From the NCBI RefSeq assembly GCF_023973825.1, contig NC_090124.1, positions 2,627,014 to 2,691,013 of the forward strand: DNA of 64,000 nucleotides, read 5' to 3'. The stretch comes from Plasmodium brasilianum. Taxonomy: Eukaryota > Apicomplexa > Aconoidasida > Haemosporida > Plasmodiidae. The notes beneath the pieces were generated by a model that saw nothing but the letters and a program-made list of their open reading frames with translations, searched no databases and was not told the DNA's origin. Position numbers and translations under genes: made by a program. This document shows positions 1 through 64,000 of this stretch, one piece after another (the first letter of the stretch is position 1; the number at the start of each line of letters is the position of its first letter).

Positions 1-3000
1 TTGTTTTCAAAGAATTTATATATGTCAATCATACTTCTCATGTGTGTACATATATGTGCTCTTACGTATGTGTCTATGTACATGAGCGTATGAACATATA
101 TGTATGTAAATGCTTATAGGAATGTGTGTATATATGTATATTTACATAAGGTAATGTATCCACTTACATATTTCAATACATTTACCTTCCCGTATATCAA
201 AAAATCTATCTTTATTTTTAAACATGAAAAAATACGTTGAATTATTATAATGTAACACTAACAATGATGATGAAAGAGTATTTTATTGCTTAAGTAATAT
301 GCACATAAAAATAATAAGAAATAAAACATATATGATATATTTTCTATAGATTGGTTTATCTATTTCATCTTATGAAGTTTTTTGAGTAATTTTATTATTA
401 TAACTGAGCTTTATGCACATTTATGTATATATTTTAATTTTGTTGTACGCATTATATGTGAAACAAGCGAACACATAAGAAGTATACTTTTATAAAGAAA
501 CTAATACTCATATAAATCATGTAAAACAAAATAAATAGAATAAGGCATTTATGATTGGAATACGGATTTATATCAATATCCAAAACCGTTTGAGGAAACA
601 AACACTCTCATATATGTGTGAATGTTTATATGGTAACATTATTGAATGAATACATATTTATTAATATAATACACTTCTATATATACATATGGTATGTTTC
701 ATATTTTAGCTTTAATTACCTGTGTTAGTTCGTTTACCTTGGAAATTCAGAAACGGATTTACATACATATATATAAGTACATACATATACAGACATTTGA
801 ATGTTGACAATATATTTATAACTAATTGTTTTCCTAACCTACCTATTTTATTTACCTTGGGAATGTTCCGTTGTATGCGTAAGCTCATACACGTAGAAAA
901 GAATGAGATAAATAAAAAAACTGTAATGTATGACAAGAATATCATTAATGAATTAATAAGTTCATGGAAACTGCTTTTTTTCTTAGGGCTATTAATAAAG
1001 GTTAAGGAATAGAATATGTTAAAATCTATCACAACAAGCGATTGCTAATATTAATTAGTTATAAAAAAAAATAATTTAAGATCATTCCAATTTATATTAA
1101 GTCAAAATTTCAAATTTATATCTGAATACCTTTGTTAATGTTTCATTAAAATGGTTTTAATTAGTGCTTTCAACATAAGGTTTGAGAAAGTATATATACA
1201 ATGTTAAAATAAGAAAACGTATAATATGTAAATTTAAAAGGTCTTAATTTTTAATAATTCGAAGAATTACACTTTATGTATGTGCATGTGTTTATATATA
1301 TTAAGGTAGACATATATATATACATACACATTTTTATAATATTCTCTTGAACATAAACAAGCACGTAAGTAATTATACATGTGTATTGATAAAGAGTACA
1401 AGCAAAAAATTCAAGTTTGAAAGTAGGAATATAAATAATTATATCATTTAAAAGGTAAAATGGTAGAAAGGGAATTATACTAGTATATTAATTTTTTTTT
1501 TTTTTTTTTTTTTGTTAACATGTACTTATTTAAATAAATGCTTAACAAAAATATTTAAAAAAAATTATTGAGAAATATATACTACAAAACTTATTTTATA
1601 TACGAACATTTTTAATATATTTATATATATTTTGCATACATTAAATGTGAAATTTCTCTATATGCTAATATTATTTTACTTCGAAGAATGAAATATTACC
1701 ATCACTTTATTTATATTATAATACATAATGCTTTATTATTAAATGAGGAATACAAATTCCATATGTCATCTTATTTTTTAAGATACATAATTGATGGTAT
1801 TAATTTTTATGATAAAAATTACTTAATTTTCTATAATGAATAAAAATTTATAATAAAAAGTTATTATATATATTTGTTTTTAAATATGTTAATCCGATAT
1901 TTATTTGAAGCAGTATTAGTCGGATATTAGCATGTATTGTACAAATATAATCACTTTTTTTATTCTTCATAAACTATGGCTACATATAGAAAAAGAATAA
2001 ACTACTTATAATGAAATTCAAGTGACCATAATATGATATTTAAATATATATCAAGGTTAAATATATTTTTTCAAATAATACCATTATATATAAATAACCA
2101 TTCATAAACTTATATTACATTACATTTTTGCTGTGTACATTATTTAAGAAAGCATTAATGAAATCTTTGATATATGGAAAAATATAAAAAGTTTATATTA
2201 ATAACTAAAAATTTTATAAAATAGTAATCATCCTTTAAAAATTATAAACGTAGGAGAAAATTTAGTTTATACATATAAGTTAGTTAATAAGTGTTTCATG
2301 ATGCCTTCCTTAATGTCATATTCCCTACTATATTTTAGTTAAAATATTAAATTATTTTTTGTGTAAATAGATTAATTATATAAAAATAAGTTATATGTCG
2401 TATCGCAGAAATTTATTTATGAGCTTTTTGATATAAATAGCTCTAATTTTTTTTAAAACTATTCTTCGGTGAATTAAAATTAAACACCTAAGTATAATAT
2501 ATGATTTGTTAATTACATTTTAAGTAAATTTGAATATGTATTTTTTAAATCATTAAAAATGTTAAGTATTTAATTTATTTGCATACATATAGATGGAAAT
2601 CAACATCTAGAGAATAATATTTTGATATAACTACAGAAAAATTATAGCCATCTTTTTCATAAAAATTTTAATATTCTTTAATTTTTTAATTTTTTATTTA
2701 TTAGTATTAAAAGTTATAATATTTTATGATATATTATGTTTCCTGTACATGGTATGCGGAAATATTCAGAGATTTGGACTTAGGGTTTAAATTACGAATG
2801 TAAATAATAAAATTTTGTTAGCACAATTTTAATTTTTAATATGTACGTATGTAGAATATAATTATTATGTGTATTGTAGTGTTTTACGAATAAAGAAAAT
2901 GTTAGATATATATACTATATTCTTGTTACACTTATTTTTGTAATTGTATTTAATAAAAATTATTTAAATATATATTATTAAATAAGTAGTTAAAACAAAA

Positions 3001-4013
3001 GTATATGAGTTCTTATTTTCGATAGAATTATAAAAATACACTGTTGGACAAAAGAAATTCTGCTGTTAGCACATTTTATAGAATTTAAGTACATCGTTAT
3101 TATCTTTTTTTTTTTTTTTGCATTTTAAAAAAATTTTATCGATATATATATATATAACTAAAAAAAATATATATTGAGTCTTTAAATATACAAAACTTTC
3201 GTTTAAATATTATACTACAAATTATATATAATTAATAATTATATTAAAAAAGTAAAAGATAAATTATTAATAATATTTAAAATATGAATTTTTTTGTATG
3301 TTAAATAATATTTTATATTTTATTTTAAAATAGTTTATAGATCATAAAATAAAGATTGTATATATGCAGAAACTAATAAAAGTTATATAAGTCATACAAA
3401 AAGGCATATAAAATATTGTTAAATTTATTTATTATTATTAAAATATTGTGATAATAAATATTTTTTAAAAATAAAAAATAGTTTTCAAAAGTAAATATTT
3501 TATGAAATATAAATTAATAATTTGAATTATTGAAACTAGTAAATATCCTTTTAATATAGGATAAATAAATTATATCTGTTCTATAAATTCTCCATTTTCT
3601 ATATTTTATACATTTCTTATCCTGAATTAAAATAATGCGTAGAAATATTATTATATTTTTTTATATTTGTATAGATTAATAAAAAAAATTGTATAATTAC
3701 TTTTCTATATTAAATCATTATTTTATGTATTTTGAATATTAATTAATGAATTTAAATTATTTTATTTTAATGAAAATTAGTTCTTTAAGAAAGGAATAAT
3801 ATAAAAATCTTATAGTATATTTTGAAAACTATTTTTGCTTATATCTGTTGTAAAAAATATTATAGATATAAATATCATATTAATAACTTAAGAAAACATA
3901 TAAAATAAAAAAAAAAATTAAATAATAATTATAATGTTTTTAAACATCGATGAATTTTTACTATTGTTAATTTTTTCCTTATTGATTATATCACAATATT
4001 AAAATTCCATAAC
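1..4013. other. Non-coding AT-rich intergenic region
   Basis: No gene can be supported here. The first 900 bases are richer in G and C than most intergenic DNA of the window and carry irregular TATGTA/TACATA-type repeats. Two overlapping antisense open frames at about 712-1032 show no family motif, no splice context and no homology to the neighbours, so they are not called. The last 420 bases before the fam-l gene contain degraded versions of blocks seen upstream of the other fam genes: a pyrimidine-rich stretch near 3588 and an ATTATTTTATTTTAATGA block near 3757. Confidence 0.6.
1492..1513. repeat. Poly(T) tract, 22 bp
   Basis: Uninterrupted run of 22 T. Such dA:dT tracts are common in Plasmodium intergenic DNA and disfavour nucleosomes. 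No gene is close by. Confidence 0.9.
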
Positions 4014-5006
4014 ATGAGACAACAATTACATTCACTTTTATTCATTAATATTTCTGCATTTTTCCTTTTGTATTGGATATGCTGTTTTAACATAGATTTA
4101 GTATGATATTATTACATATGTAAATTTTCATTATTCATTTTTATTGTGTTCGATTATAATTAATACACCACTTTAGAATGAAATTAATTACTTTTTAAAT
4201 AACAATCGTTTACGTTATTTTTTTAGAATAAAATTAACAAATGTTTTGATGAAAACTTGGACAACTGTACAAAATTAAATACAAGAACTTATAGATTACT
4301 ATCAAAATGTAAAAAATATAATTATATAAGTATTGTGGGGTTAAAACAAGAGATGCCAAATATTGGTACACTACAAAAAAAAGATATATCAAATAAAAAA
4401 GGAGGTGCGATGAGAAAAAAGAAGCAATTAAATGAATATTCAACAAAAAATGTGGAAGGGAATAAAAAGGTTGTTAACAGTAAATCATATATATTTGTGA
4501 CAAAAAATTATTCCCATTTGGAAAAAAAAATATTCAAAGAACTTGATTTTATGGAGTTCCTTAAAAACAACAGAACAGTTAGTGATAAAACTTACCAAAA
4601 AATAATACTTAAAAAAAACGGATTTCGAATTGGTTTACCTTCATTAGTGTTTTTGTTGTTATCATTATCGCTCATATTAGATTTATTTGTTGGTTGCGGA
4701 GTTATAAATGCGTTGTTTTTCTTATTAAGTAAAATTTCAAAAGGGTGGTTTCATCCTTTACATGATGCTCTGAAGAAACCTTTAGAATGGTTGTGGAAGA
4801 CTGTAAGATGGAAGTCAAATAATACCTTAAGCTCCTCCCCTGGTAAATCGGTTTATTTTCAAACAACATACGTTACAGAAGGTTTTTTTGGTATTATTAT
4901 ATATATACTACCCTTCATTATATTAGGTATCACAGCTATATTAGGGATTATTTATTACCATAAAAAAGTTAAAAAATATGAGAAAATTAAATTCAGAAAA
5001 AGGTAA
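4014..5006 (+). CDS. fam-l-like exported membrane protein, two exons
   Basis: Spliced gene, exons 4014-4100 and 4227-5006, 288 residues. Exon 1 is 29 codons, starting M-R-Q-Q-L-H-S, with a hydrophobic core that should act as a signal or signal-anchor peptide. It ends at GTATGA and exon 2 begins after a TTTTTTTAG acceptor, phase 0. An RLLSK stretch near residue 52 resembles a relaxed PEXEL (RxL) export signal but lacks the usual E/Q/D. The conserved family core YSHLEKKIFKELDF lies near residues 124-137. Membrane segments lie near 165-188 and 248-273, and the tail is basic, YYHKKVKKYEKIKFRKR. The stretch between the two membrane segments differs most from the sister copies at 31.1 and 51.6 kb. 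It is the first member of a same-strand pair with the fam-m gene at 7.7 kb. Family label from memory; molecular function not established. Expected location: infected red-cell or parasite membrane system. Confidence 0.8.
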
Positions 5007-7656
5007 AAAATATAGAGAAAACTATTTTTAGTTTTATAATGAGTTCTTTAATATGATTTATTGAAAGTTATATCTTTAGATAAATACTTATTAAACATAC
5101 ACCTAATTTCTTATTTATAGTAAATTCACATACGTAGGCATGTTATTTTTGCTAAACAACTGTAAAAAGTTATATTCCTAGATTTTTAGCATATTTTAAT
5201 GTTTAAATTTTTTTCAATGTGAATTATAATATATTGATTTTTGACTAAATATTATGGTTTGTTATATATATTTTTTAATTTAAATACATTTTCATAATAT
5301 ATAAATACATATATATGAGAGTTACAATTATTATAAAGTAGCATAATTCGTATTATTTTATTGGAGTACCATAACTTGTATTAAATAAAAAAAATTATTA
5401 CTTTTTGTTATTTATATTTTTATCGTCTAAAATATTTATTTTTTCAACTTATTAAAAAGGAATAATATTATTTATATATTAAGAATTAATGTATATTCTT
5501 TAATAAGTAACAAGAGGCGTAGAATATTATTTTTTTTCATTAATAAATAAATTTAATATATATACTATAAAATATGTTTTATAAAATATATTTCAGCAAA
5601 AAATAATTATTATAAAAACCTTCTTAATATATGCGTTTGATGTTTTTGAATTATATGAATATTATGTTTTAAATATATAATAAATAAATATCCTTATTAA
5701 ATAAGTGTTATTTATAAGTGTTTATTAAGTAATAGGTCCTATATCTTTACAATTAAATAAATAGTTTAATGAAATATACGTTTTGTTATTTCTTTTAATT
5801 GAAATGTATTGGAATTTTTCTAAAAATAAATGAATTATATAGTTTGTTGAAATTATATAATTAAAAATACTTTATATATTTATTATTTTATATGTCATTA
5901 TATTATAATAGTAATAAATTAAATATAATAATATATGAATAGTTAATATGTTGAAATTCTTTTCTTTTTCCATCATTTTTTTTATCATAATTATGAACTT
6001 CAGTATAGGTGTTCATATATCTATAAATAAAAAAGTTATGATTACGATAATGAAAATATATATATCTTTTCTTCAATAATATAATTATGTATAGTTTAAT
6101 ATTTATACAGAAGTTCTATTTTATATGATCGTCCATAAATATATAAAGTAAAAATTTGATATTATTTTATAGGTATATATATACATATTTTATATTAGCA
6201 ATTAGTAAATTTTTCATACTAATAATGAAAATCTTATAAATTAAATAAAAATGAAAAAATAAATTATTTTTTTCTTAGATAATTTACAAATATGTAAAAT
6301 TTTTTTTATTTAATAGATAATTCTTAATAACTAATATTTAAAAGGTTAATTTATTTTTTTTAAAAAGGCTTAATTAAATAAATACTATGAAAAAGGATCC
6401 ACATGCAACATTTTCACAAGTAATTTTCATGATTATAATTAATTTACTATGATTATTTAGAGTTTTAAAAGAAAAGAACAATATATTACACATATATATT
6501 TTAATTATTCCATTTATAAAAAGTTTGAAAAGTATTGTTTAGTCAATAAATTATCTATTTTATACGTTTGTCTTTGTAAAAGTATACATATGACTTATGG
6601 AAAATTAGACTAATATATACGGAAATACTGTATGTTAAAAATGAAAATAGTGACAATAAAAATTTTAATAAAAAGCACAAATATTTATTTTTTAATAATA
6701 AATAATACTAATAATTATTAAAAAATTTTAGTCTATTTAAATAGAAAGTTTATTCCCAAAAAAGGCAAATACTTTTATTTTGACAATATAATTATTTTAC
6801 TTATTTTTTTTTTTAGTATATAAATATATTTTTCATATAACTTTAATTAATAAAAAAAAATATATAAAAAATTAAGAATATGAGTAAAAAGATTTTACAT
6901 TAATTAATAATAATGCTATATATTAAACATAATTAAAAAATATGGTTGAGCATTAAAATATCAGTTTTTATTTGAATTTAAGATATATATTCTTTCATAT
7001 ATCAGGTAGTAGTATACATATTATAATCTATAAAGAATTATATACGTTTAGGGATTATCTAAATGATCTGCTATAATTAACATAATGCAAAAAATTATTC
7101 GTTCAATATATTATTATTATAATTATATTCTTATAAATAATTTTTAAGAGTAATAATAAGTTGTTATAAAATATAATGTATATACATTTAGAATTATTAA
7201 TAATATAGCATCCTTATGGAATGCACTTATTGTATTCATATATATAATTGTATGTTATCTATATTTTATACGTTCCATATTCTATATAAATTCAATATTT
7301 ATATATTTTTTTTATTTTATTTTGGAAAAAATTATTAAAAAGTATTACATAATTGTTTATATTTTATAATAAAATTATAGTTTTAAAATATTTAAGTATA
7401 AATGAAAATTATTTTATCTTAATGAGAGTTAATTTTTTATAAAAAATAGGATTAAAATTTTATGATATATATTTAAAATTATTTTCTATAGGAATGTTGT
7501 AATAGATGTTTTATTTATATGATTTTTATTATTTTTTTACAGAGAAAACAGCAAAAAATTGTTATAAAAGTAATTATTGCATTATTGATCTTTTGAAGCA
7601 TATTATACTTTTGTTAATTCTTTCTTTAATTTATTAGAATATTAAAGATATGTATA
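5007..7656. other. Intergenic region between fam-l and fam-m
   Basis: AT-rich with no supportable gene. About 680 bp after the fam-l stop (near 5680-5735) is a block that resembles DNA at the same distance behind other fam genes (TCCTTATTAAATAA then TTATTTATAA). The last 400 bases hold the shared fam upstream block. Confidence 0.6.
7273..7306 (+). promoter_or_regulatory. Conserved fam upstream element (short-distance variant)
   Basis: TTCCATATTCTATATAAATTCAATATTTA-type sequence 384 bp upstream of the fam-m start at 7657. It matches blocks 414-424 bp upstream of five other fam genes. A promoter or 5'UTR role is inferred only from conservation and position. Confidence 0.4.
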
Positions 7657-8568
7657 ATGGTGCAAATAATTAAGACTATCTTATTTATTAAAACTTCTGT
7701 CTTAGTCCTTGTAACATTTATACGTCATTTTAACAATGATATGGTTTGATAATACTATATAAGAATATATTCTTTATACGATTATTACATATTCTACTTT
7801 AATTAATAAAATTTCGTAGAATTAATTATTTATCCTTTAAATAAAATAAATATAATTTATTAATTTTTTTTTTAGCGAACATTTAATAAAATCGCGGATG
7901 AAAAATACAAACATGGGAGAAATTTAGATACAATAACCTTTCGATTATTAGCAAAATATAAACAGGATAAGGATTCGCATATTTTAGGGTTAAAGCAGAA
8001 TAAATCAAATAATAATGAGCATGAAAAGTATGATATAACTATTAATGAAAAAGGGAACAAAGGAATAAACAAAAAATCTGATAAAAGTTCATTAAATAAG
8101 GCGCAATACTATATGGAAGTAATAGATTATAACAATGGAATGTTTGATGGAAAACATTTTCATTTTAAAAAAAAATGGATTAAAAAAAAAGATTACGATA
8201 ATTTTATTGAAAGGAACAGGAGAATTTGTGATATATCTTTAAGAAAAATAAGATTTAGAAAGTATGGTACTGGAGTTGCTATGTTTGTTATTTTTTTCTT
8301 GTTTGCAGGAGCATTTTATGTATTACCAAGATTAACGTCTTTGAATACTGCATGGAAAAAACTTGAAGAGGGTAGTGATATATTGAAAACATTGCATGAA
8401 ACTATAAAAAGTTATGGGGATACAGTAATGACATCTATTTATTTAACATTATATAGTGTACTTATGCTTATATTGATTATTGTGCTTGTAATAGGAATTT
8501 GTAGAGTCTTAGGAAATAATGAAAAATATAATAAAATTAAATTGATGTCTGAACAAAGTGCATATTAA
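7657..8568 (+). CDS. fam-m-like exported membrane protein, two exons
   Basis: Spliced gene, exons 7657-7743 and 7876-8568, 259 residues. The start at 7657 is preferred over an ATG seven bases upstream, which hits a stop after seven codons. Exon 1 is 29 codons with a hydrophobic core and ends F-N-N-D-M before GTTTGA; exon 2 starts after TTTTTTTTTTAG, phase 0. FRLLAKYKQD near residue 51 is a relaxed PEXEL-like export signal. The diagnostic core EVIDYNNGMFDGKHFHF begins near residue 110 and is followed by KKWIKKKDYDNF. Membrane segments lie near 160-182 and 217-241. The tail is NNEKYNKIKLM. The extracellular-type loop between the two membrane segments is the least conserved part. It is the second half of a same-strand doublet. 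Family name from memory; function unknown. Confidence 0.8.
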
Positions 8569-10937
8569 TAGAGTTATATATTTTTGTAATTAATTCTTTA
8601 ATATGAGTAATGTCTGTAATATATTTAGTGATATTCTTAATACGAATACTTATAATTTCTAAAATATTGTAAATTCTCATGAACAGAATTAGTCTGTTTG
8701 GCACACAACAATATATGTTCCTCGTCTTTTTAGGAATTTGAAAGTTAAAAATTTTTTAATTTGTATATTAACATATAATTTAAGCTTAACTAAAAATACT
8801 TATTATAAATATATTTGTGTAATAATTAGATTTCAATGGACAATATATGTTGGTGCTTTAAGGGGAGTAAATAGTAGAATTATTAATAAAATATTATAAA
8901 ACTTACTTAAATTACACTATAGCTAAAAATTATTGTCTCCTATTATGTAACTTCATATATTCTAAAATTATTTTTTGCTAAGGTAATTAAAAGAAATTAT
9001 ATTATTTTTTTTAAATTAATAAATGTGTCTAGTTTAGTATTTAATAAAATTATATGGGAACATTGTGTTTGCACGGTTATATATATAAATATATATTTTT
9101 AATTAAAAACGCGATTAATATTTATTTTATATAATATCTTTTATTAGACATATATAAAAAAATATATTTATTGAAAAAATATTATTGAAAGATTTTGATT
9201 TCTATCTTATTCAGTAATTGTGAAATATAAATATATAATGAAATAATATATTTTTTGAATATGGAAAATTTATAATTGTTTAATAATTTGTGTATTATGA
9301 AACTTCATAATTATTTCAAGAATAAAAACCAATTATTATATTATTATTGTTCATAATGATATTATTGATTCTATTCATTATAAATTAATTTAATGTATAT
9401 TATATTGAAGGTACATACATATATTTTATATTGTTTTTATTTTTCATATTATTAAAAAATTAAATTTGTGAATTAGTTTTAATCACATATTAATAGGTAA
9501 TATTTATAATTATTTGGATTGTAAGGCTTATCATTTTAAAGTCTATTAGGAGAATATAAAGTTTTCATATTAACTGGCAGAACTGAAGCATATAAGATAT
9601 ATATGTATATATATATATATGCTTTTACTGAATATATATGTCAAAGTAGTTCTGCTTAATTCTATTCATATTTTCTAAGCTAATATAATCATTTTGTTAC
9701 TTTGCTACAATATTGTTGTATGATTATTGCATTCATGTTTTAGAATAATAATATATCTTACTTTTATTATTAATTAGAGTAAGTCGAATTGATACGCATA
9801 ATTAAAATTTTGAAATTAACAACGGAACAACTACATTACTCATAATAATTTTTATAATTATAGACTAGCAAAATATGTGATATTTTATGTTTATTTTAAA
9901 CGTATTAAGGGTTAATACTCATAAAATATATTATCACTTATATTTTGTTTATATATTATTTTATTTATTACTTCAATAGATGAATAATTATATAGCAAGA
10001 TATATATCGAAATATTTGAAATGATGGTTATATAATAAATGTGTATAAACTTCATAACTAAAGTATGTTTTTATATTAATATAAATATTATTAATTTATT
10101 TTGGATTAAATATTTCAAAAATTATATGTTATTTCTTGATTATTTTTTTGCTATTACACATTTCAGTAATATTTATATTTTATGTACTGTATTTTTAATA
10201 TATATATGGTAAAACAATTGTTGAATTAAAAATAAAGAAATACCTATTTTATAGATAATAAATATTGCACCTTTTATTTTTTTTTATTATTTAGTTAATT
10301 TTTTTTTTCTAATGAATATTTAGATAGGAAATTGTATAAATCTATTATTATAGTGAGAATTATACGCTTATTTTAGTTTTTTCTAAACAACTATGATAAT
10401 TAATTCTAATTATGCAGATTTTATTAATGTGTTGTTATAAATTCAATTATTTAATAATATTTTTAAAATTATACAAACTAGTTTTAATATATTGAACATT
10501 TATAACTAACATTTAATGAAAAATATGACTGATTAACATGTTTTTCAGGGTTTCATTTCGTTGCACTATTCCCTACTTCATTATAATATAAAATCTGAAA
10601 CTTTAGCGTACAAATGTAAGCATGAAACCTAAATAGTGAAACAATGGAATTTTCTAATTTTAGTACCGAAATGGAAGAAAATTTTATAAATGTTTTAATA
10701 TTTATTGTTAGATATATCGTGGTTTATTATATTTATATTTGCTTTCCAATTTATAGCCTTTTTTTCATTATTCTTTATATTCCATTGTTTTTATTTTCAA
10801 TTTTCTTAACAAATGAATGATTCTATTAATTAAATAAAAGGAGTTTATTCATTATTCGTTTTTTCTCTACAATTAATATATTTAAATAAATAAAATTTTT
10901 GTAAATTACCTACGAATTTTTTTTACTGCTTCACTTT
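8569..10937. other. Non-coding region between fam-m and tryptophan-rich relic
   Basis: No gene supported. A block around 9225-9300 (GAAATATAAATATATAATGAAATAA) about 660 bp behind the fam-m stop matches blocks behind other fam genes and marks the end of the amplified unit. At 10540-10680 there is a GC-richer patch with no readable frame, possibly decayed coding DNA. Confidence 0.55.
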
Positions 10938-11631
10938 TTAGTGTATCCTTTCTTCTCTTATGAGCCATTTTTTAAATATTAATGTAAAAATGTTATTATT
11001 AAGCGCCATTTCCATAACGCACCACCTTTTTCTCCATTTATAATCGGAATATATAATATGATTCATGTTTTTTTAAACCATTATATACATTAATCTTTGC
11101 TCCAACTAGAGAATACATCATAAAGTTCTGATTGATATTCTTATTACATATTGGGATTGTAATGCATCCATTTATCATCTAATTTGTTCAAAAAAATATT
11201 AAATTCTTCCTTTTTTTCAGGACAAGAATTCTTTTACTTTTTAAAATCTTATATCATTTTCTTTTTCCATCTACTAAGCCATAGTTCCCAAATAAAATTT
11301 TTATATTTTTCTGATAATTTGTATTCCGCTATCTTTTGTTTTAAATATACTTCTGGTATAACTTTAGAGAATTTATAAGATTTACAAAGTGAAGACGTTG
11401 CTTTTCCCGAAAATATTTAAATAAAATATTAAAAAAAGTGTATTTTTTAGATTAATTTAATTTTTAAATGGAATTAACTAAAATTCAAATATATTTATTT
11501 GAAATATTTTATCTTACCCAACTGCAGTAATCATCATTTGAACTGGTTGAAGATAATTTAAATATGACTGTCGAAACAGACGTAAAAAAGAATATTGTTT
11601 CTACTTTAATAATAAATAGTGCTACTTTATA
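10938..11631 (-). pseudogene. Decayed tryptophan-rich antigen-like gene (Pv-fam-a/TRAg type)
   Basis: On the minus strand, from about 11395 to 11070, one frame reads as a tryptophan-rich protein interrupted by several stops: FIWELWLSRWKKKMI, then a stop, then KKEEFNIFLNKLDDKWMHYN and PNM, then EYQSELYDVFSSWSKD. The KWMHYNPNM...EYxS...W pattern is typical of Plasmodium tryptophan-rich antigens. A last piece, IFKKWLIREERIH, follows in a shifted frame and ends near 10938. Upstream, 11631-11518 is an open hydrophobic stretch without a usable Met that ends in TGG before GTAAGA, which looks like the old signal-peptide exon. A 117-bp gap would then be the intron, though the splice phase does not fit cleanly. 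At least six in-frame stops make it non-functional. The family is recognised from memory; W spacing and the NPNM block are seen directly. Confidence 0.65.
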
Positions 11632-14520
11632 TTATTTAATTTTCAATTAAATATATTAAATTACAAAGGCATAAACTTTAATATAAATATGAAAATATAA
11701 CGAACAATATAAAATGATTTATAAAAAATATTTAAATTACTGTTCAAAAAAAAATAATGAAACAAAAAGTTTTATATAAAAAAAAAAAATTAAAAATTAT
11801 GATTTTTATTAAGAATTAATTTTATAAAAACGTCATAAAATATCTTTAGAGAAACGCCTATATCTACTTAAATGTAATTAAATATTTATTTATGTACCTT
11901 TGTCCACTTATGATTATTTTAATAATATTAAATTATTTTATTTATTATTTTTTTTTATAAGTATGTAATTTTAAAATATAAATAATAATAATATATAAAA
12001 TTATTGTAAACCTTAATATAAATAAATCTATATATATAAATGTATAGATAAAACTTCAAGTGTTACAATATATTCTCCCATTCATTTCTTTTTATCATAT
12101 AGATATATCATTAATATAAGCTATATGGCTTTTATTAATAAATACACTATCCGTCATTAATATTATTATGATTGTAATTTTTGTTTTTTATGAACATATT
12201 ATTGTGTATAATTATAATATGATAATAAATATGCTGATATAGAAAAAAATATAAAAATAAATAACTAAAATATGAAACTCAAACTTATATTAATTTTAAA
12301 GATACATAACAATTATATAATGGAAAATAATAAGTTTTTAAAAAAAACTTTTTAACATTTAAAACAGACTATGTTTTCCATATTATATTTTACATTTTTT
12401 TCAACTTTCTTTTCATTCTAATTTATAAGATTTTTCAAATCTATTTTTTGTTCTTCTAATTCTTCTATTACTTTTTGTATTTATTTTTATGTATTTTAAA
12501 CATTCACATTATTTTATTATTTTTATTCTCTTTTTACTTTTTCTCTTAATTTTTTTAATATTTTTTCTTTTTACCCATTTTTTTTCTACAAATAAAAATT
12601 CAGAAGAATAAATTCTAATCAATAGCATTATTCGAGCACAACTTGTTATATTAAAAGAAATATTATTTGCATATTTTTATTATTTTCTTTTTTTTCTAAT
12701 TGAATAATTCTGATATTAAAAAATTAGAATATATATAATGTATTACATTCGGAGAAAATAATTATTTATATCTTTGTTCTGTATGAATTCTAATGATTTT
12801 AAAATAAAGTAAACGGCATAAAAATTTGCATGTATAATTTTTTATTATTATAATTACATAACAGAATTAATATTTGCTATATTAGTAAAATGCTCTAATA
12901 AAATGATTTTTTTATTTATAAATATATTATAAGAATTGTAATTTTAAAAAAATATAGTTAATATTTTAGGAATAATGTTAAAAGATAATTTAAAAAAAAA
13001 GTTTTTGCTAGTAGAAAGTATAATAATATAAAAAATATGGTTACTGTACATTTTATAAATATTGAAATATATGTAACAAAATAAAAAAAAGATATATATT
13101 TAAAAAAAACAAATTTATTTATTTAACTTGAAGGTGAATGTTTACTTAAAATTTACGCCATGAGCTAGAAGTTAATTAATAATATGGTTTAATGAACAGA
13201 GAAAATTATAATATAATACAATTATTTATACACAATAGCTTAGCATGAAAATTGAAAAATAACTCTATAAATCGGATTAGATATATCATTCCCATGATCT
13301 ACTATAAGGTTGTTCATTTTATTAATATATCATCAATAATTAATAATAGTTACTTTACATTTTAGCAATATATAGGTAACATAATAAATAATTCAATTAT
13401 TTAGAAATATTATTTATTCTACAATATGTTCTAATTGAGAATATCTCCCACAATTGTAGTAAAATATATAGCATATTGATTTAAGGTATCTATTTCTTAT
13501 TCTCCTAAATATTAAAAAAATTACACTTTTTTTATATTAATATATATATATATATGTAAATGTGTTTAGTTTATTATTCATTATATATTATGGAGAAAAT
13601 GAAATTCTTCATTAAGAAATAGAATTTTTAGATATAATGTTTTAATTTTTTTAAAAAATAAATAATTAAAAAAACGCAAATATAGATAATAGGTAAAATT
13701 TTGAAAATATACAATAAATGAATGTTATTAATGTACGATATTCATTAACTCATAACTGATTAAGACGTTTTCATTATGTAGCATATATTTTTTTTTTAAT
13801 ATAATTTGTAATATAGATTTTGTGTAAATTATCATTACGTTTTCATGCATATAAAGAGTTCTTTTCCTTATTATTTTTTTTTTTATGAACAAATTTTTTA
13901 TATAAATTGAAACATGAAACGGTTGGTCAATGGAAATATAAAAAGATACAAATAAGTATATTTCTAAACGTGAAAATAACTGTAAATTAAGAAGTAATGG
14001 AATAAAATAGAATTATTTAAATTTTTGTAATAATAATATATTAATTCAAGAATAGTGTTACAAATTATTTATTTTGTTTTTATTTATTATTCCAAATTAT
14101 AATTTTTTTAAGGTGTAACATTTTCGGAAAATTTTAATATTAATTTTTTTTTTTTATATGCGTATTAACATCTTACTATTTTTGTTAAATCAAGTATTAG
14201 CGGAGTGTCCTAATGTATAATATTACAGATATAAAAAAACGTATATAATTGTAATATATTTTAAATGCTTCAATTACAAACTTCATGTTTCATGATTTTT
14301 TTTTTCCTTTTTATTACTTATTACTTTACATTCATTTTCTTTATTTCCTAGAGACATTAAAAAATTTAAATAATATTTTACATTAGTAGCCTTTTTTCTT
14401 AAATATCATCTAAATATATTATGGAAGTTACCTATGAATTTATAGAAACTGTTTTCCTGCCATTTCATCCGATTTGTCTACTGTTCTATCAATAACTATA
14501 GGATTTGCATATACGCTATC
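11632..14520. other. Intergenic region with possible coiled-coil relic
   Basis: No intact gene. The minus strand of about 12360-12600 is purine-rich and reads, across stops, as fragments rich in K and E (for example VIEELEEQKIDLKNLI), which could be a decayed coiled-coil coding segment. The remainder is AT-rich with homopolymer runs. Confidence 0.4.
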
Positions 14521-17036
14521 TTATTTTACCCAGTTTTCTATCTCATTCCTGAAAGTATTATTCCCTATATGAGCATGGATTTCTTTATTTTTTATATATT
14601 CTAAATCATTACTATTATATTTAATTATATTTTCTGTAATTACTGGTTTTTTATATGAATATACTCCTTTCTTTGATTCATTTATGGAATTATCCAAATA
14701 TGATTCCCTATTTTCAAAGTTCACCTCCTTTTTACATTCTTCTAATATCGTCATAAGAACTAGAATACATAGCCTTGTTATTAATTTTTTTTTTACATAT
14801 TTATATAATTCCACATAATTTTCTTTTTTTTGGAATTCTTCTATATTCATTAATGATATATAGTTTTTAGTATTTTCATTTAGATATTGATCAGATATAT
14901 TGTGAAAATCCTCTGAGAATTCATTGAAGCATTCCTGTTCCAAATACTGTTCTATAATAATAGCCTTTTTTGATATCCATTGTTTCCATATATCTTTTTC
15001 TCTTTGTAAAAATAGAACATTGTGCTTTTCAATATTATATTTCATTTTTAATTCTTCCATTTCTTGTATATAATATAGTTCTTTTTTCCATTCATTTTTT
15101 AAATTAATAAACCAGTTTGCTTTTTTCAATTTTTCAGAAATATTTCTGTTACTTTCAATCCATTTATTATGTAGAATATTTTGTTGTTTAATATCATTAC
15201 TACTTTTAATATTTTCTGTTATTAGATCATCATCAATTAAATTAGGATAGGTTATATTATGCTCTTTTTTGAACTCATCTATGCATATTTCTAAGAATTC
15301 GTCTTTGTTGTTTTCCCATTCTTTATTTCTAAATTCTTCGAGTACTTCCATATGTACTTCTACTATGGTTTTGGTTCTGTCTCTTGTTCGCTTTGATAAA
15401 TTTACATTTGTTGTAAGTTCATTTATTTTTATTTTTTTTATAATTTCTTCATCATCATATATTGTGTGTTCTAAAGGATGATCCGTAAAAATTTTACTTT
15501 TCTTGTGAGAAAATGAAGGTACAAGCAATCTCAGAAATTTCACATGTCTTCTTCTTATCTTTTTTTTTTTTTTAAACATTCCAGTTAAAGCAAACTATAG
15601 TATAAGATAAAAATTTTTATAAAATAAGCTATTACAATAAATAAATGATTTTCATATTTTTAACCTTTTATTATTATATTACTTTAATAAAAAGAGAAAG
15701 TATAATAATAATTACCAAGCTTATTAAAATAGATGAAGTATATTTATCACTTGGATTTAATGTCGTACCTGTAATTGTATTTTATACATATATATGTATA
15801 TATTATTTAGTATAGTTATTTAAAATGTAGAAATATAAGTAAAATTAGTGATACCTGGAGTATGGGGTATTTGAGGAGGACTATGTGCTAAGGTATATGT
15901 CGATGATTTATGAATTGGCTTGGTAATTTCACGACCAGGAGATAATTGTATGTCTTGAAAAGGTGGAGAGGGTAATGCAGTAGTATCTTCTGATACTACA
16001 TGTACATCTTCAGAACTATTAGCTTCTTCTAATGATGCATCTGCTAAAGATTGTGAATCCTTAGTTTCATTAGTTGAATGATGAATTTCTGAAGCTTCAC
16101 TTTTAATAAGTTTTGGTGGAGGTTGTGGTGGATTTTGTAGTTCAAGTTCAGTTTGAGCTTCGGGTGAAATTGGCACATCTATTTCTTGTTGTACGTGAGA
16201 TTTGGGTATAATTTGAGCTGTATTTTGAATTTGAGTTTCTAAACCTTTTCTTTCTGTTTCAAGTAAACCTTCAGTACTTTTTTCTGAATTCGGGGTTATA
16301 CATTCAGAAAGTTCATTAAATGTATTCTGATCCAGTATGTTGCATACAGGTTCCTGGATTTGTTTTTTTAATTTTTTTTTTGGACTTTGTTTTTTGTAAC
16401 AACTTATAAAGAGGCCTTTCTTTGTTTCAAATTCATCTTTCATTTTTCTTATCCACACATTATATTCTTTGCATTTTTCTAAACATATAGTTTCGCATTT
16501 ACCAGAGTTAGTTTTTTTTAAGCTCTCTATTTCTTTCAAATCGGTAGTCCTTTTTTTACAGAAATCATCTTCTTTATATTTTAATACTAAAAGTTCTTTA
16601 TCTTCTTTTTTTAAGATCATAGGACATCCACCATATTTAGTTATATCAATAAAGTACTGATTTAACCAAAACTTTAATAAGGATTCCCACATAATTTGGC
16701 TTGTACCCTGAGGAGGAGACATATTCTTAATTAGATAATCAGCTAATAGTTTGCATTCATTTCTAAATAAATTTTTGTCCTTCACCGTTTTTAAGAAATT
16801 AGTTTTATTTTGTATGTAAGTTCTAATAGTCCTAAATGGTTCTCTGCGGGTTAGCGAATATCCTGACATTCCAGAAAGAGTGAAATGCTGAATTTAAAAG
16901 AATTATTAAAAAATACCTAAGTATTATGTTTTACGTTAATTGCACTGTCACATATTTTATCATAAATAAATAATTTATGTATGAATTTAATAGTTTAAAA
17001 AAAAATGAATATTACCTTAGGTATACAATTTTCCAT
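14521..17036 (-). CDS. STP1-like surface protein, four exons (gene A)
   Basis: Exons read on the minus strand: 17036-17016 (M-E-N-C-I-P-K), 16887-15855, 15768-15683 and 15594-14521; 737 residues. All donors are GT and all acceptors AG, and phases fit (0, 1, 0). The ectodomain (about residues 8-351) begins with a helical Cys/Trp region including CPMIL near residue 95, followed by a Pro/Ser/Thr/Glu-rich stretch. The 29-residue membrane exon gives a single transmembrane segment near 363-379. The cytoplasmic part (381-737) opens with a Lys run and IRRRHVKFLRLLVPS and carries a Trp-containing helical region (IVEVHMEVLEE, WIKxW-like spacings). The stop at 14523-14521 replaces what in gene B is a Glu codon (GAA to TAA). 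A further 26 open codons follow to a stop at 14440, so the tail may be truncated. STP1 belongs to the variable surface proteins related to SURFINs; function is inferred from the family. Confidence 0.8.
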
Positions 17037-17510
17037 AATGACCCTATATTGATGCTCTAGTTCGTTGAAAATGAAAATCATAAAGAAAATTAATTGTGAA
17101 CATTTTGTACCATTAGCGTATTTCAAAAATTAAGATGTATTAAAAGGAATTTCATAGTTATGAGCTACGTAGTAATTTATATTAGAAATATAAAGTAAAT
17201 AAATTTATTATTATTTATTCTATGAGAGTTTTATATTATTTTACCTTAAGTAAATATAAAACAACTGAAGATATATCCTAAATATATTTTGAAATTAAAT
17301 GGTGATTAAGTATATATTAGTGTATAAAATTTATATAACCTTCATTAAAGGAATCACAATAACTTACAAAAAAAAAATTACATATAAATTAAATGAAAAA
17401 TAAATTAAAATTTATTATATATAAGTATTATTAATCAATTTATTGCTTTTTTTTTGGCTCTTTTTTTTTTTTTAACGCAAAAAAATTATATAAATACTGT
17501 TGTATTAAGG

Positions 17511-17585
17511 TAAACAATTCTTTTTGTTCAAGTTTTTTTGGAAAATAAATAATCTATAAACCAGATAATTATTAACACTAATAGT
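17511..17585 (-). promoter_or_regulatory. Conserved STP1 upstream block (gene A)
   Basis: GTAAACAATTCTTTTTGTTC followed by a T-run, GGAAAATAAATAATCTATAA and ACCAGATAATTATTA lies about 475 bp upstream of the gene A start. Nearly the same series lies about 480 bp upstream of gene C (42530-42590). The function is inferred from conservation only. Confidence 0.4.
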
Positions 17586-20451
17586 ATGTTTGTTATTATG
17601 TTACATTTATCATTTTTCCCATATTGCGCACTACACTGTAATTATATTGTTAACGGTTTTTTATTTTTAATACCATATATATAGAAATGGAAAATAATAA
17701 TATATAAATTATAATATATTGTTTCTGTTTTTGAGAATGGTAAATAACATTATAATGCAATTAATCCATTTAATAATATATGCAAATAATCTACCAAAAA
17801 TTTAATAAGTTATGCTATACATTATGCTACAAAATAATTTTAAATAGTATACATTATCATACATATACATATATATGTATGTTCTGTACTTGTCTATTAC
17901 CACTTTTGAATAAAATTGATTTCATTTGGACTAAATGTTAATTAATAAAGAATACGTTAAGGTATATTATTTATTGAATAAAATGTTGACTGCTTATGAA
18001 ATATATGAAAAATTATTAGAATATACTTATGAGAACGTTATTCGTATTATATGTCTAAAAAATCGTAAAATGAATTATAACTATGTAATGAAAAATAATA
18101 ACACTAAATTTAACGTAAATTCAATAATATATTAAATTAAATAATACAACATTATTGAAGCTTCGTAACAGTTTTTTTGTACTTATTCATATATATAATC
18201 TAATAAATACATCAAAAAGATTTTTTTTAATTATATTTCTATTTTTATTTTTTTTTCTGCATTTGTTATGAATATGAAAAAATCGTTTTAAGACTATTAT
18301 TAAGTATTCATTTATGATCTAGAATGACAAAATTAAGTATTAGCTTATAGTATATTTTTAAATATTAATGAATAAATGAAATCACAGAACTCTTTAAAAA
18401 TATTACTTGCATTATAATATATTATTTGTTAATGTAAATATATTATTACTTATTTTAAAATTTCTTTTGAAACAAGCATATAAAAGATAATGAATAAGCA
18501 AGAAATTAAAATAATATATATATTAGTAAATTTTAGTAAATAATTATTTGAATTAGTGGTTGATGTAATATAATTATGTTTAACCAATCTGTTATATTAA
18601 AGAATTATTGGTTTTTACTTATTTGTAATTTTTGAATTTATTTTTACTCAATTTTTTTTTTTTTTTTCTGTTCTTTATATTTTAATCCCTTACATTCCAT
18701 CTCATTTTTTTTTTAAATATTTTTATTTATTACATTGTACATGGGAATATATGTGAAAATAATTCATCATTTTTTAAGATAATATATGTTTAAAATATCT
18801 CATTTGAATGTATAAGATATGCGCAAAATATAGTACATAATATATATGTAATAGTGCTTGATTAGGTAGCAAAATAAAAGAAAATATAATTTTCTGAAAT
18901 ATGTGAAGGTATATTGGAAGAACATTATTATAATTGTTATCAAGTGTATATAAAACAATTTATTTCCTCTATTTTTTTTTTTTTATTGTTTTATATATGT
19001 ATGAAAAATCTTACTGTTTTGATGTATCCTTTACCATTATATTTTAAATATCTTATAAAATTTATTGAATAACATTACAGTTTATACATAACATATAATT
19101 TATGTAAATGAAAAAAATAGTAAATATTATTATGAATTATTTGATATTTGTCTATATTACGATGATTATTTTATTAATTTATTTAAATAGTATATTTTAA
19201 TGTTAAAATAGATATATTAAATAAGTGGAATTTTCATATAAAATGGACTAACGATATTCCATTATGTATATATATATATATATAAATAATATTTTATTAA
19301 GAATACTTTTAACGGAAAAAATATGCAAAAATATTTGTATTCATTATGTATTAAAAACAAATTTCTAATAAATATAAAAAAATTATATGCCCAATATTAA
19401 TTATAATCACGTAAATACATTATACTATTGTTCACTTAAATATTATTCTTCCAAATGAATAATTAAAAAATAATAAAAAAAAAAAATTTACAATAATTAA
19501 CAATATTATATTATTATCTTTTTAATATATATATAATTTTTTACGACAGCATTTATGGAAGCGCTCATTTGGTTTTTATTAATTTTTAGAACAACTAGGC
19601 TCTCTAACTATCTTACATATAGCTGATGTTTAGAATGAAATAAATAATAATGCATTTTTATATATTCATAATAATACAAATGTAACTTACAAAACAGAAT
19701 ATAAATAAACGTTGTATATAATGAAATTCCCTTAAACATTTACATTTAAAGAGGATTTTTCTATTTTAGTAAAAATCCTTGTTCCTAAATATTTTTTTGG
19801 GAATGTTTCAATAAAACAAAATATATATATTTGAATAACTTATTTATGTTTTTTCTATATTAAGGAATACTATAAAAATTATTTATTATCTTCGTAAAAT
19901 ATTATATTTTCTCCTTATTGAGTATATATTATATAAGGAAAATGCATTCTTATTTGTACGTCGGCATAAAGTTCAGAAACCTTTCACATTAAGTCTTTTT
20001 TATATTTGCTAAATTATACATACATAAAAAATAAAATATATATAAAATAATGTTAACAATTTTTAAAGTATTATTTATATATTTATGCTAGTTATATATT
20101 AGAATATATACAAAAAATAAAATGTTCGATTTTTATGGAATATAATGTTTTATATATGGAGTTTCAAATATAACTTGAAGATATCTATTTTTATACTTTT
20201 CTAAAAAGAAGATTACTTTAAAATGTTTTCCTTTAATATATATTTTAATATAAATTATATGTATTACTGATTCTAAAAAGGTTACTATAAATCAATGTAA
20301 TAGGTACAATTATCGCATCTATGTTTAAAAATATGATTAATTATATAATAGTAATATAAATAGATATGCTGAGAAAAATTGAAATAATTCATATAATCAA
20401 TTGCAAAAATTTTAAAATGAATATGGAACTCGTAAAAAGTATATATCTAAC

Positions 20452-20589
20452 TTTAAAAGTGTAGAATAGTTAAAATATGTTAATGAACTACATGAAGTTG
20501 CTGAAACTCATTCATGTTTAGTTTCAGTAAAATACTGATTAAAGGGATTATTGTCATATAAACCACCTTATGATGCTACTAGGTGTTAA
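20452..20589 (+). pseudogene. Short decayed coding fragment, PIR-like at best
   Basis: One frame reads 46 codons with an internal TAG and TGA: LKYVNELHEVAETHSCLVSV, then K-Y-stop, then LKGLLSYKPPYDATRC and a stop. If the TGA was once TGG, the C...KYWL pattern resembles Plasmodium PIR proteins, but the piece is too short to be sure. The composition is clearly less AT-skewed than the flanks. Confidence 0.25.
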
Positions 20590-21213
20590 TTTATTTATTA
20601 ATTTTCCATAATTAGATTAATATTTAATGCAATATCATTCATGTGTTTCCTTTTGTATTACACTATATATCATTCTAATTAAAAACGTGAACACGTTTCT
20701 ACAATCCTAATATATAACGATAATTATTTATTACTCCATTAGAATTGTTTCTCTCTGTATGTAATTCTTAGTAATATTTGTTTTTTCCATCTTGGCAATG
20801 ATGTTGTTTTCAATAGAAAAAAAATTAAAAGATGTCGAAATGTGCAGGTGAACAACGTGGTAAAATGCTGATAAGTGATTTTGAAGGTCATGACATATAT
20901 TAGTGTAACAAGGGATATTAAACAATATATACAGAACAAAATTCTAATTTATAAATTTCCAATAACACATATCTTTGTGAATATAAAAAAAGAACTTAAT
21001 AAACTTAATGAAATTTATTTTAAAAGAATGCAAAAAAAAAAAAAGTTAAAATAATTTTTTTTTATTAATAATACTACTAATGTAATATATAAGTGTATGA
21101 TTCTAACAGAATTATAAAACGTTGATAAGTGAAGAGCAGTATAAACTATTGTAACAAGGTTAAAAAAGAAAATATTTAATTAAAAATCAAGTATTTTACT
21201 AAAAGACTAAGTT

Positions 21214-21297
21214 ATGAAATACATAGGACGAGAAAATAAAAAAGCATTAATTTTTATTGTATAAGCAATATTCATATTATTGTTTAGTATGAACATA
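21214..21297 (+). pseudogene. Orphan signal-peptide exon with internal stop
   Basis: ATG at 21214 opens a 28-codon stretch M-K-Y-I-G-R-E-N-K-K, then ALIFIV, TAA (21262-21264), then AIFILLFSMNI, ending exactly at a GTAAGG donor in phase 0. A short basic N-terminus, a hydrophobic core and a donor are typical of exon 1 of Plasmodium exported proteins. No intact second exon follows. It may be the remnant of a gene lost by decay. Confidence 0.35.
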
Positions 21298-24252
21298 GTA
21301 AGGATATATAAAATTTCTTCTAAGTAACCCATCTCATAATATATATAAATAGATAGTAAAAAAGAGACTTTTCTTAATTGAATAAGTGTAACACGAATAG
21401 AAACTATTAAATGTAATCAGAATTATGATTAAATTAACTAAAATCTCGTAATAGATAGAGTATATAATATATTGTAATGCAGAATTAATATATAAATTAT
21501 GTTTTTTGTACTATAGTAATATATTTGTCAAAAATATCATAATGTCTGTAATCCAAAATTTGAAATACAAATGCTATAAAATAGAATTTTATATTAAAAA
21601 GATTTATAGAGAACAAAAATATGTATTTCAATATCATTAAAAAATTTTAATTGAATATTAACAATACTACTAATATTTTATATTAAGATAATGGGGATAT
21701 AATTTATTGAATTTTTACAAAAATCAAACATATAGACAAATTTCTTGTATAGTGTTAGCAGACTCTATATTTACTTGTATTTCTAAAAAATAAAACGTAA
21801 AATTATAAAATATTTAAGGTAAAATAAATTTTTATGTTATAATTTTTTACTATATTATGCTTTAATACTGCTTGAACTATTGGAATATATTTATAATGAC
21901 AGATTGCAGAGGGAAATAATATGAACTATAAAATTTTAATACTTAAGTGTATTTTTTTAAAATAATATATATGAAAGTTACTTAAATTTTTCATTTATAC
22001 AAATTAAATATGAGAAAATTATATTGTGTTATATGAAGTAATCGAAAAATATTATATAGGATTGTTTTCTAGTATATATGTATCTAGAAATTGTGAAGTT
22101 TAATGTGTAATGTAATACTGTTGATGTGTTTAATGTGAAATGTTTCAATGTCAAAAAAATCTATTTTAATGTTAAATATTATTTTTTAAATAAATAATAT
22201 ATTCATGATGCTATGAAAAAATAGAATATTCAATAATACGTTTGAATTTTTATTAATTTATCATTACTTTTAATGAAATGCAAAGTATAAATTGCGATAC
22301 TATAAAATAATTATGAACATTTATAAAAGCAATATAATAAAAAATACCTTTAAAAAGAAAAAATTTGGTTATATAAATTTTTGAAAGCAAATTTTACTTA
22401 TTTGTTTTCATAATCTAAATTTATTTTGGGAAAAACATATATTGTTTTATGTTTGTACATGTTGAAATACAATTTTAATTTTATTAAGTACGTAAATAAT
22501 GTATTTAATTACAACATAAATATATAATATCCTAAAATACAATAACATTATACTTATAAATATTCCAATGCATACGGTTATTAAACAACATATTTCAAAA
22601 AAAAAATTGCATATATCGTAAGAGATTAAAATAAAAAGATTTTGTTTAAGAAGTAACAAAAAATTGTATATAGCTAAATTGAAAAGTTAAAAATATTTAA
22701 TTTCATTAATTGTTAAATAGAATGAATAAAAATAACTATAATAAATTTAATTGTTTACGTGAAAGAATTATTAAAAAATTAATTATTGTTTAATAATTTT
22801 TTTTTATATAATTTTTTCAATATTTTTAATCCTGTATTTACATAATTCAATCGAAGCGTTAAAATTAGATATAAATTTACTTTATAATGGAATAACATAA
22901 TGATGTTAATAATACGTTTAAATTGTAATGTGATTTCTTTTGAAAATGCACGTATTAAAAATATTGTAAAATAATATATGAACGTTTTTATTTTTTATGT
23001 TAAATAATATTTAATGACAGCGTTAAATAGATATATTCATATAGTTATCAAATGTGGTAAAAACTGAAAAAATAAATAACAAATATTAATCTATTTATTC
23101 GAACATATATATTAATAATATAAGAAAAATTATTACGAAACTTCAACACTTTTGTTTAATTTAATATAATATTCCATTTACATGGAATTATAGTATTTTT
23201 ATTTTTTATTGTAATGTTCTAAAAAAATTGTTTTTTTTTTTAACCATATTGTATAATTATTTTCTTTGTAAGTATAACCCAATAATTTTTCATATTTTGA
23301 ATAAGTTGTTAAACGCATTTTTATTAATAAATATACGTTAATGTCCATTTTACTAATTAAAATTTAGTCCTAATGGAATCGTTCGTATCCAAATGTGGAA
23401 ACATATATATCCAGTAGAACACTTATATATAATAAATTATACTAATTTAAAACTACTAAATTTCATAATATTTACCACAAGTAATTAAATTTATGTAATT
23501 CTTATATATAAAATGATTAAACCTTTTTGCATATATTATTTCCATATATTTGCCTCAAATATATCAACAGTTTCGTATAATTTATATATTATTAATTCTT
23601 ATCAAGAGATAAAGTATATATAAAATTTTTTTATAAAGCTATAACATTATAACGACCTATATCAAAAATAAATTACAAAAGACAATAAAGAGGAACATAC
23701 TATAAGTTCTTATAACGATTTTGCTTATAAATTATATGTTTCTGAACAAGTAATAGATTAAAAGTTATCATTTGCTTTCACGTAAAAATATCTATAAATA
23801 TAGGCGTTAATACTAAAAAATAAAAAAAAAATGTTATATTACGTATATTATTGTTAATTTTATGTATAAATGATGTATTTCTTATTAATGTTACTTCTGA
23901 TGTAATTTTTTATTATTAGCTATTGGGTTTTTTCTTTATAAAAGATGTATATATTTTACATAAAAATATATACTTATATTTGTTTAATATCATATTAGGA
24001 TTAGAATATATTCCTTCTTGTGGCATATGTTTTTAATATAAAAAGGATAAGAAGAATATAAAATAAATAATAATATGTTAAATTTTTTTATAGTTCTCGC
24101 ATAAATTCCTTTAATGTTCATAATTTTAGAATTTCATTTAATTAATATATTGGAATTTAATATTACTCTAACTATAAATAAAATGTTATATAATTTTATT
24201 GTTAGTTCAGATAGTTATTTAGAATTACCTATAGTAATAATGTAGTTTCATC

Positions 24253-26790
24253 ATGGATTGGGTAGAATTTAATGTTTTTTAATATTTCTAAATTTATACA
24301 CAAATTTTATGTTTGTGATAGCAACAAAAGATAAGTTAATTAAAAATTAAGGCTTAAATAATTCCTAATAATTTTTTTGAATCTAGGGTTTGCATGGATT
24401 TGGTTCTTCGTCAGTGCAATATATTTTAAATCCCAAATTTACAAGCATAGGAAAACATATTAAAAAAATAACTTCTTCCTTAAGAGTTGAGAAAAATAAA
24501 AGAAAATTTAGAAAAAATTGCTTAGATCTGGCTGATTATATCATTGGGAGAAGCCACGCACCCGCATATTTTGATCAATCTAAATGGGACGTGGCACTAA
24601 AGAATTGGTATCAAATTCATTATAAAGATCTAACTACACATGGGGAATGCCCTATGATTATAGAGAAGAATGAGAGAAATCTTTTGGAATTAAGTTATGA
24701 AGTAAAAGATTTTCATGAAAAAAAAATTAGAGACCTCAGGCGATTAAAACCATTCCTCATCGAAAATAATACATATAGTTGTAATAATGATCAGAGATGT
24801 ATGCAAATATTTAACGAATATAATATTTGGATTAATGACAGGAAAAATTATTTTGAGAAAAAAAGACAACTCATTCAAAAAAATTCCTCATCTGTACAAA
24901 GGAAATTGAAATTTTCAATACCAATTAGTAACTTGCTGAATCCTGAGATATATAGTGAATTTTCTGAAACTTTACCTTCAGTTTCAGTTCCACTTGAAGA
25001 AGAAGATGGAAAAGAGATAAGAGGAGAAGGAAAAGAAGAAGGAAAAGAAGAAGGCATATCCTTAAGAGTAAGAGGAAATGCGTCTGAAAATCAAAGTACA
25101 CTACAAGAAGAAGCTTCAACTTCAGGGGCATCATCACTTCAAACATCTGATACTATAAGTGCAGGAGAATTACCTGGATCAGCTGTAGATTCCCCAATTC
25201 CAGAAGCTGAAAATTCAAAGTTTCCTAAATATTCAGAACAACCTACTTCAATGACTGAAACTGATCCTGTAGAACAACGTCCAATAACTCTTGGATTAGG
25301 AGGAAGTACTGGTCATATAACTACTATACCATCTGATGAAGCAGTAAAACCTGATTCAAGTTCTGTTTTTATTACACCCTCTAAAAGACCAGGTATCACT
25401 TATTTTACTTATTATTATATTTTTGAAATATTTGTACTAAATAATATATAAATTTTAAAAGATATTGAAGATATAGAAGGAAATCAATATAACGCCCACA
25501 TATCGTATATTTTAACAAGCTTTCTAGTTATTATAGTATTTTCCTTTTTTATTAAAGTAAAATAAAACTAAAATATTAAAAATAACATAAACTTGTAATT
25601 AATGTAATATTTTATTTTATAAATATATTTCTATTAAATTGTAGTATGTTTTAATAGGTATGTTTAAAAAAAAGAAAAAAATAAAAAGAAGAGAAGTTAA
25701 ATTTCTGAGAATATTAGTACCTTCCTATTATAACAGAAGTAAATTTTTAAGACATAATCATTTGGAACACCCAATAAATGAAGACGAAGAAATCATTAAA
25801 AAAATAAAAATACAAGAACATAATATGAACAAAAATGAAAATGTATCATACGGAAAAAAGGACAGATCCATAACTATTATAGAAGTACATATGGAAATAC
25901 TGGAAGAATGCAGAAATAAAGAATGGGAATATAACAAAGGAGAATTTTTAGCAATATGCCAAGAAGTATTAACAAAAAAAGAAAAAAGAACCTACACTAA
26001 CTTAAAAGATGATGAAGTAGTAATGGATAATATTAAAAGTACCAATGAAACTGAAAAACAAAGAAGTCTATGGAATAAATGGATGGAAAGGAATAAAATA
26101 TTTTTGGAAAAATTGAGAAAAAAGGATTGGTTTAATAATCTGAAAAATGATTGGAAAGAAGAAAGATCCTACATAAAAAATAGTGAAAAATTAAGAAAAT
26201 ATCTTTCAAATGAAAATGAAAAAGATCCATTTTTAGAAAGAAAAAAAGATATATGGAGACGTTGGGTATCAAGGAATGGTAGTATTGTAGAAAAATATTT
26301 GGAAGAGGACTTGTTTGAAAAATTGAGAGAGCAAATATATAATATGATAAATACATATGAAAATGAAGGAAGAAAGGATGATATATTATTTATGAATAAA
26401 GAAGAATTGGAAAAAAAAGAAAATTATGAAGTATTATATAAATACTTTAAAACAAAATTATTAGAAAAACTGTGTATACTAGTATTTATGATGGTACTAG
26501 AGGAATGTAAAAATGAGGAGTATATAGAAAATATGGAATCACATTTCGATAATTCTATAAATGAATGTATAACAGGAAAAAACTTAGATATTAAACCAGA
26601 AATTGAGGAAAATTTAACTGATATTAGCGGAGATGTTTTAGGGAATATAAAAAATAATAAAAATTATGCTTATGAGGGAGAAGACTATTTCAGAGAAGAA
26701 TTGAAAGAATGGATAAGAGAAAATGATGCATACATAAATTCCTTAGATAGTGATAATAACATAGACGAATGCTATCAAGTGGTAAAATAA
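24253..26790 (+). CDS. STP1-like surface protein, four exons (gene B)
   Basis: Exons 24253-24273 (probable, M-D-W-V-E-F-N; it could instead end after M-D-W at 24261), 24387-25392, 25471-25556 and 25645-26790; about 752 residues. Exon 2 to 4 junctions are well supported by AG/GT sites, phase (1 then 0) and homology to genes A and C. The ectodomain has conserved Trp/Cys positions with CPMI near residue 95. A Glu/Gly/Lys low-complexity stretch (EGKEEGKEEG) and a Ser/Pro/Thr/Glu-rich region follow. The membrane exon supplies one transmembrane segment near 355-371. The cytoplasmic part starts Y-V-L-I-G-M-F, then KKKKKIKRREVKFLR, and has repeated Trp pairs (WNKWMERN, DIWRRWVSR). It ends in CYQVVK, making it the longest and most intact STP1 here. 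It runs opposite to genes A and C. Confidence 0.82.
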
Positions 26791-28900
26791 TACATACTAT
26801 ATATTAATAAAGACAAATTCAAAATATATTTGAAAAATAATCAGGAGAAGTTGTACGATATCTATGAAACAAATTTCTTAAATTTTGTTATAACCTAAGG
26901 AAGAAAGAAAAAGTAGAATGCAAAAAAATGAGTTATGTAAAATAGAAAAACAGGCATAGTATATGAAGATTCAAAGGTTTTTATTTAAAAGATATTCCAA
27001 GATTATATAATTGTTTTTATTCTTATTAGAATATTTCTAAAAAAGTTATAGTTACACATGATTTAATAAAAATAGCTATATTTTAATGTGTATATAAAAC
27101 ATATAGTAATTTTTATATGTTATATAATAGCATATTTATTTAAAAAGTTTTAAGCAATGTTTTTTTTTTTTTGATTCCTTAATAAAAGTTTTTTTTTATT
27201 GAAATATTTGGATATATTAAATTTTTTACATATATTATTAAATTGTATTTATTTTATTATCTATATTTTAGATAAGTATATAGTAAAACTGTCGATGCCC
27301 GGTTCCGATGGAATTGATATTAATGCGTATATCAGGATCTTATATAAAATTTTTTTTTTAGTATATATATATTACATTATTTGTTAATTCTTAAATTTTC
27401 ATAAATTTCACTTTAGAAATAATAAAAAGAATGCATTATTTTATATTATATAAAAACAATAATATGTCAATTAAAATAAGATGGTACAATTATATAAAAC
27501 TGTTAAATTGGATAATACGTTTTAAAATAAAATCGTTTGTACGTTAATTTAATCCTAGAATATAAATTTTATATTTTTACTGTATAAATTTTTTTCATGT
27601 CGTAGGTTAATGTCACATTTTAATAAAACATCTGTCATATAAAAAATTTGTGTTTTTTTATTTTATTTTTCTTTCATTCCTATCAATACTGTTGTATGTA
27701 GTACAAATATTTATATTTTTTAATTATAACGTAATTTTTAGAGGGTATAAACTATATATAGCCGAAAGATCATTTTTTGGATGATAAGCAACAAATTAAT
27801 AACTATATACATTGTATAAGCTAATGCACCAATTTTCACAGCATATATTATATTTATACTAATTCTGAAATAAAATCCCTATGAACTAAAGAAGTCATTT
27901 TATTTTAATTTTATTATGGAAATTATTGATTATAAAAATTTAGAATTGTTCTGTTCGAATGTTAATATATATATATATATATTCTTTTTTTTTTTGGAAC
28001 GTTTAGGAATATTATTGGATTTACAAAAAATTATTTTTTTTTTTATTGCTTTTTATATAAATTTGTTGAAAATATTTAAAAAAATATATTTAAAATTATA
28101 TATGATTTTTTATACTTTATATGTATATTCTATTTATATATCTTTATGCGTTTTTAAGTATAAAAGGACAATGCAAATACATATATATTTATATCACTAT
28201 CTTGTAGATAAACAGTTATTATTTTTCTTAATTAAAAATATTGTAAAATTAAACAATACTAATATGAAAGAAAAAATGTAATCTTTTATTATAGTAAAAA
28301 ATCAGAATTATATTTTTTATTTAGAGATGTTCTAATTTATATTGCATGGCCTAATGATAACATAGCTGAGAATTTAACTTATAATTTTTGATATCTGCAA
28401 TTAAATGTATTATAAGAAAATTTCCATTATATGTACATTTATAATATTATAAATAATAAAAATATATTTTTTTCATTAATCGTATCCTAGATAAATATTT
28501 TGTTAACTAGAACTGTGAAGATGGAACCTTAAATTCAACAACCAATATATTATTATCAGAAAATGAGAAAGAACAAATAATATATAATTAAAGATATATT
28601 ATTTAAAATTGGATAAGATGATTCTGAAAATGAAAGTGATTATATTGAATCGACTTATTGATGAAAAGATTATTGTAATGTCAAACATAATTCAAATTTT
28701 ACGAAAAATAAATTAATCAAGAAATGAGTGTTTATTATATGTTAGTCATTTGAGGTGATAAATATATTTTTTTTTTTTGAAAAATAATTATATAGAGGTT
28801 TTAGTTCTATATATTAATGTCGGAAATATACCAGTACTACTCAGAAAAAAAGTATACAATATTTAGCTTGTATGAATATCTTTTTATTACTTACCTTGTA

Positions 28901-28980
28901 GGAATATTTTTGTTTATAATATTTTTGTTACTTTCTTTATTTTTTAATCCTTTAGCAAATTTATTGTTTGTTAAGAAATA
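28901..28980 (+). pseudogene. Possible C-terminal membrane-segment relic
   Basis: After a CTTGTAG acceptor-like site, a frame reads GIFLFIIFLLLSLFFNPLAN and LLFVKK before a stop. A hydrophobic segment followed by a short basic stub is the usual end of Plasmodium multigene surface proteins such as PIR. No intact upstream exon is readable, so the identity is uncertain; it could be a chance AT-rich frame. Confidence 0.2.
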
Positions 28981-30681
28981 AATTACGAAGAAGTATATTT
29001 TACTCTAACTATAGAGGTACAACTACAATGTACTTAGTCACTTTATTTTGTAGTTTTATGACTATTTATGCACTGGTATATTTTTTAAAATATATCTCTA
29101 GTGTTTGATAAAATTAGTTAGATCATATTTACATTTCATATATTGTTTTTATAAATAATATTCTTCATGAACCGAATGGAGCTTTTCTTTATACTTAACG
29201 AAATTATATTTTTAGCAAGAACAATTGTTTCATAATTATAAATTCTTCTTATGAGCACTGAATATTATATAAATATATATGGATACATAAAAGTAGAAAA
29301 AAATATATTAAATAGTTTTAACCTTTTTCATGTTTATACATTAGCTCTATTATAATAATGAATCATTTTTGGGGGTAATTTAATACTCTTATGAATTGTA
29401 TATAAATATATATTTTTCTAAGAATATAAAAGTAAAATTGATATTTCTCAATATTCATAATATAGATATTTGCTTTATAAGAAAAAATTATACGTACAAT
29501 ATGTATCATGTGTATTTACATTGTGATAAGTATGTGATCGTTTAAATTAATTTATAAAATTAGAGTTAATATAACCTCTCTAACCGAGTGAATTAATTTA
29601 TATTTTTAAAAATTATATAATTTTTATTTTTTTATTGTTCTAAGTGATCACTTGAATGAACTTTTAAAAACGTATTTTATATATTAGTTTTATTTTCATT
29701 ATATTACGTTGTTCTTCATATGTTAAAATCAAAACCATATCTGTTCTCATGTTTATATGTATTATTTATTTAAAAGTAAATATAACAAGTCATATTTATA
29801 AAAAAACTATTATGTGAAATATATGTTTCATAATTTATTTGATATAAAGTTTTTTTTCATTAGATATTTTTTTTTGTGCAAGTATGAAATTATGAATACA
29901 TAAATATATAATCCTTTTTTAAAGTATAAATTATTAATAGAAAATTATCGATTTAAGAATTGTTGAAACATTATATTTATATTAGAGTTTTAAAAATTTA
30001 TACGATTACTTTTTATGTTATGTAATTTTTTGAGATAAGAACTTTTTTAAAAAATTAATTATATGTGAAATATATATTGATAAAAAAAAATATATTGACT
30101 TTGCTATCGAATTAATTAAATGACTAAATTATATTACCTATGATGTTCTTATGTAATACACTATGTAAAAAATTTCTTTATAACTATTTAATAATTTTTT
30201 ATTATATTTCTTATAAATATATATATAATATTAAAAAAGAAAAAGGTAATATAAAAAAAGTCGATGAATTTATAAACATTTCTTTTAGATATAATGTTAT
30301 AAACAATATCTAATTAAATAATATAATCTACAATATTTATATTAAAGAAGTAAATTATCAGTTTTTATATACCTTCCAAATATGTAGTTTTTCAGTAGTT
30401 CATATACTATAAGTTTGATGTTATAAATACATTATAAATCATAGTATAAAGCGTATATTTATAAAATAATTAAGAAATATAAGACAAAGAGAATAAAGGA
30501 AGAGGTTGTAATAAATATTGTTTTCTTTATATATTATTGTATTGCTAAAATTATTAGTTATATTTTGGGAATAACCAGTTTTTCCTTGATATATAAAATA
30601 AAAAGATATACAAATTAATAAGGATACATCAATTAAATGAGTTATACTTTACTTAATATACAGAATAACGTATTATGTATG

Positions 30682-30720
30682 TTCTCTACATTCTATATTT
30701 TCTATATATTCCATACTTAG
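30682..30720 (+). promoter_or_regulatory. Conserved fam upstream element
   Basis: TTCTCTACATTCTATATTTT followed by CTATATATTCCATA, 414 bp upstream of the fam-l start at 31096. Close copies sit at the same distance before four other fam genes of both families. Confidence 0.5.
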
Positions 30721-31095
30721 ACATATTATGAAAACATATATATAATTTTTTATTTTATTTTGTAAATTAAAAAAATAATTATTTAATTAATTTACTGTAT
30801 TTAATAAATAATTTATATATTTTGAATATTTATTGATGAATTATATTTATTGTATATTTTGTAATGTTACGTTCTTATAAATAATATTATCATAACAATT
30901 TTAGATTATATTTTTGAAGTTATATTTCCCTTTTTCATTGTAAAAGAAATTGTAATTATACAATATTTTTTATAATTTTATCAAAAAAAAAAAAAATTAA
31001 ATAAATAATAATAGAGTTCTATACCATTAAAATTATATTATATTGTTGCTAATTATATCATTTCTGCGTTTATTAGCGTATTAAATACTTATATT

Positions 31096-32141
31096 ATGGA
31101 ACAAAAATTTAAGTCATTCTTATATATTAAAATTTCTACCTTTATAATTTTAACTTGGATATGTCATTTTTACATTTATATGGTTATGATAATGACTTTT
31201 AAGTATATATGTATTATTTATCTTTTGGTGTTTTACTATTGTTAGTGTTTTGTTTTACTGAGAATTTATTCATTTGATTAAATAATAATTTTTTTCTATT
31301 TTTTCAGAGTAGGCAAGGTAAACCTTTGGTTGAATGCTACAACCAACATAGAAGGTTATACGCAAAAAATTACCGTTTACTGGCAATATATAAGCAAGAT
31401 AAGGATTCAAGTATTGTGTATTTAAAAAAAGAGATATCAAATCGAGTAAACAATATAAATGATATATTTAATAATGAAAAATATTCCTCGGGAAAAACTA
31501 AACAATTAAATGGGAGATCACAAGGAAATAAAAGAAAACATAAAAAAGATATGAAAAATAAATCTTGTATATTTGAAACGAAAAAATATTCCCATTTAGA
31601 AAAAAAAATCTTCAAAGAACTTGATTACGCAGATTTTCTCAAAAACAACAAAACAATTAGCGATAAGATTTACAAAAAAATAATGATTAAAAAATGCGGA
31701 TTACGAATAGCCTTACCAATATTACTGCTTTTTGTGTTAGCGATATCATTCATATTAGATAATTTTTGTGGATGTGGGCTTACACATGGTTTGCTTAAAG
31801 TAATAGTTCTTATTTCACCTGCCGTAGGTGTTGGTGATCTTAAAGGATATTCATATCTTACAAATGTTCGAGATCTTGAAAAGATCTTTAAAAGTGACAC
31901 TTCTCCGGCTCTAGCAATTTTGTATATGTGGTTGGAGAAATCACCTTTAAAAGAGTTTACACAAGTTTTGTTAGAAAACTCACGTACAAAAGAAGTGAGG
32001 AATTACTGTGTTTCAGGATTTTTGGGATTTCTTATATATTTTGTACCTATCTTTATATTAAGTATAATTCTTATATCAGGACTTGTTTATTATCATAAAA
32101 AAGTTAAAAAATATGAAAAAATTAAATTCAGGAAAAGGTAA
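31096..32141 (+). CDS. fam-l-like exported membrane protein, two exons
   Basis: Exons 31096-31182 and 31308-32141, 306 residues, the longest fam-l here. Exon 1 encodes M-E-Q-K-F-K-S-F-L-Y and a hydrophobic core ending W-I-C-H-F-Y-I-Y-M before GTTATG. Exon 2 starts after TTTTTTCAG (S-R-Q-G-K-P-L). NYRLLAIYKQ near residue 54 is the relaxed PEXEL-like site. The family core FETKKYSHLEKKIFKEL lies near 118-134, followed by DFLKNNKTISDK. Membrane segments lie near 164-185 and 266-292, with the tail YYHKKVKKYEKIKFRKR identical in type to the sister genes. The loop between the membrane segments is about 80 residues and bears little resemblance to the other two fam-l copies. It pairs with the fam-m gene at 35.2 kb on the same strand. 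Function unknown beyond the expected export. Confidence 0.82.
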
Positions 32142-35100
32142 AATGAATAATAAGCAATTTTTCATTACTGTAATGAAACCATCCATATGAACTAACACAT
32201 TTGATATTTTAAATGGTATTCACAATATATATACCTATAACTTACTAAATTTTATAGATTTATGTTAATATAACTGGTTTAATTCATACGCAGCAGTATA
32301 AAAGTATATTCGTATTTTTTGTTTATAATTTTGTATGTTTTAATATCTTTCAATTTATAGTTTAAGGTATCGTATGAGATTTATTCACTATTTTGTCTTA
32401 ATGTTTATATATGTATATTTTAATATATTTCTAGGATAAATATGTTTTTGTGCGTTATAATTAATATATATTATGGATATTTATATAATTTTATTGATAC
32501 CATGTGTTAATTTTTATTTTAAATATGAACAATACATATTTATATTTTTTTATCATTTTCTAGTTTAAAATGATTATTTGTAGACTTTATTTAGAAAATG
32601 TTTGAGAAGATTTAAATTAAATTATTATATATCCTATTTTGTTTTCAATGACTTTACGCAAATATATTTTGTTGTATTAATGTAAATATATATATTTCAT
32701 AAAAGAAAACATTATATTTATTACACAGAATAAGTTTTATGAGAAATACGTTATGGAACAATTTCATTGTAAAACACTTTCAAAAGTTTATTTTTTTTTT
32801 GAATGATAAAAAAAACAAATTAAAAATAAATAACAAAATATTATTATTAAATTTAGGACACATATAATAGTTCAATAACTCAATAATTCTATGTATTCAG
32901 AATTAAATGGACAGTTATCCAATTTATTATTTTGTTATTCTTGTGAATTAAAGTGACATTTTTATGTGATAAACATTAAATAAATATATACTATATTAAT
33001 ACTTTACATATAGAGAATATATATTTTATATTTTTTACAATATCTAAAGTTTAATTTAATGAAATAAATGTAATAATTTTATACTAAAAATATTAAAGAA
33101 TTATTTACTGTTCCAAAATAAGAAAAAAAAAGTAGTAAAATATACTAGGTAAATGTAAAAATAATTTCAATACATTTTAGATAATAATACTGAAGAAAAA
33201 AAAAGAACTTCTCTATGTAATTATAGTTTTCAATACGTTATCTACTAAAAATGCAATAATTAGTATAAATAATTAAATTAAAATAACGAATTGAAAAAAA
33301 TGTTATTGAAGGTACAGACAATAGAATATACATTAAGAGATTTATGAGAATATACTTTTGTAATATTATAATTCAGTTGTGGTATAAATTTTTAATGAGG
33401 ACAGAAATAAATATTTTATAAGGATATTAACATATTTGCATATTAATTATTAAATAAACAAAATCATATATAATTTAGAAAAATATGGATTATTTTTAAA
33501 TGATAAGGCTAAAAAATTATTTAGAAATCAGAAATATTACCAACACAGAAAAGGTATATTTATAATTTATTGTTTAATGGATTATAATATATAGTGAGTT
33601 CATTTCTCGTAATTAATTTCATAATATATATATTAGTTATTATTGGTTTTTAAAATAGGTTGCATTATGTTTTATATAGAAATATTATCTTCCACTTAAA
33701 ATATAAAATGTTCAAATCATTGTAACAATTAAGGGTAGATGAAAAGGAGCCTTCATATATATTAAGATAAATGTATAAATAATTTAAAACTATATGAATG
33801 CAATGATTTTAACGTTTGTGATATTTTCACTTTTTTTTAATGTTACCTTGTAGAAATAATATTTTTTAATGAGAACAATAATTTAACTTAATATTTCAGA
33901 TTATTACAAATATTTTTTATGAGTATAGTATTTTAATAATTATCACTGTTAGAATTACACATAAAAAAATATATAATGGGGTATAAAATTTATTGTTGTT
34001 AATAGTTTATTTAATAAAATATTATTTGTTATTCTGTTTATATTGACTTATTAAGGTTCTACTCTGAATTATATTCATAACATTACTAACTCATAAAGGA
34101 ATATCTAAAACATAACATGAAAATCCTAAAAATAACAAAAGCAAAATTAACAAAACATGCATTTTAGTAAATTATATTGTACTTTCTTATTTTTTATGGG
34201 AAATTTATACACTATACATACAATACATATTTGTACATGTATTTAATTTGAAATATTCTTTAATTAATATAATTGCTTGTAATATTTATATAAAAATTTT
34301 AACTACAGCGGCTTTTTTTTCTTATACTTTTTTACTGCATTTGTATATTATATAAATATATATATATTAAAAAAAAAAATTATAAAATAATATAGTTGAA
34401 TATAATGATTTTTCATTTATAATTAACGGAATAAATTAAACTAAATTAATAATTGTAATTTTTAAAAATAATGGTACATATATAAAAAATATATACATAT
34501 TTGCTTTTATAGGCGATATTTATTAAATGATTAGTTGGTATCGTATATGTTCATAATTTAAAAGGATTATACATAATAAAATATTTTTTTTAATGAGAAA
34601 GTAATGCATGTATTATAATCATCATAATACAATTGCTGTTTCAATAAATTATTATTTAAGTTATTATATTATTATAATAATTAATGTTTTATAAAATATA
34701 ACTAGTTTTTCATGAATACAATGTTTACGAATTCAGAATTATTATTGGGATAACATCCCTAAAATTAGTAATTTTTATGTTAATATATATAGGAATATAT
34801 TATTCATATGTTCCCTACATTCTCTATTGTAGACAAACTCAATATTTACATAAAATAAGAATTAACATAACTATTTCTATGTTTACTTTAAAAATAATTA
34901 ATAAAATATATTACTAATAAATACACTATCTTAAATTAAATATATATTAAAATATTTTTGAGTTAGTTCTAATTAATTTATTTTTATGAAACTTACGTTT
35001 ATTTTTAAATAATATTATGTTATATTTTAGATAATATATTTTTAATATAATTTTATTTTTTATATATGGTATAATCAATTATATTTTTGTACTTTTTTTT

Positions 35101-35225
35101 ATGTATTTATAATAGAAGAGTAAAAATAAAATTTTCAAGTAAGTATAGAACTGTTTGTTATTGGAAGTACATACTATTATGGTTAATTTTTTCATTAATA
35201 TATTATAGTGTTAAAGAACTTTAGA
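32142..35225. other. Intergenic region between fam-l and fam-m
   Basis: AT-rich, no gene supported. Ends in the conserved fam upstream region (from about 34730). Confidence 0.6.
34811..34850 (+). promoter_or_regulatory. Conserved fam upstream element
   Basis: TTCCCTACATTCTCTATTGT then AACTCAATATTTACA, 415 bp upstream of the fam-m start at 35226. Confidence 0.5.
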
Positions 35226-36112
35226 ATGGAAAACAAAATTAAGCTAAACATATCTATTAGAATTGGCATGTTTGCCATTCTCTCATGGATATGTAATTTT
35301 AATAATTATGTGGTATAAAGACATCAAATAAGTATATTTATTATTATTTATATTTTTCCTGTTTTACCTTTATTAAAATAATATTTTACAATTAGTTTAT
35401 TTATTCTTATTAAACATATATATTTACTTTGAGTTTTTAGTATATATTTAACAAATCCTTGGATGGAATGTGTATCTATGATAGGGAAGCATATACAAGA
35501 AATTATAGATTACTATCAAAACATAAAGAAGATAAGGATTCAAATAATCTATGGTTAAAAGGAAAGGTTCCCAATAATGAAGTCATTGGACAAAAAATCA
35601 TATCTAATAATGAAGGAGGAACTAATAAAAAAAATAATCAATCACATAAATGTTTATTAAATAAAGCACAATATTACACAGAAGTTATAGATTATAATAA
35701 TGGAATGTTTGATGGAAAACATTTCCATTTTCAAAAGAAATGGGTAAAAAAAATAGATTATGATACTTTTCTAGAAAAAAAGAAGAGAATTGGTGATATA
35801 TCTTTAAAAAAAATAAAATTTAGAAGTTATAAATTTGGAATTTCCATATTTCTTGTTTTTTTTCTATTGGGAATAGGATTACCGGTATCGAGTGCATTTG
35901 GGGTTTCCGAGGATAGTGGCATAGGAAAGGATATTTTAACTTTTCTTAAAAATACGCTAGGTTTAAGTAGTGAAAGAGATGCTTATATATTATTATTTTT
36001 AGTAACGTTCATTATGTTAGCAGTTTTGATTATAATAGCTATTTTTAAGATCTTAAGTAATAATGAAAAATATCAAAAAATTAAGTTGATGATGGAGTTA
36101 AATGAACAATAA
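35226..36112 (+). CDS. fam-m-like exported membrane protein, two exons
   Basis: Exons 35226-35312 and 35441-36112, 252 residues. Exon 1 has 29 codons (M-E-N-K-I-K-L-N, hydrophobic, ending F-N-N-Y-V before GTATAA), phase 0; the acceptor is GAGTTTTTAG. NYRLLSKHKED near residue 50 is PEXEL-like. The core EVIDYNNGMFDGKHFHF lies near 110-126, then KKWVKKIDYDTFLEKKKR. Membrane segments lie near 161-181 and 211-233; the tail is NNEKYQKIKLMMELNEQ. Apart from the loop it is close to the fam-m copies at 7.7, 48.3 and 55.4 kb. Second member of a doublet with the fam-l gene 3.1 kb upstream. Confidence 0.82.
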
Positions 36113-39100
36113 GTAATTTGAACTTTAACATAAATTAATTATTAATAGAATGTATTATATGTAATATCTACACTGTTATATGCTTTATAGTATTATTTAT
36201 TAATTATATAATTTTATAAATACACATGTGTATAAGGTATCATTTTTGTACGAAGATTAATAAATTAAGTTTTTATCTTTTTTGTATATTTAAATGTTTT
36301 AATGATTTTCACTTTGTACTATAAATTATTGTTTCAGAATAGATAAATATCATTGCTTAATATATATATTTGTATATTAAAAGCAGATTGATATTAACTG
36401 TGTATGAATTGTATCAAAATAAATATATAATATAAAAATTAATGTAATTTAAATTATTCTATATTACAATTGATATTTTAAATGAAAAATACCTATGTTC
36501 TATTTTTACCTTGTTAAATTCTAAAATAATTAAAGGTAGACGTGACGACTAAGTTACTTCGTTGATATTATGTTGAAAATAAAAATGTTTATTTTTGTAT
36601 ATAATCAAACGAAGTGAATGTATTATGCTACATTATGTATATTTTACTCAAAAAAAAAATCATAACTTTTATTATATAAAATAAGTTTTATTAGAAATAT
36701 ATTATATAATATATTTATTACTTAATACTTTTTAACAAACTTCTTTTTTTTTTATTGGTAGAAGTGGGGAATTATAAATATATAATGAAATAATATGATT
36801 TTTTAGAATGTATTACTTATAGTTGTTTACTAATTTATATATTCTAAGCAATTAATATTAAATGAAAAGTTATAGTTATTATTTTATTATTGGGACTACT
36901 TGTAACAATGATAGACTTTTGACAAATTTACTTAAATATATTTTATATAGAAATATACATATATTCATAATTGTACTATATATTTCTATTATTTTTTAAA
37001 TATTTAAAGAATATATTAATAAATTAAATTTAAATAGATACTAATATATAATATGTTGAAATTAATTCTTTTTTTTCTTTTCCTATGCCATATAATTAAA
37101 ATATTATTATACATGCAGCATTATATTATGTTGGAAGTGATATGATAATTGTTGGCAAAGATTTATTAAGAATTAATTATAATTGTTAATTCATGTTCTT
37201 ATATTTAATGTAAAATAGCTCATAAAATTATTCTTATAAATACAATTTATAAATACCAAAAAAATCTTAAGGTAATATAGTTATGTTTTATCATACTTGA
37301 CAAATAAAGTGTAACAGTTATATTATTTTGATTAAAATGAAATAAAATTCGGTTTAATAATAAAACAAAAAAACATTAAAAATTATCATAACCCACGAAT
37401 CAATTCTTTGAATATATATTCATTTATAATTCGTTTTCATATATCAGCACAATAATAATTTATAAGAACAAAAAAATATAGTAGTAAAAGAAAACAAAAA
37501 TAATGAAATTACTTTTTCATATTATAAAAAAATGTATCCTCTCCATATTACATTCAATTTAACAAAAATTGTCTTATTTGAAATTATAAAAAAAGAAAAG
37601 AAAAGTTATTTTTTCTTATTAGTATATTTATTTAGTGAATTGTCTTTACGAATAATTCAGAAGTTAATATAATTATTAAAATAAGTACTTTTAAAAAATT
37701 ATTCTGCTATGGATATTCGATGCTTCATCTTTTATTACATTACTATTATTAATATAAATAATATAATTATTTTCTCATTTTATCAAATGTTTTTATTTAT
37801 AATATTATTGTGTCTTTCTTTAATTTTAAAATATGTTTCTTTAAATAAAATAGACATTTTGAAAAAATATTAAATATATTTTGGAATATACTTAGGTATT
37901 AATATAATGGCATTTACATCAATTTATAATTGTTTTTATAGGTTTGTGCTTGATAATATTCTTTTACAATTATTAGTTTTTAATATACATTTAATATACT
38001 CGCAATAGTTTTAAGGGATTATAGGTAAATTAAAAAATGTATTCGAATTTCATTTAAAAAAAAAAAAAGAGAACGATAATATATATTGTGCTTATAATGT
38101 ATGCTTTATATTAATTAAATATGTATATACTCTTTATCTTATGTGGTAGAGCATAAGAGTATTTATTGAAAAGTTTCTTATATACATTATGATAATGTAC
38201 TATAAAAGAACATTCGTTTTTTTAATGGTAATATAATGTGATAATATCTAAATTCAAATGATTCTATTCAATAACTATGAAATTTGGATAATGTTTATAT
38301 TATTAATTAAAGATAATTATTTTCTAAATAAAATATTATTAATATATAATAATATACCTTTTTTATATATTATAAGGATATAATATTAAGAAAAATGAAT
38401 ATATGTATTTTGACTATGATTTTATTACCCTCTCGTGAAAATTATAATAAATAAGAAGAATATATATTTTTTTATTTTATTTATTAAAATTATTCCCGAA
38501 TTAATTAGTTTATCGAAACAGTAAACAAAATGGTATTGTAATATTATTTTCTTAATAGAAAGAATTAAATAAAAATTTATAATATACGTATTTTTATGGT
38601 ATATAGTAACAACCAAAAATTTTTACATATCAAAATGTATCTTATACTTCCGCACTATGAGACTAATATTGATTTATATTATAAATTTAAATACATATAT
38701 ATATATATATATATACAGTTTTAATAGGAAAATAATATTAAAAAGAAAAATATACAGTAATATTATTAACTAAAATGAAAAATTAAAAGAATTATTCTGT
38801 ACAAAAACCCAAAAAAAAAAAAGTTGAAAGTCAAAATATATAAATTATCATTAAAGCGTAAAAGAAAAGTAAGTCAATATTTTTTATTAACATAACATAA
38901 TATTAATGAAATTTTAGGTTTAACTGAAAGAGAAAATATAAAAGATATACAATATTTTTTAAAATTTCTACAAAATAATTATATGTTCTTTCATTTCCTT
39001 TTTGTTTTAAAAAAATGTTGATGATTATGAATTTAGTACCTTTTAATTTACATACATATTCATATATAGCTTGTTTCTTTTTGATTTCATAAAAATATTT

Positions 39101-39515
39101 AAAAATTATTATTTTTGCTTTTTTTTATTTTTCTAAATATTAATTTTTCCCTCAATATTTTTGGAAAATATTAATATTAATTTATATAGAAATATCTTTA
39201 TTAGCATTTTAATACATATATTGTGTTAGGTATTAATATAATATTATAATAGTTATTATTACATAAATTAAAATAAGTATATATAATATGAATATTTTTA
39301 AGATAACTGTATTAAAAATTTTACATTTCACATCTACTTTCCCCTTCTATGTTACTGATTAATTAATAAACTTTTATTAATGATCCCTTTAGATTTCGCA
39401 AAGTGTATGAAATATGTTTTATAAGCACCATCCGATTATACATAAATATTGTTCTATTATTTTTTGGATGTGAATTATAAATTTATATAATGTATTTTTC
39501 CAGAATTTAATAAAA
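36113..39515. other. Intergenic region between fam-m and STP1 gene C
   Basis: No gene supported. A block at 36765-36870 (ATTATAAATATATAATGAAATAATAT, then TTATAGTTGTTTACTAATTT and CTAAGCAATTAA) about 660 bp past the stop is shared with other fam units. The minus-strand ORF at 38425-38616 is an AT-rich chance frame. An AT microsatellite is at 38695-38716. Confidence 0.55.
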
Positions 39516-42052
39516 TTATTCTACTATGTTCTCGTTATATATGAAATTTTCCAGTGTATCATCTTCTCTTACCCAGTCTTCTATTTCTTGTCTAAAGCTT
39601 TTCTCCCCTATATGAGAAGGAGTTTGCCTATTTTCTCTATTTTCTAAAGTAATACCATTAACATCAGTTATTTCTCTTGTAACATCTGATTTTATCTCTG
39701 AATTTGCTCCTGTTTTCCAGTCATTTATGTAACTATCCAAATGTAATTCCTCATTTTCTATAAAATCTTCTTTTTTGCATTCTTCCAATACCATCATGAA
39801 TACTAGTATGCACAATTTCGCTAGTAATTTTTTTTTTATATATTTATATAATTCATCATAACTTACCTTCTGCTGTAATTCTTCTGTATTTAGTAGTAAA
39901 GTATTATTTATAATTTCTTCATTTACATGCTCATCTATTGTATTGAGCAATTCTTGTGTCATTTCTTCGTACCATTCCTGTTCCATGTATTGTTCTATAA
40001 TCATGTGTTTTTGTGATATCCATTCTCTCCATAAATCCTTTTCTTTTTCTGAAAATGAAATTTTTTGAATTTCAATTGAAAAATTCATTTTTAATTCTTC
40101 AGTTTCTTTTATGGAAGCTTTTTCTTTTTTCCATTCATTTTTCAAATAATTAAACCATACCGTTTTTTTTAATTTTTCAGAAATATTTCTATGTTCTTTT
40201 ATCCATTTATTGCATAAAATTTTTTGTTTTTCAATGTCATTAATACTTTTAGTATTTTCCATTATCAGTTCTCCATTACTCAAATTAGGATATGTTCTAT
40301 ATTCCTCTTCTGCGAACATTTCTAGGCATAACTCTAAAAATTCTCCTTTTTTGTGTTCCCATTCTTCATTTCTGAATTCTTCTAGTACTTCCATATGTAC
40401 TTCTATAATGGTTTTAATTATATCCTTTTTTTGCTTTGACGACGTTATATTTTTTATCATATCATGTTCATGTATTTTTAATTTTTTTATGATTTGTTCC
40501 TCATCATATATTGTATTTTCTGGATGATCATGCGTTAAAATTTTTTTTTTTCTGTTAGAATGTGAAGGTTTTAGTATTCGAAGTAATTTTACTTGTCTCC
40601 TTTTTATACTTTTTTTTTTTTTAATAATCCTATTAAAGCGTACTAAGAAAAAGAAAAAAAATGCATATATTTAAAATAAATTACGGCCATAATTCAATGG
40701 TTTAAACATTTTTAATACTTATGTTTTATCTAACTTTAATAAAAAAGGAAAATACAATAATAATCATAAAGCTTATTAGAATAGATGATATGCTTGGGCT
40801 ATGAGCATTTTCTTCTGAACCTATAATATCTTTTTAAATATATGTATTTTTTAGTTTGATTGTTTTAAATATAGTATAATAGGAAGAATTAGTAATACCT
40901 AGAGGTTTATAGAGTGAATGGCGTTCAAAAGTAGTTGAGACAGGTTCTGAATCTTCAGGAGACGATGAAATAGTCCCTTGAAAATGGGGTGGCTCCGCTA
41001 TTGCAGTACCTGAAGTAGTTGATAAAGCTTCTGCAGGTATTTCTGGGGGTAAAATTTTTGGTTCTGTTAGAACACTTGATGTTTCAGTTTGTACAGGTTC
41101 TGAAACATCATCTTTATTTTTCATGTTTGGAGAACTTGAAAATGATTTCTGAAGTTGTTCTTCATGTTCAGATGCAGGCGGACGCTGGTCTTCATTTTTT
41201 TGTTCGTTATTAATTGGACATATTTGAGAAGATTCATCTTTAGCTTTAGTTAAATCTTGTTCAGTTGCAGATTCTTCTTCTTCTTTTTTTACAGTTTGCT
41301 TAAGTACAGGTGGATCCGAGGCTTCGCACTGAGGAATTTCTTCGAATGTTTTATCATTAAGAACGTCGCAAGATCGTTTTGGAAATGGTAATAATGAATT
41401 TATATTTTTGCATTTTCTATTAATTAGATCTTCATTATTCTTAAAATACACCTTTCTATTATTAACCCATGCATTGTAAGCCTGAATTTTACTTAAACAT
41501 GCACTATCACATTTCTTGTTACTACTTTTATCAGTATTAATGCAATTTGGTTTTTTTCTGTTTTTTTCAGAACAGAAATCTTCTGCTTCATATATTAAAT
41601 TTAAAATATTTTTATTTTCTTCCTCTAAAATCATAGGACATATGCCATGTCTAGTTCGCACTTTAAAGTAATTTTGTAACCAGTGCTTTAGTGCTAATTC
41701 CCACTTATCTTGTTTTTCAAAATGTAGTGGATTTTTCTTTTTGTTAATTAGATATTCAGCCAATTCTAGGCATACACGCCGGAAATTTTGCTTATTCTTT
41801 TCATTTTTCAAGGAATTAGTTTTTTCTTGTACATGTGTTATAATCTTTTTAAATTCAGGTTTTGTAAGGAATCTCAACAAATCATATCCGAAAATAGGAA
41901 CATACTAAAAACAAAGAAATTATTAAAAATTATATAAGCTATAATTTTTAAGTTAGATATGTATAAACACCTACTTTATTATAAATTACTTATAAATAAA
42001 ATTAAGCATCATAAAAAGCAATGAATATTACCGAGGAAAAACAAGAATCCAT
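39516..42052 (-). pseudogene. STP1-like surface protein with homopolymer frameshift (gene C)
   Basis: Exons on the minus strand: 42052-42032 (M-D-S-C-F-S-S), 41904-40899, 40820-40735 and 40642-39516. Splice sites and phases match genes A and B for the first three exons. The ectodomain has CPMIL near residue 96, followed by an acidic Ser/Pro/Thr-rich region. The membrane exon gives one transmembrane segment near residues 356-371. In the last exon the expected frame Y-A-L-I-G-L-L then Lys run does not continue: a run of 13 A (40622-40610) would need 14 to join the downstream frame S-I-K-R-R-Q-V-K-L-L-R, which is then open to the stop at 39516. The exon length of 1127 nt is also one short of a multiple of three. 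This is either a real one-base loss or a sequencing error in a homopolymer; if an error, the gene is intact. The cytoplasmic region otherwise resembles gene A closely. Confidence 0.75.
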
Positions 42053-42529
42053 ATGGATTCTAAGTTAATATTGCAGTTTGTTCAATATAATAATCTGAAA
42101 TAAAAATACAAATTGGTATCTTTTTATTTATTTCTAGTGCAAATTTAGATTAATATTTTTATATAATAAAAAAATATAAATTAATAATTTTCATAAGAAT
42201 TTAAGTTTTTCCTACAAAATAATTGAATACATTACTATTTATTTTGTACGCTTCTTATCTGCTTTTACTATATGTTAATATATTATAAATGGATATAAAT
42301 TCTAACGATATTTTTATATGAATGAATAGCAATTTATATATTTTTATGAACAAATAATATTCTCTTTATAAACAAAAAGTCAAGATATTAACAATAACGA
42401 AGTACATACAAGTTATATCAACATGTAATATAAAAGTTAATCTGTAAAAATATCATCAATCTATATAATAAATTTCTTTCTTTAAATACAAACATATAAA
42501 TATATGTATTATTTTCTATATTAATGTAA

Positions 42530-42590
42530 ACAATTTTTTATATTCTTACTTTTTTCCAGGAATATATGATCTGTAAACCAAATCATTGTT
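42530..42590 (-). promoter_or_regulatory. Conserved STP1 upstream block (gene C)
   Basis: GTAAACAATTTTTTATATTC, then TTTTTTCCAGGAATATATGA and TCTGTAAACCAAATCATTGT, about 480 bp upstream of the gene C start; matches the block upstream of gene A. Confidence 0.4.
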
Positions 42591-45500
42591 AGTACGGATA
42601 CCATATATATATATATATATTTTTTTTTTTTTCTCTTATTTTTTTTTATTTATTTTTGGTAGAGACATTTATAGTGTTATAATTATTTTTTAAAAATTTT
42701 TAAAAACTTACCACATTGTAAGTACGAATCAGTATTAATAATATATAAAATATACTAAATTGTTGCTATTTCTATGGAAAGTACTTATCATTAAAATGTG
42801 ACTGTAATACTTAATATTATATTTATATACTCAATCCAAAGTTTCTTTATTTCTGATACATATTATTCAGTAGAATAATCTTAATAAAGTATATGTTATT
42901 AAAGATTTAATTTCTTTTTTATGGGATAATTATGACTTTTATAGAAGAATCATTTTATTTAGACAATATTTTAATTAACGAAAAATATATTTTGGTGTAA
43001 TAATTAATAAAAATATGCTTGGCTACTTATTAGAACTATGAAATATAATTAAGAAATAATTATAACAAAATAATTTATAACATATTGTTGAAAAAATATA
43101 AAATATATTATAATTTTATAATAAAAAATATTAACATAATAACTAAATGTAAATAGAATAATATATTAAATTACATGAGACAAAAAAAAGAATGAAGCTT
43201 TGTAATTATTTTTCATTAATTTTTGATAGATATATTCTAATAAGTATATTAAAAATACATTATATACTTTTTTGATTGTTTATACATTTAACCATCATAA
43301 AATAAATTTTTTTTTATAACAAATATTTATTTAGTATACAAAATAAAAAAAGTTGTATATTATTTATAATTCTTTTTATGACGCGAATAATCAAATTAAA
43401 TTGCAGAAGAGTTTTAACTTATAACTAACAACATAGTTTATTATATTATTATGTAAATATATTATTACATATTCTAATGTTTCCTTTGAAATAAGTACAT
43501 ATGAGATAAAGAACGATTGGAAGATTAAACAAAAATATACTTATTATAAATTTCTTTTACTGATTAACTTAAATTTAAAATTACGTTATTATGGTTATCT
43601 TTAACAAATAATTTATAATAATGAGTTATATATTAAATTAATTTTATGCTCTAATGTATTTATATAAAATTTATTTGTTCAATGTTCTGTCCTTTATATT
43701 TTAATATCATATGTTTTTTTCAATTTGTTTTAAAAATATATTACTTAATAACTGTATATAGTAGAATATACATAAAAATAACTTATTATGTTTTAAAATA
43801 TATTTCATTTATATTTCCGTTTTTGAATATATTTTATAAATATATGTAAATTTAATTTATATAATGAGCATATAATTGTGAAATAATTTGGAAACAAAAA
43901 ATAGTATATGATTCTATGAAACACTTAAAATTATTTCAATAAAAAATACGTAAATTTCGTTTTAAAATGTTTATAAGAAAATATTTTCTTTTTCTTTGTT
44001 TATGTATTTTTAATTATATTTTTCATTATATAATTAGAATTTTTTTATAGTACTTCAATTTATATATTATTTTTAATTTATTTAAAAAAAATACAAAATA
44101 AATAACAATTCATATGAATTAATGAAGTTTTCTTCATAATATTGTGAATATAGTACTTGAATTTTTATTTAAAGTTAATATTTAATATAATAACATTTAT
44201 ATCTTCATGTAAAATATTAAAACAATATAAGCTAGTAGAAATGCTAAATGAATAAAATGTATAATAGCTTATAAGTGGAAACATATGTAAAAGTAGATGT
44301 ACATAGACAAATGGACATATTAAAATAATAATTTATAGTTTTTTTTTATTTAATATATACAAAAATACAATAAAAAAGTTTTAGTATCTATTATTATAAA
44401 ATGATACTTATGTATTTAAATTTATAGTTCATGTTATTCAATGTAGAGTTAATAATTCTTAACATATTTTTATAGTATAAACTGTTTTAAATAATAATAC
44501 ACCTTAAAAATAAAATAAAAAAGTTTATTTTTATGTTAATTAGGACTTAATTTTACTAATATATTTTTATTTATGCATATAACTATATAGTCTTATCATG
44601 TTATATAGGAAACTTATTATATTAAGTATTTTAACGAAAAAGAAATAAGATAAATTTATAAAGAATAATGTAATATAAAATATGTGATATTAGTTTAATA
44701 ATTTAATTAGCGTCATATCATTTTATTGATCTAAATAGGATTGTTTTATGTATAATTTATTCTTCATAAAATTCTATTGTTCTGGTATGCATCTTTCAAA
44801 TTTTGAGGTCTCTAATATATAGCATATTTAGTAATTTAATTATCTTAGTGTAAAAATTATTATTTATGTAAAAATAGTAAATTAACAGAAGACATGTTGT
44901 TAATATTTAGAATTGTTATTTGATTTTAATTATACTTTTTCTTATTTACTACATCTACTAAGAATATTACGTTTATTATATTATTAATTTGTACTTTTTG
45001 CTATATTTCTATTCATATAAGAAATATTATATATACTAAGAATTTTAATGTTAAAGAATTACTGGATATTGGTTATTCAGTTAAAACTAATTCTCGTTTA
45101 TATTTTTATGTCTGTATTACCCACAATTTTGAGTAAAATATTTGTCTTTAATTTCAAATATTTTCTTTTTTTTACGTTGTTAAATCTTTACATGGACCTT
45201 AATATAAGAAAAGTTTATAGTTATATTAAAATAACACTCATATTCTATTACATTTGTAGTGCCATTATTAAAAAAAATTGTTGTAATCATTTTTTATTAA
45301 ATTTTTTTTAATATATATTTCTATTAAATTGTTTGGGGTTTCTATTTTATATGCACCAAGATGTATATACTGAAAACATGCAGACTATAATTTTGTAGAA
45401 TAAATGTTATGTATTACTTTCTGTTAACCGAAAATGAATTATTGTTTTCAGAAAAATTTATCTATATTTGGGTATTTCTTTCATATACATATTTTTATAT

Positions 45501-46703
45501 TTTCATATTAAAGCTCAAATCAAAGTACAAGTCATGTAATCTAGTATTAATTAATTGCATTTTTGTATGTACAACATCATTTTAACAGGAATTTCTTGTA
45601 GTAACATGTTAGACATATCGTGTAAATCATGCAGATTTTTGAATAAATTAATTTTTAGTACTAGAAAAAGGGAAACATTAAAAATAATACCTGAATATTA
45701 ATGTAATAAATGAAAATAAAAATGTAATTTCATACACCATAAATTCAGTTGCTGTTTTTTCTTATGCTAGTAAACTTACAAATAATAATTTTACTGGAAT
45801 TGTATAACTTAGAGATACAATACCTTAATGTATTTCATTAATATAGTTTAAGAGCTGTATTCTTATGTGCTACAACATATGATATTTACGAAGTTGATAT
45901 TTATTATTAAAGTTTTCCAAATGTGTACAAAATTTATTACATTAAGTATAACATATTTATTTAAATGACTATTACATAGTCAATTATATTTTTTAGCATA
46001 AGTGGGACGGCTACAATTATATATCAAATATGGAAAGATTTTAGAGATAGTGAAACAAATAATTTGTATTAGATAAATAAAAAAGCGAAAATTTTCAACA
46101 ATTTTATATTAGTATTAATGTAGAAATAATAATCTCTTTAAGTAAATTATATATTAAACCATATAAATAATACAGTACATTCGATAAAAATTGGATACTT
46201 AAATGAATATACCACTTGGGGGGGATATTGGAACGTGTAACTAGTATAACTATGGAAATCATATTTTGTGAATTGAAATTTAATATTACTTTTTATTTAT
46301 CATGTTATTTGCGTTCGTATTAATTATTATTAATATTATAAAATAAATATAAAAATGATATAACTTGAAAAGTATATAAAATTTATTGATATATATATAA
46401 AGATAATCAATGTAAGTATACATGCTCAATAAAGGAAAAATTAAATATTTCAATGTAAATTAATGTATTTGCTTATGACTTCTTAATTTATAAGATATAA
46501 ATAATTTAGATAAATATAAATTTTTTTTTTTTAAATATATTAAAAAATGTTATGGAATAACTTGTGTTACTAACATTGAAGAGAATTAAACTTAAGTATC
46601 CAGAAGAATTTTTTATACAGTGCACTTATTTTTAATAATTTATTTTACAATTTTTATTTATAGGATATTATAAAAATTTTAAGTAGATTAAAGAGAATTA
46701 TAA

Positions 46704-46871
46704 ATGGAAACGTTAACCATTATTAAGAATGTTATATGTTCATATTGTTTAAAATACTACGATAACCTAAATAAGAATATTCATGATTGTTATAACGAAG
46801 TTAGTATGAGAAAAAGCAATAAATATATAATAATGTTAATTTCTGTATTTTTTAATTTGTTTTTTCGGTAA
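46704..46871 (+). CDS. Small ORF, doubtful, 55 residues with C-terminal hydrophobic end
   Basis: ATG at 46704 to TAA at 46869-46871. The protein has three Cys, then NLNKNIHDCYNEVSMRKSNK, and ends in a hydrophobic stretch before F-F-R. Its mixed composition is better than the surrounding chance frames, but there is no homologue in the window and no splice context. It may be a relic of a surface multigene family or chance. Confidence 0.15.
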   Translation: METLTIIKNVICSYCLKYYDNLNKNIHDCYNEVSMRKSNKYIIMLISVFFNLFFR

Positions 46872-47178
46872 CATATATAAATTATTTTAGGGTTACCTAT
46901 TTTTTTCATATTTTTAACTATTCGCATTGTATCGTGAAATTTTTGATGGAAAAAATGATATAAATCTAAATTTGGGATGGTTACGATAATATATAATATA
47001 TATAATATTCTTATAATTATAATTCATATGGTTACAATACGTAATTAAAGAGATTATATTGGCATAGTATGTTCACTAGTGAAAAAGTATTTTTAATAAA
47101 ATATTCTTTATTTATATATATATGTAGATTTATGATGATGTATCTGTAAAATGTGTTACTGGAACTATGTATTTAAAA

Positions 47179-47181
<3 letters not shown>

Positions 47182-47209
<28 letters not shown>
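47182..47209. repeat. AT dinucleotide microsatellite
   Basis: Fourteen AT units in intergenic DNA. Confidence 0.9.
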
Positions 47210-47862
47210 TCGTTATAAAATTATAAATAGAACAATTACTAAATCTTATATTATAGTAGACTATATTGTTATTCATTCTTTTTTGTTATGTACTCATTAT
47301 GTCCTGCAATTTAATTGTAAATTTTTCTCATTTGATATGTTCTTAAATTAATATGCAATATTTCTATATTAATTTTATTTTTAATTAGTTTTCTTATTCT
47401 TTTAAAAATTTACCCTTTTATATTTATTTAATTAAAAAATATATACGATGATTAAAGGAAAAACGTTTCATTAAGGTTTAATAACATAAATTAAATATAA
47501 TTAATATTATAATTTTCAAAAATTATTATACAAAAATAAAAATTCAGTCCTCCTTTTGTTTTGAAATATATATTTTTTCATATATTAGATAGTAGCATAT
47601 AAATTAGATTATTTAAATACAATATGAGCTATAAAAGACTTTATACACTTATGAAGAAACTAAAGTATTTATCATAATTTTTATTACATAAATGTTATTT
47701 TTTTTCATTTTTTATTATTATATTATTATAATAATTTACATTTTATTGTATGTTACTACCTTTTTCAAAGTATAATATTTATTAAATTAGAATTAATAGT
47801 GGAGTCATATCTTTATGATTTATACTTGTTGTATTAACTTATAGAACAATGAATGATCTATA

Positions 47863-47895
47863 TTCTCTACGTTCAATATTCTATATATACTCAAT
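47863..47895 (+). promoter_or_regulatory. Conserved fam upstream element
   Basis: TTCTCTACGTTCAATATTCT then ATATATACTCAAT, 424 bp upstream of the fam-m pseudogene start at 48287. Confidence 0.45.
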
Positions 47896-48286
47896 AACTC
47901 AAAATAATAGGAAACCTGATATTCTTACTTTGATTATTATGAAACGTATTCAAAAAAATACTACATAATAATTGCACTTAATCAAATAATTAAATAATTT
48001 ATTTAGAATATTTATAAATGGATTCGAATTATTTTATTCAACTAAAAATTAATTTTTTTTTTATAATAATATTAAGATACACATAATATAATATATTTTT
48101 AAAGTTATGTTTCTTTGTATATATTGTAAAAACAATAATAACTATATACATTTTATTACGTACTTACAAAGGAATAATAAAAAAAATTTTTTTGAATAAA
48201 TAAAGATTCATTTATTAGTAGAAATATGTTATATAATTTAAATTTTTTTCTTTACTAATTATATCTGTATAATAAAAGTATATATA

Positions 48287-49156
48287 ATGGAAAAGCCAAT
48301 GAAGTTATTCTTATTTAATGAAATTTTTTTTTTTATAATTTCAATTTGGATTCTAAATTTCGAAAATGATATAGTATTAGAATATTATTTTAATTTATAT
48401 GTATTTTTTATATATTTTGTTCTTTTTTTTTAATATGAACTTTTAAAAATATATTTTTTTTTAATTAAAAAAATCCTTTCTTTTCTTTTTTAGATTTCAT
48501 TTAACAAAATATTGGATGTGCACTATAACCTTGGTCAGAAATTAGACATAAAGAATTACAGATTACTAGCAAAATATAAGCAGAGCAAGGATTAAAATAG
48601 AGCAAGTTTAAAAGATGATATACCTAATAATAGTGGTTATTCTCAAAGAGATATATTTAATAAAGAAGGAGACACACTGAAACACAAAAAATCAAATAGA
48701 AGTTCACTGAATAAGGCGCAATACTATACAGAAGTAATAAATTATAATAAAGGAATGTTTGATGGAAAACATTTCCATTTTGAAAAAAAGTGGATAAAAA
48801 AAAAAGATTATGATTATTTTCTTGAAAAAAACAGGAGAATTGGTGATATAGGTTTAAAAAAAATAAAATTTAGAAATTATGGATTTGGAGTTTTCATATT
48901 TTTTATTTTTTTCGTGTTGGGAATAGGATACCCCATATTACAAGGATTAGGTTACTTGGAAACTGTCACGAAAATGATCATGGAATCAATAAAAAGCGCT
49001 TTTGATTTAACACAGGAAATTCCAGTGCCATCCTATACTCATCCATTATTATTTTCTATACTTCTTTTTATATTAGCTATTATAATAGTAGTAGGAATTA
49101 CAAAGATCTTAATAAATAATGAAAAATATAAAAAAATTAAGTTGATGACTGAGTAA
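48287..49156 (+). pseudogene. fam-m-like gene with one in-frame stop
   Basis: Exons 48287-48373 (29 codons, M-E-K-P-M-K-L-F, hydrophobic) and 48494-49156. Splice sites and phase are intact. The frame is open throughout except for TAA at 48593-48595, inside the conserved stretch Y-K-Q-S-K-D-stop where sister copies read K-D-S. One base change, TCA to TAA, explains it. After the stop everything is well preserved: a slightly altered core (EVINYNKGMFDGKHFHFEKK), membrane segments, and the tail NNEKYKKIKLMTE. The core also shows D to N and N to K changes at otherwise invariant positions, which fits relaxed selection. If translated from its start it yields only 62 residues. Unlike the other fam-m copies it has no fam-l partner directly upstream; the next fam-l lies downstream. 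Stop read-through or a sequencing error cannot be excluded. Confidence 0.8.
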
Positions 49157-51648
49157 AATGAATAATATGGAATATATATTATTCTATCAAGAAGTCTTCA
49201 ATATGAAGTCATATATGTAAGATTCTTAGTGGTATATTATTAATAAACATAAATGGAATTGTCATAATATTACGAATGTACGTTAGCATATCTAGTTTTT
49301 CAATTAATAACAATAAAAAATTATTTTTTTCTTTTCTTTGTGGATTTTAATGGTCTTATGTTTATAAATGTGTATACTAAATTATTATAAAAGTTGAATT
49401 AAATATATATAACCTAATGCTTATATTTATGTAGTTAAATATATTTCTATGGAAAATATATATTTGTTTTTTAAGGCAAATATAGAATATTATAATTCAT
49501 ATATATTTATAGAACTGTGATAAAAGGATTAGTAATAAAAAGTGACGCTTTCCATTTTTAACCTTCTATTACAATAAAATTATTATTTGTTCATTATATG
49601 AATTAATATGTATCATTATATTAAAATTAACCACAAATATATCTTGTTTAGAATTTTATAAAATGTAGTAAATGGATTTTGTTGAAGTGATATTTATATA
49701 TACATATATTTTTTTTCTTTAAAATTAAACTGTTATTCTATAAAATAAATTTATTTGTAATGTGAAAAAAGAAACCTTATTTGCAAAGATATATTTATAA
49801 GATTTAATTCAGTTTTCATAACATAAATGTGAAATTATAAATATATAATAATATAATATCCTTTCTATTTATAGATTATATTAAAATATTTTCTAAATTA
49901 TATATCCTGAATTTTTACAGTTATATGTAAATTTATACGTATGTATCCATGTACTAGTATTCTACATTGTGGTGTTAATTAAATTTTGCGTAATTATCAA
50001 TACATATATATTATAGTGAATATTTATAAATAAATATACTATATATTGTTATCATTCTCTATATTATTATAGGGCTAAAATAAGAAAATATATTTAATTA
50101 TATATTAATACATAGCATATATAAATATTTTTATTTTTTCTTTGACATAATTGTAAATATCAAAAAATGTGATATATAAATAAAATTTTAATTTTCATCA
50201 ATATTTCAAGAAAAAATATTTTTTTTTTTCGTTTCTTTTAATTATTTGTGGGTATTTATTAATGTATTTTAGTTGTAATTTATAGTTTTCAATAAATATA
50301 TTAATTAAAATTTAATATTATTTTAAATATACATAAAAATATAGATTATATTGACAGTTACTAATTCATTCATATTTAAAACAATAATAGTTTATATAAA
50401 TTAAAAAAAAAATCCAATTTTGTTTTATGCATATAAACCATAAATACAGGTTTATTTTTTTACTTTACGGACAATAAGTTGTCAACATGTATAAGTGTAA
50501 TTTTAATCTTAGTAATTACAGTATGCAGGGTATTACTAGTTTTGTGTATTTGTATAGTGTTCAATAAATAGGGAAATAACAATATTTATTATTTCATTAC
50601 AATAATTTAGTGGTTTTTTATACACTTTCATTTATAGGTTTATTATAAATAACTGTGATATTGTACATTGATGAAAAAAGTGATATCTACATACGTCAAT
50701 GTCAAAATTAAGATTATGAATTAATGAAGTATATTACGGTAATAATATTTTTAATACACGATTTACAATATTTTTATTTTTTATTATATTATAATATATT
50801 GATACGTGAAAATGCATATGTAAGTAGAAATTATATAATAAATAAATCCGTAAATTTTAAAACATCTTATACTTATATAATAATATAAATTAAACTTAAA
50901 TTTGTGATTTTCTAAAATTGTTATACAATAATAAAAAATTATAATTTATTCATATTTAAAATATATATTGTTGTATATATATGGTAATATGATATAAATT
51001 CCATTTTTTAAAAATATTATATACTATTAATGAATAAAAGTGCTATAATTAAAATATTATAAAATATTTTACACAATATTTTTAACAGCATTTATTATAC
51101 TATTATAATAATTAATATTATTTGACTATAGTAACTTGTTTTTAAAAAATATAATGTTAATTAGTAACAGAAAAACATCATTAAAAAATGTTACTATAAT
51201 CTGAATAAACAAAGCAAAAAATTATCTATATTCTCTACATTCTATATATTCCATGATATATATAAACTCAATATAGACAATGATTAAGAAAACTTATATA
51301 TTTTTTATTTTATTTCTATAAGGATAATAAAAGAATTACCTAGGTAATATAATATATTAAATAATTACTTTTTGTAATTTGAATAATTATAAATAAATGT
51401 ATATTATTTCATTTTAATGATAATTCGACTATTTAAAATAAAATTAATATAAAACTTATATAAAACAAAGATATATTTCCTTATATTTGTTGTACGAAGC
51501 ATTTGATTTATATAATTTTTATTATTATTGCAAAAAAAAATATTAAAAATAATTTATAAGGATAAGTATAGCTTCCTTTATCGTTAGAAGCGTATTATTG
51601 TATAATTAATATTTTTCTTAGTACATTACAATATTATAAATATAAATT
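49157..51648. other. Intergenic region between fam-m pseudogene and fam-l
   Basis: No gene supported. The shared fam downstream block is near 49830-49880 (GTGAAATTATAAATATATAA). The 420 bases before 51649 hold the fam upstream block. Confidence 0.6.
51231..51276 (+). promoter_or_regulatory. Conserved fam upstream element
   Basis: TTCTCTACATTCTATATATT, CCATGATATATATAAACTCA and ATATAGAC, 418 bp upstream of the fam-l start at 51649. This is the clearest copy of the element. Confidence 0.5.
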
Positions 51649-52656
51649 ATGGAAAAATATATTAGGTCACTCTTATTTATTAATGTTGCTTCTTCTATGT
51701 TTTTAATTTGTATATGGAATTTCACCAATGATATGGTATGATAATAATATTTAAGATTATTTGTATTATACAATTTCTCTGCGTTTTATTTTCATTTACA
51801 TTTTTTTTTAGCAAGAAATTATATATACCTTAAATAATATATATTTGCGTTGTCTTTTTAGTGTTTTCTTAATAAATGTTTGGACGACTACCGTAATCAT
51901 GATAATAACTTATGTAGAAAAACATGCCGATTACTAGCAAACTGTAAAGGAGATAATTATTCAGCTATGATAGAATTAAAAGAAGAGATGCCAAATAATA
52001 CTGTGAAGGAAAAAAAGGATATCTATTTTTATGAGTATGAACCTAAAAGGGAAATGAAACAAACAAATAGAAATTTATTAAGTAAATATGTAGAGAACAA
52101 ACAAGATATGAAAAATAAATCATACATATTTGAAACAAGAAAATATTCTCGTTTGGAAAAAAAAATATTCAAAGAACTTGATTATGAAGATTTCCTTAAA
52201 AATAACAGAACTATTAGTGATAATTTGTACAAAAAAATAATAAGGAAAAAATGCGGAAAGCGATTTTCTTTACCTTTATTATTGTTATCGTTATTATTAA
52301 TATCGCTCATTTTAGATTTATCTTGTGGTTTTGGTCTTGTAAGAGGATTGTATGAGGTAATACTTCATTTTTCGCCTCCAGTTTCAACAGCATTTAGTAG
52401 TGTAAGTATAAAAATTTCTCCGACTACAAAATATTTATATGAACATTTGACTAATTCTCCTTTTAAATGGTTGTTCAATAATGTGGTATATATAGATAAG
52501 AAAAGTAGGCATGTGAACTACTGTGTATCAAATTTTTTTTCGTTCATAATATATTTCATACCATTTATTATATTAGGTGTCACACTTATATTAGCGCTAG
52601 TTTATTATCATAAAAAAGTTAAAAAATTTGAAAAAATTAAGTTCAGAAAAAGATAA
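51649..52656 (+). CDS. fam-l-like exported membrane protein, two exons
   Basis: Exons 51649-51735 and 51862-52656, 293 residues. Exon 1: M-E-K-Y-I-R-S-L-L-F with a hydrophobic core, ending F-T-N-D-M before GTATGA; exon 2 starts C-F-L-N-K-C-L-D after TTTTTAG. A CRLLANCKGD stretch near residue 53 is the relaxed PEXEL-like site, with Asn in the position usually acidic. The core YSRLEKKIFKELDY is near residues 123-136, then DFLKNNRTISDN. Membrane segments lie near 156-178 and 253-277, and the basic tail is YYHKKVKKFEKIKFRKR. The loop between them is specific to this copy. First gene of the rightmost fam-l/fam-m doublet. Confidence 0.82.
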
Positions 52657-54456
52657 AATGTATATTGAGGAACATGTTTCCTTTCATAATAAAAATAATC
52701 ACTACGAATTGATATTCGCAATATGTATAGTGATATGCCTATTAAATCGCCCATAATCTTTTAATATTTATGTGTGAGATTACATATATTTGACATTTTT
52801 TGATAAACGTCTTTAAAAAAAATACGTTTACAATTTTTTTTTTTATTTGCATTCTATAAGGTTTTTAATTATTTAGTTTAAGCTATCATTTCAGTTTAAT
52901 TGCATATTATGAACTAGTATATATTTTTGTGTTTTGGATAGATATTTTTGAAATATATGTGCTGGAGAGATATAATAAATATTTATTAAAACAATTAATA
53001 TATTATTGCACATTCTTTGTATTAATTCATATCAGTATTAAAAATAATACTACATTTTATTTTCTTATCTTATTATAACTTAAAATGATTATTTGTTTAT
53101 TTATTTCGAAATTTTTTTAATTATTTTTAAATTAAAAAGCAATATGTCCTGTTTTATGATTAATGTCTCAAAGAGATAGTACTTTTTTAGAATGTTATAT
53201 ATATATATTTATATATATATATACATATTATATAAAAAACAACTTAGTATATATTATTCTGTAGTAAATGTTTTATGAGGAATATATTTCAAAGCAATTT
53301 CAATGTAAAATTATTTTTAACACATATTAAGATATTTATGAATATTATAAAAGTTTAGATATAAATATATAATAAAATGATATCTTTATTAAATATGGAA
53401 TATTTATAACAATTCGATAACGTTTCATTTCTAGGTCTTTACAGATAAATGTTAAGTTAAATTAATTTATCATTTTATAATTGCAGTTAGTTGCGCTGTT
53501 GATTCAATATTGTAAGGATCAAATAAATATATATTATATTGAAATTATATAAATATATATAATATATACATATTTTAGTTTTTACATTATTAAAATATTG
53601 AATTATTGAATTAAGAATAATCACATATTAATGGACAATATACATAAATCTTTTATTCTTTTTCATAATAGTAAAATTTTATGTATTTATATATAGATAT
53701 AAATATCTAAATTATCGTGAACTGTAATAAAAAATATATACATTTCTGAAATAATACAATTATATTTATATATATATATATATATGTATATATATGTTCT
53801 ATGTTTTGCAGTTGCCCATGTATATTAAGAAAAAACATACAAGTATTTTATAGATGTATATATATGTATATATATATATTATATTAAAAATTAATAAATT
53901 TATTAAATTAATAAATATTTATTAAACAAAATAAAAATGATCTGAATAATTTTCGTATAAACATTTTATAGATATGTAAAATTGTTTTCATATGTTTATT
54001 TTAATAATATGTATTAAAAGTTTATTCTACTTTTTTTAATATGCCAAACTAGGTAAGTGTAATATATTAGGTTTTTCATGAAATATTTTTGCAAGATATA
54101 TTCATTCTTAAAAATAATTTTTTAATTAATTCAAATGAAAATATTATTGCAATATTAATATGCATCCTTATTTGGAAATATAAATGAACTTCATAATTTA
54201 TTATTTAATCAATTAAATAAAGAATTTATATGCATTTTAATCTGATAAATATGCTTATAACTACAAGAAAATGAGAAAAACATACATAGACATAAACCCA
54301 TTGAAGAGTTAAAAATATTGCTAATTTTAAGAAAGAAATATATATTTTTTTTCATTGTTATGATTAAATATTAATATAGTTTGTTAACACATTTTATTTC
54401 ATGTAAATAACACGTATATGAGTAGATATAAGGAAAAATTATATTGTGAAAATATG

Positions 54457-54480
54457 TTTTTTTTTTTTTTTTTTTTTTTT
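54457..54480. repeat. Poly(T) tract, 24 bp
   Basis: Longest uninterrupted T run noticed in the window, about 0.9 kb upstream of a fam-m start. Confidence 0.9.
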
Positions 54481-54961
54481 AAATATATTAATATTTTTTC
54501 TTTATGAATAAAAATAATTAAGTAAAAATAAAAAAATTAAAAAGATGAATATAAATACATTTCATCTAGAAATATTACTATGAATAAAATTTTATTAAAT
54601 ATTGCAATTTTCAAAAATTATGATATAAAAATATAAAAGAATACCTTATTTACTTTTAGAATACATACCCCTTAATAGATTATGTAGTACCATATAAATT
54701 TGACTTTCTAAGAGCATTATACTCACTAACAAATTGCATTCTCTTAATTGGGAACTAAAGCGTGCGTTACAGTTAACATAGAATAATATGTTTCTTTTTT
54801 CGTTTGTTATTATTATTATAAAATTATAATAATTTATATTATATTAATAATATTACGTTAGTCCAAAATACTTATTTATAAAATTATAATTATTTAAAGG
54901 AAAGTGTTCTTAAAATTATTAATGATTATCTTAATAAAGAGAGGAATATATTACATATATA

Positions 54962-55000
54962 TTTTCTACATTCTATATAGTACATAAATTGAATATTTAC
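54962..55000 (+). promoter_or_regulatory. Conserved fam upstream element
   Basis: TTTTCTACATTCTATATAGT then ACATAAATTGAATATTTACA, 415 bp upstream of the fam-m start at 55377. Confidence 0.5.
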
Positions 55001-55376
55001 ATATTATAAGAAATCACATCTTTATATCCTAATTTTTTCTGTATATAAAAAATAAAAGAATTATTTAACTAGTGCGTTGTGTTAAAAAAAAAATTGCATA
55101 TTTGAAATATTAATGAATCAAAGAAAATTATATCTTTTAATAGTAGTGATTTTTTTTTTTAATAATATTATAATGAAAATTATATAACATATTTTTAATC
55201 TTATTTTACTTTGTATTTGTGGTAAAATTAATTATTGCTAATATATTTTCCTAAATATTTATTAATAAATAATAAAAATAATACTTTAAATATATATTTC
55301 ATTGTTCATCATTAGAAATATATTATATCATTATTAATTTTTTCCTTTGTACATTAGAATATTAAAGATTTACATA

Positions 55377-56238
55377 ATGGAACAAAAAATTAAATCAATC
55401 ATACGTATTAAAATTGCTTTGTTTATCCTCTTAACGTGGATATGTTATTTTAACATTGTCATGGTATGCTGATATTATACAAGTGTATTCGATTTATTAG
55501 AATATTTTTTATTTTAGTTTTATGAACACTACTTTTTAGGTTTACTTTATTTGCCCTTTTAAATAAAATATATTTATATTAAAAATTTTTTTTTCACAGA
55601 GCACTTTTAATACATTCTCAGACAATAAGTGCATACATAATACAAAATTAATTATAATTAATTATCGAATACTAGGAAAATATAAAAATGATAATGATTC
55701 GCAAATTGTGGGGTTAAAAGAAAATACATCAATCAATGCAGAATACGGAAAAAAAAATATGTTTAAGAAGAAAAATGGGAGCAAACGAAAAAACGAAAAA
55801 TATAATAGAAAATTATTAAATAAGGCTCATTATTATACAGAAGTTATAGATTATAATAATGGAATGTTTGATGGAAAAAATTTCCATTTTGAAAAAAAAT
55901 GGTTAAGGAAAAAAGATTATGATGATTATCTAGAAAAACAAAGAAGAATTTCTCATATATCTTTAAAAAAAATAAAATTTAGAAGTTACGGATTTGCAGT
56001 TGTTATATTTTTTCTATTTTTCTTGTTTGGAATAGGAATGCCAATATTACATGGGTTAGGGCCCTTGAAAGATATGTTGAAATCTGTAGAAGAATTAATA
56101 GTTGATGAAAAACATTACTTTTATCTAATGTTATTTGCTTTAATTATTATTGTGTTAGGGTTAACACTTATAATGACGATTCCTAAAATCTTAAGAAATA
56201 ATGAAAAATATAGAAGAATTAAGTTAATGAATGAGTAA
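55377..56238 (+). CDS. fam-m-like exported membrane protein, two exons
   Basis: Exons 55377-55463 and 55600-56238, 241 residues. Exon 1: M-E-Q-K-I-K-S-I-I-R, hydrophobic, ending F-N-I-V-M before GTATGC; exon 2 begins S-T-F-N-T-F-S after TTTTTTTTCACAG. NYRILGKYKND near residue 50 is a weak PEXEL-like site. The core EVIDYNNGMFDGKNFHF (K-N instead of K-H) lies near 99-115, followed by KKWLRKKDYDDYLEKQRR. Membrane segments lie near 150-170 and 200-224; the tail is NNEKYRRIKLMNE. The N-terminal linker is shorter and more basic than in the sister genes. It is the last intact gene before the palindrome and pairs with the fam-l gene at 51.6 kb. Confidence 0.82.
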
Positions 56239-57448
56239 AATGTATATTAAGTTATACGCATTTTTCTGAAAGGAATTTGTCAATATGAAGTAATATATGA
56301 AATATATATAGTAATATATTTTTATAAAGCATACTTATAATTGCTATAATTATATAAATATACGATTATAAAATTGATTGTTTCTACATACAAAAGGATT
56401 GTAAATATATACTTATACTTTCCGTGAATTTGAATGTTTTAATATTTTTAAATGTATGTTATAAATTATCGTTTCTTCTTACCTATATATTATTAATTTT
56501 TATATACAATTTTTTTATATAAATACACTTTAATGAAAAATGTATATATGTTTTTTGAAATGAATATGTATAGCATAATTTCTATAATCATATTTATGTC
56601 GTGTTCCTATTTATATTGTAACTATAAATAGTACTTTTATATATATTTTTTGATTTTTCTTTTTGTAGACAAACTGATCATTTGTTGTTATAATTAGAAA
56701 AGTATTTAACTAACCTTATATTAAAAATAGATTTCTCTTACTTAGTACATGATTAAACGAACTGAATAATGTTTCATTGTATCGACATATATGTATATAT
56801 ATTTCTTAAACATAAAAGGAAATTTTATGTTTATTCTACAAAATAAATTTTATGATGAATAAATTGTGACATATGTATTTTTAAAATCCATTTTAACATG
56901 AATTTAATTTTTTTTTCAGGATTTACATATAATATTATAAATATGATATAAAATAATATTATTTTTAAATTATGTTCTTAGTTTAGGGATTACGGTTAAT
57001 ATTATAACATTACTTTTGTTTCTATTATATTGTATTAACTAGTGTACATTATTAAGTATAAAATTAATGCCTTTTTAAAAGTACCATATAAACTTCAAAA
57101 ATATAAAAAATTGAACTGTTCTTTTATCTACCTATGTAAAAAAACGTATTACAAAAATAATTTGAATGTTAAAAATGTTTTTTATTTTGTACAAGGACTT
57201 TTCTTATTTAAATCTTATATTTTTATTATATAATTTAAAGAGCTTATTTTATTAATTAAATTATTTTTTTATAAAAAATAAATTAATAAAAAGCTCAATT
57301 CATAGTTGAATTAAGTAAATGTTTTTCATATATCAATTATGTTAATAATATTGCAAGTTGTTATTACATAAATATGTTAGTAGTGAAAAGATATTTTATA
57401 ATTGTTATAATATATTTTTATATGTATTATATATTGAAGTTAGTAATG

Positions 57449-57451
<3 letters not shown>

Positions 57452-57482
<31 letters not shown>
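57452..57482. repeat. AT dinucleotide microsatellite
   Basis: About 15 uninterrupted AT units in intergenic DNA. Confidence 0.9.
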
Positions 57483-57485
<3 letters not shown>

Positions 57486-57990
57486 TACCAAATTATTACA
57501 ATAAAATTAAAAACACTGATTAGAAAAATGCAACAAAATATATAGTTTCTTTTTATGTATTAGAAGTATAAATGATGTGATTTGCACTTCATTCCCTAAT
57601 AAATTTATGATTACTATAAACAAATGATAATGTTAAATAATGTTTAATATCTACATATTATAAAAAATTTTGAATTTATAATTTTTATATGAAAATGTTA
57701 ATATTTCTGTATGCCGATATAATTTCAATATTACCAATTTTTTATTTAATTATTTTATTTTTCATATCAAGTACAATATGAAAAACCTTATATCTAATTA
57801 ACAATTAATATTAATGTATATAGTAATATTCATGGATATACATAATTACCTGTGAAAATTAAATATAGTAAGTAATCTGAAATTTCTAATTTACAAATTG
57901 TTGCATCAACTGAAATTTTTATGTGATCATTAATGGAAATTCCTTATTTTAAAATAGCACATGCTTAGCAATGTAAAGTTAAGGTGCTCT

Positions 57991-58165
57991 ATGGAGACAA
58001 TAAAAATGAAATTCTATGAGAATCCTCAAGAAAAGAAGAATTATCTTTAATATTTCCTATTCCTCACATATTAATATGTTTCTTGTTATTATAATTATGG
58101 TAATATTTGTCGTACTTTTCCTTTTATATAAAGTAAATAAAAATGAAATATAAAAACATATATAC
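57991..58165 (+). pseudogene. Membrane-segment relic of a surface multigene family
   Basis: A frame reads ISYSSHINMFLVIIIMVIFV then VLFLLYK, ending at 58132 directly before GTAAAT. It is preceded by M-E-T-I-K-M-K-F in another frame that stops. If not spliced, the frame continues V-N-K-N-E-I, loosely like the basic tail of fam genes. A fam-type downstream block follows about 450 bp later, which favours a decayed fam unit. A transmembrane exon of an STP1 or PIR-like gene is the alternative. Confidence 0.3.
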
Positions 58166-59101
58166 ACTATGTTACTATTATAGTTTACTACATGGTAAAA
58201 TTTTTAATTATACAATAATTTTATATATGCTTTTTGTTTATTACATATATCCATTTGTTTAATCCCCTGTGATTTTACATATATAAAATTGTGTTAAAGG
58301 TGAACAAAAAAACTAAGAATAATTCTTGAGTAGAACATATTTATGAATTGACAATTAATGGGAAACTCTCTTCCTACTCAAATTTTAGTAACAGAAAGAT
58401 CCATGTTCCTTTGCTTCATGTATAAATGTCTTGTCTTTAATGTAAAATATAATATATCAGTTGAAGGCTAGAACGTCAAAATCGTTGAATACTAGTATAA
58501 ATTTTTAATTGTATCTAATTGCAATAGATTAACTAATAATAATAATTATAAATAAAATATATATATTTTTTTTATTTTTTGAATAATATTGATTTGTATA
58601 TATACATTTGTAGATAGTATAAAAAATTATCCTTATTAAATAAAGATTATTTATAACTGTTTACCAAATTATATATTATGTATCTAAGCAATTAAAAGGA
58701 AGATTTGGAATTATTTATTATTAATCTTAATTTTGGCGTTAATTACCTTATGATATGACTAATTTAGTACATATTATATTTGAAACTTATCAATAAATGA
58801 AATATATATTCTTTATTATTTTTGATATTATTATAATATTAAATGGCTCATTTAGATTCAAACATTTTCTAACAGGTAATATGTGTTATTTTTTTTTTCC
58901 CCTCTTGCATAATAATAAAATTATAAATATTTATATATATCTGTAAAAAGATGAATTGACATTATTGGTAATGAATAAATATATTTTATATCAACAAATA
59001 TAAAATAATATGTAAGTATTTTTATATATGTATTTCCTATTTTTAATATATTTAGATATATAAAAGAGCTAATATGGCGTTAAAAATATAAATAAGTATA
59101 T

Positions 59102-61497
59102 ATAATTTATGATAAAAATTAATAATGCATTTATATATATAAGGATCATTTTTTAAATAAAATAAAATTAAAAAAAATATATTATTTATTTTTGTATGAT
59201 TCATAGTTAGATAACGTTTTATTTTTTAACTACATAAGTTTTAATTAACTTAATACAAATATTACCATATTTTTTATATAAGATTTAGCTCAATATATAT
59301 ATAACGTATATGATAACGTATACGAATATTTTGGTAGTTATAACAATGGATAAATTTATTTTATTAAATCCATAATCTTCTGGATTAAAATGAAAATTAG
59401 AATACCTATTTAATATGCATGTTATTTATCACATTTATTTGCAATTATAAAGTGCTTTTTAGGCAGTGTAATATCACATGTATATTTATTTGTTTTCAAA
59501 AATATACTAAAGAGATGGAGAACATTAGTATAATATATACGAAAAATTATGGGTATAGAAAGTGAACAGATTGCCAATAGAAATTTTAATAAAAATATGT
59601 TTATGTGTATGCTTGTTTTCTAGAATTAAGGATTACATTAGTTTATTAAAATATTTTCTTGTGTGTATTTAATATATATGTTTATGTAAAATAATTATAT
59701 AATGATAATATATTTGTTTTAGTTCAATTTGTAAGATATAAAAAAAGGAATGGGATAAAAAATAGAAAAATAGTAAGTTAAGCTATTTGATAATGCTACA
59801 TATTTAGGTGTATAAAGAAAATAAGATAAGTAAATATTATGTTAAAATATAATGTATAACATTATGTAAGTTATATCATTAGTTATATATTCAAACATAA
59901 GTATCCATGGTAATATGTAATAAAAATATAAATATATTTTAATTTTTTTTTTTTTTTTTTCCATTTCAAGTCAATTATGTCTTAATTTTCATTAAGCCAC
60001 AAATATTTATTAATACGTTTAATAAGAAATACGCTCTTTATATGGAAACAATTGAAAAATACAGTTAAAGGGAAAATAACTCTGGAAGCTAGAAAATAGA
60101 GAAATATTACAAGAGTGTTGTTTAATATACATTATAAGTTAAATATGTATCTTAACAATTATATAATGAATAGGAAAATTATGGTAATAAAAAATTTTTA
60201 TAGAATTAATAATATTTATTTTTCATGTAATTAATATCATTTTTCAGTGCTGTTAATTTTTCATTTATTGTATATGTATAATATACATGAAGATAAAAGT
60301 GTGACATAAATTTCTTATTTACTGAAAGAATCCATGTATAAAAATAATAAAACCTTATGAGTATATATAAGTTTAAAAAAGCAATTCATGTTGAATAATT
60401 CACTATAAAAAAAAAAAAAAAAATTTTATGAATCCGCACTTTGTTAAGTTTTTAATTTTTCCATGTTATTATTTAACGTATATATATGTACTTTTATTTC
60501 TATTTTAACTTTTTTTGTATTTCTTGAATTACATACTTATATATTCAAAACATTCTTTATCTAAATCTATTGTTCTCTCTGTACATGACTGGACTTTCTG
60601 TTTTTTCTTGTTTTTTATATTAATACCTTAAAAAATAAAATTAGGAAATAAAAAAGTATTATATGTCAATGGACTTGTTTCGTGTATGAATTTTTAAAAA
60701 TATAAAAAAGTAGAATTTACGTTTTTCCATTGAGACAATGTCGCTGAATTGAGAACATAACATTGATTTTCAATAAAATTGGTTTTGATATATATAGTTG
60801 TAAAAATTATTATATGTTTTTTGCTAAATGCATTATTCTTAATTATAGAATTATGAATTAACTGAATATGATTGAAGAAATTTTAAAAAAAAAAAAATTT
60901 TAATTGTTATAATTATAATTACACATATGTAAGCATTGGCAATGATAATATCAAGAATATCATGCTTGCTATTATTTAGGTTACATATATCTTAATCAAT
61001 AAGACATAATCATCGTGAAAAAATGTCAAGATGAAAAATAATTGAACGGAGAATACAAAAATGATGTATTACAAGGCCATAAAAATGTAACATTAAAATA
61101 ATTGAAAATTAGAAAAATAAGATGAATAAAAACAACATAAAGTTTGATTAGAAATGAAACCAAATATATAAGTAAAAGAAAATTATAAAACAATTTTTCT
61201 CTCTTTTTTTCTAGTTCGTGTAGAAATAATAAAGGTACAAAAAAAGTAGATGGACATACATATAAATGTTTAATGTAAAAGTGTTAAAAAAATAAAAAAA
61301 AAGGAAATGTCACTGTTTACAAACGTTTTTTAATATATTATTTTTTCCTTTACATTATATAAATAAGATAAAAGGAAATTTAATGTATCTGTCATAATGT
61401 ATTTTCTTAGAAATTGGAGATAAAAGAAATGAAAAAAATTATTTTCAAGGAATTTAAATGTATATCACATGATACTATGTACCTATATGGGCGAACA
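59102..61497 (+). repeat. Left arm of giant palindrome
   Basis: 2396 bp whose reverse complement runs from 61602 to the window edge. I paired anchors throughout (for example 59102 with 64000, 59462 with 63640, 60401 with 62700, 60781 with 62319 and 61414 with 61685). No substitution was found in the stretches compared. The arm is non-coding. The matched 92-codon frames on both strands near the centre are mirror images produced by the palindrome. It may extend left of 59102; the partner sequence lies outside the window. Confidence 0.95.
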
Positions 61498-61601
61498 TGT
61501 GCATATGTACATGAGTATATATGGATAAATATGCGTATATTCCATACGTTAATATGCCCATTTACATATATGCTCATTAAAAAAACATTTATGCACCCAT
61601 T
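61498..61601. repeat. Palindrome spacer, 104 bp
   Basis: Unpaired centre between the arms. It is itself an imperfect inverted repeat: GTGCATATGTACATGAGTAT on the left resembles the reverse complement of the right part, which contains CATATATGCTCATT, an A-run and CATTTATGCAC. Confidence 0.85.
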
Positions 61602-64000
61602 TGTTCGCCCATATAGGTACATAGTATCATGTGATATACATTTAAATTCCTTGAAAATAATTTTTTTCATTTCTTTTATCTCCAATTTCTAAGAAAATAC
61701 ATTATGACAGATACATTAAATTTCCTTTTATCTTATTTATATAATGTAAAGGAAAAAATAATATATTAAAAAACGTTTGTAAACAGTGACATTTCCTTTT
61801 TTTTTATTTTTTTAACACTTTTACATTAAACATTTATATGTATGTCCATCTACTTTTTTTGTACCTTTATTATTTCTACACGAACTAGAAAAAAAGAGAG
61901 AAAAATTGTTTTATAATTTTCTTTTACTTATATATTTGGTTTCATTTCTAATCAAACTTTATGTTGTTTTTATTCATCTTATTTTTCTAATTTTCAATTA
62001 TTTTAATGTTACATTTTTATGGCCTTGTAATACATCATTTTTGTATTCTCCGTTCAATTATTTTTCATCTTGACATTTTTTCACGATGATTATGTCTTAT
62101 TGATTAAGATATATGTAACCTAAATAATAGCAAGCATGATATTCTTGATATTATCATTGCCAATGCTTACATATGTGTAATTATAATTATAACAATTAAA
62201 ATTTTTTTTTTTTTTAAAATTTCTTCAATCATATTCAGTTAATTCATAATTCTATAATTAAGAATAATGCATTTAGCAAAAAACATATAATAATTTTTAC
62301 AACTATATATATCAAAACCAATTTTATTGAAAATCAATGTTATGTTCTCAATTCAGCGACATTGTCTCAATGGAAAAACGTAAATTCTACTTTTTTATAT
62401 TTTTAAAAATTCATACACGAAACAAGTCCATTGACATATAATACTTTTTTATTTCCTAATTTTATTTTTTAAGGTATTAATATAAAAAACAAGAAAAAAC
62501 AGAAAGTCCAGTCATGTACAGAGAGAACAATAGATTTAGATAAAGAATGTTTTGAATATATAAGTATGTAATTCAAGAAATACAAAAAAAGTTAAAATAG
62601 AAATAAAAGTACATATATATACGTTAAATAATAACATGGAAAAATTAAAAACTTAACAAAGTGCGGATTCATAAAATTTTTTTTTTTTTTTTTTATAGTG
62701 AATTATTCAACATGAATTGCTTTTTTAAACTTATATATACTCATAAGGTTTTATTATTTTTATACATGGATTCTTTCAGTAAATAAGAAATTTATGTCAC
62801 ACTTTTATCTTCATGTATATTATACATATACAATAAATGAAAAATTAACAGCACTGAAAAATGATATTAATTACATGAAAAATAAATATTATTAATTCTA
62901 TAAAAATTTTTTATTACCATAATTTTCCTATTCATTATATAATTGTTAAGATACATATTTAACTTATAATGTATATTAAACAACACTCTTGTAATATTTC
63001 TCTATTTTCTAGCTTCCAGAGTTATTTTCCCTTTAACTGTATTTTTCAATTGTTTCCATATAAAGAGCGTATTTCTTATTAAACGTATTAATAAATATTT
63101 GTGGCTTAATGAAAATTAAGACATAATTGACTTGAAATGGAAAAAAAAAAAAAAAAAAATTAAAATATATTTATATTTTTATTACATATTACCATGGATA
63201 CTTATGTTTGAATATATAACTAATGATATAACTTACATAATGTTATACATTATATTTTAACATAATATTTACTTATCTTATTTTCTTTATACACCTAAAT
63301 ATGTAGCATTATCAAATAGCTTAACTTACTATTTTTCTATTTTTTATCCCATTCCTTTTTTTATATCTTACAAATTGAACTAAAACAAATATATTATCAT
63401 TATATAATTATTTTACATAAACATATATATTAAATACACACAAGAAAATATTTTAATAAACTAATGTAATCCTTAATTCTAGAAAACAAGCATACACATA
63501 AACATATTTTTATTAAAATTTCTATTGGCAATCTGTTCACTTTCTATACCCATAATTTTTCGTATATATTATACTAATGTTCTCCATCTCTTTAGTATAT
63601 TTTTGAAAACAAATAAATATACATGTGATATTACACTGCCTAAAAAGCACTTTATAATTGCAAATAAATGTGATAAATAACATGCATATTAAATAGGTAT
63701 TCTAATTTTCATTTTAATCCAGAAGATTATGGATTTAATAAAATAAATTTATCCATTGTTATAACTACCAAAATATTCGTATACGTTATCATATACGTTA
63801 TATATATATTGAGCTAAATCTTATATAAAAAATATGGTAATATTTGTATTAAGTTAATTAAAACTTATGTAGTTAAAAAATAAAACGTTATCTAACTATG
63901 AATCATACAAAAATAAATAATATATTTTTTTTAATTTTATTTTATTTAAAAAATGATCCTTATATATATAAATGCATTATTAATTTTTATCATAAATTAT
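61602..64000 (-). repeat. Right arm of giant palindrome (runs off the window)
   Basis: 2399 bp, inverted copy of 59102-61497. It is three bases longer, from three single-base homopolymer differences: T5 at 60456-60460 versus A6 at 62640-62645, A13 at 60885-60897 versus T14 at 62202-62215, and T18 at 59943-59960 versus A19 at 63141-63159. The arm is still matching at the last base of the window. Confidence 0.95.

Follow-up and report, generated by a model that had tools for sequence, protein, structure and literature searches.

A near-perfect palindrome at the right end of a Plasmodium brasilianum contig is very probably a fold-back read artefact

Introduction

Is a near-perfect palindrome found at the right edge of a stretch of the Plasmodium brasilianum genome a feature of the chromosome, or is it a product of the reads and their assembly? 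The stretch analysed, here called the window, comprises 64,000 nucleotides and corresponds to C11:2627014-2691013 (contig NC_090124.1 of the assembly GCF_023973825.1). Positions given without the name of a contig are positions of the window. A first-pass annotation had reported a palindrome of at least 4.9 kb at the right edge, with arms of about 2.4 kb and a 104-bp spacer, and had offered three origins for it: an inverted duplication maintained by gene conversion, a break-induced fold-back near a chromosome end, or an assembly or template chimera.

The genome of P. brasilianum has been described as having a size of 31.4 Mb, with 29.1 Mb in chromosomes and organelles and 29 unplaced contigs amounting to 2.29 Mb, and as containing the fam-l and fam-m families (PMC9671904). 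For its sequencing, a 20-kb library was run twice on PacBio RSII and two MiSeq runs were added; assembly was with MaSuRCA, followed by Circlator, IPA, ABACAS2 and PILON. Adapter trimming is described in that account for the Illumina reads, and its one mention of amplification has no bearing on the library (PMC9671904). Missed SMRTbell adapters are reported to give palindromic reads which can harm an assembly, and palindromes were found in 0.5% of the reads of a non-amplified control, as a mixture that included false positives (PMC6218980). Missed adapters and strand jumps of the polymerase are both listed among the read artefacts that impede assembly (PMC6304105). In newer PacBio data, fold-backs were reported to be virtually absent from HiFi and Mas-Seq samples and to reach 0.03% in Iso-Seq (PMC12870357); the rates given in that source speak against a high fold-back rate in PacBio data generally, not against single RSII cases. 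A literature search on palindromes or inverted duplications at Plasmodium subtelomeres returned, by title, no Plasmodium paper and some on kinetoplastids or trypanosomes.

Materials and Methods

The assembly searched consisted of 43 contigs with a total of 31,374,054 bases, 29,083,105 of them in C1 to C14 and 2,290,949 in the remainder. Contig ends are designated by the number of the contig and L (left) or R (right). From each end, 300 to 2,000 bases were taken, and pieces of the non-telomeric ends were searched against the genome. The 11 ends with telomere repeats were excluded from the total of 86, leaving 75, and 71 of these were informative, meaning that the end itself was returned by its search; 1R, 38R, 39R and 40R fell outside this set, and 28R was counted as returned via the query 24R, which has the identical sequence. 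Each end search scored the best 40 of 169 to 384 candidates, so that inverted copies may be missed.

In the genome scan for the telomere motif, three repeats in a row were sought. For all spacer alignments, the sequence that we take to be that of the PacBio SMRTbell adapter was used, and the scores were compared with those of shuffles that preserved base composition only, not dinucleotides.

Results and Discussion

Structure of the palindrome

Comparison of the window with itself by BLASTN gave one near-identical inverted match, 59102-64000 against 64000-59102. When the two arms were aligned, the left arm on the forward strand (59102-61497) paired with the right arm on the reverse strand (64000-61602), with 2396 of 2399 columns identical, no substitutions and three one-base gaps, all of them in homopolymer runs (at 59956, 60406 and 60884). 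An inverted match of this kind over 2.4 kb cannot be due to chance, and the two comparisons agree in confirming the length, the arms and the spacer that had been reported. The spacer of 104 nt is lopsided: its first 76 nt (61498-61573, forward strand) run outward and still belong to the unfolded locus, and no returning counterpart of this part was detected, while the last 28 nt (61574-61601) mark the turn and match none of the sources tried.

The total length of C11 is 2,691,013 bases, and the end of the window is therefore the end of the contig. The earlier observation that the match is unbroken at the window end is true, yet position 64000 is also the final base of C11. The right arm, a mirror copy running to that base, has no flank past its end, and in this contig the palindrome is flanked on the side of the left arm only, so that distinct unique flanks were not found on both arms. 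It had been predicted that the neighbouring fam-m and fam-l genes would have mirror copies near 66.9-71.5 kb; as C11 ends at 64000, these copies are absent from the record. The genes themselves are real. Two ORF stretches on the forward strand, 51880-52656 and 55708-56238, both located outside the palindrome, match the Pfam family PF12420 (Fam-L, Fam-M like) with E values of 7e-70 and 1.3e-39, respectively.

The telomere motif was absent from the first 600 bases of C11, and no place on C11 was present among the 100 of 195 places listed by the genome scan, in contig order from C1 into C14. A telomere cap next to the palindrome, as a break-induced fold-back would need, was likewise not found among those places. 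These results, together with the fact that the contig and the second arm end at the same base, indicate that C11 stops inside a subtelomere.

The same locus without a fold

The unplaced contig C29, with a length of 69,435 bases, gave a reverse match starting from its last base (C29:69435 down to 60222) to positions 52357-61573 of the forward strand of the window, with 99.7% identity. Thirty letters differ between them, 22 of which are concentrated in a 106-bp block at 58138-58243, and the other eight are all indel letters; outside this noisy block no substitution was found over 9.1 kb. The noise in the block was assigned to C29, since the window agrees with contig C36 where C29 differs. The left arm is genuine subtelomeric sequence and is also present once in C29, and the right arm differs from C29 by three indel letters, all in homopolymers, with no substitution. 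Past position 61573, that is, 76 nt into the spacer, C29 continues with a different sequence which does not mirror the arm.

A copy of the locus with 95% identity is also found in contig C36, which aligns with C29 on one strand across the fold point, over 18.7 kb at 95.1% identity. Both contigs show the locus without the fold, and the sequence of C29 is so near to that of C11 that the two could represent one and the same place. C29 and C11 overlap at their ends, oriented as they would be if a single chromosome arm ran on from one into the other. The overlap has a length of 9.2 kb, and C29 would extend the arm by about 60 kb.

At the other extreme of C29, its initial 2 kb match C7:2319266-2321264 with 100% identity; in the following 6 kb, which correspond to the neighbouring stretch of C7, similarity falls to 92.9%. 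The far end of C29 thus reaches a shared subtelomeric block, which does not affect the fold. Copies of contig ends with 99-100% identity were seen in other contigs in many cases (for example, 7R in C43, and 2R in C35, C20 and C1), and it is therefore common in this assembly for overlaps to have been left unmerged or for subtelomeric sequence to have been duplicated very recently.

Palindromes at other contig ends

Among the 71 informative ends, at least five palindromes were read, at 11R, 12R, 18R, 25R and 43R. Each of these ends recurs in inverted orientation within its own contig, a few kb further in, and the arms reach the last base of the contig. The palindrome of 12R (L098:1209-6000) has arms of 2.4 kb, a spacer of 66 nt and 58 differing letters between the arms; that of 18R (L105:844-8000, equivalent to C18:256915-264071) has arms of 3.5 kb, a spacer of 75 nt and two indel letters without substitutions; that of 25R (L100:1781-4000) has arms of 1.1 kb, a spacer of 35 nt and five differing letters, all within 24 nt of the fold; and that of 43R (L104:681-6500) has arms of 2.9 kb around a spacer of 56 nt, with neither indel letters nor substitutions. 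The corresponding values for 11R are arms of 2.4 kb, a spacer of 104 nt and three indel letters without substitutions.

At 12R, 57 of the 58 differing letters are located in the left arm, close to the fold (L098:3076-3563), and the right arm differs from contig C22 by one letter in 2358. With the noise confined to one arm and the other arm agreeing with C22, the former resembles an uncorrected read. The loci of 12R and 25R are also carried by C22 and C17, and no inverted repeat was found in the 8.0 and 7.0 kb examined in these contigs, respectively. For 18R, no second copy of the locus was present among the matches listed, and for 43R, the stretch compared with the other copy, in C32, stops short of the fold. 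In contig C18, the telomere repeats are found at the left end and the palindrome at the right end. A palindrome opposite the telomere is expected of a process acting at contig ends, not of one acting at chromosome ends.

A sixth contig-terminal palindrome is likely at 24R, as indicated by the positions of the hits: the end pairs with an inverted copy at 38462-38598, a second pair is formed by 46119-46243 (plus) and 46620-46741 (minus), and the two pairs have a common centre near 46430. The implied arms would be about 8 kb long, and the candidate extent is C24:38462-54391. The right end of C24 is also carried by contig C28. The five palindromes that were read and the likely one at 24R are all located at right ends, though 37 of the 71 informative ends are left ones; this bias may stem from the way in which the assembler works.

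Inverted copies inside their own contigs were also found for the ends 39L and 40L, and they were counted apart from the survey because C39 and C40 are built of repeated units. In C39:4501-8000 (L106) and C40:7001-10000 (L107), units about 6 kb apart were observed, with inverted repeats around spacers of 41 and 59 nt, respectively, which look like further fold-backs. Our guess is that these two small contigs are mitochondrial.

Adapter sequence and the nature of the turns

The spacer of 18R corresponds to the reverse complement of the SMRTbell adapter (score 51, with none of 1000 shuffles as good). The spacer of 12R aligned with the whole adapter, with errors, at a score of 35, which was equalled by 4 of 1000 shuffles and was also the best score among 3000 random pieces of the window; on its sequence, this spacer is probably the adapter. 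At the opposite extreme of the contig under study, the left end of C11 (C11:1-31, L024:1-31) is adapter, with a score of 41 against 26 for the best of 1000 shuffles and, in a second test, a score of 44 with none of 1000 shuffles as good. The adapter is followed there by about 40 bases rich in G+C, and then by AT-rich sequence.

No adapter was found in the 104-nt spacer of 11R, where the score was 17 (361 of 1000 shuffles as good) and that of the reverse complement 13 (865 of 1000). For the spacers of 25R and 43R, the best scores were 14 and 15, no better than those of the shuffles. The spacer of 25R is instead the reverse complement of the hairpin that the locus itself has in C17, with a score of 169 of a possible 180 against 97 for the forward orientation. 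A spacer of this kind is consistent with a polymerase that switched strands at an inverted repeat native to the locus, and the palindromes of this assembly thus seem to have arisen in no fewer than two ways.

When the genome was scanned for CAACAACAACAACGGAGG, the core of the adapter, allowing two mismatches at most, 8 places were found; the reversed control yielded 9, and the scan was thus uninformative. The scan also missed the left end of C11, whose copy of the adapter has more errors.

Several sources were tried for the last 28 nt of the spacer of C11, and all were rejected. As an error-rich reverse complement of the beginning of the spacer, they were equalled by 1041 of 2000 shuffles and by 308 of 2000 random places; as nearby sequence of C29 or C36, they were equalled by 20 to 103 of 200 shuffles; and, concerning an origin elsewhere, the inner 24-mer was matched nowhere else in the genome when three mismatches were allowed.

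Origin of the palindrome

Genuine large palindromes occur, for example, on Y chromosomes. They are also mentioned in the work on missed adapters (PMC6218980). The palindrome of C11 resembles them in its two near-identical inverted arms and its short spacer. It differs from them in having neither a far unique flank nor a telomere cap, in that its locus is found unfolded elsewhere, and in that the same build is present at several contig ends. Palindromic PacBio reads due to missed adapters (PMC6218980) share with it the near-identical inverted arms and the short spacer, and the spacers of 18R and, probably, 12R hold the adapter; the spacer of C11, in contrast, is without adapter, and its 76 nt are without a detected returning counterpart. 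Reads with a strand jump or fold-back of the polymerase (strand jumps: PMC6304105) turn inside the locus without an adapter, as in C11, and 25R fits this type. Unlike 25R, the right end of C11 has no comparable hairpin, only inverted matches of 7 bases, and 28 nt at the turn match nothing tried.

We regard the palindrome of C11 as a fold-back read artefact, caused by a missed adapter or by a strand switch, and not as a genomic feature, with a probability of about 95%. This reading follows from the position of the palindrome against the terminus of C11, from the unfolded locus in C29, from the recurrence of sister cases at unrelated contig ends and from the adapter in some of them. Among the origins initially offered, the assembly or template chimera is thus retained, on the basis of C29 without the fold, the colinear C36, the like palindromes on C12, C18, C25 and C43, and the adapter in C18, at the left end of C11 and probably in C12; the other two, gene conversion and a fold-back induced by a break close to a chromosome end, were not supported.

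A PacBio molecule would have been read outward along the subtelomere to about position 61573, would have turned, via an unrecognised hairpin adapter or a strand switch of the polymerase, and would then have been read back along the other strand. The hybrid assembler would have used this folded read to extend C11, and correction with Illumina reads would have levelled both arms to near identity, while the real chromosome would go on as in C29. That a single read gave the fold, that the arms were levelled by the Illumina correction, and which of the routes of turning applied, are points that we infer from the assembled sequence; the turn at 11R may be due either to a missed adapter whose centre is garbled or to a strand switch. 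The spacer without detectable adapter, the 28 nt that match nothing tried, the lopsided 76 nt and the near absence of fold-backs from newer PacBio genomic data (PMC12870357) are points against an artefact.

The same lack of a detected adapter in the spacer favours a real inverted duplication, present in some of the sequenced parasites, in which a broken end would have folded back through short inverted matches before being copied, with C29 as the unbroken version carried by the others. Inverted matches of 7 bases, which may be due to chance, are present near the turn (ATATATG at 61517-61523 with 61565-61571, and ATATGTA at 61503-61509 with 61563-61569), in a sequence that is very AT-rich. If true, such a fold-back would mean that fam-m/fam-l gene blocks lie past the end of C11 as a pair in opposite orientations, and a malaria parasite would then provide an example of a subtelomere inverted through a break. 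It is considered very unlikely, since C11 shows no telomere motif among the 100 of 195 places listed and no flank past the second arm, and since the same build is found at the ends of four other contigs that were read, with the adapter in at least one fold and, in C18, opposite a telomere.

C29 might also be a very recent duplicate located on another chromosome, with C11 truly ending in an inverted duplication whose arms are kept alike by gene conversion. Shared subtelomeric blocks are indeed common, as illustrated by the 95% copy in C36 and by the beginning of C29, in which the 2 kb identical to C7 are followed by 6 kb of only 92.9% similarity. Against this stand the absence of substitutions between C29 and C11 over the 9.1 kb outside the noisy block and their end-to-end overlap as one arm; the recurrence at contig ends and the adapter would, moreover, be left unaccounted for. 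We therefore give this explanation hardly any weight and retain the fold-back read artefact.

Implications for the assembly

The result is a caution and not a discovery: the assembly of P. brasilianum has fold-back tails and remnants of PacBio adapter at contig ends. Counts and comparisons of the fam-l, fam-m and pir families make use of such ends, where the tails can give the false impression of inversions or of additional copies. It may be, as the pair C11 and C29 leads us to suppose, that fold-back tails kept overlapping contigs unjoined. Apart from the contig ends, an array of telomere repeats was observed inside C1, at 1386638-1386903, about 184 kb from the right end of this contig, which suggests a wrong join in the assembly.
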